Below, one piece after another: positions 1-64,000 of a DNA stretch of 64,000 nucleotides. Position numbers and translations under genes: made by a program. The DNA is from Pseudomonadota bacterium (GTDB taxonomy: Bacteria; Pseudomonadota; Gammaproteobacteria; Burkholderiales; Sulfuriferulaceae), in assembly GCA_021801025.1 (NCBI GenBank), contig JAJYYK010000004.1, positions 124,001-188,000 of the forward strand. The letters are read 5' to 3'. Numbering within the stretch: the first letter of the stretch is position 1; the number at the start of each line of letters is the position of its first letter. A model generated the notes under the pieces. It saw nothing but the letters and a program-made list of their open reading frames with translations, searched no databases and was not told the DNA's origin.

Positions 1-379
1 AATTCACGGTATCCCCATGCTGATCGACTGATTCAAGATAAACACCATCGGGCATCAGCCGGACCAATTGATCCAGTAAATGCGCCGCATCTGACCGGTC
101 TGTTTGCAAGGATTCCACCAGCTGTTTGTGAGCCAGCATTTCCTTGGTTTGTTGTTTTAAGTTCTTGATTTCACCAATTTTTTTGTCTAATTTGGCAATT
201 TCGGCGGTTAAATAATCATTACGTGCATGTTGCGCGGATAAGCGCACTTTAATCCCCATGCTAACCAAAATAACCACCCCGACACCAACAAGCAATACCC
301 CGCCCACCAGAACGAGGAATTGCCGTAAACGTGCGGCATAGCGAATTTCCCTGTAAGGAAGTAAATTCATGCGTATCAT
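1..379 (-). CDS. pilN: PilN, type IV pilus inner-membrane alignment protein (partial)
   Basis: PilN is a bitopic inner-membrane protein. With PilM and PilO it links the cytoplasmic pilus motor to the outer-membrane secretin. The visible N-terminus reads MNLLPYREIRYAAR, the PilM-binding signature of the family. It is followed by one hydrophobic segment (about residues 20-42) and a coiled-coil-like stretch rich in K, E and Q. The gene runs off the left edge, so only the first 125 or so residues are present. The ATG at 379 overlaps the pilM stop codon in an ATGA junction, which implies translational coupling. A second in-frame ATG lies at 370 and matches the usual MNLLPYR start. Confidence 0.9.
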   Translation of the reverse strand, partial: MIRMNLLPYREIRYAARLRQFLVLVGGVLLVGVGVVILVSMGIKVRLSAQHARNDYLTAEIAKLDKKIGEIKNLKQQTKEMLAHKQLVESLQTDRSDAAHLLDQLVRLMPDGVYLESVDQHGDTVN

Positions 380-1449
380 GGCGCGTCAAAACTCCTCATT
401 GCCAAACCACAAGCCACCAATAATGCTGGCGCATCCATCTCCAGTTTTTTTAGCGCAATTTTCCCTGAAATTGCCATGCCGTCAAATGGATTGGCCCGCT
501 GGGTACTCACCCCGGTTTTGGCTGACACTGCCTCTACCAATCCCGGCAGCACTGATGTTCCGCCAGCCAACAAAATATCATCCACTTTGACATAGGAAGT
601 GGATGTCAAAAAAGTTTGCAACGCGCGATCGATTTGAATAATCAAGGTTTCCAAAAATGGTTGTAAAACCTCAACCGCATAGTTTTCCGGCAAATCAGCT
701 TTACGCTTTAACTTTTCTGCCACATCAAAAGTAAGCGCATAGTGGCGCTGTATCTCCTGAGTCAGATTATTTCCGCCAAAAGACAGATCACGCACATAAA
801 CCTGAACATTGTCGACAAACACGATGACACGCATGGCGGCACCAATCACAATCAGTGCCACAACTTTCCCACGCCCACCATTCGGAACGAGGTGCAACAT
901 ACCTTCATAAGCAGTTTGACTGGCATTGGCCTCGGTATCGATCACCAACACTTTCAAACCGGCTGCTTCCGCAACAGCAACACGGTCTTCTATTTTTTCT
1001 TTACGGCTTGCCACCAGCAAAACATCCACATGCTCATCCAGCGCCGCTGATGGGCCCAACACCTGGTAATCAAGATTCACTTCGTCCATCGCAAACGGAA
1101 CGACTTCGCTGGCCTCTGCCTGGACCTGAAACTCGATTTCAGTTTCCGGCAAATTGTCCGGTAAAACGATTTTTTTACTGATCACCGATGCTGGGGGCAA
1201 GGCCATTGCCACATGCTGCAATCGCGTACCCAAGCGCGACCATGCCTGCTTGAACACCTCCGAGATTTCATTTATTTTGGTCAGGTTACCCTCAACCACC
1301 GCATCCTTGGGTAAATCCTCAATCACATATCCCTCAAGCCGGTACTTCCCTTCACCGACCCGACCCAATTCCACCAGCTTGACAGCTGTGGAACTGATGT
1401 CCACCCCCACCAAGGACGGCGTCTTAATATCAAATAGGTTGAATTGCAA
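376..1449 (-). CDS. pilM: PilM, actin-like type IV pilus assembly protein
   Basis: PilM is a cytoplasmic, FtsA/actin-like ATP-binding protein that binds the PilN tail at the base of the pilus machine. The N-terminal LVGVDISSTAVKLVEL is the family's phosphate-1-like motif, and LLAGGTSVLPGL near the C-terminus is the second nucleotide-binding loop. The open frame extends upstream to 1584. I place the start at the TTG at 1449 because GGAAAG sits just upstream and the resulting 357 residues match the family's usual length. The upstream extension is hydrophobic and not PilM-like. This is the first gene of a pilMN... operon divergent from ponA, as in many beta- and gammaproteobacteria. Confidence 0.92.
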   Translation of the reverse strand: MQFNLFDIKTPSLVGVDISSTAVKLVELGRVGEGKYRLEGYVIEDLPKDAVVEGNLTKINEISEVFKQAWSRLGTRLQHVAMALPPASVISKKIVLPDNLPETEIEFQVQAEASEVVPFAMDEVNLDYQVLGPSAALDEHVDVLLVASRKEKIEDRVAVAEAAGLKVLVIDTEANASQTAYEGMLHLVPNGGRGKVVALIVIGAAMRVIVFVDNVQVYVRDLSFGGNNLTQEIQRHYALTFDVAEKLKRKADLPENYAVEVLQPFLETLIIQIDRALQTFLTSTSYVKVDDILLAGGTSVLPGLVEAVSAKTGVSTQRANPFDGMAISGKIALKKLEMDAPALLVACGLAMRSFDAP

Positions 1450-2060
1450 CTGACTTTCCTTTTTAATATATAGAGATAGATAAAAAAACCTATGCATTAC
1501 AAGCAGATTAACAGCAAACTCAATGAAAGACAATACATAAAGACGGTTTTGTTTATTAACCAAAAAACAGGCACACCCGCTCATCCGGCAAAAATATGTA
1601 TCGATATTTCATTGGCAACATCTCAATATATACCCAAGTTGGGGGCTGATTTTCAAACACGAAACGCCACATCTATTATTTCTACCAAAATTCCTTGCCA
1701 GAATAATAAAACCCTTCGCTTCAGGATGGGCTGGTATCGCCTTCTGATGAAAGCCGTCATTTACATGGCGTTCAGCATCATGGAACCTGCAGGGCATAAC
1801 CCGGAAAGTGAACACAAACAAATACCGGAATTCGCACTGGATAACGCCGGGTTAACTGTCAGGCAACACGCAAAAGCGACCGCCCGGAAAGTCACGTCAT
1901 ACCAGGAAGAATACCGCACAGAGCGCAGCCAGAAGTACTATTTTTTTCATTATGTTAAGTCAGGTATCGCTGGCACGGGCACAGTTATATTGTGCAAAGG
2001 CACCGAATCGCCACTATAATACACGTCTTACCTTTTGTGCAATCATACGGAATCAACGCC
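1450..2060. other. Long divergent intergenic region pilM/ponA
   Basis: About 610 bases without a convincing gene. An open frame on the plus strand (1492-2019) encodes a low-complexity mixture with no domain I recognise, and it covers the presumed promoters of both flanking genes. A perfect TATAAT hexamer at 2015-2020 lies about 40 bases before the ponA start and is a likely -10 element. No clear repeat or terminator was seen. Confidence 0.5.
1990..2020 (+). promoter_or_regulatory. Probable ponA promoter
   Basis: TATAAT at 2015-2020 is a consensus -10 box. The best -35 match is TTGTGC at 1990-1995 with a 19-base spacer, longer than ideal. It stands 40 bases upstream of the chosen ponA ATG, so the 5' leader would be short. 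This is a sequence match only. Confidence 0.45.
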
Positions 2061-4397
2061 ATGCCCACTAACCGCTGGTTTACCGTTTTTTTTACTGCCA
2101 TCACCAGTCTGGTTGTCCTGTTTATATCACTTACCGCACTGACTGTTGCGCTGATCTACCCCAAATTACCAGGAATGCAAACCCTCACTGACTACCGGCC
2201 CAAAGTACCCATGCGGGTCTACACCCTTGATGGCGCATTGATCGCCGAATTTGGTGAAGAACACCGGGCAGTCATCACGTTGGCACAAACGCCAAAAATA
2301 TTGCAACAAGCCATCCTGGCGGCTGAAGATGACCGGTTTTATGAACACGGCGGCATCGATGCTATGGGTGTACTGCGCGCGGCGCTGACTAATCTGGTTT
2401 CCGGTGGTGCAAAAGAGGGGGCTTCCACAATCACAATGCAAGTGGCACGAAATTTCTTTCTGTCCAGCGAAAAAACCCTTACCCGCAAACTCAATGAAGC
2501 ACTGCTCTCCATTAAAATAGAAAAGAATTTAACCAAAAATCAAATTTTAACCTTGTACATTAACCAAATTTATCTGGGGCAACGTGCATACGGTTTTGCC
2601 GCTGCGTCCCAGGCTTATTTTGGCAAACCTGTTGGTAAACTCACATTGGCTGAAGCCGCCATGCTGGCTGGCTTACCCAAAGCACCCTCCAAATACAATC
2701 CAGCGGTCAATTTACCCAGAGCATTGGAAAGACAACATTATGTTCTGCATCGCATGCTGGAATTGCAATACATTACCGAACCACAATATGAGTCGGCCAT
2801 CAATCAAGTTTTGGTTGTACGCAAGACCCCAACAATTATCAATGCACTCAATGCAGACTATGTTGCAGAAATGATACGTCAGGCCATGTACGACCGCTAT
2901 CAGGACGCGATCTACAGTAATGGGTTGAAAGTTTATACCACATTGCTTAAACGCGACCAGATCGCGGCTGACAACGCGCTCTGGTCCGGCGTAGAGGCAT
3001 ATGATCACAGGCATGGTTACCGTGGTGCGGAAAGCAGCATTGATCTGTCAAATATCACTGATTCAAATGAAGAAATAATTAATGCCTTACAAAATATTCC
3101 CGATGTTCATGACTTAATACCAGCGGTCGTGTTATCAGAAGACAATAAATTGGTTCGTGTTTATGCTAAAAATGTAGGGGTAATTAACATTACCGGCGAT
3201 GGATTAAGCTTTGCGCAACGCGCATTGACCCATTCCGGCAAACAAATTATCGGGCAAAAAAACGCCTTGTACCCAGGGGCCATTATCCGTGTGCAACGCC
3301 GCACAGACGGGGCCTGGAACATTACACAACTACCCCAGGTAGAGGCCGCGCTGGTCTCGCTTGACCCCAAAACGGGTGCGATTCGCGCCCTGGTTGGTGG
3401 TTATGATTACGACCTGAACAAATTCAATCATGTCACCCAAGCCTGGCGTCAGCCCGGTTCGAGCTTTAAACCCTTTATCTATTCTGCCGCACTGGAAAAG
3501 GGCTTTACCCCAGCCACCCTGATCGAAGACACACCCGTTGATATTCCGGCAGATCAAACAGGCGGCGTGCTTTGGCAACCCAAAGATTATGAAAACACCT
3601 ATAGCGGCACACTGGTCAGTATGCGCAACGCGCTGACCCATTCGCTTAATTTGCCTACCATTCGTATCCTGCAAACCATCACACCCGCTTATGCACAGGA
3701 TTATGTCCAACGATTTGGGTTCGATGCGCAACATATTCCACCCTATCTCACCATGGGCTTGGGTGCCGGATCGGTCACCCCTTTACAGATGGCATCAGCC
3801 TATGCCGTTTTTGCCAATGGGGGTGAGCAAATTACCCCTTATATTATCGATCACATTACTGACCAAAATGGACAAATCATTTTGAGCGCATCGCCACAAG
3901 CACCCAAACAAGTGATCGATCCCCGGAACGCATTTATTATCACCAGCTTAATGGAGGATGTGGTAAGGCGCGGCACCGGCGCACGCGCCAGCGAACTGGG
4001 ACGCAATGATTTGGCTGGAAAAACAGGCACGACCAACGATCAGAGGGATGCATGGTTTGCCGGTTTCCAGCCCAGTCTGGTCACGGTAGCATGGATAGGT
4101 TTTGATCAGCCCCGCAGTCTGGGTGGCGGCGAAACGGGTGCACAGGCCGCTTTGCCTATTTGGATGAAATTCATGGGCGAGGCACTAAAAGGCGTTCCTG
4201 ACGCCACCATTAGCCCACCACAAGGCGTGGTCAGCATACCCGTCAATCCGCTCACCGGGTTACCCACAGAAACTGGGGAACAAGGCACACCAGAATATTT
4301 TTATCAGGAAGCGATACCCATGATGTCCGGCAAGACATCCTTTGAAAACCCCACCGCCACGCCATCCATACCAAATCCAGCAGGCTTGCCGCATTAA
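2061..4397 (+). CDS. mrcA: Penicillin-binding protein 1A (bifunctional transglycosylase/transpeptidase)
   Basis: This inner-membrane enzyme polymerises lipid II into glycan strands and cross-links them in the periplasm. The 778 residues comprise a short cytoplasmic tail, one membrane segment (about 10-35) and a GT51 transglycosylase domain with the EDDRFYEHGGID motif carrying the catalytic Glu. A linker/OB region follows, then a transpeptidase domain with QPGSSFKP (the SxxK serine), an SLN-type motif and KTGTTND. The ATG at 2061 was chosen because the membrane anchor begins just after it. The frame upstream to 1992 crosses the promoter. The gene is also called ponA and is divergent from pilM, a conserved arrangement. 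Confidence 0.95.
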   Translation: MPTNRWFTVFFTAITSLVVLFISLTALTVALIYPKLPGMQTLTDYRPKVPMRVYTLDGALIAEFGEEHRAVITLAQTPKILQQAILAAEDDRFYEHGGIDAMGVLRAALTNLVSGGAKEGASTITMQVARNFFLSSEKTLTRKLNEALLSIKIEKNLTKNQILTLYINQIYLGQRAYGFAAASQAYFGKPVGKLTLAEAAMLAGLPKAPSKYNPAVNLPRALERQHYVLHRMLELQYITEPQYESAINQVLVVRKTPTIINALNADYVAEMIRQAMYDRYQDAIYSNGLKVYTTLLKRDQIAADNALWSGVEAYDHRHGYRGAESSIDLSNITDSNEEIINALQNIPDVHDLIPAVVLSEDNKLVRVYAKNVGVINITGDGLSFAQRALTHSGKQIIGQKNALYPGAIIRVQRRTDGAWNITQLPQVEAALVSLDPKTGAIRALVGGYDYDLNKFNHVTQAWRQPGSSFKPFIYSAALEKGFTPATLIEDTPVDIPADQTGGVLWQPKDYENTYSGTLVSMRNALTHSLNLPTIRILQTITPAYAQDYVQRFGFDAQHIPPYLTMGLGAGSVTPLQMASAYAVFANGGEQITPYIIDHITDQNGQIILSASPQAPKQVIDPRNAFIITSLMEDVVRRGTGARASELGRNDLAGKTGTTNDQRDAWFAGFQPSLVTVAWIGFDQPRSLGGGETGAQAALPIWMKFMGEALKGVPDATISPPQGVVSIPVNPLTGLPTETGEQGTPEYFYQEAIPMMSGKTSFENPTATPSIPNPAGLPH

Positions 4398-4412
4398 ACG
4401 ATGCCATGAAGC

Positions 4413-5063
4413 ATGACAAAATTGATGAACAATTTTAATTCTGCCCGAAACCTCGCTGCCCAAGTGGCTGCGCAATGGATGTATGAACACGGCATCAATG
4501 ACTTCGCGCTTGCAAAACGCAAAGCAGCTCGACAGCTGGGTATCATTGATGCGCATCAGTTACCTGATAACTCGGAAATAGAGGCAGCCATCCGCGAACG
4601 ACTCGCTATTTTTCATGCTGAAAGCCACCCCAATATTCAGCTTGCCCTGCAAAATATTGCTTTGCGTACCATGCAAAATCTGGCGGAATTCAATCCTCAC
4701 CTGACGGGAAGCGTCCTCAACGGCACCGCCGGACAGCATGCGGACATTCACATCGAATTATTCACCGACAGTGAAAAGGAAGTGGAAATGTATCTGCTCA
4801 ACCAGAAAATACAATTCCAGCAAGCCCAAGCTTATTCTTCATCCAAAAATAAACGACTCGTGCCGGGTTACAGGCTATTTAACGAGACCAATGAAATTAT
4901 ACTGACAGTTTTGACACGTGAGGCTTTGCGCAACACTGGTCGCGTTATCGGCACCGGCATACCCAAACGTGTTTCGCTTAAACAACTGACCTTAATGCTG
5001 CGCGCCAGCGTCTCACAAACCAAGCCAGAGCCCCCAGACTTAAACCACAAGGCTGGGGGATGA
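4413..5063 (+). CDS. Nucleotidyltransferase-like protein of unknown role
   Basis: This is a 216-residue soluble protein with no signal peptide. The N-terminal third is helical. The centre contains GSVLNGTAGQHADIHIELF, which looks like the GS-x(n)-D-I core of a nucleotidyltransferase-fold protein, followed by a DSEKEVEMYL segment. The second metal-binding acidic residue cannot be assigned with certainty. It begins 15 bases after ponA, probably in the same transcript, and ends tail-to-tail with hemB. Homologues exist in related bacteria as uncharacterised proteins; I do not know a demonstrated substrate. The family call rests on motif resemblance. Confidence 0.6.
   Translation: MTKLMNNFNSARNLAAQVAAQWMYEHGINDFALAKRKAARQLGIIDAHQLPDNSEIEAAIRERLAIFHAESHPNIQLALQNIALRTMQNLAEFNPHLTGSVLNGTAGQHADIHIELFTDSEKEVEMYLLNQKIQFQQAQAYSSSKNKRLVPGYRLFNETNEIILTVLTREALRNTGRVIGTGIPKRVSLKQLTLMLRASVSQTKPEPPDLNHKAGG
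5031..5059. terminator. Possible hairpin between convergent genes
   Basis: CCCCCAG at 5031-5037 can pair with CTGGGGG at 5053-5059, spanning the end of the plus-strand gene and the 13-base gap before the hemB stop. There is no flanking T-run, so it is a weak bidirectional terminator candidate. Confidence 0.3.
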
Positions 5064-5076
5064 TATCCGGGTTAAA

Positions 5077-6090
<1,014 letters not shown>

Positions 6091-6254
6091 TCATCGCTAT
6101 ACAACCCAACGCCCTTTAACCTGGAAACAGCAAATCAAAGCCAGTAATCCCGTTGCCAAAGCAACCATACCATAATGTTGTCCATTATCCGACCCGGAAC
6201 ACCGCCAATATTTAGCTCTGCATATTGAACCCAAATAAAAAAGAATATCCATGG

Positions 6255-6396
6255 AACTTAATTTCATCTTTGCTTCTCTACATCAGCAGATGACCTCTAG
6301 TCGTCTCCCGCTTCTCCTCCCTGAGCGGGTGTCCTGGCAGCAAGCCGGGGCGTTTGGACCTCGGTTTACTTCCCCTTAACCGAGGTCTTTTTTTTT
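6255..6396 (+). ncRNA. Candidate structured small RNA with anti-Shine-Dalgarno loop
   Basis: Four consecutive hairpins are visible on the plus strand. H1 is AGATGAC 6288-6294 with GTCGTCT 6300-6306. H2 is CCCGCT 6307-6312 with AGCGGG 6324-6329, its loop being TCTCCTCCCTG. H3 is CCTGGC 6333-6338 with GCCGGG 6344-6349. H4 is a rho-independent terminator (GACCTCGGTT with AACCGAGGTC, then nine T). The H2 loop is complementary to Shine-Dalgarno sequences. It lies beside engB, the gene that also neighbours Spot 42 RNA in Escherichia coli (between polA and engB/yihA). The 5' end is not determined and 6255 is only an estimate. A 42-codon frame (6251-6379) overlaps it but has no ribosome-binding site. 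Confidence 0.65.
6357..6396 (+). terminator. Strong rho-independent terminator
   Basis: Ten base pairs form between 6357-6366 and 6378-6387, followed by nine T (6388-6396). Because the T-run is on the plus strand, it terminates a plus-strand transcript. The nearest plus-strand source is the candidate small RNA immediately upstream, since both flanking genes are on the minus strand. Confidence 0.85.
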
Positions 6397-6421
6397 GCCC
6401 AATGGCCTACCGGACTCAATT

Positions 6422-7057
6422 TTAAATCGGATCGTTGCCAGTCGCAAAAATTTCTGCGGTTTCTGTTGGTGCCAGCCAACGTGCCAACACAGCTTCCGCT
6501 TCTTCAACGCCTGTTTTTTTTGAACTGGAAAACAGCTGCACACTGAAGTGCGGCGACAATTCCAGTAATTCCGCACGCACAGCTCGCAAAGTCGACTGCG
6601 CAACCCCATTGCTCAGTTTATCGCTTTTAGTGAGCAAACAATGCACGGGCTTACCCGTTGGCAAAAACCACTCCAGCATCACCCGATCCAGCTCGGTCAA
6701 TGGGCGACGTATGTCCATAATCAGAACCAAACCTCGCAAAGGAATGCGGTGCTGTAAATAATCACTGAGCAGTCCGCGCCAATGATCTTTAACCACTCCA
6801 GGTACGCGAGCATAACCATAACCGGGCAAATCGACCAGGAAGCGCTCATTGCCCAGGGCAAAATAATTAATATGCTGAGTTCGACCCGGCGTTTTACTGA
6901 CAAAAGCCAGACGGGTTCTATTCGCCATTGTATTGATTGCACTTGATTTACCTGCATTGGACCGACCGGCAAATGCAATTTCAATCTGGCTCTCTTTAGG
7001 CAAATCACGCAAGTGATTTACCGTAATATAAAATTCTGCTGCTTGCATCAGATTCAT
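6422..7057 (-). CDS. engB: Ribosome biogenesis GTP-binding protein EngB/YihA
   Basis: EngB is an essential cytoplasmic GTPase of the TrmE-Era-EngA-YihA class that acts in 50S subunit assembly. The 211 residues show the G1 loop GRSNAGKSS, the G3 motif DLPGYG and the G4 motif TKSD, all in order. The length is typical. It is divergent from the cytochrome c4 gene, a neighbourhood conserved in beta- and gammaproteobacteria. Confidence 0.96.
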
Positions 7058-7164
7058 GAAAAATGTATCCTAATAGGGTATTTGAATGCCACAGGCTGGC
7101 GTTAAGAACGAATCACAGGTAACATCTTATTTTTAAACATGTTTAAGGTATGAGGAGCTTACAA

Positions 7165-7782
7165 TTGAAAAACACCCTGATGTTTGCATTACTCGCAACT
7201 CTTTTCACTTCACCATTTTCTCATGCTGAAGATGCCAACGGTGACCCAGCCAAAGCGCAGCAACTTGTTGCCAATGTTTGCTCCGCCTGTCACGGCGCGG
7301 ATGGGAATAGCACCCAACCGGACAAACCCACCCTCGCTGGTCAGGGTAAAGAGTATATCATTAAGCAACTGACGGATTTCAAATCTGGCAAACGAGTGAA
7401 TGCCATTATGAATGGAATGACTGCCAGCCTGACGCCCGATGACATCAAAAATCTGGCCGCTTACTTCTCTGAACAAATACCAAAGCCCGGCATTGCCAAA
7501 GACCCTGTGCTGGCAGCTGCCGGTGAAAAAATATACAAAGGCGGCGATGCAGGCAGTGGCGTTCCAGCATGCGCAGCTTGTCATGGCCCCACGGGTGCAG
7601 GCATCCCGGCTCAGTTTCCTCGTCTGGCTGGGCAACACAGTGAGTATGTCTACGCTCAGCTGAACAATTTCCGTTTGTTACAGCGCACCAACGATGGTGG
7701 GAAAATGATGGAAACCATCTCACAACGGTTAACAGACCAACAAATGAAAGCCGTTGCCGAATATGTTTCCGGGTTGCAATAA
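7165..7782 (+). CDS. Cytochrome c4, dihaem periplasmic c-type cytochrome
   Basis: This is a periplasmic electron carrier, usually feeding terminal oxidases. It has a signal peptide ending near FSHAED and two CxxCH haem sites, CSACHGADG in the first half and CAACHGPTG in the second, typical of the duplicated c4 fold. Later methionines (for example MNGM and MMET) can supply the axial ligands. An ATG at 7150 is in frame, but AGGAG at 7153-7157 lies inside that extension, exactly seven bases before the TTG at 7165. I therefore favour the TTG start (205 residues). The gene is divergent from engB and followed by a terminator. Confidence 0.93.
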   Translation: MKNTLMFALLATLFTSPFSHAEDANGDPAKAQQLVANVCSACHGADGNSTQPDKPTLAGQGKEYIIKQLTDFKSGKRVNAIMNGMTASLTPDDIKNLAAYFSEQIPKPGIAKDPVLAAAGEKIYKGGDAGSGVPACAACHGPTGAGIPAQFPRLAGQHSEYVYAQLNNFRLLQRTNDGGKMMETISQRLTDQQMKAVAEYVSGLQ

Positions 7783-7924
7783 ATTAAGCATTTTTGTTCA
7801 GACCGCGCGCAAGCGGTTTGAAGGAAAGCTTGGCTAATCTACTGGCTGAGGGCTCGTTAATGAATAACTGCGGCAACCCGTCGGCCTGTGACCGCTTTGG
7901 GCGCAATTATTCCTAACATCACGG

Positions 7925-7947
7925 GGGTGGCGCGAGCCGCCCTTTTT
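7925..7947 (+). terminator. Rho-independent terminator after cytochrome c4
   Basis: GGGTGGC 7925-7931 pairs with GCCGCCC 7936-7942 (one T-G wobble) around a GCGA loop, followed by five T. It separates the cytochrome c4 transcript from resB, whose start lies about 25 bases further on. Confidence 0.75.
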
Positions 7948-7972
7948 GTTTCAGGACATGCCACACACCACT

Positions 7973-9964
7973 ATGACAAAGAACTCTAACCATCCCACGC
8001 GCGCAATCTATGAGCTGTTCAGCTCCATGCGTTTTGCCATTAGCCTTTTTTCGCTGTTGGCAATTGCTTCCGTCATAGGCACCGTGTTGAAACAAAACCA
8101 ACCCTATGCGGATTACATCATCAAATTTGGTCAGTACTGGTTTACTGCTTTTAAATGGCTGGGCTTGTTTGATGTGTATCACACCTGGTGGTTTGTCACC
8201 ATTCTGGCTTTTTTGGTCATCTCCACCAGCACATGTATTTACCGAAATTTGCCTGCCATGCTGCGCGACATGCGCAATTTCCGTGAACAAGCGACCGAAC
8301 AATCACTCCGTCACTTTCATCATCAAGCAGAATTTTCTACCCAGGGCAATCCGCTTCCCTCGCTAAAGGAATACCTCACCCACCAGGGCTTTCAATACCG
8401 TGAACGTATACAAGGGGATTCGGTCTTGCTTGCCGGAAAAAAGGGGAGCTTTAATCGCCTTGGGTATATGTTTACCCACAGTGCCATCGTGATGATTTGC
8501 CTGGGCGGTTTAATTGATGGCAATCTTCCTTTGCAATTCGAGCAAGCTTTTGGCTTGAAGCACATCGAAACACGTGATATTCCAGTCAGTCAGGTACCAG
8601 CCATAAGCCGCCTGTCTGTCAATAACCTGTCATTCAGGGGCAATGTCACCCTCCCTGAAGGCAGCAGTGCTGATGTGGTCTTTTTGAATGTGGGTGACGG
8701 TTATCTGGTGCAAGAACTGCCGTTTCGCGTGGGTTTGAAAAAATTCCATATTGAACACTACTCTACAGGCCAACCTAAGGCCTTCGCCAGCGAAATTCAG
8801 GTGTTTGACAAAGGATCAAACCAACCCGTCATGACCCGCACCATTACTGTTAACCACCCCCTTATTTACAAAGGCATTGCCATTTACCAATCCAGTTTCG
8901 GTGATGGCGGCACTCATTTCAAATTAAAAGCCTGGGATTTATCAAAAAACCAGACCAGCTGGCTTCCTTTCGCTGGAAGCGTGCACGATCAATCCCCCCT
9001 GGACGTGGATGGTCAACACTTGAATGTGGAATTTGGTGATTTCCACCCCTTCAACATTCAAGATGCAGGCATGAGCACGCCCAGCAAGACGAGCTTTGGT
9101 GGCAATGCCGTCGCTGACCATAAAAACTTGCGTAACGAGGGACCAAGTTTTGAATACAAATTACGCACCCCTGATGGCCAAGCCAGGGAATACAGCAACT
9201 ACATGTTGCCTATCTTAATCGATGGCCGCTGGTTCATGGTGTCTGGAATGCGCACCATGCCCAATCAACCTTACCACTATTTGCGCATGCCACTCGACCC
9301 ACAATTCACGCTGGATGGGTTTATGCGTTTACGGGCTGCCATGTTAACTCCCAGCTTATATCCGGAAATTGCGAAACGTTTTGCGCAGAGCGTCTTGCCA
9401 CACAACATCAACGCCCAACAACAATTGATACGCAGCACGATCAAAGAATTAACACTTTTTTCCAAAGATGGCTATTCAGGATTGTCTGACTTTATTGAAC
9501 ACAACATCCCTGCCAACCAACGTGATCAGGCAGCACAGGCCTATTTAAAAATTCTGGAACTTTCAGCATGGCAAGCCTATGTCATCACGCAAACTCAAGC
9601 TGGTCAAGCTTTACCAACAATGAATGATGCAACCGGCTGGTTTCTGCGTGACAGCCTCAATGCCATCAATGACTCGCTCTACTATGGCGCGCCCGTTTAT
9701 TTGCAACTTTCCAGTTTTGATCAGGTCCAATCTTCCGGCTTGCAGTTGACACGTTCACCAGGCAAGAATATTGTGTTCTTCGGATCTTTTTTACTGGTTC
9801 TAGGCGTATTTACGATGTTTTTTGTGCAAGAACGGAGACTATGGCTATTACTCAAACCAGGCCACCTCCTGTTTGCCATGTCTGCCAACCGTGTTACTCT
9901 GGATTTTGAAACCGAATTTACCCAGCGGTGTGAGCACCTTGCTGACCTTATTAAGGAATTTTGA
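7973..9964 (+). CDS. resB: ResB-like cytochrome c biogenesis protein (Ccs1)
   Basis: ResB/Ccs1 partners CcsB in system II haem delivery and holds the apocytochrome for haem attachment outside the membrane. The N-terminus has RAIYELFSSMRFAISLFSLL, the conserved entry to the first membrane segment. Further segments lie near residues 65-85, 160-180 and 600-625, and a large periplasmic domain lies between the last two. The start is uncertain: ATGs at 7958 and 7973 are both in frame and neither has a well-spaced ribosome-binding site. I chose 7973 (663 residues) on family resemblance. The stop is one base before ccsB, so the two are one operon. Confidence 0.9.
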   Translation: MTKNSNHPTRAIYELFSSMRFAISLFSLLAIASVIGTVLKQNQPYADYIIKFGQYWFTAFKWLGLFDVYHTWWFVTILAFLVISTSTCIYRNLPAMLRDMRNFREQATEQSLRHFHHQAEFSTQGNPLPSLKEYLTHQGFQYRERIQGDSVLLAGKKGSFNRLGYMFTHSAIVMICLGGLIDGNLPLQFEQAFGLKHIETRDIPVSQVPAISRLSVNNLSFRGNVTLPEGSSADVVFLNVGDGYLVQELPFRVGLKKFHIEHYSTGQPKAFASEIQVFDKGSNQPVMTRTITVNHPLIYKGIAIYQSSFGDGGTHFKLKAWDLSKNQTSWLPFAGSVHDQSPLDVDGQHLNVEFGDFHPFNIQDAGMSTPSKTSFGGNAVADHKNLRNEGPSFEYKLRTPDGQAREYSNYMLPILIDGRWFMVSGMRTMPNQPYHYLRMPLDPQFTLDGFMRLRAAMLTPSLYPEIAKRFAQSVLPHNINAQQQLIRSTIKELTLFSKDGYSGLSDFIEHNIPANQRDQAAQAYLKILELSAWQAYVITQTQAGQALPTMNDATGWFLRDSLNAINDSLYYGAPVYLQLSSFDQVQSSGLQLTRSPGKNIVFFGSFLLVLGVFTMFFVQERRLWLLLKPGHLLFAMSANRVTLDFETEFTQRCEHLADLIKEF

Positions 9965-9965
9965 A

Positions 9966-11108
9966 ATGTCTTCTGTCCACACATTGCCCCGTCCCAATTT
10001 TCTGGTTTCGCTAAGCATCATTGACTGGTTGTATACCGCGCTATTATGGTCGGGTGCGTTTTACGCATTCAATCAATACGGTCAGTACATGGACAGCTAC
10101 GAAAAAAGTTTTTTGTTTGGTTTTGCTGCGATTTTTTCTGTGATGGGCTGGCTATGGAAACCTTTGCGAATTTTAATCGTCACCACTGGCGTAACCAGCT
10201 TGCTCGCCATCATTGATTACCATAGCGATTTGAGTCGCGCGCAACACGCTTTTTTCCTTAAGTATCTGTTTGCCAGTCAGTCGGCCATTATGTGGATGAG
10301 TACGCTGTTTGTGCTGGCCACCCTGACCTATTGGCTGGCCTTGGCCACACGCTCAAAATTTGCCGGTGTGGTCGCTAGCGGTCTGACATGGAGCGCGGTG
10401 GCAATGGGTATCATCGGCTTACTGGTACGCTGGTATGAATCTTATCTGATTAGCCCCGATGTCGGTCATATCCCCATTTCCAACCTGTATGAAGTGTTTG
10501 TACTGTTTTCCATCATTACCGCGTTGCTGTACCTCTATTACGAAGCGCGTTACGCCAACCGCACATTGGGTGCATTTGTGCTGCCGATCATCACCGCCGC
10601 CGTTGGATTTTTGCTCTGGTACGCCTTTGATCGCCACGCACAAAATATCCAGCCTTTGGTACCCGCATTACAATCCTACTGGATGAAATTACACGTACCC
10701 GCTAATTTTATTGGCTATGGCTCATTTTCACTTGCCGCAATGGTGGCTGTAGCGTGGTTGCTGGCAAGTCGCGGTATACTGGCTTCGCGCTTACCTTCCC
10801 TGGATGTGCTGGATGATCTCATGTACAAATCCATTTCCGTTGGATTCGGATTCTTCACCATCGCCACCATACTAGGCGCCCTGTGGGCGGCAGAAGCATG
10901 GGGAGGATATTGGTCTTGGGACCCCAAGGAAACTTGGGCTTTAATTGTTTGGCTTAACTATGCTGCATGGCTTCACATCAGGCTGGTAAAAGGTTTACGC
11001 GGCGCGTTTCTCGCCTGGTGGGCGGTGATTGGTTTGTTCGTCACCGTGTTTGCCTTCCTCGGTGTCAACATGTTCTTGTCCGGTTTGCATTCCTATGGCA
11101 CGCTGTAG
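9966..11108 (+). CDS. ccsB: Cytochrome c biogenesis protein CcsB/ResC (haem exporter-ligase subunit)
   Basis: CcsB is a polytopic inner-membrane protein of the haem-handling family. It carries the tryptophan-rich WWD signature, seen here as WGGYWSWDPKETWALIVW near residue 315, which binds haem. Conserved histidines sit in the flanking membrane helices. It has 380 residues with about eight membrane segments. The frame extends upstream into resB, but the ATG at 9966, one base after the resB stop, gives the normal N-terminus. Together with resB it would mature cytochrome c4 and other c-type cytochromes, so system II rather than the Ccm system is used. Confidence 0.94.
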   Translation: MSSVHTLPRPNFLVSLSIIDWLYTALLWSGAFYAFNQYGQYMDSYEKSFLFGFAAIFSVMGWLWKPLRILIVTTGVTSLLAIIDYHSDLSRAQHAFFLKYLFASQSAIMWMSTLFVLATLTYWLALATRSKFAGVVASGLTWSAVAMGIIGLLVRWYESYLISPDVGHIPISNLYEVFVLFSIITALLYLYYEARYANRTLGAFVLPIITAAVGFLLWYAFDRHAQNIQPLVPALQSYWMKLHVPANFIGYGSFSLAAMVAVAWLLASRGILASRLPSLDVLDDLMYKSISVGFGFFTIATILGALWAAEAWGGYWSWDPKETWALIVWLNYAAWLHIRLVKGLRGAFLAWWAVIGLFVTVFAFLGVNMFLSGLHSYGTL

Positions 11109-11158
11109 CCAATCCAAAATAGAAATGATCTCTGTACTGGTTTAGCCGTCAGTTCCTG

Positions 11159-11196
11159 ACCCGGATTTTGCACCGCGCAACATCCGGGTTTGTTTT
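11159..11196 (+). terminator. Rho-independent terminator after ccsB
   Basis: ACCCGGAT 11159-11166 pairs with ATCCGGGT 11182-11189 and is followed by TTGTTTTTG. It lies between the plus-strand ccsB and the convergent hemL. Confidence 0.75.
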
Positions 11197-11302
11197 TGTC
11201 AAGATGCGTGAATGCTGACTCTGATTTTTTACAATCATGTCTTGCGTCATCGCTGCATGAATCAATTGACCTGAATGAATGCAAAGCCAGCGCTAAAAGC
11301 GC

Positions 11303-12586
11303 TCATCCAGCCAGTTCACCAAATACCCGATTCGCAGCAGTCAAAGTCAGTGCGATTTCCTGTTCACCATGTGCGCTGGACACGAACCCCGCCTCAAATG
11401 CAGAAGGAGCAAAATAGACCCCCTGCGCCAACATACCATGAAAAAATCGATTAAACATTTTCTGGTCGCTGGTCATCACTTCATCGAAATTTTGTGGCAC
11501 TCCCGCACGGAAATACATCCCAAACATGCCACCCACTGACTGTGCAGAAAATGCAATGCCGTGTGCTTGCGCCTGGGCGCTCAAGCCTTCAACCAAACTG
11601 CGCGTTGCCGCACCCAAGCGTTCATAAAATCCGGGGACTTGTAATAATTGTAAAGTTGCCAGGCCCGCAGCAACTGCTACCGGATTTCCCGATAGCGTTC
11701 CAGCTTGATAAACCGGCCCCAACGGAGCAAGCAAACGCATGATGTCTTTTCTGCCCCCGAAGGCACCCACCGGCATACCGCCTCCAATCACCTTACCAAA
11801 AGTAGATAAATCAGGGGTGATGCCATAAAGTGCTTGCGCTCCCCCTAGCGCGACGCGAAATCCGGTCATTACTTCATCAAAAATGAGTACCGAACCATAC
11901 TGGGTGCACAATTCGCGCAGGGTATTCAAAAAATCGGGTGTCGGTACAATCAGGTTCATATTGCCTACAACAGGCTCTATGATGACCGCAGCAATCTGCG
12001 ACCCCATCTTTGCGAAAGTCTCTGCCAATTGTTGCGTATTATTATAATCCAGCACCACCGTTAACTCAGCCAGACACGACGGCACGCCTGCCGAATCGGG
12101 TTGTCCAAAGGTTAATGCGCCCGATCCTGCCTTAACCAGTAAAGAATCACCATGCCCATGATAACAACCGGCAAATTTCACAATATAATCACGCCTGGTA
12201 TATCCTCGCGCCAATCGTAGCGCACTCATGGTAGCTTCCGTTCCTGAACTGGTCAGCCGCACCATTTCCAAACCAGGAATCAATTGTGACAATAGATCGG
12301 CGAGCGTCACCTCTGCTTCCGTGGGCGCTCCAAAACTCAAACCTCGGGATACAGCGTGCTGCACGGCAGCAATCACCTGCGGGTGGGCATGACCGAGTAT
12401 CATCGGCCCCCAAGAACCAACGTAATCAATGTATTCCTGCCCGTCAACGTCCCACAATCGCGCCCCACTGGCACGTTCAAAAAAACGTGGGGTTCCTCCT
12501 ACAGAACGAAATGCGCGCACTGGAGAATTGACGCCACCTGGAATATGTTGCTGTGCCCGTTCAAATAATACCTGACTTTTACTCAT
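11303..12586 (-). CDS. hemL: Glutamate-1-semialdehyde 2,1-aminomutase
   Basis: HemL is a PLP enzyme that converts glutamate-1-semialdehyde to 5-aminolevulinate in the C5 pathway of tetrapyrrole synthesis. It supplies the substrate of HemB encoded 5 kb away. The 427 residues include the PLP lysine region [18 protein letters not shown], the [11 protein letters not shown] aspartate motif and the N-terminal [10 protein letters not shown] signature. It is last in the minus-strand run thiD-thiE-hemL, starting 21 bases after thiE ends. Confidence 0.97.
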
Positions 12587-12607
12587 TTTTCTCTCACCAA
12601 TCTTCCA

Positions 12608-13234
12608 CTAATCTTCTGTTTCATCGACAAACAAATCTGCAAACTGCCTGGCAGCCTCTTCAACATCCTGACGGTCAAACAAAGCACCGATCACCGCTAC
12701 CGCATCGGCACCGGCAGAAATCAGGTGATTCGCATTGCTCAGCGTTACCCCGCCTATCGCGACGATCGGCCGGTGAATCTGATAGGTCGCCTGGCGTAAC
12801 AAAGACAATTCCGCCGGTGTGGCATTGGGCTTGGTCCCAGAAGAGAAAAACCGGCCAAAAGCCACGTAATCGGCACCAGCTTCTTGTGCCGCCAGGGCCA
12901 AATCCAAAGAGTGATAACAAGACACGCCTATGATACGGTCAGGACCCAAAATAATCCGCGCCTCACGTACCGTACCATCATCCCGCCCCAGATGCACCCC
13001 ATCGGCACCAATCAAATCCGCCAGTCTCAGGCTATCATTCACAATAAAAGGGACATGATAACGGCGGCACAAGGTCATCAATACACTGGCTTGTTCGTGC
13101 TGCCGTGCCACATCCCCACTTTTATCCCTGTACTGCACCGTGCGAGCGCCACCGTTTAATACTGCAGTCACGGCAGCCAACAGTTGTGCCGTATTGTCCG
13201 TTTCCCTTGTAATGGCATACAAACCTGAAATCAT
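12608..13234 (-). CDS. thiE: Thiamine phosphate synthase
   Basis: ThiE joins hydroxymethylpyrimidine diphosphate to the thiazole phosphate to make thiamine monophosphate. The TIM-barrel motifs are clear: QYRDKSGD, FIVNDSLRLADLIGADGVHLGRDD, GVSCYHS and AIGGVTLSNANHLISAGADAVAVI. The open frame extends to 13357 but overlaps thiD. The ATG at 13234, one base from the thiD stop, gives a normal 208-residue protein beginning MISGLYAITRE. It is co-transcribed with thiD and hemL. Confidence 0.95.
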   Translation of the reverse strand: MISGLYAITRETDNTAQLLAAVTAVLNGGARTVQYRDKSGDVARQHEQASVLMTLCRRYHVPFIVNDSLRLADLIGADGVHLGRDDGTVREARIILGPDRIIGVSCYHSLDLALAAQEAGADYVAFGRFFSSGTKPNATPAELSLLRQATYQIHRPIVAIGGVTLSNANHLISAGADAVAVIGALFDRQDVEEAARQFADLFVDETED

Positions 13235-13235
13235 T

Positions 13236-14051
13236 TCACGCCCCCCAGTCAGCCCAGTACAAACGATTGGGTATGAATTGCCCCATGCCAGGACGGAACC
13301 CTGCCCGCAAGCTTTCATAGGTAAATGCCTGTGCTTCATACACCCCCTCCACCACACTCATTTTTCGCGCGAGGGTTGCAGCAATGGCAGCAGCCAGTGT
13401 ACACCCCGATCCATGATAACTTCCCGGCAAGCGGTTCCATGCATCTTGCCGTACCATCCCACCCTGGCCGTACAATGTATTAATCACTTGCGGAACAGGC
13501 TCATGCGTACCCGTCACCAGCACATATTCACAACCAGAGCCCAACAGTACCCCGGCACATTTTGCCAGATCATCGTCTTCATCACCTGGAGAAAATTCAC
13601 GCACCAAATTGCGCAGCTCCAAAGTGTTGGGTGTTAAGACGGTTGTTTGTGGAATCAACAGATCTACAATCGCAGACAGCGTATCTTCGTCACTTAAATC
13701 ATCTCCCCGACCAGAAGCCAGCACCGGATCAAACACCAGCGGCACATCAGGATAATCAGCGACAATTGAAGCGATCGCGGCGGCGGCGGCCATACTGCCC
13801 ACCATTCCAACTTTAAAAGCAGCAACTGGAATATCTTCCAGTAAACAACGGGCCTGATCTGAAATCCAATCCGCATCCAGCGGCCAATAATTTTCAACAC
13901 CAACTGTATCTTGTGCCGTAATCGCCGTTAACACAGATAAGGCCAAGCACCCCATACTGGTCAAAGTTAAAATATCGGCTTGTGCGCCCGCCCCACCAGT
14001 AGGATCTGAAGCCGCAAAAGTCAACACAACAGGAGGATGGTTCTGTGTCAT
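13236..14051 (-). CDS. thiD: Hydroxymethylpyrimidine/phosphomethylpyrimidine kinase
   Basis: ThiD phosphorylates HMP twice to give HMP diphosphate, the partner substrate of ThiE. It is a ribokinase-fold protein with the N-terminal substrate motif FAASDPTGGAGAQADI and the C-terminal GSGCTLAAAIAATLA anion hole and catalytic Asp region; the usual Asp position reads as the Cys of GSGC. The start at 14051 (MTQNHPP) gives 271 residues, and a longer frame to 14099 adds an unlike hydrophobic stretch. It is the first gene of thiD-thiE-hemL and is divergent from rubredoxin. Confidence 0.94.
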   Translation of the reverse strand: MTQNHPPVVLTFAASDPTGGAGAQADILTLTSMGCLALSVLTAITAQDTVGVENYWPLDADWISDQARCLLEDIPVAAFKVGMVGSMAAAAAIASIVADYPDVPLVFDPVLASGRGDDLSDEDTLSAIVDLLIPQTTVLTPNTLELRNLVREFSPGDEDDDLAKCAGVLLGSGCEYVLVTGTHEPVPQVINTLYGQGGMVRQDAWNRLPGSYHGSGCTLAAAIAATLARKMSVVEGVYEAQAFTYESLRAGFRPGMGQFIPNRLYWADWGA

Positions 14052-14124
14052 AATAAATAACCGGGCCAAAAACAGGGCGTGGTGGACAAGATGTATCATT
14101 TTACCCGATAATCTAGGAACATTG

Positions 14125-14298
14125 ATGTCAGCGGTTTACAACAGTTATATTTGCGTGCTGTGCGGGTACATCTATCATGAAGAAGAAGGTTGCCCGGAAG
14201 ATGGCATTACACCCGGAACTCGCTGGGAAGACGTACCGATGAACTGGACTTGTCCAGAATGCGGCGCACGAAAAGAAGATTTTGAACGTATTGATTAA
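14125..14298 (+). CDS. rubA: Rubredoxin
   Basis: This is a 57-residue one-iron electron carrier with both CxxCG-type motifs: CVLCGYIYH at residues 10-18 and CPECGARKEDF at residues 43-53. Between them are the usual EGCPEDGITPGTRWEDVP loop and the WTCP aromatic residue. AGGA lies about eight bases before the ATG. It is divergent from thiD and upstream of pilG, an arrangement also found in other betaproteobacteria. Confidence 0.95.
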   Translation: MSAVYNSYICVLCGYIYHEEEGCPEDGITPGTRWEDVPMNWTCPECGARKEDFERID

Positions 14299-14585
14299 CA
14301 TGGCTATTGCATAACTTGTTGTAATACGTGTACGAAATTCAATGTCATCTTTTCAGATTGCACAGATAAAGTCACGCAAGCGTGCCGGATTCGTCCCGAA
14401 GAACGCGGTTACTGCGGGCGCACAGCCTGAACAAATCTCAAAGAACAGAATTTGAACAATGCTACAAACACATTGATAAACAGCAAAAGTAATTTCTGTA
14501 CGCAAAATACTGGCAATGTTTTGTATGCCGACAGTAAGTAGCGTGACAATAAAACAATAAAACAATAAGTGATATTGGAGGCGAC
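14299..14585. other. Intergenic region before pilG
   Basis: About 290 bases between rubredoxin and pilG with no gene I can support. Frames on the minus strand here have no recognisable content. It presumably holds the pilG promoter, but no clear -35/-10 pair could be picked by eye. Confidence 0.4.
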
Positions 14586-14987
14586 GTGACCGAAAACCAG
14601 AATCTAACCGAAGTCAGGGTAATGGTGATTGACGACAGCAACACCATACGCCGAAGTGCTGAAATTTTTCTCAAGCAATCGGGCTGTGAAATTATTTTAG
14701 CCGAAGATGGTTTCGACGCTCTGGCAAAGATTGCTGACAGCCACCCCAATATCATTTTTCTTGATATCATGATGCCGCGTCTGGATGGCTATCAGACCTG
14801 TGCACTTATTAAAAAAAATCCAAAATTCAGTCACATCCCCGTCATCATGCTATCGAGCAAAGATGGTTTGTTTGATAAGGCGCGGGGCCGAATGGTCGGT
14901 TCAAGCGAATACCTGACCAAACCATTTACCAAAGAGACCCTGCTGACTGTCGTGCGACGTTATGCCAAAATTTCAGAATCCGTATAA
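14586..14987 (+). CDS. pilG: PilG, single-domain response regulator of twitching motility
   Basis: PilG is the CheY-like output of the Pil-Chp system and promotes pilus extension. The receiver domain fills the 133 residues: acidic pair VIDDS, phospho-acceptor Asp in FLDIMMPRLDG, the Ser of MLSSKDG and the Lys of LTKPFTKE. The start is GTG with GGAG seven bases upstream. It leads the operon pilG-pilH-pilI-pilJ-chpA. Confidence 0.95.
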   Translation: MTENQNLTEVRVMVIDDSNTIRRSAEIFLKQSGCEIILAEDGFDALAKIADSHPNIIFLDIMMPRLDGYQTCALIKKNPKFSHIPVIMLSSKDGLFDKARGRMVGSSEYLTKPFTKETLLTVVRRYAKISESV

Positions 14988-15007
14988 TCAACCCAAAGGA
15001 CCTAATC

Positions 15008-15370
15008 ATGGCTGTCCAAACAATTCTTGTTGTTGATGACTCACCTACAGAACGTCATTTTTTGTCAACACTGCTCGTTAAACATGGTTATCGCGTTGAG
15101 TTGGCTGAGAATGGTAAAGATGGAATAGAAATGGCGCGGAAATTGCAGCCTGATTTAATCATCATGGATGTCATCATGCCGGATTTAAATGGTTTTCAGG
15201 CAACCCGCACGATTACAAAAGCAGAAGATACCAAACATATCCCTGTTATTTTATGCACCACCAAAGATCAGGAAACCGACAAAATATGGGGTTTTCGACA
15301 AGGCGCTGTCAACTACATCATTAAACCCGTTGATAAAGAAGCCTTATTGAAAATAATCCGTTCACTTTAA
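15008..15370 (+). CDS. pilH: PilH, single-domain response regulator of twitching motility
   Basis: PilH is the second CheY-like protein of the system and is associated with retraction. The receiver motifs are VVDDS, IIMDVIMPDLNG (phospho-acceptor Asp), the Thr pair in LCTTKDQ and YIIKPVDKE. It has 120 residues, lies 20 bases after pilG and has AAAGGA upstream of its ATG. Confidence 0.95.
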   Translation: MAVQTILVVDDSPTERHFLSTLLVKHGYRVELAENGKDGIEMARKLQPDLIIMDVIMPDLNGFQATRTITKAEDTKHIPVILCTTKDQETDKIWGFRQGAVNYIIKPVDKEALLKIIRSL

Positions 15371-15569
15371 TCCAGACAATCCAGCAGGATGCGAGATGAT
15401 GGTGAGACAATTTGCAAGACAGTTTTTCGGATTGAGAAAACCCCATCACTATGGGTGTTAAACAAGCTGGGGAAATGGCTGCAAATCGAGCGCCAGCACG
15501 CGAACAGGCTCGCAGAGCCGCCTACTGGATTATTTGGATTTGAATGCATGACTCGCAAGGTACGCATCG

Positions 15570-16085
15570 ATGTCTAAACACTTAAACCTGAGAGATTTCC
15601 AAACCAAACTCAGTTTACGAATACAAGAATCTACTGCACGCCCCTCGGTCAACAGTTTCCTGGCCGTTCAGGCAGGAAACCAAAACTGGTTGATCGGCTT
15701 AACTGACATCAGCGAGGTCATTGCACCCCTCCCCTGGGTTCCCGTGCCCTTCACCAAGTCATGGTTTCTGGGTGTCACCAATATACGGGGCAGACTCTAT
15801 ACCGTCGTTGACCTGTCCGCTTATGCGAAACTGGGGGAAACCCGCACCGACCCCAATAACCGGTTACTACTCACTCATCCGCATTTCTCAACCCAAGTCG
15901 CTTTATTGGTTGATCAGACATTGGGTTTACGCAACATCGATTCCATGCAAGCAACACAAAGTCCCACAGCATCGAACTGGGCCGGCAACTGTTATCTTGA
16001 TGGCGACAACCAAATTTGGCAACAGATCGATTTAGCCAGCCTAATTTCAAGAGACGATTTTTTAACGATCAGTTCTACCCATTGA
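15570..16085 (+). CDS. pilI: PilI, CheW-like coupling protein
   Basis: PilI couples the chemoreceptor PilJ to the kinase ChpA. Its 171 residues form one CheW domain, with the typical GVTNIRGRLYTVVDL segment in the middle and a following DQTLGLRNI stretch. About 200 bases separate it from pilH. A 62-codon frame in that gap overlaps the pilI start and is not convincing. Confidence 0.93.
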   Translation: MSKHLNLRDFQTKLSLRIQESTARPSVNSFLAVQAGNQNWLIGLTDISEVIAPLPWVPVPFTKSWFLGVTNIRGRLYTVVDLSAYAKLGETRTDPNNRLLLTHPHFSTQVALLVDQTLGLRNIDSMQATQSPTASNWAGNCYLDGDNQIWQQIDLASLISRDDFLTISSTH

Positions 16086-16120
16086 TTTATTAAAATTTAA
16101 ACAAGATTTGGAGATTCAGC

Positions 16121-18289
16121 ATGGCATTCGAACCCACCGTATCCGATCACCCAAAAGAAAAAAACACCCTCGCCGGCAACACCATGATGTTCATGAACAA
16201 ACTGAACAAGAATGCTCAAAAAGAAATTGCAATCATCCCATTTATTGGACATTTACCAGTCGAAAAACAAAAATTTTTGACCTTGACAACAGGTATAGCA
16301 TTGTTCATTATTACCGGCCTGCTCATTATTCTTAGCAATGTACAATCCAACAATAAAGACCGTTACATCGCTACAAGCTTTGAAATGCAACTCTTGTTGC
16401 CCCAGATGAATTTGTCGGTACTGCAAGCAGGCACGGGTGATACCGACGCTTTTCCCCGATTGCAAACCGATACACTAAGCTTTGATAAAAATCTGAACAC
16501 GCTTATTCACGGTGCCTTTGGTTTGCCTCCGTCGTCCAAAGCAATCCAGCCACAACTTGACGCGCTACAAAAACATTGGCAACCCATCAAAACACTCTAT
16601 ACACAAATCGCGCAAAATAAATCGATGTTACTTGGCAGTTACAACGAATTGACCAACCTCGACAGCCAAGTCAACATTCTGCAAACACAGGCTCAAGCCA
16701 GCGCAGAATCCATTGCAAATTCAGGCTCTGCAACACAAGCCGACCAGGCAAATCAATTGGTGACATTCACCCAACGAATCAAAAACGATCTTGCCAGCTT
16801 GAAACGCATGATTAACCAACCTGAACGCACGGAAACCGCAACGCCCCTTAACCCCGCTTCAGAATCAAAATCCGAACAGCCGGATGCATCCGCTCTGCGC
16901 CAACTCAACCAGGACGTTCAAGAATTCAACACGATACTGAATGGCTTGCTGCATGGCAACGCCACACTCAAAACACCTGGCGTATCAGAGTCGAATGCTT
17001 ACGGTAAACTCATGGCTCTCAATAACAATTGGGCCGGGTTTAACAAAGCGTTAGCCACGTCCGACCAACACCTGAAACAAATATTGGCTTTTCGCCATGC
17101 TTACAGCATTATTTCTGCAAACAATGAGTTAAGTCATGACACCGACAAACTCACTTCTGCTTATGAACATTTAGGGCTGATGGGCAATATCTTTGCTGTG
17201 ATCGCTGCATTATTGGGCCTGGCCAGTTTAATTATGTATGGTGCAATCGATGCCAATGAATCGCAACGACGAATACAGCAAAACGAAGTTGAAAACAAAC
17301 GTAATCAACAGGCTATTTTGCGGCTTTTAAACGAATTGGGTGATCTGGCCGACGGCGATTTGACCACAAATGCCACAGTTTCAGAAGATTTGACCGGTGC
17401 CATTGCAGATTCCATCAATTACACCATTGATGAATTGCGAACGCTGGTTGGGGGTATTAACCATGCCACGGAGCAATTGACCTACACCACAGGAAAAACC
17501 CAAACCATTTCAGACGAATTGCTCACTGCAGCACAGCTTCAATCCCAAGAGATTAAAGACACCTCCTCCGCGATTATGGACATGACGCAATCCATTAATG
17601 AAGTCTCTCTCAGTGCTCACCAGTCCGCCCAAGTGGCCTCCCAATCATTGGAAGCTGCTGAAAAGGGTGCGCAGGCAGTAGAAAACTCCATCACGGGTAT
17701 GAACAGTATTCGGGAAGACATTCAGGAAACCTCCAAACGAATTAAGCGTCTGGGCGAATCATCCCAAGAAATTGGTGAAATTGTGGAGCTGATTTCCGAC
17801 ATTACCGAACAAACCAACGTGCTGGCATTGAATGCCGCTATCCAGGCGGCAGCCGCCGGAGAAGCAGGAAGAGGATTCTCCGTGGTGGCTGAAGAGGTTC
17901 AACGACTTGCTGAACGTTCCGGCCAAGCCACGAAACAAATCGCTGCGATTGTCAAAACAATTCAGGCGGACACGCAAGACGCCGTTTCCGCCATGGAAAC
18001 AAGTACCCAAGGTGTAGTGGAAGGCGCGCGCTTATCCGATGCCGCCGGTCAGGCGTTACGTGAAATTGAGCAGGTGTCGCGCAGTTTGGCCACACTGATC
18101 CAAAACATTTCATCGTCTACGGAACTACAGGCGATCACTGCTGGAAAAGTCACGCACGCCATGCAATCAATCCAGCATATTACCGAGCAAACCACCTCGC
18201 GCACGCAAGAAACCACTGCTTCGGTAGGAGAACTCTCCATATTGGCTTCTGATCTGAAAAACTCAGTTGCTGGTTTCAAATTGGCTTAG
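16121..18289 (+). CDS. pilJ: PilJ, methyl-accepting chemotaxis protein of the pilus system
   Basis: PilJ is the receptor of the Pil-Chp pathway. The 722-residue protein has a cytoplasmic N-terminus, a membrane segment near residues 55-75, a long periplasmic helical sensor region and a second membrane segment near 355-375. A HAMP-like region and a signalling domain follow, the latter with the hairpin tip [23 protein letters not shown] precedes the ATG by a good distance. It sits between pilI and chpA as expected. Confidence 0.94.
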
Positions 18290-18517
18290 TAAACATTGTG
18301 CTGTCATCATAAAAATGACACCACTAAACGTTTGTTTTGGGGATGACGTGTACGGCGAACGGAATAGACCAACTGTCTTTTATAAGTTAAGTGTGGTAGC
18401 GATGACCACACATCAAATCGATGGACGACAACTCATTGTTGCGCAATGCAGCAATGTACCAAAAAATCAATTTTTAAAGAAGCCATATCGTCAATCATAT
18501 CGGCTACAGGTACGCGC

Positions 18518-21500
18518 ATGAGCACACTGACAGAATTCGATATCGCCCCGCTAAGCTGGATTAGAGAAGAAATTGATCATGCACTGACTCAGGTGAGGGA
18601 AGCAATTTCACAACAGAGCACCTCTCAAATCGGCCCTTCTGAACTGCGTTTGGCCAGGACTTACCTTCACCAAATCACGGGCGCACTGGAAATGGTGGGG
18701 CTGCGCGGGACGGCACTCGTCTGCCATGAAGCAGAAAATCTGGCGCAACGCCTTGAACAATCCCCCCAGGAAATCAATCCGGAACTGCTTGATGTCATCC
18801 GTATCACTGGCGAAACCATTGCACACTATCTGGATGATCTGCTGTCAGGTAAACCCAACATTGAACTGCAACTACTCCCGGTGTACCAACAGCTGCGCGA
18901 AGGACAAGGAATCACCCAAACACGGGACAGTGATTTATTTTTCCCTAATGTAGAAGCGCGTCCGATATTTCAAACGCGCACTGCAGATCTCACAAAAGAA
19001 ACCCGTATTCGCCAATACAAAATGGCCCGCGCTCAATTTGAGCGTGGGTTGCTGGATTTTTTGCGCCAACAATCCGCTGAACAAGGTCTTGCCAACATGC
19101 GGGAAGCTGCCAGCATCATTGAATCAGCAATGGATTTACCCGCCACCCGCACATTCTGGTGGGGAGTGACTGCATTTATCGACAGCTTGATTACCCACTC
19201 CATCGAACCCGGTTTTGCTGTAAAGCAATTATGTGGACGTATTGACCTGCAACTTAAACGTCATATTCAGGGCTCCAACAAAATTGCTGAACGTCTCATG
19301 CGTGACATGCTTTATTTTATTGCAAACAGCCGCGATGGCAGCGAACGCATCATTGAGGTTAAAAATACCTTTGAGTTGTCCAGACTGTTACCCAAACAAC
19401 TCTCCAAGGCAGAACTTGTATTGCACGAACAACTGGAATCCGGTTTGCAGCTGCTCCAGCAATCCGAAACAGCCTGGGATGCTTACCTTAGCGGCAATCA
19501 TGACAGCTTGTCTGAATTCAAAACGCTCTTGCAGACCATACAAACGCTGGCACCCACAACACAACATAAAAACATTCATGCGCTCATCGCTGAATTGCAT
19601 CAGGTCTTGAATGATTTGCCGGAAATTGCGGCACAGCGTCTTGAAACACTTTATCTTGAAATCACCACTATATTGTTTTTACTGGAAAACTATTTTGCGC
19701 ATTACGAATCCGTTCAAGATGAAATGCGCGATCAGGCGGATTACTTAAAACAACGATTGCATGCTGCGGCGTACTCAGACATCGCCTTAACAGATATTAA
19801 CGCAAGTCCGAACACCTCCATGCTTGATAGCATTGCGCGTCAAGCACAAGAAAAAGTACTCGTCGCCCAAATTGCTCAGGAAATCCAGGTCAATTTGGAC
19901 AGGATCGAGGAATCACTGGATCATTTTTTCCGCTCACCCGATCAGGACAGACAAGTGCTTGATGGAGCGATCAAAGCAATCCATGAAATTTCAGGCGCAT
20001 TGAGCATGATGCAGTGGGATCAGGCCAGCCAGGTACTTCAGGCCGGACAAAAGTTGATCGCAGAAATGGCCGACCCTACCCAAGTTATTGATGAAAAACA
20101 ATTCCCTTTGGTTGCCGAAATCATCAGCGCGATTGGCCTGTATGTGGATGCCGAACGTTTCCAGCAAACGCAAGCGCTATCAGTTTTACATCCTATTCTA
20201 ATACGGCTGGGCCTCGCTGAAGAAAAAGTCGCTGTATATCCGGCAAGCGAGCACATTGAAGATGACCTGGCTTCACTGAAAACCGAGCTGGCGCAGCAAT
20301 TGGGCGATTTACAACAGCGCGAGATCAACGAGGAATTCAAACAGAAACTTACTGACACGCTTAAGAAAATCAAACAAGATGCCGATCTTGTGGGTGACCT
20401 GATACTCAAGTCACAAATGGAAGCTGCTTTGCAACAACTTGCCGACAATCCGGTGATTGAACGAATTACCGAACTATTAAGCCCTGTTTGCAATATGTCA
20501 CTGAACACATCGGTCGACACGAGCACTCCGACTACAATGAGCTCAGAACAAATCAACACCGAGATTTTTGAAACTTTTCTTGAAGAAGCGAAAGAGGTGC
20601 TCTCAAGTATCAAAAATGAGCTGCAATATATTGAAAACTCAACAGAACAACAACACAAATTAAAAGAAATCCGCCGTGGCTTCCACACACTAAAAGGTGG
20701 TGGACGCATGGCTCACCTCAATGAACTGGGTGAGACAGCATGGGCCATCGAGCAATTACTTAACCAGTGGTTACAGCAAGCGCTAAACCCAACTGACGAA
20801 TTGCTCAAACTGTTACAACAAGCAACGCTCTACATTTCAACCTGGATTGACTCGCTCAGCACTGGCGCGTTAATGGATAACAGTTATCATGACCTCATCG
20901 CACACGCTGATCAAATCCGAACAAGCATCGAAAACAAGCTGGCGCAACAACTGTGTTCAATACCTCCCCTGACAGAATTACCAGCACCGTCGTTCATCGA
21001 CGCGCGTCCTGAGGACACGACTTTAATTCCCAGCACCACCGAAACGAATCAGGCCACAGAAATTGATGCCGAAATTCTGGAGGTTTTCCTCGAAGAAGCG
21101 AGCGAAGTTCTTTTCGACATTGCTCATCATCTGGAGCAGATTGAAAGCTCAACAGAGCAGCATCTCGAATTAAAAGAAATTCGTCGTGGTTTCCATACCA
21201 TAAAAGGTAGCGGGCGCATGGTTCATCTGCATGAACTGGGTGAAACTGCCTGGGCCGTCGAACAACTACTTAACCAATGGTTACAACACACACTCAACCC
21301 AACGAACGAACTGCTCAAACTACTGCAACAAGCATCCCTGCATATCTCGACCTGGGTTGATTCACTGACCGCCGGAGAACCGATTTATGATGGCTACCAA
21401 AACATCATCGAACGTGCAAATCAACTGCGCGCCCAAATAGGCGATGAAGACAAAATTGAGATGCAAGAAATTTCAGTACCGATACCTGATACAGTAAGCA

Positions 21501-24500
21501 TGACACCATGGGAAGATGATCAAAGTGTGGGCTTCATTGAGTTAGCGCTCACACAGCCGAACATCGTTCCCGATGTAGCATCTGTGCAAGAACAGACTGA
21601 AATTTCATCGGAAATCTCCTTGACCACTGCATCAGACAATGTGGATCTTCATGATGATGAAACAGAAAAACCCGCCCAGGAAACAGTACCCCATATCGAC
21701 ATTGACACACCCACAGCAGCACTTGAACCGGAGTCCGCCAATACTCTCATCCGCATTGGACTGAATGAACTCCCATTGTCCCTGTTTGAGATATACCAAC
21801 ATGAGACCAGCGAACTTTTACATACTTTGCGTCACCAATTTGAATTGTGCAGCACGGCTCCCTATCCACCCGTTTCTCCAGACTTTATGCGGGCGTCCCA
21901 TACGCTGGCGGGCATTTCCCGCCTCACTGGATTTCATTCCGTAGGAGACCTTTCTTTCGCGGTAGAAACCTGGTTAACAGGCTTGCTCAATCACCAGCTA
22001 CCCTTGCCAGAATACCGGCATGAGCTTGCCAAAGCATGTATTGAACGCTTAACAAGCATGCTAACGGAGATTAACAGTCACATTGAACCTGAACCTGCAC
22101 CTGATTTGATTGAAGCCTTACAGCAAGCGCACTTCATCAATGAACAACATCAACCGGATTCCACGCAAGCGCCTCACTCGACCTCCGAACCAGAGTCAGA
22201 ACCTCCTGCTCCAGTTTCTGACTCAGCCATCACGATTCAACCCGATGACTCAGCACACTCACTTTCCAGTCCCCTTTCTGTGGACGAATTCACGACCAGG
22301 GAACACTCAGCCGGGAAACGCACTGCTGAGAAATTGCAGACACATGAATCAACGCTGAAAACCTCATCAGCGAACAAAAAATCACTGTTAAAAGAAGAGC
22401 CTGTCCCGCTACCACATTCAAACCGGGCCGTCTTGACAGAGCCCGCAGCCCCCTTTACTGACGATGTGGATGAGCAATTATTGGCTGTCTTCCTGGAAGA
22501 AGCACTAGACCTGATGCCAGATATCGAACGCACATTACATGAATGGCAACGCACGCCCGGCAGTACTGCACCAAAATCACAACTTTTACGCCTGCTCCAC
22601 ACCCTGAAAGGCAGTGCGCGCATGGCTGGCGCCATGCATCTTGGCGACATGAGTCATGAATTTGAAGCCGACGTACTGTTTCACAGCGACAACAAACAAG
22701 CCAGTGTCAGTGATTTTGAAACCTTTGAAAATCACCTGGACCAAATCAACATTATTATTGAGCGATTGCGCCACCCTCATCCTTCTGTAATCACTCATCA
22801 CGCAGCAGAAGCTGGCGACGATACAGATCATCCGTCAGAGGTCACTGCACATACCGCTGCGATCGCCAATAAAGAAGTTTTGGGGCAAACGCTGCGCATA
22901 CCCTCCAGCACACTGGATCGCATTGTTAACGAAGTGGGTGAAATCAGTATTACCCGTTCCCGATTAGAGAGCACTTCCATCGCCTTGCGTGCCCACAATC
23001 AGGAGTTATTTGAAAATACAGAGCGGTTGCGTGCACAATTACGCGAACTGGATATTCAGGCAGAATCGCAAATGCAGTCCACCCTGTCGCTCATGCGCAA
23101 TGAAGACGCCCAGTTTGATCCATTAGAATTTGATCGCTTTACCCGCCTGCAAGAACTCACCCGGATGATTACGGAAAGCGTCAATGACATTCAGACCGTA
23201 CAACAAAACGTGCTTGTCAGTCTGAATGAAGCCGATGCCGCCATGACCCAACAGGGCCGCTTGTCCAAGAGTGTACAACAAACATTGATGCATATCCGTA
23301 TGGTGCCACTGTCCAGTCTGGCAGATCGACTTCATCGGACCGTCCGCGTCGCTGGTAAAGATCTGGGTAAAAAAGTCAGTTTGCAACTCACAGGCAAACA
23401 AATCGAATTCGATGGAAATATGCTCAACAAACTGGTTGCCCCGTTAGAACATTTGTTGCGTAATGCTGTTGCGCACGGCATAGAATTACCTGAACAACGC
23501 TTATCAGCCAACAAATCCGAATATGGGGAAATTGTTTTGACGGCAAAACAATCCAGCAATGAAATGGTGATTACGGTGCGTGATGATGGCCGTGGTCTTG
23601 ATTTTGAAGCCATTCGTAGCCAAGCCTTAAAAAATGGATTGATTCAAACCAATGACCAGCTTTCGGAAGATGACCTGGCACAGATCATCTTCACTAGTGG
23701 GTTTTCCACTACGGAAAATGTCAGTACTTTGTCTGGACGGGGCGTAGGGATGGACGTCGTCAAGAACGAAATTACCCGAATGGGTGGAAGGATAGAATTA
23801 CACTCCACACCAGAAGGCTTACTCACTACGCTTTACCTGCCCTTAATTCTTGCTGTCACGCAAGCCGTGTTGGTCACCGTGAACGAGCGCACCTATGCGA
23901 TTGATTCGTCCATCATTGATCAGGTACAAGTGTACAAACCGGAAGCGCTCAAAACGCAACTGGAACAAGGGGAGATCACTTGGCTGGAGAATACTTATCC
24001 CTTGTTTTATCTGCCTCAGTTGCTTGAAGACTCGCAATCACAACCCTTGCAGCAACCGCGATCCTCCGTACTGCTGCTGCGTAACGGAAATAACCGTGTC
24101 GCCATTCTGGTTGACAGCATGACGCGCAATCAAGAAATTGTGGTCAAAAACATTGGTTCACAATTGACTTCTGTTCCCGGCATTGCCGGGGCTACGGTGC
24201 TGGGCAATGGCCAGGTAGTATTGATTCTTAATCCGGTTCAGCTTGTGCAACAAGCTGGCATCCCGTCTGCCCCTCTGGTTGGCAATGCGCCATCGCTGCG
24301 TCGCACCATCATGGTCGTGGATGATTCCCTGACTGTACGTAAAATCACCAGCCGCCTGCTGCAACGTGAGGGTTATGATGTGGTCACAGCCAAAGATGGC
24401 CTTGACGCACTTCAAATGTTGCAACAACACAAACCTGATTTAATGTTACTGGACATCGAAATGCCACGCATGGATGGCTTCGAATTGACAAAAGTCATGC

Positions 24501-24682
24501 GCAGCGATGAGCATATGGTCAATATCCCCATCATCATGATTACCTCACGCACGGCCACTAAACACCGCGAGCTTGCAGCCAGTCTCGGTGTCAACGCGTA
24601 TATGGGAAAACCGTTTCAGGAGGATAGCCTGTTGGCAAAAATTGCAGAGCTCATCAAAACCACGAATTCTGAATTAACATAA
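18518..24682 (+). CDS. chpA: ChpA/PilL, multi-Hpt hybrid chemotaxis histidine kinase
   Basis: This is the CheA-type kinase of the Pil-Chp system, 2054 residues. An N-terminal helical region (1-660) is followed by Hpt-type sites around His723 (FHTLKGG), His893 (FHTIKGS), His1128 (SHTLAGI, lacking the usual Lys) and His1361 (LHTLKGS). Then come a dimerisation region, a HATPase domain (N box RNAVAHGIE near 1645; DDGRGLD), a CheW domain (about 1775-1915) and a receiver domain with phospho-acceptor Asp in LLDIEMPRMDG near 1979. The first two Hpt units are an exact-period tandem duplication. The ATG at 18518 is chosen for its MSTLTEFD start; the frame opens upstream at 18446. Confidence 0.94.
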   Translation: MSTLTEFDIAPLSWIREEIDHALTQVREAISQQSTSQIGPSELRLARTYLHQITGALEMVGLRGTALVCHEAENLAQRLEQSPQEINPELLDVIRITGETIAHYLDDLLSGKPNIELQLLPVYQQLREGQGITQTRDSDLFFPNVEARPIFQTRTADLTKETRIRQYKMARAQFERGLLDFLRQQSAEQGLANMREAASIIESAMDLPATRTFWWGVTAFIDSLITHSIEPGFAVKQLCGRIDLQLKRHIQGSNKIAERLMRDMLYFIANSRDGSERIIEVKNTFELSRLLPKQLSKAELVLHEQLESGLQLLQQSETAWDAYLSGNHDSLSEFKTLLQTIQTLAPTTQHKNIHALIAELHQVLNDLPEIAAQRLETLYLEITTILFLLENYFAHYESVQDEMRDQADYLKQRLHAAAYSDIALTDINASPNTSMLDSIARQAQEKVLVAQIAQEIQVNLDRIEESLDHFFRSPDQDRQVLDGAIKAIHEISGALSMMQWDQASQVLQAGQKLIAEMADPTQVIDEKQFPLVAEIISAIGLYVDAERFQQTQALSVLHPILIRLGLAEEKVAVYPASEHIEDDLASLKTELAQQLGDLQQREINEEFKQKLTDTLKKIKQDADLVGDLILKSQMEAALQQLADNPVIERITELLSPVCNMSLNTSVDTSTPTTMSSEQINTEIFETFLEEAKEVLSSIKNELQYIENSTEQQHKLKEIRRGFHTLKGGGRMAHLNELGETAWAIEQLLNQWLQQALNPTDELLKLLQQATLYISTWIDSLSTGALMDNSYHDLIAHADQIRTSIENKLAQQLCSIPPLTELPAPSFIDARPEDTTLIPSTTETNQATEIDAEILEVFLEEASEVLFDIAHHLEQIESSTEQHLELKEIRRGFHTIKGSGRMVHLHELGETAWAVEQLLNQWLQHTLNPTNELLKLLQQASLHISTWVDSLTAGEPIYDGYQNIIERANQLRAQIGDEDKIEMQEISVPIPDTVSMTPWEDDQSVGFIELALTQPNIVPDVASVQEQTEISSEISLTTASDNVDLHDDETEKPAQETVPHIDIDTPTAALEPESANTLIRIGLNELPLSLFEIYQHETSELLHTLRHQFELCSTAPYPPVSPDFMRASHTLAGISRLTGFHSVGDLSFAVETWLTGLLNHQLPLPEYRHELAKACIERLTSMLTEINSHIEPEPAPDLIEALQQAHFINEQHQPDSTQAPHSTSEPESEPPAPVSDSAITIQPDDSAHSLSSPLSVDEFTTREHSAGKRTAEKLQTHESTLKTSSANKKSLLKEEPVPLPHSNRAVLTEPAAPFTDDVDEQLLAVFLEEALDLMPDIERTLHEWQRTPGSTAPKSQLLRLLHTLKGSARMAGAMHLGDMSHEFEADVLFHSDNKQASVSDFETFENHLDQINIIIERLRHPHPSVITHHAAEAGDDTDHPSEVTAHTAAIANKEVLGQTLRIPSSTLDRIVNEVGEISITRSRLESTSIALRAHNQELFENTERLRAQLRELDIQAESQMQSTLSLMRNEDAQFDPLEFDRFTRLQELTRMITESVNDIQTVQQNVLVSLNEADAAMTQQGRLSKSVQQTLMHIRMVPLSSLADRLHRTVRVAGKDLGKKVSLQLTGKQIEFDGNMLNKLVAPLEHLLRNAVAHGIELPEQRLSANKSEYGEIVLTAKQSSNEMVITVRDDGRGLDFEAIRSQALKNGLIQTNDQLSEDDLAQIIFTSGFSTTENVSTLSGRGVGMDVVKNEITRMGGRIELHSTPEGLLTTLYLPLILAVTQAVLVTVNERTYAIDSSIIDQVQVYKPEALKTQLEQGEITWLENTYPLFYLPQLLEDSQSQPLQQPRSSVLLLRNGNNRVAILVDSMTRNQEIVVKNIGSQLTSVPGIAGATVLGNGQVVLILNPVQLVQQAGIPSAPLVGNAPSLRRTIMVVDDSLTVRKITSRLLQREGYDVVTAKDGLDALQMLQQHKPDLMLLDIEMPRMDGFELTKVMRSDEHMVNIPIIMITSRTATKHRELAASLGVNAYMGKPFQEDSLLAKIAELIKTTNSELT
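20552..20931 (+). repeat. Tandem phosphotransfer-domain unit 1 within chpA
   Basis: This segment encodes a 126-residue Hpt unit. It aligns without gaps to the segment exactly 510 bases downstream. By eye, 82 of 126 residues are identical, and ELGETAWA and QLLNQWLQ are shared without change. Confidence 0.85.
21062..21441 (+). repeat. Tandem phosphotransfer-domain unit 2 within chpA
   Basis: This is the second copy of the Hpt unit, at an offset of exactly 510 bases from the first with no insertion or deletion. It keeps the phospho-acceptor His893 and the conserved Lys. Confidence 0.85.
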
Positions 24683-24906
24683 ACCCGTGTGCCTGACCAG
24701 GGAAGAGAGCGAAAATTGTGCCGAAAAACACAGCTTGGGTAATGAAACCTAACCCACACAGGCTCAAGCAGGTCCGGGTTAAGTGACGGATTCTGTTTTG
24801 GCACATCGTAGCGCACTCACCCCCGGGTGAAAGGTAAAACAGAGAAAGCGTACTCTGATTTTACAATGTTACCTTAATAAACAAGCGGTCAACTGCCGTT
24901 TCAGGT
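24683..24906. other. Intergenic region between convergent chpA and uppP
   Basis: About 220 bases between two converging genes. Small dyads such as CACCC/GGGTG near 24819-24830 are present, but none has an adjoining T-run, so no terminator is called. No gene or riboswitch was recognised. Confidence 0.4.
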
Positions 24907-25734
24907 TTAACCCACAGACCAGTCAACCAGACCACTCCATGCAGTCGCCAACACGACAAAACCAAACACAATGCGATACCATGCAAACGCGGTAAAGTCA
25001 TGGTGGCTGATGTAGCGAAGTAATGCACGTACAGCAAACAAAGCGCTGATGAAGGCGGTTACAAAACCCACTGCAAACACCAACATATTTCCATGTGAAT
25101 GAATAAAAAGGCTTCTATTCTTGTAAATTTCATAACCTGTGGCGGCAAACAAAGTAGGAATTGCCAAAAAGAAAGAAAACTCGGTGGCCGCCTGCCGTGA
25201 CAAACCCAGTAACATGCCGCCAATAATCGTGGAACCCGAACGTGAAGTTCCTGGAATCAGGGCCAAAGTCTGCGCAAACCCAACCATCAAGGCATCGTGC
25301 CAACGCATATCTTCGACGCGATTCACCCTGACCGTATGTTGCCGTTTTTCCGCCCACAATATCACAAATGCCCCCAGGATAAAGGCAGAAGCAACAGGAA
25401 CTGGGCTAAACAGATATTGCTTAATTTTGTGTGCGAACAACAAACCCAATACCGCTGCGGGCACAAATGCCACTAACAGATTAAAAACAAAACGATTCGC
25501 GTCAGGCCGCCCTAATCTCCCCGCAACATGCAACAAACGTATTCTATACTCCCAACATACCGCAAGAATTGCTCCAGCCTGGATAATAATTTCGAAAGCT
25601 TTTCCCCGCTCATCATTAAAATGAAGCAAATCACCCGCTAAAATCAAATGGCCTGTACTGGATATTGGTAAAAATTCGGTCAAACCTTCAACGATCCCCA
25701 ATATCAATGCTTTAAACAATACGACTAAATCCAT
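24907..25734 (-). CDS. uppP: Undecaprenyl-diphosphatase (BacA/UppP)
   Basis: UppP is an integral membrane phosphatase that recycles undecaprenyl diphosphate to the monophosphate carrier for cell-wall synthesis; it can confer bacitracin resistance. The signatures are [14 protein letters not shown] near the N-terminus, with the catalytic Glu and Ser, and [10 protein letters not shown] in the centre. It has 275 residues and about eight membrane segments. The ATG at 25734 is chosen because the family begins MD(L/I)... there; the frame extends ten codons further. Confidence 0.96.
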
Positions 25735-25930
25735 GTAACACCCTTCTTGTTCAATAATTAGCACTCAAAATATATCTCATGAAATAGCCGAGCGGTAGCG
25801 GGGAAGGGTCATTGTTCAATGTCACAAGCACAGCTCTGAGCAGGTGAAAAGCACCAGCACCAAAACACACTCATTGAGCTGTTCCCAACAGGTTGACTTA
25901 CCCATCGTACGAAGACCATTCAAGACTCAT

Positions 25931-27847
<1,917 letters not shown>

Positions 27848-27879
27848 TTATTTAGAACTCCCATTAAAAAGTTAATCGT

Positions 27880-28035
27880 AGGGAGCACTGGCGGCTTTCC
27901 TACAGCGGCATGATCCGCATCAGGTTCAAAGGGTATGATCTCGCCCTGCTTTAACCTAAACAATCCATTAGAAGACTCAACGAGCCTAATGGATTATTCG
28001 GGTTTAATTTAAGCAGAGACCCCTAGCACAGGTGC
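27880..28035 (-). promoter_or_regulatory. TPP riboswitch (THI element) upstream of thiC
   Basis: Read on the minus strand, the element has GGGGTCTCTGC on the 5' side, GGGCGAGATCATACCC and then the highly conserved CTTTGAACCTGATGCGGAT and CATGCCG...TAGGAAAG blocks. Between the two halves is an unusually long P3-type arm in which AATCCATTAG pairs with CTAATGGATT. It ends about 35 bases before thiC. The family (thi-box) is one of the best-known riboswitches and here controls thiC. Confidence 0.92.
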
Positions 28036-28090
28036 CAAAATATCGGATTTATGGAATAATCGCAAGTGGTAGTTAACCACAGGTCACGCC

Positions 28091-28744
28091 ATGAATATCG
28101 AACATACCCGTTTCAACATGATTGCACAACAAATACGTCCTTGGGATGTATCTAACCAAAAGGTTTTGGCCTTACTGGATAAAGTAAAACGCGAAGAATA
28201 CGTACCAAGCGCCCTGCGTAGTCTGGCTTTTGTTGACATGGAAACACCGATTGGTCATGGCGAATTCATGATGGCTCCAAAAATGGAAGCCCGGATTCTT
28301 CAGGAGCTGGACATCCAGCCCAATGATCTCATACTGGAAATCGGCACAGGCAGTGGCTACCTCACCGCATTACTTGCCGCATTGGGTCAACATGTGACCA
28401 GTGTCGACATTATCCCTGAATTTACCACCCAGGCACGTGCCAAGCTGTTGGCTCATCATATTGCCAATGTCTCACTGGAAACCGGTGATGCCGCATTAGA
28501 CTGGCCTTCACACAACGCCTATGACGTGATCGTCTTAACTGGATCCACGCCCATTTTGCCGCAAAGCTTGCTTAACCTCCTGTCCCTGCAAGGACGCCTG
28601 TTCGCTGTCACTGGCGATGCCCCGGCGATGACCGCACAATGTATTACCCGCGTGGACAGCAAAAATTGGGTGACTCGCAATTTATTTGAAACGGTGATTA
28701 AGCCGTTGCAACATGCCGCACAACCTGAGCGATTTGTTTTTTAG
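28091..28744 (+). CDS. pcm: Protein-L-isoaspartate O-methyltransferase family protein
   Basis: This SAM-dependent methyltransferase repairs isoaspartyl residues, or is a close relative. The 217 residues include the start NMIAQQIRPWDVSNQKVL, the ETPIGHGEFMMAP substrate region and the SAM loop LEIGTGSGYLTALLA. It is the form common in betaproteobacteria; some members lack proven repair activity, so the exact substrate is inferred. It is divergent from thiC and begins about 55 bases from the riboswitch. Confidence 0.85.
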   Translation: MNIEHTRFNMIAQQIRPWDVSNQKVLALLDKVKREEYVPSALRSLAFVDMETPIGHGEFMMAPKMEARILQELDIQPNDLILEIGTGSGYLTALLAALGQHVTSVDIIPEFTTQARAKLLAHHIANVSLETGDAALDWPSHNAYDVIVLTGSTPILPQSLLNLLSLQGRLFAVTGDAPAMTAQCITRVDSKNWVTRNLFETVIKPLQHAAQPERFVF

Positions 28745-28791
28745 CCCAGATTTACACTGACTCTTGTATTAAGCGTGCAGCCGCATACCGT

Positions 28792-29349
28792 TTACACATT
28801 ATCCTCAGCAAGGGCGTTCCGACGTCCGATATCAGCAATATGAAATGCATACCCCCCTTTGCGCCGGTCTTCAAAATATTGGCGCAAGGTGTGTTCCACT
28901 GCCAGGAAAGCAATCTCCCCCCAAGGGATTTCAGCTTCTGTAAATAATTTCACTTCCAGACTTTCAAAACCAGGTGAAAAATTTAAATTGAGCAAACGTG
29001 CCCGAAATATTAGATACACTTGATGAATATGTGGAAGGTTGCATAAAGTGAACAACTCCAAAATTTCTACCTGCGCGCCAGCTTCTTCTTCCGTTTCGCG
29101 TAAAGCACCCTGCAAGGTGCTTTCATTGTTTTCCATAAACCCTGCAGGCAATGTCCATTTGCCATACTGTGGCGCTATCGCACGGCGGCACAGCAACACT
29201 TTGTCTTCCCATTCAGGCAAAGTACCCACCACCATTTTTGGATTTTGATAATGGACAACCTGGCATACTGTGCAAACATCACGTAAACGGTTATCACCTT
29301 CCGGTACGATTTGAACCACCGTACTGCCACATTCACCACAAAACTTCAT
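28792..29349 (-). CDS. Nudix hydrolase with N-terminal zinc ribbon
   Basis: This 185-residue cytoplasmic hydrolase acts on a nucleoside-diphosphate-linked substrate. It starts with a zinc-ribbon pattern (CGECG ... CTVC). It then carries a complete Nudix box, GFMENNESTLQGALRETEEE followed by AG. The zinc ribbon resembles that of NudC-type proteins, but the protein is shorter and the substrate is unknown. It is convergent with pcm. Confidence 0.85.
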   Translation of the reverse strand: MKFCGECGSTVVQIVPEGDNRLRDVCTVCQVVHYQNPKMVVGTLPEWEDKVLLCRRAIAPQYGKWTLPAGFMENNESTLQGALRETEEEAGAQVEILELFTLCNLPHIHQVYLIFRARLLNLNFSPGFESLEVKLFTEAEIPWGEIAFLAVEHTLRQYFEDRRKGGYAFHIADIGRRNALAEDNV

Positions 29350-29525
29350 GTTAGCGACTCCAATGAGTTGGGCTCACCTCTAAAAATGAACAGGAAAACA
29401 TCACGAGGCATACAAAGCACCAAAACCTGAAAACGGAGTTTCAGCGTTGGGCTCAAAATCTATAGCGCATGATACGCGGATAAACCGTCATACGGTTACA
29501 CTGCGCCCGAGGTGTCTTCTGTTAA

Positions 29526-30455
29526 TCAATTTTCGCTGTCCTGGTGACGCATTAAACGTCGCGGAACAGCCAGACCCTCAGCCGTACGCTCCACCAAACC
29601 CGCAAACTTGTCCCCATCGTATGCACGACATATTCCTGTCACAGACGTGGCTAAAGTCGTCATAAACTGGCGTCCATATGACAAAGCCTGAACACCTGCC
29701 GCATCAATATCCAGTTTTGGCAAATGTGCTACCAGAACATCCATTGGCAACAGCAATGGGTCGCGCTCTGCCAGCGTCAATGTTTCCAGCATAGCCAAAT
29801 CTACCGCATCCTCTAACTGAAAACCACCACTGCTTAAACGGGTTAAACCGGTCAAATGCGCGCCACCACAACCTAACCTGATTCCGATATCTTCGGCAAG
29901 TGTGCGGATATACGTCCCCGCACTACACCGCACCTCAATCTCAAGCTGAGGGCTGTCAAATTGCAGTACCCGTATGCTGCGTATATGCACTTTTCTGGGT
30001 TGACGTACAATTTCTTCACCGGCACGTGCGTACGCATACAATGGTTTTCCTTGTACCTTCAAGGCAGAATACATGGGTGGAACCTGCATGATCTCGCCGA
30101 CAAAAGCAGCCATCACTTCATCAATGAAGCTGACATTAACGGAGACTGGCGAACTGTGCAACACGTCACCTTCAACGTCTCCCGTCGTCGTCGTGACCCC
30201 CAAACAAATTTGTGCACGATACCCCTTATCCGCTTCCAGCTGGTAAGCAGAGAATTTGGTTGCTTCGCCGAGACACACTGGCAGCAATCCTTCGGCCAGG
30301 GGATCAAGCGTACCCGTATGTCCTGCTTTCTCAGCCTGGAACAGACGTTTAACCGCTTGTAGCACAGCATTAGAAGTAAAACCGCGCGGTTTATTCAACA
30401 AGAGAACGCCATGAATCGGGCGTTTGGGACGTTTGATTTGCGCTTCAGGTCTCAT
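29526..30455 (-). CDS. truB: tRNA pseudouridine(55) synthase
   Basis: TruB makes pseudouridine 55 in the T-loop of tRNAs. The catalytic Asp is in HTGTLDPLAEGLLPVCLGEATK. It has 309 residues with the C-terminal PUA-like region. The ATG at 30455 lies inside the last codons of rbfA (an 11-base overlap), implying coupling. It closes the conserved operon rimP-nusA-infB-rbfA-truB. Confidence 0.96.
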   Translation of the reverse strand: MRPEAQIKRPKRPIHGVLLLNKPRGFTSNAVLQAVKRLFQAEKAGHTGTLDPLAEGLLPVCLGEATKFSAYQLEADKGYRAQICLGVTTTTGDVEGDVLHSSPVSVNVSFIDEVMAAFVGEIMQVPPMYSALKVQGKPLYAYARAGEEIVRQPRKVHIRSIRVLQFDSPQLEIEVRCSAGTYIRTLAEDIGIRLGCGGAHLTGLTRLSSGGFQLEDAVDLAMLETLTLAERDPLLLPMDVLVAHLPKLDIDAAGVQALSYGRQFMTTLATSVTGICRAYDGDKFAGLVERTAEGLAVPRRLMRHQDSEN

Positions 30456-30825
30456 CTTCAGATGAGGAACCTGGTTGTTGCGCCATGGCTTCGTCAATTA
30501 AATTTGACATATAGGCCCCACGAGCGACTGAGGTGTCATACACGAAGTTCAGCTGGGGCACCAGGCGCAAGCGCATACGAGGCCCAAGTTGAGAACGAAT
30601 GTAACCCGCGGCACGATTGAGCAATGTCATGGTTTGTACGGCCTCATGCTGGGGGTTAAGCACTGTGAAATAAATTTTTGCAGATTCAAGATCTCGCGTG
30701 AGGACCACTTCTGTGACCGTCACCATCCCCACACGGGGATCATTGACGTCAGTACGCAGAATATCAGCCACTTCACGTTGCAGTTGTTCCGCAACACGTT
30801 GCGAACGGGGATAATCTCTGGCCAT
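30445..30825 (-). CDS. rbfA: Ribosome-binding factor A
   Basis: RbfA is a KH-type 30S assembly factor needed for 16S rRNA 5' end maturation and cold adaptation. The 126 residues contain the family's LQREVADILRTDVNDPRVG and SAKIYFTVL segments. Its ribosome-binding site (AAGGG, six bases before the ATG) is part of a dispersed repeat inserted between infB and this gene. The gap to infB is 418 bases, far longer than usual. Confidence 0.95.
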   Translation of the reverse strand: MARDYPRSQRVAEQLQREVADILRTDVNDPRVGMVTVTEVVLTRDLESAKIYFTVLNPQHEAVQTMTLLNRAAGYIRSQLGPRMRLRLVPQLNFVYDTSVARGAYMSNLIDEAMAQQPGSSSEDET

Positions 30826-30827
30826 AG

Positions 30828-30975
30828 TTTACCCTTTTGCCTTGCTGGTTTAAAACTCCGGCCTTTAGGCCGACAGAAACGCCGAACCCGCCCACAGGGA
30901 AAAGTTCAAAAGGCGCGGTGAGGAATGGGAATACCCCCTCACTCAACGGTCACCAAACCGAAGGCCGGTGGCCTT
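30828..30975 (-). repeat. Dispersed repeat, copy A (upstream of rbfA)
   Basis: Read on the minus strand, the element begins near a CACCGGCC...GGTG dyad and runs through a CTCACCGCGCCTTTTGAAC block and the palindrome GGCCTAAAGGCC. It ends TTTTAAACCAGCAAGGCAAA followed by AGGGTAAAC, two bases before the rbfA start. It matches copy B over most of its length and copy C at both ends. The repeat end provides the Shine-Dalgarno of rbfA. Confidence 0.8.
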
Positions 30976-31243
30976 ATTGCTGCCCCGATGGTTAAAACAT
31001 GGGCACTTTGCACATCACTGCAGATCATATCCCCATATTTTTTTAAAAAACTTAACATCCTCATGTACGTTTTCTACACTTCAGACTTGTTGTTCAGTCA
31101 TAACCCGAGTTGTTCTACACAGGTGTGCTGATACCGAAATTTTGTTTTACATTTTTTTAACTTCAATGATGATCCGCATGAAAGCATGCTGACGCGAGTA
31201 AAATCCGTCCACGCCATGCCCATCATGCCGTACAACACTCAAC
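30976..31243. other. Spacer between repeat copy A and infB
   Basis: About 270 A+T-rich bases downstream of infB. No gene is supported. A small dyad, GCATG/CATGC, near 31182-31195 is not followed by a T-run. A promoter for rbfA-truB may lie here but was not identified. Confidence 0.4.
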
Positions 31244-34135
31244 TTAAAGGCTGCGTGCAACCTCAACAATTTCATAAGCTTCCAACTTGTCACCTACTTC
31301 CAGATCATTGAAATTTTTCACCGACAAACCACAATCGTAACCAAATTTCACTTCCTTCACATCATCCTTGAAGCGTTTGAGTGAATCCAGTTCACCATCG
31401 TGAACCATCACACCATTTCGTAATACTCGCACCCGTGCACCACGTTTCACCACGCCATCGAGCACATGACAACCCGCCACAGTACCCACTTTGGAGATCA
31501 CATAGACCTCACGCACTTCCACCATACCGGTAATATTTTCTTGCAGGTCTGGCGTCAACATACCTGACAGCGCCGCTTTCACCAAATCCACCACTTCATA
31601 GATAATATTGTAATAGCGAATGTCGACATCCAGTGATTCGGCCAATTTACGTGCTGTCGCATCTGCCCGAATATTAAAACCAATTACGACCGCCTTCGAC
31701 GCCATGGCCAAATTCACATCTGATTCCGAGATTGTACCGACTGCGCTGTGCAAAATCTCCACACGCACTTCAGCAGTAGAAATCTTTTGTAAAGAACTGA
31801 CCAGTGCTTCCACAGAACCCTGTACATCGGCTTTGATAATCAGTGGCAGTCGTTTTGCTTCACCCTCACCCATGGAGTCCATAATACTTTCCAACTTGGC
31901 CGCTTGACGCTTGGCCAATTGCACATCACGGAATTTGCCTTGACGGAACAGTGCAATTTCGCGTGCTTTGCGCTCGTCATGCAAGACCATTGCGTCTTCA
32001 CCAGCACGAGGCACATCGGATAAACCCTGAATTTCGACTGGAATTGAAGGGCCTGCTTCCTGCACAGGTTTACCATCTTCATCCAGCATGGCGCGTACGC
32101 GCCCGAATACCGACCCAACCAATAAGACATCACCACGCTTAAGTGTGCCTGATTGCACCAGCAGCGTTGCAACAGGACCACGCCCCTTGTCCAGCCGAGC
32201 TTCGATAATTACCCCGCGCGCTGGAGTCTCACGTGAGGCAGTAAGTTCCAATACTTCGGCTTGCAGCAAGATTGCTTCAATCAGTCCATCAATATTAATG
32301 CCTTTCTTGGCGGAAACCTCAATAAATTGGGTATCACCACCCCATTCTTCCGGCACCACACCTTGCGCAACCAATTCCTGGCGTATGCGCTCCGGATTGG
32401 CTTCAGGCTTATCGATTTTATTTACTGCGACAACCATGGGTACATTGGCTGCCCTGGCATGATGTATTGCTTCGATGGTCTGCGGCATCACGCCATCATC
32501 AGCTGCCACCACCAACACCACCAAATCGGTAACTTTTGCACCACGCGCGCGCATAGCGGTAAACGCCTCGTGACCAGGGGTATCAAGGAAAGTGACCATC
32601 CCTCGCTCTGTTTCTACATGGTAAGCACCGATATGTTGTGTAATCCCGCCCGCTTCACCGCTGGCAACGCGCGCGCGACGAATCGCATCCAGCAATGATG
32701 TTTTACCATGGTCAACGTGGCCCATTACCGTCACAACTGGCGCACGTGGCAACAAAACCACTTCATGCTGTTCAGACTCCTCAAGAAACGCTTCAGGGGT
32801 ATCCAATGGTGCGGGTTTGGCAATATGTCCCATTTCTTCCACCAGAATCATTGCCGTTTCCTGATCAAGGACCTGGTTGATTGTCACCATGGAACCCATC
32901 TTCATCAAGATCTTAATCACTTCAGCTGCCTTGACTGACAACTTGTGCGCTAATTCCGCAACTGTAATGGTTTCAGGTAATAAAACCTCTTGCACAACGG
33001 GTTCTGAAGGGAAGTTAAAATTGCTGTCCGCATCAACTTGCGGCTTATGATGACGACCACCTGATTTGCGGTTGCGCCACGTATCTGCTGCGGGTGCAAC
33101 ACCGCCCCGCGATTTAATGCCTTTTTTGCGCGATTGCGCGTCATTCCATGTACTTTCTTTGGCTTTTGCTGGCACATCACGTGGTTTTTTGTCACCTGGT
33201 TTGTCTGTCCGCGCTGCTTCAGCGGTTTTAGCCACTGGTTTGTGTAGCGTATTCTCACCTTTAGCGGACTTGGCATCGGCAGCCGGAGCCACTGGGTTCC
33301 TGGCCAGATCAGCCGCTTTTGCAGCGTCAGCTACCGCTTGTTCCTGCGCTTGTTTACGACGTTGTTCACGTTCTTGTTTGAGACGAATTTCTTCAGCCTG
33401 ATGGGCATGCAGCGCGGCATGCCGACGAGTTTCTTCTGCCCGGCGCGCCACTTCGTTTTCATCCAGTACGGATCGAATGACTTTACGGCGTTGCACAACA
33501 GGCTCTTCCATCACACCCGCCTTTTTAGGCAAATCGGCTGTGTTTTTAACTTCTGTTCCCACCTCAGGTGTGAAACTGGATTCCAATACAGTCACTTGAC
33601 TGTCAACGACGATGTTCTCGTCCGCAACCAAATCGACCATCACGAATGAGCGCTCATCCAACTCTGTGGCTGGTTCCAGGACGGGCTCAAGCTCATCTGG
33701 ATGAGCCGTCTCTAATTCAACTCCAATCGATGGGGTTTCGCTTACCATTTCGACACCAGAAGGGGTCTCCATATTTTCAGCTTCGACAGCGCCCATATCC
33801 ACTTGCGGAGACAATTCAAGCTTCTCCGGCTCACTCACCGTGCCCTCACGCTTGATCAGCACACGTTTTTTACGCACTTCCACCTGTATCGTACGTGATT
33901 TACCCGTTGAATTATCTGGCCGCCGTATTTCAGTATTTTCTCGCCGGGTTAAGGTAATTTTTCCCTTACCCTCTTGTGCGCCATGTTTTTTGCTCAAATA
34001 ATCCAGTAGACGCGATTTATCTTGCTCGGTCACGACGTCACCCGCCGTTGATTTAATCACCCCGGCTGAACGCAATTGTTCCAGTAGCAACTCAACTGGA
34101 AGCTTTAATTCTTTGGCAAACTGTTCTACATTCAT
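31244..34135 (-). CDS. infB: Translation initiation factor IF-2
   Basis: IF-2 is the GTPase that brings fMet-tRNA to the 30S subunit and promotes subunit joining. The 963 residues comprise an N-terminal IF2 domain, a long charged A/E/K-rich linker (about residues 100-380) and a G domain with [20 protein letters not shown] and NKIDKPEAN. The C-terminal barrel and fMet-tRNA-binding domains follow. It lies between nusA and rbfA in the usual order but is separated from both by unusual gaps containing repeat elements. Confidence 0.97.
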
Positions 34136-34203
34136 ACTAAGGACTCATTTCTAGACGACTTATCATGTGTTGATGTCGATATTTCGTGCACGGGTGAAGC
34201 ATT

Positions 34204-34360
34204 AAGGTCACCAACCCTTTCAGGTCAGTGGATATTTAGTTGGGCAGGGAAAGCACATCCCCTCCCTGACCGCGCCTTTAACCTTGCCCGTCAGGGCGGA
34301 GTACGGCACTCCCACCGACCTAAAGGCCAGGGTTTTAAACCAGCAAGGCAAAAGGATAAA
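34204..34360 (+). repeat. Dispersed repeat, copy B (between infB and nusA)
   Basis: The plus-strand element starts AGGTCACC with a decayed dyad and GTGGATATTTAG, shared with copy C. It continues with GACCGCGCCTTTAAC and CCTAAAGGCC, shared with copy A. It ends TTTTAAACCAGCAAGGCAAA then AGGATAAA, just before an ATG. It is oriented opposite to the nusA-infB operon in which it sits. Confidence 0.8.
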
Positions 34361-34387
34361 CATGCGTTCATTGATAATGAACAAACC

Positions 34388-35860
34388 CTACACAAACCAT
34401 GGCGCACGTGCGGCCATAATCAGACCAGACGCCCGTTCCGCAGCAATCCCGGTCATATCAACCAACTCATCCACACCCAGCTCTGCCAATGCCTCGGCAT
34501 CATGAATACCGTGCTCAGCGAGGCTCAATGCCAATTTATCATCCATGCCTTCAAGCGTCGCCAAGTCAAGCACATCATGTTCAACTTTTTCTTCGTTGAC
34601 AATGGCTTCAGTCAACAAAGCATCGCGCGCACGTGCACGCAACTCGTTCACCAAATCCTCATCAAACCCTTCAATAGTGAGCATCTCACCGATGGGCACA
34701 TAGGCCACTTCTTCTATGCTACTAAACCCCTCGTGCGCCAGAATATCGGCCACTTCCTCATCAACGTCCAGCCTGGAGACAAACAGGGCACGTAAAGCAT
34801 GCGCTTCACCCTCATTTCTCTTTCTGGCTTCTTCGACGGTCATGATATTAAGCTCCCACCCCGTCAATTCCGATGCCAACCTGACATTCTGACCGCCGCG
34901 CCCTATCGCCAGGGCCAGCTGATCCTCATCTAACACAACATCCATGCTGTGCTTTTCTTCATCTACCACAATACTGCTCACCTCAGCAGGTGCCAGCGCA
35001 TTGATCACAAATTGCGCCGCTTCGGGTGACCACAAAATAATATCCACACGCTCACCCGCCAACTCTGCCGTCACGGCCTGTACACGCGACCCACGCATAC
35101 CAACACAAGTGCCGATAGGATCAAGACGCTGATCGTTCGATTTTACTGCAATTTTGGCGCGTATACCTGGATCACGAGCTGCGCCCTTAATCTCCAGCAA
35201 ACCTTCTTCAATTTCAGGGACTTCCAGTTCAAACAATTTCGCGATAAAATCCGGTGCAGTACGTGACAAAATGAGTTGCGGGCCACGTCCACCGCGGTCC
35301 ACTCGCCATAAATAAGCCCGGACACGGTCGCCAACTCGCAGATTTTCTTTTGGAATCATCTGCTCACGTGGCAGCAACGCCTCAATCCGACCCGACTCAA
35401 CAATCACATTCCCGCGCTCGATACGTTTCACCGTACCTGTCACCAAATAGGCTTCCCGTTCCAGGAAATCATTCAGGATCTGTTCGCGTTCCGCATCACG
35501 TATCCGTTGCAAAATGACTTGTTTGGCGGCCTGTGCGCCAATGCGTCCAAAATCGACCGCTTCCAGTGGTTCACGCACCGTGTCGCCCAATTGCATGCCG
35601 GGATGCGACACTTGCGCATCCGTCCAGGCAATTTGATTCTCTGGAAACTCATGGTCATCATCCGGCACAATCAACCAGCAGCGCCACGCCTGGTACTCGC
35701 CTGTAGCACGATCAATTTCGACACGAATATCCGCGCCTTCGTGAAAACTTTTTTTAGTCGCTGAAGCCAAAGCCTGTTCCAGCACACTAAATACAATTTC
35801 ACGATTGACATTTTTTTCTCTGGCCAGAGCATCTGCCAACAGCAAAATTTCGCGGCTCAT
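34388..35860 (-). CDS. nusA: Transcription termination/antitermination factor NusA
   Basis: NusA is an RNA-polymerase-binding factor acting in pausing, termination and antitermination. It has 490 residues: an N-terminal polymerase-binding domain ([16 protein letters not shown]), an S1 domain ([10 protein letters not shown] region), two KH domains ([10 protein letters not shown] and [12 protein letters not shown]) and two C-terminal acidic helix-hairpin repeats. The ATG at 35860 has GGAGG upstream; a TTG six bases earlier is in frame but less likely. It follows rimP by 28 bases. Confidence 0.97.
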
Positions 35861-35888
35861 ACCCAAAAACCTCCAGCTATCTTAGCCA

Positions 35889-36317
35889 TCACAATTCCGG
35901 CACCAAACGCGACTGATCAATATTGGACATGTCCAATACCATTTCGCGCCCATCCACCATCAACACCAAAGTACGCTCATCCGAGCTCACAATAGTTCCC
36001 ATAAAACGACGTTGCCCGGCCAAAGCCATTCGCAATCGTATTTGCACCTGCCTCCCAATAAAGCGCTGATAGTCAGCCCAGCGCTTTATTGGCCTGTCCA
36101 TGCCCGGAGAAGACACCTCAAGACGTTCATAGGACACATTTTCTACCGCCAGCCAATTGTCCAGGTGATGACTTACCCGTTCGCAGTCTTCCAGAGAAAT
36201 GCCTTCTGGCTGGTCAATAAACACACGCATCAAGCCGCTTTTAACTGAGTATGAAAAGTCAACCAATTCATAACCTAAACCACCAAGCGTCATTTCCAGC
36301 TTCGACTCCAGCGTCAT
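35889..36317 (-). CDS. rimP: Ribosome maturation factor RimP
   Basis: RimP binds the 30S subunit and helps late assembly. It has 142 residues from the ATG at 36317, which has GGAG five bases upstream; a GTG at 36323 is in frame. Typical blocks are LGYELVDFSYS, MRVFID, SLEDCERVSHHLD and LEVSSPGMDRPIKR. It is the first gene of the rimP-nusA-infB-rbfA-truB operon and lies directly downstream of a tRNA cluster. Confidence 0.95.
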   Translation of the reverse strand: MTLESKLEMTLGGLGYELVDFSYSVKSGLMRVFIDQPEGISLEDCERVSHHLDNWLAVENVSYERLEVSSPGMDRPIKRWADYQRFIGRQVQIRLRMALAGQRRFMGTIVSSDERTLVLMVDGREMVLDMSNIDQSRLVPEL

Positions 36318-36331
36318 GCCCACTCCACAAA

Positions 36332-36354
36332 CAAAAAATGGGCATAATGCCCAT
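36332..36354 (-). terminator. Terminator after the tRNA cluster
   Basis: On the minus strand ATGGGCA pairs with TGCCCAT around a TTA loop and is followed by six T. It lies between tRNA-Leu and rimP, so it should end or attenuate tRNA transcription before the rimP operon. Confidence 0.75.
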
Positions 36355-36407
36355 ACGTATTTTCTGACCTAATGGCTCGTTAAATAAATAACAAGCGCCA
36401 ACCACAC

Positions 36408-36496
36408 TGGTGCCCGGAGCCGGAATCGAACCGGCACGCCGATTTCTCAGCGAGGGATTTTAAGTCCCTTGTGTCTACCTATTCCACCACCCGGGC
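36408..36496 (-). tRNA. tRNA-Leu (anticodon TAA)
   Basis: This is a class II tRNA with a long variable arm. The acceptor strands GCCCGGG and TCCGGGC pair (last pair a wobble), and the 3' end is encoded as ACCA. The anticodon loop reads CTTAAAA, giving TAA. The T-arm is GCCGGTTCGATTCCGGC. It is third in a Gly-Cys-Leu cluster. Confidence 0.95.
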
Positions 36497-36498
36497 TT

Positions 36499-36572
36499 TG
36501 GAGGCGGGGGTCGGAATCGAACCGGCGTCCACGGCTTTGCAGGCCGCTGCATAACCACTCTGCCACCCCGCC
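36499..36572 (-). tRNA. tRNA-Cys (anticodon GCA)
   Basis: The cloverleaf has acceptor stem GGCGGGG/CCCCGCC, anticodon loop CTGCAAA (GCA) and T-arm GCCGGTTCGATTCCGAC. CCA is encoded. Only two bases separate it from tRNA-Leu, so the two are surely co-transcribed. Confidence 0.95.
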
Positions 36573-36609
36573 TTACTCTCAACGCACCTCGGCGTACGTA
36601 CCAACTAAA

Positions 36610-36634
36610 AAGGGAAAGCGCACTGCTTTCCCTT
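36610..36634. terminator. Hairpin between tRNA-Gly and tRNA-Cys
   Basis: Ten base pairs form between AAGGGAAAGC 36610-36619 and GCTTTCCCTT 36625-36634, with a five-base loop and T-rich flanks in both directions. On the minus strand it lies within the tRNA cluster, so it could be a partial terminator or a processing site. Confidence 0.55.
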
Positions 36635-36681
36635 CTTTTTAAGCTTGCTTACAGGACTCCTGCAAACCGCTCACAAAATTT

Positions 36682-36757
36682 TGGAGCGGGAAACGAGATT
36701 CGAACTCGCGACCTATACCTTGGCAAGGTATCGCTCTACCAGCTGAGCTATTCCCGC
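36682..36757 (-). tRNA. tRNA-Gly (anticodon GCC)
   Basis: The cloverleaf has acceptor GCGGGAA/TTCCCGC, anticodon loop TTGCCAA (GCC), T-arm GCGAGTTCGAATCTCGT and an encoded CCA. It is first in the Gly-Cys-Leu cluster, the same order and anticodons as glyW-cysT-leuZ of Escherichia coli. Confidence 0.95.
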
Positions 36758-36772
36758 GTCAATGAGCTGTGC

Positions 36773-36800
36773 ATTCTATCATTACACACAAAAATGTCAA
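36773..36800 (-). promoter_or_regulatory. Sigma-70-type promoter of the tRNA cluster
   Basis: On the minus strand TTGACA (36800-36795) is followed after 16 bases by TAGAAT (36778-36773). The -10 box ends 15 bases before the first base of tRNA-Gly. This is a near-consensus promoter, fitting a strongly expressed stable-RNA unit. Confidence 0.85.
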
Positions 36801-37028
36801 TCTTTTTTCATAAACTTGCGCATGCGCCCTGCCGGGTTCCTTGTGACTACCTTGTGACAAAAAATGTCACGAACCCAAGTTTAAACCGAAAAATCAGAGC
36901 GCTATTCAAAACATCACGCGCGAACACCCCAAAAAAATATTTTCGATCAGTTTGTCAAGACTAAATGTCCGCATTGTAAAGACAATCTTAAGATAAAATA
37001 CACCATTATTTTTCATTTCCGTAAACTC

Positions 37029-37394
37029 ATGGACAGCTTGTACCTGCACGGTTTCGACGTGCAACTTATCATTGGCGTGTACGATTGGGAACGCCAGGCA
37101 CCCCGAACGGTGCAACTGGATTTGGATATTGGCTTACCGAACCATCGCGCCTGCTTGTCCGACGACATCGCCGAAACTATTGATTATGCCAAAGTCGCCG
37201 AACGGATACGCCTCTTTGTCACTCAGCGCCAGTTTTATCTCATTGAAGCCCTGGCTGAACAAATTGCTCAATTGGTATTACAGGAATTTCATGCCGCATG
37301 GGTGAAAGTCAGCGCCACCAAACCGGGTATTGTGCCCGGCATCAGCCGCGTAGGTGTCAGTATTATGCGCGACGCGACGCACCAGACGCTTTAA
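37029..37394 (+). CDS. folB: Dihydroneopterin aldolase
   Basis: FolB cleaves 7,8-dihydroneopterin to 6-hydroxymethyl-dihydropterin and glycolaldehyde in folate synthesis. The 121 residues show the small tunnel-fold pattern: GVYDWERQAPRTVQLDLDI, DDIAETIDYAKVAERI, LIEALAEQIA and VKVSATKPGIVPG with the catalytic Lys region. It stands alone on the plus strand opposite xerD. Confidence 0.94.
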   Translation: MDSLYLHGFDVQLIIGVYDWERQAPRTVQLDLDIGLPNHRACLSDDIAETIDYAKVAERIRLFVTQRQFYLIEALAEQIAQLVLQEFHAAWVKVSATKPGIVPGISRVGVSIMRDATHQTL

Positions 37395-37491
37395 CCAGAA
37401 AACGGCCGTTGTCCATTATTTGTTCACACTATTTATCCTGTTTCGCCATACGTCCGACAGGGTACAGGCCCGCGCCAGAACGCACCCAAGC

Positions 37492-38376
37492 CTAACCTCG
37501 CGGATGATGGTGGGCATGGAGCTGTTTCAGCCGTTCTCGCGCCACATGGGTATAAATCTGCGTGGTAGAAATGTCAGCGTGCCCCAACAGCAACTGTACC
37601 ACACGTAAATCCGCACCATGATTCAACAAATGCGTGGCGAAAGCGTGCCGCAGCACATGTGGTGAAGGCAAGACGATTAAACCAGCTTGCAACCCACGGC
37701 GTTTAATCATATACCAGCAGGCTTGCCGGGTGAGCGCATGCCCACGCCCGCTGACGAATACAAAATCACTTTCCCGCGTTTTCAGCAACTCGCCTCGCGC
37801 ACCGAGCAAATAGTCCTTTAAAGCTTGCAAAGCCACCTCGCCCAAAGGAACCAGTCGTTCTTTGCCTCCCTTTCCGTTTGCTTGCACCACACCCGCATTC
37901 GCATCGATCTGGCGCAATCGCAAGCTCACCAGCTCAGACACCCGCAAACCACTTGCATACAAGGTTTCCAGCATCGCTTTGTCTCTTTGTGACAAGGCAT
38001 CTGTACCGGATGGCGCGGCCAGCAAACGCTCCACATCTGCCTCACTGAGATGCTTTGGCAAACTTCTGGGCAAGCGCGGCGCATCCAGTCCCACAACGGG
38101 ATTCATTGATAACAGCGATTCACGTAACGCCCAAGCATAAAAGCGCCGCAAACTGGACACATGACGCGCCGTGCTACGTGGACTCATCTGTGCTGCATAC
38201 CGCGCCGCCAAATAACATTCCAAATCCGCACGCACCACGCCCATGAGTGCTGCGCCTTCCAACCAGACTTCAAATTGACGCACGTCGCGCCGATAGCTCT
38301 CCAGAGTATTGTGGGCCAAACCATGCTCCAGCCACATGGCATCGATAAAACGATCGATCATCTCACTGGGTTTCAT
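37492..38376 (-). CDS. xerD: Site-specific tyrosine recombinase XerD
   Basis: XerD acts with XerC at dif to resolve chromosome dimers. The 294 residues include the N-terminal SAM-like core-binding domain. The catalytic set is the Arg of ASGLRVSELVSL, HVLRHAFATHLL with His-x-x-Arg, GHADIST and the nucleophile Tyr in TQIYTHV. The length is normal. Its start overlaps the end of ogt by 14 bases. No integron or phage genes are nearby, so this is the housekeeping enzyme. Confidence 0.95.
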   Translation of the reverse strand: MKPSEMIDRFIDAMWLEHGLAHNTLESYRRDVRQFEVWLEGAALMGVVRADLECYLAARYAAQMSPRSTARHVSSLRRFYAWALRESLLSMNPVVGLDAPRLPRSLPKHLSEADVERLLAAPSGTDALSQRDKAMLETLYASGLRVSELVSLRLRQIDANAGVVQANGKGGKERLVPLGEVALQALKDYLLGARGELLKTRESDFVFVSGRGHALTRQACWYMIKRRGLQAGLIVLPSPHVLRHAFATHLLNHGADLRVVQLLLGHADISTTQIYTHVARERLKQLHAHHHPRG

Positions 38377-38866
38377 GTGTCAACAACCAGCGTTTATAGC
38401 CCAACTCCGCATTGTTTCGCCCACCCATAAAACCGCCCATGCCTTGACTGGATACCACACGATGACAAGGAATCACTATCGGTAAAGGGTTGGCGCCACA
38501 CGCCTGCCCCACCGCGCGCGGTGCAGAGCCCAATCGCCTTGCCAAGGCACCATAAGTCAGCGTTTCTCCCAATGGAATATCCAGCAAAGCTTCCCATACC
38601 CGACGCTGAAACGGCGTACCCTCAAAGATGCACGACAATTCTGTGAACAATGGGGTATGTGGGTTCTGCCAATAATGCTGTAAAGCTTGCTCCAGACGCA
38701 ACACAACTGAATCATTCAAACGGGGGGACCATAATTCGCCTTCGCGTGGCAAAAATTCGATATGACGCAATCCCGACTCGTCTCCCAGCACACCCAATCG
38801 GGCAAACGGTGCGGCCAACACCGCATCCCATTCTTCAGCCTTGCAAATCTTGCGCATCTTAATCAT
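38363..38866 (-). CDS. ogt: Methylated-DNA--protein-cysteine methyltransferase
   Basis: This enzyme repairs O6-methylguanine by suicide transfer of the alkyl group to a cysteine. The active site VIPCHRVV and the DNA-binding helix segment YGALARRLGSAPRAVGQA are clear. It has 167 residues from the ATG at 38866, which overlaps the upstream gene by eight bases; an ATG three codons later is also possible. It is of the Ogt type, without an Ada N-terminal domain. Confidence 0.93.
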   Translation of the reverse strand: MIKMRKICKAEEWDAVLAAPFARLGVLGDESGLRHIEFLPREGELWSPRLNDSVVLRLEQALQHYWQNPHTPLFTELSCIFEGTPFQRRVWEALLDIPLGETLTYGALARRLGSAPRAVGQACGANPLPIVIPCHRVVSSQGMGGFMGGRNNAELGYKRWLLTHETQ

Positions 38867-40547
38867 ATGCCAACGCCTCACGCGCTTCCGCCTGCAAAGC
38901 CGCATCCGGACACTGTGACAAAATCAATTGATCCAAATGTTTCGCGTCTTCATGCAAACCCGCTTTAGCCAGGCTGGCCGCCGCATCGCGCCGCGCTCGC
39001 CAAGTCAGGGCATCCCTTTCATCTCCTGTCGCACGCAAATACCATAGTGCGGCATCCTTCGGGTTCAGCTCATCCATCATTTTCCCCAGACGCAAGGCAA
39101 TATAACGCTGCTGGGCGGCACTGGCTGCCGGATACATCGTTAACAACAGTTTCTGTCCGGCTGGCGCTTGATCAGTGTATTGACTTAACTGCTCTGCCAG
39201 CAACACCATATCCCAAGCATCTGAACTGGTCATGGCTTGCGGCTGAACTAACCAACTGCTTAAAGCCGTTGTGACCTTCGACCATGCCTGCACGCGCGCA
39301 TACAGTTTCGCCCGCGTGACTTGCCAAGCCATCAGGTCAGCGCCTTCCGGCAAAATGCTTGCATCCTCCCACAACTGCGCCGCATGGGCATCATCGCCCG
39401 TATCCAGCGCCAATTGCCCAAGACGAAACCGCACTGGTGGCGCAAAAGTCCTGGGGGGCAAATCTGGCCACGCCGCCGCAAACAAGCGCAATGCAGTACG
39501 GGGCAAACCATTGCCCGCCAGTAAATCCAGCAATTGCTGCTGAGCCTGTATCTTCAATGCAGGGTCTTTGGCATCACGTGCCAAATAGGACCAGATGGCG
39601 CGTGCCATCACCGGATTTTGCACCAGGACACTTTGCGCCTGCTCTGCCCAGCCCGCATCCGACCCGAATAATAACAAACGCACATTACCAAAACTCTGGG
39701 TCATGTCGTGATACGATTTCCACAACTGTTCAGCACTGGCATCCTGTGGCTGTACAGAAAAATTCAACAAACGCTCATTTACCGCAGCACTCAGGTCATC
39801 CGAATTCATATCAGTGACAATTTTGCGTATCACCTGCAAGGTGGGCAAATCCAAATTTTTATTTTGTAACAGCAATGCCATACGCCCATGCACCGTACTG
39901 TCAAACAGCTTTCTCTGGCTGGCATCCATCAACACCGCTAAAGGGTCATTGTCGGCAAGACTGGCACGCAATCCGGACAAATCCGTTTTTTGCCCTGACT
40001 GCAACACTGCCAGCACATACGCTTTCTGCAAAGCTGGATCAACACCAAAATCCTGCTGATCACGCAACATCAAACTGGCGGCATCGCTGTCGGGATGTGG
40101 CAACAAATGGCTGCGCACCACTAAAGCTCGCATCATCGACATTTCTGCTGGCGCCGGCGTCCACTGCCAGAACAGCCTGGCCAGACTGGCTTGCGCCAGC
40201 GCCCCATTCCCCAGGGCCAATGCTGCGCGCACGTTCAAAATGGCCGCCGCATGCTGCACGTCATCGGGCGTATCGGGTGGCAGTTTGGCAGCGTGGTCCA
40301 CAATCGCTTGCGGCGTACCCGCTTCCGCCAATGCCTGCCATTGCAACCGCAGATAAGCCGATTCTTGTGGCTGTGTCGCAGGCATGGTCGCACGATCCAA
40401 TATCGATAAAGCCAATTCTGCCGCACCGGCATTCATGGCGGCGCTGGCGTCTTCATCCGTATCCGCTTGCGCCATGTGTACACACATGGTCATAGGCAAC
40501 ATCAGCCCCCACAACACGCTCAACATGAAAATACGGGCGCGGTTCAT
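38859..40547 (-). CDS. Exported helical-repeat protein of unknown function
   Basis: This 562-residue protein has an N-terminal signal-like segment (ARIFMLSVLWGLMLPMTM) and a likely cleavage site after AQA. A possible lipobox around the Cys of MTMC is a poor match. The rest is Ala/Leu-rich and helical with TPR-like periodicity, for example the LFAAAWPDLPP and RLGQLALDTGDDAHAAQLWEDA segments. I recognise no catalytic motif. It is divergent from proA and overlaps ogt downstream. The frame opens at 40580, but the ATG at 40547 leaves room for promoters. Confidence 0.6.
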   Translation of the reverse strand: MNRARIFMLSVLWGLMLPMTMCVHMAQADTDEDASAAMNAGAAELALSILDRATMPATQPQESAYLRLQWQALAEAGTPQAIVDHAAKLPPDTPDDVQHAAAILNVRAALALGNGALAQASLARLFWQWTPAPAEMSMMRALVVRSHLLPHPDSDAASLMLRDQQDFGVDPALQKAYVLAVLQSGQKTDLSGLRASLADNDPLAVLMDASQRKLFDSTVHGRMALLLQNKNLDLPTLQVIRKIVTDMNSDDLSAAVNERLLNFSVQPQDASAEQLWKSYHDMTQSFGNVRLLLFGSDAGWAEQAQSVLVQNPVMARAIWSYLARDAKDPALKIQAQQQLLDLLAGNGLPRTALRLFAAAWPDLPPRTFAPPVRFRLGQLALDTGDDAHAAQLWEDASILPEGADLMAWQVTRAKLYARVQAWSKVTTALSSWLVQPQAMTSSDAWDMVLLAEQLSQYTDQAPAGQKLLLTMYPAASAAQQRYIALRLGKMMDELNPKDAALWYLRATGDERDALTWRARRDAAASLAKAGLHEDAKHLDQLILSQCPDAALQAEAREALAYD

Positions 40548-40600
40548 TTTTTGAGTTAAAATCAGTTTTTTGACACGCATTTGACGTCCAGAACCAGAAA

Positions 40601-41857
40601 ATGGATATTAAAACTTACATGCAGCAAGTGGGGAAAACCGCCAGAGCGGCAGCCCGTGATATTGCCCGCGCCGACACCCAACACAAAAATCGCGCTTTGT
40701 CGGCCATTGCCACGGCAATAGAACACCACCATGCGGCCTTACTTGCCGCCAACGCGCTCGACATGGACAACGCACGCGCTCAACAACTCGACATCGCGCT
40801 GCTTGATCGCTTGTTGCTCAATGACAAAACCATTGCGGGCATGGCTGAAGGTTTACGCCAAATTGCCGCGCTGCCCGATCCGGTCGGTGAAATCAACGAC
40901 CTCAAATTCCGTCCTTCCGGCATACAGGTCGGTAAAATGCGTGTGCCACTGGGCGTTATCGGCATTATCTACGAAGCGCGCCCCAATGTCACCGCCGATG
41001 CAGCCGGTTTGTGTCTAAAATCCGGCAACGCCGCCATTTTACGCGGCGGATCGGAAGCCCTGCACAGCAATCAAGTTATTGCCAATTGTGTGCGCGAAGG
41101 ACTCAAACAAGCCGGATTGCCAGAGAATTGCGTGCAAGTCATCAACACACCTGACCGTGCTGCGGTGGGCGAACTCATTACCATGCGCGAGTACGTGGAT
41201 GTGATTGTGCCACGAGGGGGGAAAGGCTTGATAGAACGACTCATGGCCGATGCACGCATTCCGGTAATTAAACACCTGCACGGTGTCTGCCATGTTTATA
41301 TTGATGTCCATGCCAATGTTGAAAAAGCGGTACGCATTGCCGACAATGCAAAAACCAGCCGCTATGGCACCTGTAATACCACTGAAACACTGCTGGTGGC
41401 TGAATCGATTGCTGCACAGGTGTTGCCGAAAATTGCCAGCATCTATCGCAGCAAAGGCGTAGAAATGCGCGGTTGTGAGCGCTCACTTTATTTTGTACCG
41501 GATGCGAAACCGGCCAGTGAAGAAGACTGGTTCACCGAATATTTGGCACCGATTATTTCCATCCGTGTGGTCAAGGATATGGATGAAGCCATTGCCCACA
41601 TTGCCCATTATGGTTCACAACACACTGATGCCATTGTGACGGAAGACTATACGCTGGCGCGTCGTTTCCTGCGCGAGGTGGATTCCAGCAGCGTCATGGT
41701 CAATGCATCCACTCGTTTTGCCGATGGCTTTGAATACGGTTTGGGAGCTGAAATCGGTATTTCGACCGACAAGATCCATGCTCGCGGGCCTGTAGGTTTA
41801 GAGGGTTTGACCTCTCAGAAATGGATTGTATTGGGCGATGGGCACGTGCGTGGTTGA
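40601..41857 (+). CDS. proA: Gamma-glutamyl phosphate reductase
   Basis: ProA is the second enzyme of proline synthesis and reduces gamma-glutamyl phosphate to the semialdehyde with NADPH. The 418 residues contain the catalytic Cys in [14 protein letters not shown], the [14 protein letters not shown] nucleotide-binding region and the C-terminal [13 protein letters not shown] segment. It leads a compact plus-strand run proA-nadD-rsfS-rlmH-maf. Confidence 0.97.
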
Positions 41858-42545
41858 AACGATTGCTCATGCACCCATAGGCATTTTTGGCGGCACTTTT
41901 GACCCCATTCATTTTGGTCACCTGCGTTTGGCAGAAGAACTGGCGGAATCACTGGCACTCGAAACCGTGCGGTTCATGCCAACAGGCTGCCCTCCACACC
42001 GTAAACCACCGCATACCGATGCGGCGCATCGGTTGGCCATGGTACAACGCGCCACACAAAACAACCCTCGTTTCGAGGTTGATACGAGAGAAATCGCCCA
42101 GCAAGGCATCTCTTACACAGTCGAAACCCTGCATGCGCTGCGGCAAGAATTGGGCTCACGCCGTCCCATCTGCCTGCTGCTCGGTGCCGATGCATTTTTA
42201 GGCTTGCCTCACTGGCACCACTGGGAAGAATTGTTTGATTTGGCGCACATTGCTGTGGCGCACCGCCCAGGGTTTCCACAAGTCGCCTGGCAGAACGCCA
42301 TGCCGGAATCACTGCGTGGCGTATTGTCTTCGCGTCAAAGCACGGTTACAGCGCTACAACATGCCCCTGCCGGCAACCTGGTCACACTGGCCATTACAGC
42401 GTTAGATATCTCAGCAACCCACATTCGGGACACTTTGCAAGCGGGGCGTAACCCGCGTTACTTGCTGCCGGACACTGTACTCGATTACATTTACGCCCAT
42501 CAACTTTATCTTTCACCCCACATTGAAAACACATCCAAATTATGA
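41838..42545 (+). CDS. nadD: Nicotinate-nucleotide adenylyltransferase
   Basis: NadD adenylates nicotinate mononucleotide in NAD synthesis. The motif [16 protein letters not shown] carries the phosphate-binding GxFdPxHxGH signature, and the C-terminal ISATHIRD is the second nucleotidyltransferase motif. The start overlaps the end of proA; ATG 41838 and GTG 41850 are both possible. The 235-residue version is given. Confidence 0.95.
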
Positions 42546-42901
42546 ATATTGATCAAATTGTAGCCGCCGTTGTTGAAGCCATCGAAGACATTAAAGGTAA
42601 AGATATCATCGTGATGGATGTCGCCGCCCAAAGCCCCCTGTTCGAACGCATGGTTGTGGCGAGTGCCGACTCCACCCGCCAGACCCGCGCCATTGTTGAA
42701 AATGTGGAAGAAAAGCTGAAAGCTTTAGGCGTCAATGGTCGTGGACTGGAAGGCAAAACGAACGGAGAATGGGTCTTACTGGATCTGGGTAGCGTCATTG
42801 TCCATGTCATGCAACCTGCCGTACGCCAGTATTACAGCCTGGAAACCCTGTGGAGCACAGGTGCTACGCCACCCGGTACACCCACCAGTCATCAGGCATA
42901 A
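42542..42901 (+). CDS. rsfS: Ribosomal silencing factor RsfS
   Basis: RsfS binds ribosomal protein L14 and blocks subunit joining when nutrients are scarce. The 119 residues include AIEDIKGKDIIVMDVA, ADSTRQTRAIVENVEEKLKA and GEWVLLDLGSVIVHVM. Its ATG overlaps the nadD stop (ATGA). The position between nadD and rlmH is the standard one. Confidence 0.95.
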   Translation: MNIDQIVAAVVEAIEDIKGKDIIVMDVAAQSPLFERMVVASADSTRQTRAIVENVEEKLKALGVNGRGLEGKTNGEWVLLDLGSVIVHVMQPAVRQYYSLETLWSTGATPPGTPTSHQA

Positions 42902-43372
42902 ATGAAGCTTCACCTGCTTGCCATAGGTCAGAAAATGCCTGATTGGGTAAGCCGTGGCTATCAGGAATATAGCAAACGCATGACACGTGAAGTAATGTTG
43001 AACCTGATTGAACTCAAAGCTGAAAAACGCAGTAGCGCTACAAGCGTCGAACACATCAAAGCCGCAGAACGTGACCGTATCCTCGCACACCTTCCACCCC
43101 GCAGCAGCTTGTGGGTGCTGGATGAACACGGCGAACAAGTCACGACCCTGGCGCTAGCTGAGGGATTGCGCATCGCGATGACCGAAGGACAGGACATCTG
43201 TTGTGTCATCGGCGGCGCCGATGGCTTGCACGAAGACATTAAATCCCGTGCCAGCAAACTGATCGCGCTTTCACGCCTCACCCTGCCCCACGCGCTGGTG
43301 CGCGTCTTGCTGGCGGAACAACTTTACCGGGCGCTGAGCATACTCAACCACCACCCCTATCACCGTGAATAA
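42902..43372 (+). CDS. rlmH: 23S rRNA (pseudouridine1915-N3)-methyltransferase RlmH
   Basis: RlmH is a SPOUT methyltransferase that modifies pseudouridine 1915 of 23S rRNA. The 156 residues include CCVIGGADGLH, the knot-forming glycine loop, and the C-terminal ALVRVLLAEQLYRALSILNH. It starts immediately after the rsfS stop codon. Confidence 0.96.
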   Translation: MKLHLLAIGQKMPDWVSRGYQEYSKRMTREVMLNLIELKAEKRSSATSVEHIKAAERDRILAHLPPRSSLWVLDEHGEQVTTLALAEGLRIAMTEGQDICCVIGGADGLHEDIKSRASKLIALSRLTLPHALVRVLLAEQLYRALSILNHHPYHRE

Positions 43373-43967
43373 ATTCCCTCCACGCATCTATCTCGCATCA
43401 CGTTCACCACGTCGCCGCGAACTGCTCGATCAAATCGGTGTTGCGCATGACGTTTTAAATACCGACATCGACGAATCCGCTTTACCCGGCGAAACACCTT
43501 CCAGTTATGTCCTGCGCATCGCCACCGCCAAAGCATACACCGGCTGGCAAGCCATGTTAACACTCGGGCTACCCCGTCTGCCCGTTCTGGCTGCAGACAC
43601 CTGCGTGACGCTGGACGGGGAAATCTTCGGCAAACCGGGCAACCCACAAGTCGCCTCGGCCATGTTGCGGCGACTATCGGGACGCAGTCATCAAGTGTTG
43701 ACTGCCATCGCACTGTACACCGGCTCACACTGTTTCAGTGCGGTCTCCACCTCGACGGTCAGCTTTCGCAGTCTGGATGAAAACGACATCGCGCACTACA
43801 TCGCCAGCGGTGAACCTCTGGACAAAGCGGGCAGCTATGCTATACAAGGGCTCGCCGCCCAATTTATTTGTCATTTAGACGGCAGTTATTCCGGTGTCAT
43901 GGGACTGCCTGTTTTTGAAACCACCCAACTTTTGGAGCAGGTTTGGTACCAACGGCATAACAATTAA
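43365..43967 (+). CDS. maf: Maf-like nucleoside triphosphate pyrophosphatase
   Basis: Maf proteins hydrolyse non-canonical or dTTP/UTP nucleotides to monophosphates. The 200 residues start MNKFPPRIYLASRSPRRREL (GTG codon, overlapping rlmH by eight bases). They contain the ADTCVTLDGEIFGKP motif and a YAIQGLAAQF region. The YhdE-type (dTTP/UTP) is more likely than YceF, but the substrate is inferred. It is the last gene before a strong terminator. Confidence 0.92.
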   Translation: MNKFPPRIYLASRSPRRRELLDQIGVAHDVLNTDIDESALPGETPSSYVLRIATAKAYTGWQAMLTLGLPRLPVLAADTCVTLDGEIFGKPGNPQVASAMLRRLSGRSHQVLTAIALYTGSHCFSAVSTSTVSFRSLDENDIAHYIASGEPLDKAGSYAIQGLAAQFICHLDGSYSGVMGLPVFETTQLLEQVWYQRHNN

Positions 43968-43998
43968 AACGCCAGGCGCAAGCCTGGCGTTTTAATTG
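43961..43998. terminator. Bidirectional terminator between maf and the sulfur cluster
   Basis: A perfect 17-base-pair stem, 43961-43977 with 43982-43998, surrounds a GCAA loop. The arms end in AAAA and TTTT, so it works in both directions. It separates maf (plus) from the convergent DsrE-like gene (minus). Confidence 0.9.
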
Positions 43999-44038
43999 TG
44001 GTCCATGTCCAAAACCGGGACACAGATGAGACCACGAA

Positions 44039-44527
44039 TTACATCGACGGATCAACTACATAATGTTTCCGCGCTTGTAAAAATGCCACTTCAGCAAAAC
44101 CTGAAGGCACAATATCGCTTTCCTTGACCCCATAAAGACTATGGTAATCAATACCCTGCTCCATTAATGTATTATTACACACCATAAATTGTACGCCGTG
44201 ACTGCGTAAATTATCGAGTTGTGCTTTTTGATCATCGGTAGGCGCTTTCAACCAGGCCAACCCCTTGGCATACATCACCACCTTCACGTTGAGCTTGCCA
44301 CCCCAAGTATCCACAGCCTTGAGTGAATTGGCAATATTGCGCAGTTTCATGGGCAACACCATTTCGTTCGTTAAGGCCACCACCACATTCATTTTGCCGA
44401 ATTGATCATGGGTAATATGGGGTTTGACATAAGCTGAAGCCGCTGCGGCGTCATCGGCAAAAGTGGGGGTACTGAAAGCCAATGCGCTGGCGAGCAAAGA
44501 CAGCATGAGTGGATGTTGAAGTTTCAT
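44039..44527 (-). CDS. Exported DsrE-like protein 1
   Basis: This is a 162-residue protein with a signal peptide (cleavage probably after TPTFA). It is followed by a DsrE/F-like fold: an N-terminal strand KMNVVVALTN, a central strand LNVKVVMYAKGLAWL and a strand GVQFMVC with Cys117. Cytoplasmic DsrE-family proteins carry sulfane sulfur on such a cysteine; here the protein should be periplasmic. It is the last gene of the minus-strand sox cluster, 80 bases after soxB, with its own AAGGAG. A role as a sulfur carrier or binder near SoxYZ is inference. Confidence 0.75.
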   Translation of the reverse strand: MKLQHPLMLSLLASALAFSTPTFADDAAAASAYVKPHITHDQFGKMNVVVALTNEMVLPMKLRNIANSLKAVDTWGGKLNVKVVMYAKGLAWLKAPTDDQKAQLDNLRSHGVQFMVCNNTLMEQGIDYHSLYGVKESDIVPSGFAEVAFLQARKHYVVDPSM

Positions 44528-44610
44528 GGTTTGTTTCTCCTTGTAAATTTATAGTTTAAGATACGTCTGTCTGGAACTCATTAAAGAACAAATGTATCTC
44601 ATACCGAGAG

Positions 44611-46329
44611 CTAGCAATGAATTTCCAGCCCGGGATTGTTGCCTACACCCAGTAATTTGGGTTCATTGATATGGCGCAAATTGACGGTTTTCACATCGAG
44701 CAGATATTCGGAGACCACATCCCATATGGGCGCACCGGTGGCACCTTCGGCCATGGGTGCCCAGCCTGCCACTTTGTAAATTTTTGTCGGAGATATTGGT
44801 TTTCCATGCAAAGTCATGTCACTAATGCGTTGCCCGCTTGGGGCATTGGGGTTGATACTGTAGTGCATCCCGCCAACACGGATCATGTCTCCCCCCTGTT
44901 GCAGATAGGGGTCAGGGTTGAACAAATTATCGCACACGTCCTCCATAATCGATTTGATGGTGTCACCGCGCATCTCAATCAACGTGGTAGTGGGGTAAGT
45001 GATGGCGGTTTGGTCCATCAAATGTTCCATGGTGATGGTGTCGCCGGGCAATAAACTGGTGCCCCAACGAAATCCGGGCGAAAATGAAATTTCGGCGTTT
45101 TTGACTTTCATCAGGGCATCCATGATGACCTGGTCGAAGCTGCCAATAAAGTTGTCACGACGGTAAAGTAAACTTTCAGTCCCGGCAAGCGGTTGACTCA
45201 ATTGCGAGGAGAAGGGTACGCGCATGGTGTTGATCCATGACGTCATGTTCGGGTCTGCGGGCAGCAGGTTGGAAAACACCGGCATGAGCCGGTAGCGCCA
45301 ATCCTGTAACTTGCCATTGCGCACATCAAAATCCATCACACCCAGAAATTTGCCATTGGACCCTGCATTGGTGACCAGGGTGGTACCAGACGCATTCTTG
45401 ACAGGAACAGGACGCGGCACCCCATCATGGGTGTGTCCACCGAAGATGACATCAATACCTGTCACGCGCGAAGCCAGTTTCAAATCTACATCCATGCCAT
45501 TGTGCGACAACAACACCACGATTTGCGCACCCTTGGCACGCACGGTGTTAACGTGAGTTTGCAAACCTTCTTCCTGTATACCAAACTGCCAGTCTGGCAC
45601 CAGATAACGCGGGTGTGAAATCGGCACATAGGGGAAAGCCTGGCCGATGATCGCCACTTGCACCCCATTGATCGATTTGATGACCCAAGGCTTAAACACC
45701 GGATCGCCGAAATCTTTGGTGGTCACATTTTGAGCGATAAAATCGATATGTCCGGTTAAATCTTTATTGATGATTTCCGTAACACGATCTGCGCCATAGG
45801 TAAATTCCCAATGGGCAGTCATCACATCCACCCCCAGCAATTTGCTGGCATCCACCATATCCTGCGCCTTGCTCCACAACGCGGTCGCCGAACCCTGCCA
45901 TGTGTCTCCACCATCCAGCAACAAGCTGCCAGGGCGCGAAGCACGCACCTGGTCAACCAGCGTCTTCAAGTGAGCGAAGCCGCCGACCTTGCCATAACGC
46001 TGTGCCGCAGCGCGAAAATCCAGGCAAGTGAGCGCATACGCCTCTTTAGTGCCAGGACGGAGGCCGTAATAGCGCAGGAAGTGCTCACCCACCAAATGAG
46101 GAGGCTGGCCTTTCGCTGCACCCACGCCGATGTTAATGTTGGGTTCACGGAAATAAATGGGTAACAACTGGGCATGACAATCGGTCATGTGCATCAAAGA
46201 CACATTGCCAAAAGCAGGTAAATCGTAAAATCCTGTTGCTTCGCCAGCCAACGCAGAGCGACTGTTTAATACGGCACCTGAGGCGGCAGCAGTGGCCAAC
46301 AATTGTATAAATTCACGACGGTTCATCAT
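44611..46329 (-). CDS. soxB: SoxB, thiosulfohydrolase of the Sox system
   Basis: SoxB is a periplasmic di-manganese enzyme that hydrolyses the sulfonate from SoxY-bound thiosulfonate and releases sulfate. The 572 residues begin with a twin-arginine signal (NRREFIQLL...). They show MHMTDCHAQL, LLDGGDTWQGS, AHWEFTYG and FGGHTHDGVP, the metallophosphoesterase ligands in the SoxB form. A C-terminal 5'-nucleotidase-like domain follows. AGGAT precedes the first of two adjacent ATGs. It lies downstream of soxZ. Confidence 0.96.
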   Translation of the reverse strand: MMNRREFIQLLATAAASGAVLNSRSALAGEATGFYDLPAFGNVSLMHMTDCHAQLLPIYFREPNINIGVGAAKGQPPHLVGEHFLRYYGLRPGTKEAYALTCLDFRAAAQRYGKVGGFAHLKTLVDQVRASRPGSLLLDGGDTWQGSATALWSKAQDMVDASKLLGVDVMTAHWEFTYGADRVTEIINKDLTGHIDFIAQNVTTKDFGDPVFKPWVIKSINGVQVAIIGQAFPYVPISHPRYLVPDWQFGIQEEGLQTHVNTVRAKGAQIVVLLSHNGMDVDLKLASRVTGIDVIFGGHTHDGVPRPVPVKNASGTTLVTNAGSNGKFLGVMDFDVRNGKLQDWRYRLMPVFSNLLPADPNMTSWINTMRVPFSSQLSQPLAGTESLLYRRDNFIGSFDQVIMDALMKVKNAEISFSPGFRWGTSLLPGDTITMEHLMDQTAITYPTTTLIEMRGDTIKSIMEDVCDNLFNPDPYLQQGGDMIRVGGMHYSINPNAPSGQRISDMTLHGKPISPTKIYKVAGWAPMAEGATGAPIWDVVSEYLLDVKTVNLRHINEPKLLGVGNNPGLEIHC

Positions 46330-46425
46330 CGGTATATCCTAATGGGCGTTATCTACCCGTTTCTGTTATGCGGAAAAGAGCCAGCAGCGTCCCAACGATC
46401 GACTACTGGGAACAGTGACCTATGG

Positions 46426-46746
46426 TCAACTGACGCTGGTTTGCAAAGTGTCGCTGTCACCAAGATTGTCCAACCAGTTGATCACCAGCGCATCACCCGC
46501 TTTGGCCCCTTTCACCCGAAAATCAAAGAACGGGTTTTTAGAAATGGCGATACCCAAATCTGCATCGAGCACCGTTTTACCATTCAGGGTGACAGTAAGT
46601 TGTTTGATAAAATGCGCAGGAATCACCTCTCCTGTTTTGGCGTTTTTGATTAAACCTGTGTCCATGGGGTGCATGATCAATATTTTAATGTCCGCCACAT
46701 CGCCGGTACTCATCTTTGCCCGTGCTTTAATGCTGTGTTGTGCCAT
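46426..46746 (-). CDS. soxZ: SoxZ, sulfur carrier complex subunit
   Basis: SoxZ forms the SoxYZ heterodimer on which thiosulfate is oxidised. The 106 residues make one immunoglobulin-like domain: DVADIKILIMHPMDTG, VIPAHFIKQLTVTLNGK and a C-terminal region with WLDNLGD. It has no signal peptide, as usual, because it is exported with SoxY. It lies between soxY and soxB with gaps of about 100 bases on each side. Confidence 0.95.
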   Translation of the reverse strand: MAQHSIKARAKMSTGDVADIKILIMHPMDTGLIKNAKTGEVIPAHFIKQLTVTLNGKTVLDADLGIAISKNPFFDFRVKGAKAGDALVINWLDNLGDSDTLQTSVS

Positions 46747-46844
46747 GTTAACTATTCCTTGTTTGTATTGGGTTTAACTGTCATCGTTGCGGTTGCCATC
46801 ACCGCACCAGTCAGATATGCCACATTAAATTTCAGTTATTGGGT

Positions 46845-47300
46845 TTAACCGCCGCAACCGCCAGCGGTCACCTTGATCATTTTTGCTGCCGTCCACGCCT
46901 TACCGTCAGCAATGACAATGGCACGCACATTCGCAGTTTTGCCCATTTTGATCTTGGTGCCAATAAATGGCAGCGCACCATTGCTGAACCTGAAACTGGC
47001 TGCCAAAGGATTGGGGTTTTGTTCGGCAATGATGTCAATCCGTTGGGTATTGGGTATACTGCTGGTCACTTCAATCGGCACCACTGAACCGTCTTCAGCA
47101 ATGTCCGGCGCCATTAAAATGATGTCCGGACTCTCCACAAGCGTAAGATTACCCAAATCTTTAAGCACATCCGGGACGGTTTTGGCGCCAAATGCACTGG
47201 CATTCCAGCCTGCGAAGGCATTGCGGGTAGCAGACAACAGGCCCAGCATGGCAACCATGCTGCCCGCTTTGCTAAAAAATGTACGACGAGAAATGTTCAT
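46845..47300 (-). CDS. soxY: SoxY, sulfur-binding subunit of SoxYZ
   Basis: SoxY carries the sulfur substrate on the cysteine of its mobile C-terminal arm, here ending VTAGGCGG, a perfect match. A twin-arginine signal (NISRRTFFSKAGSM) precedes the Ig-like domain. The ATG at 47300 gives 151 residues; the longer frame to 47357 overlaps the preceding gene end and lacks the signal start. It is followed by soxZ and soxB. No soxX, soxA or soxCD is in the window. Confidence 0.96.
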   Translation of the reverse strand: MNISRRTFFSKAGSMVAMLGLLSATRNAFAGWNASAFGAKTVPDVLKDLGNLTLVESPDIILMAPDIAEDGSVVPIEVTSSIPNTQRIDIIAEQNPNPLAASFRFSNGALPFIGTKIKMGKTANVRAIVIADGKAWTAAKMIKVTAGGCGG

Positions 47301-47357
47301 AATGGCCTCAGTAATAATGATAGTTAAACTTGGTGAACACAAAGGTATGTTGGGCAA

Positions 47358-47885
47358 TTATTGGGCAGGCTTGTCCTGTGGGCTGGGTAAAGCCAAAGCA
47401 TAACCCAATTGCTCATAATGGGCGATGGTCGGATAAGCGCCGGGATTCACAACAGCAGGTGTACTATCACTTAATCCGTCCATGTCTTGAGGTTTTAGAC
47501 CTGCGCCATGTACGGAATTACCGCAGAACTCAACTTGTATGCCCTTGTTCGCCAAATCCGCCCAGCCATCGACAGCACCTTGATGATCCAGGTAGTTTTT
47601 CTTGGCAAACATCGCAACTTCCGGGCCTTCAATGACCACGATCAGCTTGGTTCCCGGATATGCGGTAATCCGTTTGGCAACCATCAATCCAAATGAAACA
47701 TCGCTGGTGTAATGTGCCTTTAAATCCATCACGACTTTAAGGTTGTGAAATTGCTCTGTAGAGTGATCAATAGCGGTACCACCTGGCGCAAAGCTGTCAT
47801 CATCACTGGCCAGGGCTGGCATCTGTGTTAGCAGCAAAACGCTGGCAAGAGAAAGTAACATGGTCACTGAACTAATTTTTTTCAT
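47358..47885 (-). CDS. Exported DsrE-like protein 2
   Basis: This 175-residue protein has a signal peptide (cleavage near PALAS) and a DsrE/F-like fold. Strands include NLKVVMDLKAHY, TKLIVVIEG and IQVEFC with Cys121 at the same position as Cys117 of the other exported DsrE-like protein. It is the first gene of the minus-strand sox cluster and ends next to soxY. Its upstream region faces the sigma-factor gene. A sulfur-binding role in the periplasm is inferred from the fold, the cysteine and the location. Confidence 0.75.
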   Translation of the reverse strand: MKKISSVTMLLSLASVLLLTQMPALASDDDSFAPGGTAIDHSTEQFHNLKVVMDLKAHYTSDVSFGLMVAKRITAYPGTKLIVVIEGPEVAMFAKKNYLDHQGAVDGWADLANKGIQVEFCGNSVHGAGLKPQDMDGLSDSTPAVVNPGAYPTIAHYEQLGYALALPSPQDKPAQ

Positions 47886-48045
47886 TGAAAATTCCTTCTA
47901 GGTTTAAATTTTTTACCTTGTTGCAAAATTATCCCGGACTGACATTGACATGTTAATGAGGTAAACGTAGCAAAATCCGGGTTAAAATTCGACATCAGCG
48001 CACCATACTGGTTCAAATACGAGCCAATTACCAACGTATGACGGT

Positions 48046-48067
48046 TGTACACGAATTCTGGTGTACA
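48046..48067. promoter_or_regulatory. Candidate operator, 22-bp perfect inverted repeat
   Basis: TGTACAC at 48046-48052 is the exact reverse complement of GTGTACA at 48061-48067, with an eight-base spacer. A dyad of this size and spacing suits a dimeric regulator. It lies about midway between the two divergent starts. No regulator is assigned. Confidence 0.5.
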
Positions 48068-48162
48068 CCCCTTCAAAAAATAACTATGCTACGGTAGTAA
48101 GACGGTGCAGTTAAAAGTTTATTCCAAATTTCTCACTCAAACCACGTCGAACAAAATATATG

Positions 48163-48193
48163 GAATAAGAATACGGCATACCGCGTCTTATTC
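48163..48193. promoter_or_regulatory. Dyad in the leader of the sigma-factor gene
   Basis: GAATAAGA 48163-48170 pairs with TCTTATTC 48186-48193, with an inner CGG/CCG pairing. It ends 40 bases before the sigma-factor ATG and could be a binding site or an RNA hairpin in the leader. Confidence 0.4.
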
Positions 48194-48233
48194 TGTATCT
48201 GCGGTTTAAACCCTGTTAGGTGACACATCCATT

Positions 48234-48794
48234 ATGACCATCTTTTCTTTGTTCTGCCGGGCGAACGCTTTTGATCAGCAATTTGCGCAAATTCGTCCCA
48301 AGCTGTATCGAACAGCCTATTCATGGTGTCACAACGCGGCGATTGCAGATGATTTGGTGCAAGAGGCGCTGACCAAGGGCATCAAGTCCGTCGCACAATT
48401 GCATGACCCAGCACAATTCAACAGCTGGCTATTCAGAATTATGACCAATTGCTGGCGTGACTATTTCCGGCAACACCGGGAAATGGACGATATTGATGAC
48501 ATGGACGATTGTCTGTGTGTCAACGACATCACACCAGAGGACGAACATGCCCAGTCACAAATTATTTACCGCGTACGTGAAGCAATCATGAAGCTGCCGA
48601 TGGGACAGCGTCAAGTGGTCACGCTGGTGGACCTTGAAGAGTTTTCTTATGCTGAAGTGGCAATGATATTGGCGATACCCGTGGGCACGGTGATGAGTCG
48701 CCTGTGTCGTGCACGTCAATTATTACAAACTTTACTGAAAGCGCATGCGCCGCAAATGACTACAAAGAACGGTCTGTTGAGGAGAGTTAAATAA
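48234..48794 (+). CDS. ECF-family RNA polymerase sigma factor
   Basis: This is a 186-residue extracytoplasmic-function sigma factor. Region 2 includes AADDLVQEALTKGIKSV-like DNA-melting sequences (here IADDLVQEALTKG). Region 4 includes LPMGQRQVVTLVDLEEFSYAE and VGTVMSRLCRARQLLQ, the -35-binding helix-turn-helix. Its stop overlaps the start of the anti-sigma gene by one base (TAATG), the usual coupling of such pairs. It is divergent from the sox cluster and upstream of a porin, so those are plausible targets. Confidence 0.93.
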   Translation: MTIFSLFCRANAFDQQFAQIRPKLYRTAYSWCHNAAIADDLVQEALTKGIKSVAQLHDPAQFNSWLFRIMTNCWRDYFRQHREMDDIDDMDDCLCVNDITPEDEHAQSQIIYRVREAIMKLPMGQRQVVTLVDLEEFSYAEVAMILAIPVGTVMSRLCRARQLLQTLLKAHAPQMTTKNGLLRRVK

Positions 48795-49528
48795 TGGAAA
48801 ATAAAAATGTTTCAGACGAACTGTTAAATGCCTTTATCGACAATGAATTGGCTGATACCGATCGCAGTAAACTCTTTCATGCCTTCGAACAGGATGAAAC
48901 ACTGAAAACACGTGCATGCGAATTGCATAACCTGAAGGAATTAATACAACATGCGTATCCGGCGTCAGCAACACCAGTACACAACCCTGCTAAACAGCGA
49001 AGCATTTGGCGCCGCATCTATTTACAAGGACTTGCTGCCTCACTGATGCTGCTGCTGTTTGGTGGATCTTCGGGGTGGATACTTTCGGCAGACGCCACAG
49101 CGAAATCTTACCCGAAAGTGACGCACCTGATTAACACCATACAAAGCAATAACATTGCTGAAGAGCCCGATAAAATTATTGTTCAGGTGAGCAATTCCAA
49201 CTCTGTCAGGTTGAAAGCCGCGCTCGATGAATCAGAAAACCTGCTCGAAACCTATCGTACCAGCAAGCGACCACTCCAATTGGAGGTGATCGCCAACGGA
49301 GGTGGATTGGATTTATTGCGTGCAGGCGTTTCTCCCTATGAAAATCGTTTGGCGACCATGCGGGCGAAATACCAGAATTTGCATTTCTACGCGTGCAATC
49401 TGACGATCAATGCACTACAAAATAAAGGGATCAAAGTACGGCTCTTGCCTGATACCGGGATTGCCACTTCGGCATTTGACGAAATCAATAACCGTGTGCG
49501 TCAAGGCTGGGACTATGTACGCGTTTAA
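48794..49528 (+). CDS. Membrane anti-sigma factor with periplasmic DsrE-like domain
   Basis: The 244 residues have three parts. Residues 1-70 are cytoplasmic, with LLNAFIDNELADTDRSKL typical of anti-sigma domains but without the zinc HxxxCxxC motif. Residues about 77-98 are a single membrane helix (LAASLMLLLFGGSSGWI). Residues 125-244 form a periplasmic domain, KIIVQVSNSN ... LQLEVIANGGGLDLL ... YQNLHFYACNLTINALQNKG, which I read as DsrE/F-like with Cys201 in the conserved position. The N-out/C-in alternative is excluded by position in an ECF operon. I infer that the DsrE part senses a sulfur species and controls release of the sigma factor. Confidence 0.75.
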   Translation: MENKNVSDELLNAFIDNELADTDRSKLFHAFEQDETLKTRACELHNLKELIQHAYPASATPVHNPAKQRSIWRRIYLQGLAASLMLLLFGGSSGWILSADATAKSYPKVTHLINTIQSNNIAEEPDKIIVQVSNSNSVRLKAALDESENLLETYRTSKRPLQLEVIANGGGLDLLRAGVSPYENRLATMRAKYQNLHFYACNLTINALQNKGIKVRLLPDTGIATSAFDEINNRVRQGWDYVRV

Positions 49529-49694
49529 TGATGTGTTGACAGCGACCCTGAGCAAGTGAGTGAGATGTATCATCCCACTGCGATTTACTAAAAACCGTTT
49601 GTTTAATATGAGAATAATTGACTAATGGAGGTACTTTAAAGAGAATTTAACGCATTACCGATATAAAAAATTTAAAATAATTACTGGAGGTTTC

Positions 49695-51122
49695 ATGAAA
49701 AAAATAACTGCGATGAAGCTTGCGCTAGGTATGGGCGTGGGCTTAGGTTTATGTGTGTGTCAACCAGCCAACGCCGCTAACTGGTTTAATATCCAAACTA
49801 TTTCTTTACCTGAATGGGGTTCGGGACAATTCATCGGCTTTCTGCAACCCCTTTACACGGATATTGCGGCCAGTCCTGTGGTCGTGAGCGGCTATCCCCA
49901 TGCCCCTGCAAATGGTCAAACCGCCCACTTTAACGAGGTGGCGCCAATGTTTGATTCCAGTTCGCAGCTCTATATGCAGCGTGCGAGGTTCTTTATACGC
50001 GGCAGTATCGGCGGCAATCCCGATATCTCCTATTATGTGGGGGCAGAAGCGGGTCAAAACGGCTATGACTATTCATGGGGCAGGTACGCACCCAGGGTAA
50101 TTGACGCGAACATGGTGTTCAGCCATTACATCCCGGGGGTACGTTTGGAGATCGGTAACATCCGTGCGCCAGGTCCTGAAGGCGCAATGGAAGGTTTTAT
50201 GGATTTTAATTTCCTTGATGCGTTTGGCACAGGCTTGCAACAACTGATGCAACCGACATTCTATAACAATGGGGTGAACTACAAGTTGGCCACAGCCGGG
50301 ACAAAAGACGGCTATGCGGTACCTGGTGGCGACGTGTCCGGTAACAATGGCTTCCGTTATCCCGGTATTCAGGCGGAAGACTGGTTTATGGTCGCGCCAA
50401 AGGTCGAAGTGGCGTATGGGGCAATGCTGGCGGATTATGGCAAGATGCTGGATTCGGGCACTTCAAATGGCCCCATTGTTGCAGGACGACTTCAGGCCTC
50501 TTATTTGTTCGGCAGTGAGCAGGGTCGTTTTTTTCGCAATGATTTGACTGGCTTTATTTGGGCACAAGCCGCGCACCCTGAAATAGGCGTGGCGCCGGGA
50601 CAACCCAGTCCATCTTCCAGCAACATGACGCGGGACGGTTTCGGTATGACCTACCGCAAAGGCTATATGGAACGTGGAGGCCTTGATGTGAAAGCAGAAT
50701 ACTTCGAGGGCAGCGGCAACATTGTTGCGCCGACAGTATTTAATGAGACGCCCGGTATGGCGGCAGCACCCGCACTGTATGACGAAGTCGTGTATGCAGG
50801 CAGCAACAATACGGCCAATGGTTATGATCTTTCAGCTGGCTATTTCCTGACCAAGCGCATCGAGGCGGTCCTGCGTTATGATTATTATGATCGCCTGCCC
50901 AACAATGCTGCAGCCGAACGTATGTTTAAAGACACTTCATTAGCGCTCGAATACCATGTCACACCGTTGAGCAGGGTGGTGGTGGATTATATTGATCGCT
51001 CCATTACCATTCCCAACCCAGGTGCAGTGGGTGCGGCAGGAAGTTTGGCCTTGACGCAAGCCTCAGCGATTGTCAATTCTGTTGGCAATCAAATCGATGT
51101 GTGGGCGGTGTATGCGTTTTAA
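49695..51122 (+). CDS. Outer-membrane porin
   Basis: This 475-residue protein has a signal peptide (cleavage after PANA) and many short amphipathic strands such as LYMQRARFFIRGSIGG and AVLRYDYYDRL. It has a terminal Phe (AVYAF), the outer-membrane insertion signal. It resembles the large 16-stranded phosphate-selective-porin group, though the specificity is unknown. GGAGG precedes the ATG. It begins 166 bases after the anti-sigma gene on the same strand and may be controlled by the adjacent sigma factor. Confidence 0.85.
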   Translation: MKKITAMKLALGMGVGLGLCVCQPANAANWFNIQTISLPEWGSGQFIGFLQPLYTDIAASPVVVSGYPHAPANGQTAHFNEVAPMFDSSSQLYMQRARFFIRGSIGGNPDISYYVGAEAGQNGYDYSWGRYAPRVIDANMVFSHYIPGVRLEIGNIRAPGPEGAMEGFMDFNFLDAFGTGLQQLMQPTFYNNGVNYKLATAGTKDGYAVPGGDVSGNNGFRYPGIQAEDWFMVAPKVEVAYGAMLADYGKMLDSGTSNGPIVAGRLQASYLFGSEQGRFFRNDLTGFIWAQAAHPEIGVAPGQPSPSSSNMTRDGFGMTYRKGYMERGGLDVKAEYFEGSGNIVAPTVFNETPGMAAAPALYDEVVYAGSNNTANGYDLSAGYFLTKRIEAVLRYDYYDRLPNNAAAERMFKDTSLALEYHVTPLSRVVVDYIDRSITIPNPGAVGAAGSLALTQASAIVNSVGNQIDVWAVYAF

Positions 51123-51155
51123 TTAAACACCTCAGTGAAGCAACAAGCAGCAATG

Positions 51156-51228
51156 AGGTCACCGGCCTTCAAGCCGGTGGATATTTAGTCAGGGCGGGGT
51201 TTTAAACCAGCAAGGAAAAAGGATAAAA
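51156..51228 (+). repeat. Dispersed repeat, copy C (after the porin)
   Basis: This is a short copy with a perfect dyad, CACCGGC 51160-51166 with GCCGGTG 51173-51179, then GATATTTAG and GGCGGGG. The common end TTTTAAACCAGCAAGG follows, then AAAAAGGATAAA and an ATG. Compared with copy B it lacks the middle 80 bases or so. Confidence 0.8.
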
Positions 51229-51229
51229 T

Positions 51230-51263
51230 GGTGGGATGGTCGAAAGGCTGTCCCACCTTTTTT
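51230..51263 (+). terminator. Rho-independent terminator downstream of the porin
   Basis: GGTGGGA 51230-51236 pairs with TCCCACC 51251-51257 and is followed by six T. It directly follows repeat copy C and should end the porin transcript. Confidence 0.8.
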
Positions 51264-51299
51264 ATCTGCGCTTGATACGACACAGGAGTTCGACAGACC

Positions 51300-52448
51300 C
51301 TAATGCAGGTGAGGAACCGCCGCGTCACCCTCAGGCAATTCCGGGTGTTGTAATTCGCCTTCGGCATTCGGAAAAAGCGGAGTGCCGCAGTCATCGCAGT
51401 ATTCGAGCGGCAAGCTGTTGCTGAGCACAGTGACCTTTCCCAAACCAACCAGTTCCTGTTCAATTTGTGTCAGGATATCGGTGTCTTCCTGCTCGTTGTC
51501 AACCAGGGGCCACACCACGCCGTGCAGAATATTCTGTTTGTTGAGCAGGGAAAAACCGATACGGTATTCTTCCAGAGCTTGATCGTAACAGGGTGCCACG
51601 ACCGCACGCAGTTCGGCAGGCGAAATAGTCAGTGTTTCACACAAATAACTGATGGCAGCACGTAATGAAAAAGGTCTGGCTTCCTGTTCCAGTTTGCGCC
51701 ATGCGCTAAAAAACGCATTCGGTAACAACGGGCTGACATGGCAACCGGGCAAGAGTTGACTGAACCATGTGCGTGTATGGAGCTCCCACGCCTGCAAGAC
51801 TTCGTTAGCGGTGATGTCGGTTTGTTGCCAACGAAAAATGGGTGCACCTTTATTGACCAATGCGGCAGCAAAGATGTAACGCACATCGGCAACGTATTCA
51901 CCAGCTTGGGCCAGTGTACTGACATCGACTTGCAGGTCATCCTCCGTTTGCGCCGCAGTGGCCAATTGTTGTAACAGCGCACGTGTTTCAATAAATCCAC
52001 GTGGCAATTGATCCGGGCTGTACATCACATCACATAACGCCAACTTCACATCACTGGCTAAAATCTGTTGGCGCAGATGTCCGCGCAATTCACCAAGACG
52101 CTGTGGTTTAATGCGTCCGCTGGGAATGGTGTAACGCGACCAAGCCAGAATCGGTACTACCAGCAATACGGCATTGTGGTCTTTGGATTCGGTGAGCGTT
52201 TCGGCATGACTTTCTATCATCAGCGCAAGCACATCACAAGCTGCGGGGTTATCAACCCACAACGCATCCAGTGCTTGTTCCAGCGTTTCATTCATCTTCT
52301 TCTGAAACAGCCCGGTAATAAGCGTCATTGCCTGCTGTTGCCAGGCATCGCGCTCAATTTGGCTACCCGACTCGGTAATCGCAGTAGCCAAACGCACCAA
52401 TCTCGCGGCTTCCCTGCTTAATTTTGTCGTGCCCGCAGCATGTTTCAT
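51300..52448 (-). CDS. DUF2863 family protein
   Basis: This 382-residue soluble protein belongs to a family I know mainly from betaproteobacteria. It has no assigned function. The C-terminal LEYCDDCGTPLFPNAEGEL, a half zinc-ribbon-like CxxC with proline, and the WSRYTIPSG segment are its recognisable marks. Three ATGs stand in a row at 52454, 52451 and 52448; AAGGA spaced six bases from the third favours 52448. It stands alone between the porin terminator and secA. Confidence 0.65.
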   Translation of the reverse strand: MKHAAGTTKLSREAARLVRLATAITESGSQIERDAWQQQAMTLITGLFQKKMNETLEQALDALWVDNPAACDVLALMIESHAETLTESKDHNAVLLVVPILAWSRYTIPSGRIKPQRLGELRGHLRQQILASDVKLALCDVMYSPDQLPRGFIETRALLQQLATAAQTEDDLQVDVSTLAQAGEYVADVRYIFAAALVNKGAPIFRWQQTDITANEVLQAWELHTRTWFSQLLPGCHVSPLLPNAFFSAWRKLEQEARPFSLRAAISYLCETLTISPAELRAVVAPCYDQALEEYRIGFSLLNKQNILHGVVWPLVDNEQEDTDILTQIEQELVGLGKVTVLSNSLPLEYCDDCGTPLFPNAEGELQHPELPEGDAAVPHLH

Positions 52449-52551
52449 CATCATTCCTTACTGATTTGCATACTTGGCATTCCAACCCTGTATGCAGTAA
52501 TCGCTGGTGGGGTATTACTCCTGGCACGGGCAGGGATAAAGCGAAACAAAC

Positions 52552-55272
52552 TCAATCCAGTTTTCCATGACAGTGTTTGTATTTTTTCCCCGATTGACAT
52601 GGACAAGGTTCGTTTCGTCCTGGTGTAGGTGCTGTATTGGCATTAGGGACAGGGGCAGGGACTGCGCTGACAGCAAGATTTTCATTCAGTGCACTTGCAT
52701 AATCGGCATGTTGAAATTGGACATTACTCAGTGCTTCAGGTTCATCCGGCACGTCGATATCGTGTTCCGAATGTAACTCTACCGTCATCAAGGTTTGGGT
52801 CACTTCCTGGCGAATGACATCCAGCATACCGGTAAACAACTCAAAGGCTTCGCGTTTGTATTCCTGTTTTGGGTTTTGTTGTGCATAACCTCTCAAATGG
52901 ATCCCCTGACGCAGATGATCCAGTGCTGATAAATGTTCGCGCCAATGGGTGTCAATATTTTGCAGCAAAATAGCACGCTCAAAATGGTGCAGTGATTCCA
53001 CATTGCTGCCGGTGAAACGTGCAGAGGCCTGCTCATCTGCACTGGCGATAATTTTGGCATGTAAACCTGCCTGATCAAGCTTGCTGTCCTGATCTAACCA
53101 CTGCTGAACCGGTAAAGGCAAATGATATTCCAGATCCAGCGCGCGCTCCAGGCCCGCCACATCCCAATCCTCTTCCATACTGCCCTGCGCGATATGTGCA
53201 GCAATAAGCTCATGCAGCACATCCGCTCGCATGGCAGTAATGGTCTCTGTGACATCCTGACTGTCAAGCAACTCATTGCGCTGCTGGTAAATCACTTTAC
53301 GTTGCTCATTTGAAACATCGTCGTATTCGAGCAATTGTTTGCGCATATCGAAATTGCGCGCCTCAACTTTGCGTTGCGCATTTTCAATGGCTCTCGTCAC
53401 CCAGCTGTGCTCAATAGGTTCACCTTCAGGCATTTTGAGTTTGTCCATGATGGCACCCACACGGTCTGCCGCAAAGATACGCAACAAAGAATCTTCCAGC
53501 GACAAATAAAACCGGCTTGAACCAGGGTCGCCTTGCCGACCGGAACGCCCACGCAACTGATTATCAACACGCCGCGACTCGTGGCGTTCGGTACCGATAA
53601 TGTGTAGCCCCCCTGCTGCCAGCACTGCATCGTGCTGGATTTGCCAGGATTTTTTTAATTCATCAATTTGTAATTGTTTGCTTTCCTCTGAGATATCGGG
53701 CTGGTTACGGATGATTTCTATCATCCGCTCAATACTGCCCCCCAACACAATATCGGTGCCTCGTCCTGCCATATTGGTGGCAATGGTGATGGCACTGGTT
53801 TTCCCCGCTTGCGCAATAATTTCTGCTTCACGCTCATGCTGCTTGGCATTTAGCACCTCGTGCGGCAACTTGGCCTGATGCAACATGCCGGACAGGTATT
53901 CATTGTTTTCAATGGATGTTGTACCCACCAAAACAGGTTGTCCACGCCGATAACAATCGCTGATATCATTTAAAACAGCTTGATATTTTTCGCGCGCGCT
54001 ACGAAACACCTGATCCATTTTGTCGATGCGAATCATGGGCCGATGTGTGGGGATCACCACCGTCTCCAAGCTATAAATCTGCTGGAATTCGTAAGCCTCG
54101 GTGTCCGCCGTACCGGTCATGCCGGACAGTTTTCCGTACATGCGAAAAAAATTCTGAAAAGTAATCGTTGCCAGCGTCTGATTCTCTTTTTGAATACTGA
54201 CGTTTTCTTTGGCCTCTACCGCTTGATGCAAGCCCTCAGACCAGCGCCGACCGGACATTAAGCGGCCAGTAAACTCATCCACAATCACCACTTCATTGTT
54301 TTGCACCACATAATGCTGGTCGCGGTGGTACAGCGCATGAGCCCGCAATGCTGAATGCACATGATGCATCAGCACAATATTGGAGGGCTCATACAGGCTG
54401 GAACCCTCGGCCAGCAAGCCGGCCTCGCTTAACAACTGTTCTGCGCGTTCATGCCCCTGTTCAGACAACGTGACGCTGTGTGCCTTTTCATCTACCCAGT
54501 AATCCCCATCGGTGTCTTCAGTGGTCTGCCGTTTTAAATTGGGAATGATGGCATTGATCTGTTGATAGAGCTCAGTGCTGCTTTCGGCCTGCCCGGAAAT
54601 AATGAGCGGTGTGCGCGCTTCATCAATAAGAATGGAATCTACTTCATCCACAATGGCAAAATTCAGCGTACGCTGAACCGTCTCTTCACGCTGATACACC
54701 ATGTTATCGCGCAGGTAATCAAAACCAAATTCATTGTTGGTGCCGTAAGTAATGTCTGCGGCGTAGGCGGCCTGTTTTTCTTCCTGCGAAATTTGAGCCA
54801 TGTTCACGCCGACCCGCAAACCCAGAAAATGATGTAAGCGCCCCATGGCTGCGGCATCCCGACTGGCGAGATAATCGTTGACAGTCACCACATGCACACC
54901 CTTGCCTGATAAGGCATTCAGGTAAGCGGGCAAACTGGCCATCAAGGTTTTACCCTCACCGGTACGCATTTCCGCTATGCGCCCATCATGCAGCACCATG
55001 CCGCCGATCAATTGCACATCATAATGACGCTGACCCAATACACGAAGGCCTGCTTCACGAACTGTAGCAAAGGCTTCGGGCAATAATTGATCCAGGGTTT
55101 CACCGCGCGCATACCGTAATTTGTATTCTTCGGTCTTGTCACGCAATTGCTCATCCGAGAGCGCCTGCATGGCAGGCTCCAGCGCATTGATGGCTTGCAC
55201 TTTGGATCGGTACTGTTTGATCAGCCGCTCATTGCGGCTGCCCAATATCTTTTTTAACAATGATGAAATCAT
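52552..55272 (-). CDS. secA: Protein translocase ATPase SecA
   Basis: SecA drives export of unfolded preproteins through SecYEG. It has 906 residues: the start [18 protein letters not shown], Walker [34 protein letters not shown], the second nucleotide-binding fold [13 protein letters not shown] with [11 protein letters not shown], and the C-terminal zinc SEC-C motif [14 protein letters not shown]. The start at 55272 (MISSLLKK) is chosen over the longer frame. It is divergent from the dciA-like gene. Confidence 0.98.
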
Positions 55273-55349
55273 GAGTTTCGACCAATTGGCATATGTTGCA
55301 ACATAACGCGGCATGTTACCATATTACACCCTTGCTTCCGTAGCCTTTG

Positions 55350-55802
55350 ATGAGAAAGTTTACTTCCGGCGCCCAGCAGTTAGCGCGATTTTTGGATACC
55401 GACGACAGCCTGAATACGCTATTGTGTCAAGTATCGGCCATACAGCGTATTGAGCGGATTTGGCAAGGCATTGTACCCGCACCCTTACTGTCCGGTACAC
55501 ACTTGGGGCAAATCAGGGCGGGTGTGCTGCATGTTTATTGTTCAAATGCCGCGACAGCGGGCAAATTGCGCCAATTGGTACCCAAACTGGTTCAAGCATT
55601 GGCTACCGAACACATCTGCGTTGAATTGGTCGTTAAAGTGCGCATCGTTTCCGGCGTTATGCGTCCACCACCAACTATACAGCGCAGCTTGTCGACAACA
55701 GCATTAAAAGAATTAACGGGACTACACGCAGATTTGCCGGAAGGCACGTTGAAACATGCTTTGGAGGATTTGTTAAAGCATGCTGCCAAACCGGCGCATT
55801 AA
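55350..55802 (+). CDS. dciA: DciA/DUF721 family protein
   Basis: This is a 150-residue protein of the DUF721 family, which includes DciA, a loader/operator of the replicative helicase in bacteria lacking DnaC. The central segment SGTHLGQIRAGVLHVYCSNAATAGKLRQL is the typical core (positions about 50-80). Its place between secA and lpxC is conserved in proteobacteria. Function is inferred from family and position. Confidence 0.75.
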   Translation: MRKFTSGAQQLARFLDTDDSLNTLLCQVSAIQRIERIWQGIVPAPLLSGTHLGQIRAGVLHVYCSNAATAGKLRQLVPKLVQALATEHICVELVVKVRIVSGVMRPPPTIQRSLSTTALKELTGLHADLPEGTLKHALEDLLKHAAKPAH

Positions 55803-55865
55803 CCTGTAAACGACTGGGGGATAACGCGTAGCGCCAATTCACAATTGCACACCCTTTGCGACACT

Positions 55866-56780
55866 TTAAGCGAGCGCATACTGCAATTGCCTCACACCCT
55901 CAGGTGCGCTGGCTTCGTCGGCAAACTCCACATACTCCCACGCACTTTGGTCGTGCAGCAAAGTGCGCAGCAAGCGGTTATTCAAAGCATGTCCTGACTT
56001 GTGCGCGGAGAATGCGCCGATAATTGGGTGGCCAACAAGATACAAATCACCGATGGCATCGAGCACTTTGTGTTTGACGAACTCATCCGTATAACGCAGA
56101 CCGTCACCATTTAAAACACGGAATTCATCCATGACGATGGCATTATCGAGACTACCGCCTAAAGCCAGGCCATTGGCACGTAACCATTCCACTTCCTGCA
56201 TAAAGCCAAAAGTACGTGCGCGACTGATTTCTTTGACATAAGAAGTATGGGCAAAATCCAGACTAATCGCCTGGCTGGATTTATCAAATACAGGGTGACG
56301 AAAATCAATGGTAAAATCAACCTTGAAGCCTTCATAAGGCTCGAATTTCACCCGTTTGTCGCCTTCGACCACCTCAACGGGGTGTTTGATACGAATAAAT
56401 TTACGGGCTGCATTTTGTTCAACGATGCCCGCTGATTGTAATAGAAAAACAAAAGACGAGGCCGACCCATCCATAATCGGCACTTCCGGGCCGTCCAGAT
56501 CAACCCAGACATTATCCACTGCAAGGCCCGCTAAAGCCGACATGAGGTGTTCTACCGTGGCCACACTGACCGAACCGTTCACCAGTGTCGAGCACAGACG
56601 GGTGTCGCCCACCTGCTCCGGATTCACTGCAATGTCAACAACTTGCGGCAAATCCATGCGACGGAAAACCACCCCCGTGTCAGGGGCGGCAGGACGTAGC
56701 GTCATACCGACTTTTGCACCGGTATGCAAGCCGACACCTGTGGTATGAATGCTGTTTTTTAACGTGCGTTGCCGTATCAT
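55866..56780 (-). CDS. lpxC: UDP-3-O-acyl-N-acetylglucosamine deacetylase
   Basis: LpxC is the zinc enzyme of the committed step of lipid A synthesis. It has 304 residues from MIRQRTLKN: the metal and catalytic motifs [13 protein letters not shown] (His), [13 protein letters not shown] (His and Asp) and [10 protein letters not shown] (catalytic His) are present. The frame extends 16 codons upstream to 56828, but the family start is at 56780. It lies downstream of ftsZ on the same strand. Confidence 0.97.
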
Positions 56781-56940
56781 TTTAATACCCATTTTTGCGA
56801 CGCACAGTTCTATGCGTCGACGCACCACTCACGACACCCGAAATAGTGCCGTCTGTTGTGATTATAACGCGAAAACGGTCGATTCGTTGATGCGTGCAGT
56901 TTATCCCCAATGTTGTGCAACCCAAAGACCAAGTCGACGC

Positions 56941-58092
56941 TTAATCAGCCTGTTGACGTAAAAAGGCGGGGATATCCAAATATTCCATGCCTGATTGTTT
57001 TAACGCTTCCAATTGGGCTTCACGCCGGTTTCTGCGGAACACGGTAGGCTCTCCCTCATTGATGCTGTGCTCACTGTGGGCGCCCGTATAGTCATCAGTA
57101 CCTGTTTTAACAATCATCGGCTTCGCTTGCTGACGTGCCACTGGACTACCCAACCCTGTGGCCACAATGGTCACGCGCAACTCATCGCCAATATTTTCAT
57201 CAATGACAGTCCCTGCAATAACGGTTGCTTCTTCAGCAACGAAACCCTTCACCGCGCTCATGACTTCCATGTACTCACGCATTTTGAGGCTTGAAGAAGC
57301 TGTCACATTCACCAATACCCCACGTGCGCCAGCCAAATTGATGTCTTCCAGCAACGGACTAGCCACCGCCTGTTGCGCAGCGATGCGGGCACGGTCTACG
57401 CCACTGGCCGCGGCTGAACCCATCATCGCCATACCCATTTCCGACATCACGGTGCGTACGTCAGCAAAGTCCACATTCACCATGCCGGGGCAGTTAATCA
57501 CTTCTGCAATACCCGCCACAGCACCATATAATACATTGTTGGCAGCACGGAAGGCGTCCAGCATGGACACGTCATCACCCAATACCTGCATTAATTTTTC
57601 ATTGGGAATGACAATCAGTGAATCGACATGACGGGTCAATGCTTCGATACCGGTATTGGCCAACTTGACGCGCTTGCCCTCAAACTGAAACGGTTTGGTC
57701 ACCACGGCCACGGTCAAAATTCCCATTTCCTTGGCCACTTCGGCCACCACCGGTGCCGCACCCGTACCGGTACCGCCGCCCATACCTGCCGCGATAAACA
57801 ACATGTCTGCACCGTCAATCAGTTCAGCGATCCGCTCACGGTCTTCCAAAGCCGCTTCACGCCCCACTTCCGGATTGGCGCCGGCACCAAGGCCACGCGT
57901 AACAGAGCTTCCCAATTGCAATTGAATTTTTGTTTTATTACGTTGCAGTGCCTGCGCATCGGTATTGATGCTAATAAATTCCACACCATCAACACCACAA
58001 TCGATCATGTGGTCGACAGCGTTGCCGCCGCAACCGCCTACACCGATCACTTTAATGACTGCTTCCTGTTTTGTGTCCATCATTTCAAACAT
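56941..58092 (-). CDS. ftsZ: Cell division protein FtsZ
   Basis: FtsZ is the tubulin-like GTPase that forms the division ring. The 383 residues contain the GTP-binding signature [16 protein letters not shown], the synergy-loop region [11 protein letters not shown] and a conserved C-terminal tail [11 protein letters not shown] that binds FtsA and ZipA. AGGAGA lies just upstream of the ATG at 58092. It follows ftsA by 44 bases. Confidence 0.98.
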
Positions 58093-58136
58093 TATCTTCT
58101 CCTAAGTCGCTGATCAAATTTCCCATTCATTCTGAT

Positions 58137-59372
58137 TCAAAAGTTCCTGAACCATCCCTTCATACGTTCGAACACCTGCTGTACAGATACCCCTGATAAT
58201 TTCCCAACCTGCCGCCTGTTGGGCCCTTCCAGATCCGATAACAACAACCCGACTCCCGTCGCATAACGGGGGTTATGCATCATTTCCGATAATCCGCCCG
58301 TGTAATGCGGTACACCCAATCTCACAGGCATGTGAAGTATTTCTTCACCCAGCTCTACCATGCCTTCCATGCTGGCTGAACCCCCTGTAATCACGATACC
58401 GGAGCGCATCAGCTCTTCAAATCCGCTACGGCGCAATTCTCCCTGCACCATTTCATACAATTCCAGCACGCGGGGCTCAATAACTTCGGCCAACAATTGC
58501 CGCGACATCTGGCGTGGCCCACGCTCTCCCACGCTGGGTATTTCCAGCATGTCATGTACGCCGGCCATTTGACGCAAAGCGCAACCGTGTGCGATTTTGA
58601 TGTCTTCGGCATCTTTAAGCGGGGTACGCAAGGCCAAAGCAATGTCATTGGTAATTTGATCCCCAGCAATGGGAATCACTGCGGTGTGACGAATGGCACC
58701 TTGTGTGAATACCGCAATGTCCGTGGTGCCGCCACCAATATCGACCACAGCGACGCCCAAATCTTTTTCATCTTCCGTGAGCACTGCCATGGCGGAAGCC
58801 AGCGGTTGCAATACCAGTTCGCGCACGTCCAAACCGCAGCGGCGCACGCATTTAATGATATTTTGTGCCGCAGAGACTGCGCCCGTCACGATATGGACTT
58901 TTACTTCCAGCCGTACACCACTCATCCCCAAGGGTTCACGCACATCTTCCTGACCATCAATCAAGTATTCCTGCGGCAAAACATGCAAAATTTGCTGATC
59001 CGTGGGGATATTGACTGCCTTGGCCGTTTCCAATACTTTGTTAATGTCCAGTTCGGAAACTTCTTTATCACGAATGGGCACCATGCCATGAGAATTAAAG
59101 CTCCTGATGTGACTGCCCGCGATACCTGTATAGACCTCGGTAATTTTGCAATCGGCCATCAGCTCAGCTTCTTCCAGAGCTCTCTGAATCGCGTTGACAG
59201 TGGATTCAATGTTCACCACCACCCCTTTTTTTAAGCCTCGCGAAGGATGCGTACCGATACCCACCACATCCAGACGACCATCATCTGTCCATTGCCCGAC
59301 CATCGCAATGACCTTGGAAGTACCGATATCCAACCCAACGACCAAATTACGGTGATCTCTTTGTTTACTCAT
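58137..59372 (-). CDS. ftsA: Cell division protein FtsA
   Basis: FtsA is the actin-like membrane tether of the FtsZ ring. The 411 residues show VGLDIGTSKVIAMVG, VVDIGGGTTDIAVF and VITGGSASMEGM (nucleotide-binding loops), and a C-terminal amphipathic helix RMKGWFRNF for membrane attachment. The start overlaps the ftsQ stop in an ATGA. Confidence 0.97.
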   Translation of the reverse strand: MSKQRDHRNLVVGLDIGTSKVIAMVGQWTDDGRLDVVGIGTHPSRGLKKGVVVNIESTVNAIQRALEEAELMADCKITEVYTGIAGSHIRSFNSHGMVPIRDKEVSELDINKVLETAKAVNIPTDQQILHVLPQEYLIDGQEDVREPLGMSGVRLEVKVHIVTGAVSAAQNIIKCVRRCGLDVRELVLQPLASAMAVLTEDEKDLGVAVVDIGGGTTDIAVFTQGAIRHTAVIPIAGDQITNDIALALRTPLKDAEDIKIAHGCALRQMAGVHDMLEIPSVGERGPRQMSRQLLAEVIEPRVLELYEMVQGELRRSGFEELMRSGIVITGGSASMEGMVELGEEILHMPVRLGVPHYTGGLSEMMHNPRYATGVGLLLSDLEGPNRRQVGKLSGVSVQQVFERMKGWFRNF

Positions 59373-60088
59373 GACGCTTTCCCTTGTTTGTGCCCGTCAG
59401 TTGTGCTGACAGGCATCAATTGCACCGCAAAACCTTGTGGGTAACGCAGGTCCACACTGATCAACGGACTCTGCAACTGTGCTTGCATCGCCGGATATAA
59501 ATTTACCCAACGCGCCAACCTGCTCATGGCTTGATCGTCCCGTCCGAGCGCGATCACGACACCGTTGTCCAATTGCGCAGTCCAACTTCCCCGGTCATTT
59601 AAAGTCACCTCAACAGGTTGTCGACCCAAAGGCATCAGGATGCGTGTCATGTCAGACCAAACTTGCATGACCTGCTCACTGCTCCCCGACGGCCCATTAA
59701 AATAGGGTAAATTGGCGTTAGTGGCTGCCATAAATACCTCCCCTTGTGTATCAACCAAACCTGCCTTATTCCAGTGCGCCAAAGCGTGGTGTTCCGTTAA
59801 GCGAACATCCAGTTCATTCGGCCATTTGCGCCGTACATCCACGCTACGTACCCAAGGCAGCTTTTCAAATCCATCGCGCACCTGCGTCAAACTCACATGA
59901 AATAAATCGCCATGCACATACTCATGAATGACCCATTGCGTTTGTTGAGGACTAACATGCTGGGTACCCAGCACATGCACCTGATCTAATTGAAACATCG
60001 GCAGTCGGGTCACCGCTGCAACCCCAAACCACAGCAATCCGGCCAGCACCAAACCCAATCCAAAAAGGAGGCCGGATTTAATCGACAC
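59369..60088 (-). CDS. ftsQ: Cell division protein FtsQ
   Basis: FtsQ is a bitopic divisome protein. Its 239 residues have one N-terminal membrane segment ([20 protein letters not shown]), a POTRA domain ([17 protein letters not shown]) and the FtsQ beta domain. The start codon is GTG and overlaps the end of ddl. The order ddl-ftsQ-ftsA-ftsZ is standard. Confidence 0.95.
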
Positions 60089-60989
60089 AAGCCTGCTCCA
60101 ATATTTTTAACAGGAGGTCATCAAAAGTCAGTCCCGCAGCTTTGGCTGCCATAGGAACCAAACTGTGATCGGTCATGCCGGGTGAGGTATTTGCCTCCAG
60201 AAAATAGGGTTGTCCCTGCTGGTCCAACATCACATCCAAACGCCCCCAACCCCGGCAACCCAGCACATCAAAAGCCCGCTGTGCCAAAGCCTGAATGCGT
60301 TGCTCCTCTGCTGCCGCCAAACCGCAGGGCACACAGTATTCCGTATCGTCGCGGATGTATTTGGCTTCGTAGTCGTAGTACCCTTTTGCGGGCCGCAAAC
60401 GAATCATCGGTAACGCACTACTGCCCAAAATGGCACATGTATATTCAGCATGGTCGACGCACTGCTCCGCCAACACCAGCGCATCGCATGCGGCCGCCCG
60501 GCGCCAAGCCTCAGGCAAGTCAGACAGTTGCGTCACGCGCGTCATGCCTATGCTCGACCCCTCGCGAACCGGTTTGACAAACAGAGGCAAACCCAGCCTC
60601 TCCACAACAGCGGCCCAGTGACTGTTTTCGTCCAGCAATACAAAATCAGGGGTAGGAATTCCTGCCGTTTGCCAAATTAATTTCGTACGCCATTTGTCCA
60701 TCGCCAAAGCCGATGCCATCACGCCACTACCGGTGTAAGGGATGTTTAACCAGTTCAATACCCCTTGTATCGTGCCATCTTCACCAAATCGTCCATGCAG
60801 CGCGATCATTACCCTGTCAAATTTTGCCGCTTCAAGCGCAACAATATCCTGTTCAGCCGGATCAAACGGATGCGCATCAATACCCATATGCCGCAAACCG
60901 GTCAACACGCGCGCGCCACTGACCAGCGAGATGGCACGCTCTGCCGATTTTCCACCCATTAATACGCCCACTTTGCCGTAGCGTTTCAT
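60078..60989 (-). CDS. ddl: D-alanine--D-alanine ligase
   Basis: This ATP-grasp enzyme makes the D-Ala-D-Ala dipeptide for peptidoglycan. The 303 residues include [43 protein letters not shown] and [16 protein letters not shown]. It overlaps murB by an ATGA and ftsQ by 11 bases. It is the DdlB-type gene of the division cluster. Confidence 0.97.
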
Positions 60990-61939
60990 ACGGAAACCCC
61001 TGTTCGTTCGCCAATAATGCGTACTTCATGTACCAAATGTATGCCCGTTTGCTGCGCCACAATTTCTTTGACTTGCGTCATTAACTCTTCTATTTCACTG
61101 GCAGTTGCCTGCCCAATATTCACGATAAAATTGGCATGTTTCATCGAAATTTGCGCCCCACCCAGTTGTTTGCCTTTCAAGCCACACGCTTCAATTAAAC
61201 GCGCGGCATGATCACCTTCCGGGTTGCGGAATACCGATCCGGCGTTGGCTTGTCCCAAAGGTTGACTGGCAACCCGGCTTCGTAACAGCTCAGTAATTTT
61301 GGCACGCGAAATCCGCCCGTCCCCAACAGGTAACAAAAAATACGCGCCCAAAAACCATTCTTGTTGTTCCCGACATTTCGCTTCAACTTCCCGGTATCCG
61401 ATATGAAATTCGCTCTGTTTGCGCATTCGCACCTGCCCAGTTTTATCCACCGTCATCACCTGTTCTGTCACCCGCCAGGTTTCCCCGCCATAACATCCCG
61501 CATTCATTGCCAGGGCGCCGCCCACCGTTCCGGGTATGCCCGCCATGAATTCCGCTCCGGTTAAATCATGGCTGGCGCAATAACGTGCCACCTTGGGTAA
61601 AGCCACACCAGCTTCGGCATACACACTGCCTTGCCCATCTTTCATCTGTTCCAGGCGTAATTCGCGCAACGCGCCGTGCGTCCGAATCACCACCCCGCTT
61701 AAACCGCCATCCCGCACCAACAGATTGCTGCCCAGTCCCAGCCAGTACACGGGAGTTTCCAGCGGTAACTGCTGGAGAAAACACACCAAATCTTCACTGT
61801 CAGCCGGTTCGTACATCATTTCTGCCCGCCCCCCCGCCCGCCAGGACACATATTCCGCCATAGACACGTCATGGCGCAGCTGGCCCCGCAATTCCCGTAT
61901 TTGTGAAGTGCCTGGCATCAATTCAGCTAACGCGTTCAT
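60986..61939 (-). CDS. murB: UDP-N-acetylenolpyruvoylglucosamine reductase
   Basis: MurB is the FAD enzyme that reduces the enolpyruvyl group to give UDP-MurNAc. Motifs are [54 protein letters not shown] and [16 protein letters not shown], the type I catalytic Ser/Glu region. I chose the ATG at 61939 (317 residues); an ATG at 61918 is also possible, and the frame to 61987 runs deep into murC. Confidence 0.96.
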
Positions 61940-63326
61940 GCGCCATCGCCACAATTTCGGCAGGCACAGCGCCAATAGAACCAGCACCCATAATCAGCAC
62001 CACATCGCCATCGCGCGCGTTGGCCAACAGGGTAGCGGCCAAATTGTCAATGTGTGCGACAAATACCGGCTCAACCTTACCCGCCACCCGCACTGCACGG
62101 GACAACGCACGCCCATCTGCTGCCACGACAGGTGCCTCACCCGCCGCATAAACTTCGGCCAGCAGTAAAGCATCCACGCTGGACAGCACCGCAACAAAAT
62201 CTTCAAACAAGTCACGGGTACGGGTATAACGGTGAGGCTGAAACCCCAACACCAAACGGCGCCCCGGATAGGCAGCACGTACAGCAGCAATGGTTGCGCC
62301 AATTTCAGCCGGATGGTGTCCATAATCATCAATCAAGTTGAATCGCCCACCATCAGGCAGGCTAACTGTCCCATAACGCTGAAAACGGCGACCTACGCCT
62401 GAGAATTCCGCCAACGCAGCAAGGATATCGGCGTGCGGCACATTGATTTCCAATGCAATGGCAATGGCCGCCAAGGCATTCAATACATTATGTTCGCCTG
62501 ATAAATTCAGCTCGACATCGAAGACATGTGCACCCCCACCATTGCTCACGCTGAAACACATGCGCTCGCCTTCAGCCCGTACCTGGGTGGCACGAAGGTC
62601 TGCGGGTTGATGAATCGCGTAGCTGGTGACAGGTTTGCTGATTTTCGGCATGATGGCGCGCACATTGGCGTCGTCCGCACACAAAACAGCGCGGCCATAA
62701 AAAGGGATGTGTTCGACAAACTCGACAAAAGCCTGTTTCAGTCGTTCAAAATCATGACCATAGGTTTCCATGTGATCAGCATCAATATTGGTCACCACAG
62801 CCAGGATCGGCATCAGATGTAAAAATGAAGCATCGGATTCGTCGGCCTCTGCCACCAGGTAGTCGCCTTGCCCTAAACGCGCATTGGCGCCGGCTGCCAG
62901 TAAGCGGCCGCCAATCACAAAGGTAGGGTCCATGCCTGCGCGAGCCAGAATACTGGCAATCAAAGAAGTGGTGGTGGTTTTGCCGTGGGCGCCGGCAATC
63001 GCAATACCTTGCCGCAAACGCATCAATTCTGCCAGCATGATGGCGCGTGGTACCACGGGAATCGAACGTTCGCGTGCCGCAATCACTTCGGGGTTGTCTG
63101 CCTGTACTGCTGTCGACACCACAATGGCATCGGCTGCGCCGACATGTACGGCATCGTGACCCAAAAACACTTGCACGCCTAATTGTGCCAAACGGCGCGT
63201 GTTGGCGTTATCTGCCAAATCTGAACCTGTGATGACATAGCCCTGGTTATGCAACACTTCTGCGATACCACTCATGCCCGCGCCACCCAAGCCAACAAAA
63301 TGGAGTCGTTTAATTTTATGTTTCAT
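61923..63326 (-). CDS. murC: UDP-N-acetylmuramate--L-alanine ligase
   Basis: MurC adds L-alanine to UDP-MurNAc. The 467 residues show the N-terminal [17 protein letters not shown] Rossmann motif, the ATP loop [16 protein letters not shown] and the [10 protein letters not shown] segment. The ATG at 63326 overlaps the murG stop (ATGA). A longer frame to 63344 has no family support. Confidence 0.97.
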
Positions 63327-64000
63327 TTTGCGGCCTCCCGGCATTGTCGCGCGACTTCAGCCGTTGCATCAGGCTTGGCCACTTGTCGTGCGCGTTGCGC
63401 CATGTGGTGTAATTCATGACGATCTAAAACCATGAGGTGATCTGCCAGCATCTTGTCCCCCAATTCCGGCTGGGGAAGCAATTTGGCAGCGCCCTGCATC
63501 ACCAAAAATTGCGCATTCAAGGTTTGATGGTCATCCACCGCATGAGGATAGGGCACCAGAAAAGCGGGTACCCCTGCGGCAGCTAACTCGGCCAAAGTAA
63601 GCGCTCCTGCACGGGTAATCGCCACATCACACCAGCCGTACATATCTGCCATGTCGGTAATGAAATCACGTACATCAGCGACCACACCCACTTCAGCATA
63701 AAGCGCACGCAAACTTTCGACATGCGGGGCGCCTGCTTGATGAATGACTTCAGGCCGCACGGCAGCCGGAATACGTGCCAGTGCGCGGGGCACCACCGCA
63801 TTTAAAACAGCTGCACCCAAGCTTCCACCCACCACCAGCAAGCGCAAGGGACCTGAACGAGCTGTTTTGTCAATGTTTGCCACAGCTGAAATTTCTTTGC
63901 GCACGGGATTACCAAGCCACTGTGCAGGCTTGTTCTTACACAGCAAAGGGGCATCATAAGGGTGCGTAAATGCGGAGGGAAAGCCCGTCAACACTTTCCT
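63323..64000 (-). CDS. murG: MurG, lipid II glycosyltransferase (partial)
   Basis: MurG transfers GlcNAc from UDP-GlcNAc onto lipid I. Only the C-terminal 225 residues or so are in the window; the gene enters from the right edge. Visible family marks are [25 protein letters not shown] with the glycine loop, and [37 protein letters not shown], which binds the sugar nucleotide. It is coupled to murC downstream. Confidence 0.95.

Follow-up and report, generated by a model that had tools for sequence, protein, structure and literature searches.

Anti-sigma factors that lack a zinc motif and cross the membrane once are familiar from RseA and MucA, in which an anti-sigma domain and one helix are joined to a periplasmic sensor part. 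Sulfur-responsive ECF sigma factors have been described in Sinorhizobium meliloti, where RpoE1 and RpoE4, two regulators of sulfite oxidation, become active in response to thiosulfate and taurine (PMC3511301, PMC6180224). They belong to group ECF26, whose promoter consensus carries GGAATA at -35 and GT at -10 (PMC6180224). Sulfur-responsive control of thiosulfate oxidation genes has likewise been described for SoxR and sHdrR, which work with SoxT importers in Hyphomicrobium denitrificans. As recently as 2024, the sensing of external sulfur by regulators of sulfur oxidizers was called poorly understood (PMC11582611).

Here we describe a sigma/anti-sigma gene pair in the window, by which we mean the whole 64,000-nucleotide stretch of DNA that was analyzed. 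On the evidence given below, the pair is probably an ECF26-like switch for periplasmic sulfur oxidation, in which Cys201 of the anti-sigma factor would be loaded with sulfur and the sigma factor would drive the divergent dsrE-soxYZB-dsrE genes.

The sigma/anti-sigma pair and its outer domain

The sigma factor gene (48234..48794, + strand) encodes 186 residues comprising sigma-70 regions 2 and 4 and little else (Pfam Sigma70_r2, E=4.4e-14; Sigma70_r4_2, E=4.5e-15), as in an ECF sigma factor. The gene for the transmembrane anti-sigma factor (48794..49528, + strand; 244 aa) overlaps it by one base (ATG over TAA, at 48794), an arrangement consistent with translational coupling. For comparison we assembled 81 loci, namely the window and the best 80 of 101 related loci; these were collected via one peptide pattern and are not a random sample, and their genes were called with a simple gene caller. 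The sigma gene lay directly 5' of the anti-sigma gene in 79 of the 81 by alignment score, a count that depends on the method (69 loci by clusters of open reading frames). Of the two loci without a scored sigma gene, L068 has its start 131 bases from the edge of the contig and L102, at 804 bases, fell below the threshold. L059 and L082 contain another sigma-like gene 3' of the sigma, anti-sigma and DsrE genes. Full-length homologues of the anti-sigma factor were present in 20 of 61 genomes searched, the window's own genome included.

Members of the anti-sigma family are built alike, with a single hydrophobic segment between a cytoplasmic domain and an outer domain of ~120 residues. In the window protein, the cytoplasmic domain spans approximately residues 1-77 (48794..49024, + strand) and the membrane helix residues 79-97 (49028..49084, + strand; mean hydropathy 1.62 over 19 residues). 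The zinc motif HxxxCxxC was absent from all 79 members aligned, including that of the window; this alignment leaves out L091 and L100, which are cut or fragmentary. The N side of the hydrophobic segment was the richer in K/R in 75 of the 79, and the mean hydropathy of the segment was at least 1.4 in 73 and 1.21-1.38 in the other six. Hydropathy and charge thus point to a periplasmic location of the outer domain. Although a Pfam search with the window protein alone gave no match, residues 12-90 weakly matched an anti-sigma model of NCBIfam (E=8.6e-5, well short of the cut-off), 26 of the 79 members individually matched zf-HC2 (Pfam, E<=0.01), and a profile of the 79 members weakly matched the N termini of RseA and MucA (E=0.42 and 0.28, respectively). 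Homology and operon structure suggest that the N-terminal part is a class I anti-sigma domain that would bind and inhibit the cognate sigma factor. G154:C22, G261:C26 and L056 each have two closely spaced anti-sigma/DsrE genes on a single contig, which suggests two parallel sensors in those cases.

The outer domain (residues 122-244; 49157..49525, + strand) is a member of the DsrE/DsrF family, as judged by sequence-profile matches and a conserved cysteine. The 79-member profile matched MTH1491 (1l1s) with E=1.6e-20 over profile positions 122-238 and ST0148 (2pd2) with E=1.3e-10 over positions 126-237. It also matched, with E=3.7e-26 and the cysteines aligned, a profile of 56 secreted stand-alone DsrE proteins, consisting of 55 of the 66 found in the loci (those of 135-175 aa, with the window's set apart) plus one from the window. 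Profile comparison was needed because single-sequence methods gave no DsrE match for the window protein: it was not among the 20 of 79 members that individually matched PF02635 (E<=0.01), and BLASTP against the adjoining secreted DsrE protein returned a meaningless match of 7 residues (E=1.5). The stand-alone proteins are more readily recognized, with 47 of the 56 individually matching Pfam DsrE (E<=0.01). When 80 anti-sigma domains were placed in one tree with 64 stand-alone DsrE proteins, the fused domains formed one clade (80/80; SH-aLRT 99) with one change of state, which suggests a single fusion event. The tree was built by a quick method and leaves out one of the 81 anti-sigma domains and two of the 66 stand-alone proteins; the window's 47358-47885 protein was unmatched in it.

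Cys201 (codon 49394..49396, + strand), which aligns with the DsrE cysteine of a secreted DsrE protein of the window, was kept in 81 of 81 members and, among the residues printed for the 81-row comparison, was the sole one kept in every row. Cys42 was invariant in the first 20 members, but was kept in only 73 of 81 in the larger set. One-helix anti-sigma factors such as RseA are commonly released by periplasmic proteolysis, and the outer domain could accordingly act simply as a folded plug over a protease site, its cysteine being kept for folding. We consider this very improbable given the singular conservation of Cys201 and the close tie of the fusion to soxB-bearing genomes described below.

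The first-pass annotation, which was made from the window alone, had proposed an ECF sigma factor translationally coupled to a transmembrane anti-sigma factor with an N terminus free of the usual zinc motif, one membrane helix and a periplasmic DsrE/F-like part with Cys201 in the conserved place. These proposals stand: Pfam confirmed the sigma factor and profile comparison the DsrE domain, the one-base overlap agrees with coupling, and loss of Cys201 across orthologues, which would have told against them, was not seen in any of the 81 members.

Promoter motif, predicted targets and affinity to ECF26

As the first-pass annotation had noted, the pair faces a sox cluster. Divergent from it on the minus strand lie, in order, a gene for a secreted DsrE-family protein of 175 aa (47358..47885; Pfam DsrE E=6.6e-4, 20.3 bits, under the curated cut-off of 22.7), soxY (46845..47357; TIGR04488), soxZ (46426..46746; TIGR04490) and soxB (44611..46329; TIGR04486), all three sox genes being above cut-off, and a gene for a second secreted DsrE-family protein, of 162 aa (44039..44527; Pfam DsrE E=6.5e-7, above cut-off). 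By hhalign, the second of these DsrE proteins matched the anti-sigma family (E=9.7e-7) with its cysteine aligned to Cys201, whereas the protein adjoining soxY gave no meaningful profile alignment with that family (E=0.23); being too distant to align, it represents a different DsrE branch.

A model-free search for spaced word pairs, run on the regions upstream of 79 sigma genes, identified GGAAT-N17-CGTC in 57 of them on the strand of the sigma gene and in 34 on the opposite strand, compared to 6 for the best pair in control searches of random sets (five sets per strand). In 1.28 Mb of locus sequence, GGAAT-N16/17-CGTC matched 147 times and the reversed pattern 4 times. This motif preceded 55 of 72 sigma genes, 28 of 66 stand-alone DsrE genes and 5 of 82 anti-sigma genes, compared to 12 of 1002 other genes; four scrambled patterns preceded 0, 2, 4 and 0 of these 1002 genes and, among the sigma genes, 0, 2, 1 and 0 of 72. 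Since the motif was discovered upstream of sigma and divergent DsrE genes, the counts for those two classes are partly circular. For the remaining sulfur genes, the motif preceded soxX/A in 6 of 19 cases, soxY in 2 of 17, soxB in 2 of 18, soxZ in 0 of 17 and a YeeE-like transporter in 1 of 7, so that 11 of 78 sox or sulfur-transporter starts carried it versus 12 of 1002 others (p=9.3e-8, kinship ignored). Seven of the sox matches lie ~4-8 kb from the sigma gene (soxY in L033; the soxX/A cluster in L080, L087, L093, L097, L098 and L105) and are not circular, and several of these loci look related. Of the 72 sigma genes, 17 lacked an upstream motif, as did most of the sox genes.

In the window, GGAAT-N16/17-CGTCT occurred twice, once per strand, and both copies fell in the 348-base divergent intergenic region; 2 of 100 whole-window shuffles contained at least two matches of this form. 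By motif match, GGAATAAGAATACGGCATACCGCGTCT (48162..48188, + strand) is the predicted ECF promoter of the sigma/anti-sigma operon and GGAATAAACTTTTAACTGCACCGTCT (48100..48125, - strand) that of the divergent dsrE-soxYZB-dsrE genes. The motif likewise occurred on both strands in L002, where that genome's soxB is divergent from the pair, and in L010, where a DsrE gene is. Among the 19 loci L002-L020 it was present in 18 and absent from L005, but these loci are not independent of the set above, since at least 8 of the 19 are contigs already among the 80 loci. When up to 2 mismatches were allowed, the window held 13 sites against a chance mean of 13.4. Taken together, the shared predicted promoter in the window and its relatives lends support to the first-pass proposal that the sigma factor controls the sox side, and predicts that sox genes belong to its regulon.

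Candidate targets elsewhere in the window's own genome were given no weight, because GGAATA-N15/16-CGTCT matched four times in that genome and the reversed control was equally frequent (four); the two matches outside the window lay at the end of a tsaD-like open reading frame and inside a LysM-like one (names from reading of the frames). The region of the SoxA-like cytochrome in the same genome contained no exact motif, and its two one-mismatch sites compare with a chance mean of 3.02. The motif was also found before the gene just 5' of the sigma gene at L026:518 and L027:46, and the L027 copy of that gene is DsbC/thioredoxin-like (Pfam).

Both the promoter and the protein layout resemble those of ECF26. 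The motif, although found without a prior model, agrees with the ECF26 consensus, and the rpoE4 promoter, GGAATAAG-N14-CGTCT, matches the motif in both box bases and spacing (Table 1 of PMC6180224). Like the anti-sigma factors of that group, the window protein has a cytoplasmic domain, a helix and a periplasmic part. The window sigma factor, which we term ECF26-like on the basis of its Pfam matches, this identity and the promoter type, is 39% identical to a pSymA ECF sigma factor of S. meliloti that fits RpoE6 (group ECF26): the open reading frame divergent from the pSymA pair reads by eye like a serine protease, and rpoE6 is described with a divergent serine protease gene (PMC6180224). The RpoE6-like pSymA locus contained no GGAAT-N15-18-GTC, and the rpoE6 promoter as printed in PMC6180224 also differs from the motif. 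Promoter and layout make membership in ECF26 probable, and since the motif matches the ECF26 consensus and RpoE1/RpoE4 answer thiosulfate and taurine, the pair most likely represents an ECF26-like switch whose sensor domain is new.

This kinship raises the question of whether sulfite is the signal, as proposed for RpoE1/RpoE4, reaching the system either at the DsrE domain or elsewhere. The promoter type is the same, and sulfite was used to explain the activation of RpoE1/RpoE4 by thiosulfate and taurine (PMC3511301, PMC6180224); externally added sulfite, however, did not induce in S. meliloti (PMC3511301). Moreover, by hhalign the EcfR6-like anti-sigma factor of pSymA, the one such protein that the comparison covers, aligned with the window family over profile columns 6-101 (E=5.1e-8), that is, in the cytoplasmic domain and helix only, which argues that the window sensor differs from that of S. 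meliloti. We therefore regard sulfite as an unlikely signal here.

Sulfur genes around the pair and across genomes

Of the 81 loci (the window and the best 80 of 101), 53 have a stand-alone DsrE gene nearby, 25 a porin gene and 19 at least one sox gene; for the 45 loci that extend 5 kb or more on each side, the figures are 34 for DsrE and 11 for sox. All 64 stand-alone DsrE proteins examined carry a hydrophobic stretch at the N terminus, and 63 of them have the same cysteine. In 11 of the 81 loci (including L042, L044 and L099) the pair adjoins glnE-like or groEL-like genes, and in several it lies between both. The glnE and groEL names, and that of a TsuA cluster, come from reading of the sequences, and the transporter also matches Pfam Sulf_transp. 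With sox genes near the pair in 19 of 81 loci and glnE- or groEL-like neighbors in 11, the regulon is not always local, and for the latter loci it must lie elsewhere.

DsrE-family proteins are known to work as hetero-oligomers, an example being DsrEFH, which is described in PMC13047784. Instead of meeting small sulfur compounds itself, the DsrE domain of the anti-sigma factor might thus dock with the adjoining secreted DsrE proteins, whose sulfur load or absence would set the anti-sigma factor, making the carrier itself the signal. The frequency of stand-alone DsrE genes at the loci, the sigma motif before 28 of the 66, their hydrophobic N termini and shared cysteine, and the homology of the two kinds of domain (profile E=3.7e-26) speak for docking; 28 of the 81 loci lack a stand-alone DsrE gene in the stretch, many of them short, yet so do 11 of the 45 long ones. 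We hold docking to be possible but doubtful.

The porin-like outer-membrane protein 3' of the window pair (49695..51122, + strand) clusters with genes of 24 other loci; on its own it matched OprF with E=0.062, and one cluster mate matched Porin_O_P with E=1.5e-15. The first-pass annotation had the sigma factor switching on this porin. That proposal was not borne out, as no motif preceded the porin gene in the window or any of the 25 porin genes across the loci. In 22 of the 25 porin loci, as counted from locus maps, the porin gene lies just 3' of a dsrE gene on the same strand and could be transcribed by read-through, and the window porin may be read through from the sigma operon.

Neither SoxA nor SoxX was found above cut-off in the window's own genome (G000). 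Within the genus, G000, G002, G004, G005, G006 and G010 have SoxB and no SoxA above cut-off (G002 and G005 are 91% and 93% complete, respectively), and these SoxB genomes carry an open frame of 680-760 residues with a weak SoxA match. In G000 the frame (L114:4694-6841) encodes cytochrome c domains together with a SoxA/TsdA domain; SoxX of this genome likewise falls short of the cut-off. The long SoxA-like frame may replace SoxXA in the SoxYZB systems of the genus.

The link to sulfur genes extends well beyond the locus. Among the matches listed, which reach approximately E=3e-17, the full-length fusion (profile position <=20 to >=230) was present in 73 of 370 genomes of the class, from 42 families, and SoxB occurred in 72 of these 73 versus 89 of the 297 others (Fisher p=4.8e-30, kinship ignored). 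The one fusion genome without SoxB had dsrA above cut-off. A sample of 397 genomes from the phylum gave 12 matches at E<=1e-30; four, all from the class of the window, started at profile position <=6, and the remaining eight genomes gave only C-terminal matches, weaker full-length matches being invisible at that threshold. A link of such pairs to sulfur genes in other genomes, which the first-pass annotation had anticipated, is therefore strong, and suggests that the switch is found mainly in sulfur oxidizers, where external sulfur would be sensed to turn on oxidation genes.

These distributions also bear on the idea that Cys201 senses periplasmic oxidants or thiol stress, with only an indirect link to sulfur. 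A lone reactive cysteine could be oxidized, and a DsbC/thioredoxin-like gene follows the motif in L027 (with a cluster mate in L026; Pfam was run on the L027 gene), but the fusion tracks SoxB and has the fold family of sulfur carriers, and the gene types enriched for the motif are sigma, dsrE and sox. We consider oxidant sensing improbable.

Proposed mechanism and comparison with known systems

The favored reading, a sulfur-loaded ECF26-like switch, would work as follows. By homology, the cytoplasmic domain of the anti-sigma factor would tether the sigma factor to the inner membrane. In the presence of reduced sulfur, Cys201 would be loaded by a sulfur species as a persulfide, thiosulfonate or similar adduct, and this loading would release the sigma factor through a change of conformation or regulated proteolysis. 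The freed sigma factor is predicted from the shared motifs to act at GGAATA...CGTC promoters and thereby transcribe both the sigma/anti-sigma operon and the divergent dsrE-soxYZB-dsrE genes. With regard to the loading species, the cysteines of a related DsrE protein take the thiosulfate group from tetrathionate, and the same protein was described as unreactive with polysulfide, thiosulfate and sulfite (PMC4175335), which favors tetrathionate-like or protein-bound donors over the polysulfide suggested in the first-pass annotation.

A bolder and more tentative version is that the anti-sigma factor is a sulfur carrier turned sensor within a periplasmic relay, loaded from the secreted DsrE proteins that its own sigma factor makes, such that the cell would sense the flux of bound sulfur outside the membrane instead of any one free compound. 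If true, this would represent a widespread form of transmembrane sulfur sensing in Beta- and Gammaproteobacterial sulfur oxidizers, given that, among the matches listed, 73 of the 370 class genomes have the fusion and that 72 of these 73 also have soxB. A single cysteine, a single promoter motif and the divergent promoter region make the system readily testable, and cultured carriers exist, among them Sulfuriferula multivorans (L039), Sulfurisoma sediminicola (L052), Parasulfuritortus cantonensis (L078) and Sedimenticola hydrogenitrophicus (L096).

We found no description of an anti-sigma factor with a DsrE domain in the open-licence literature, as far as its available text goes, and a listing in the 2021 ECF reclassification is possible; an apparent mention of DsrE in PMC3511301 proved to be the word DsRed in the reference list. 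The first-pass annotation had stated that it knew of no described system of this form. For the sensor domain, which is new, that still holds; for the switch as a whole it does not, since RpoE1/RpoE4 provide an ECF26 precedent.

Compared to known systems, the pair is closest to RpoE1/EcfR1 and RpoE4/EcfR4 of S. meliloti, with which it shares GGAATA...GTC promoters, a coupled anti-sigma gene and an anti-sigma factor made of an anti-sigma domain, a helix and a periplasmic part, and which show a thiosulfate response. The periplasmic part of the EcfR proteins is described as having some similarity to that of RsiW (PMC6180224) and that of the EcfR6-like protein did not align with the DsrE domain; the reported targets of RpoE1/RpoE4 include sorT and not sox, unlike the predicted targets of the window pair. 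RseA/RpoE and MucA/AlgU, to which the likeness lies in the layout and in the weak N-terminal profile match, differ in sensor domain, organisms and regulon. SoxR and sHdrR are ArsR-type repressors served by sulfur import, whereas the sensor of the window pair would sit outside the membrane, in the periplasm, the site of Sox chemistry. MTH1491, ST0148 and DsrE3A share the sequence family and the conserved cysteine with the outer domain, but they are free proteins or complexes, while the window's DsrE domain is tethered to an anti-sigma factor. Taken together, the parts that set this system apart are its DsrE sensor domain, its predicted sox and dsrE targets and its close tie to soxB-bearing genomes.
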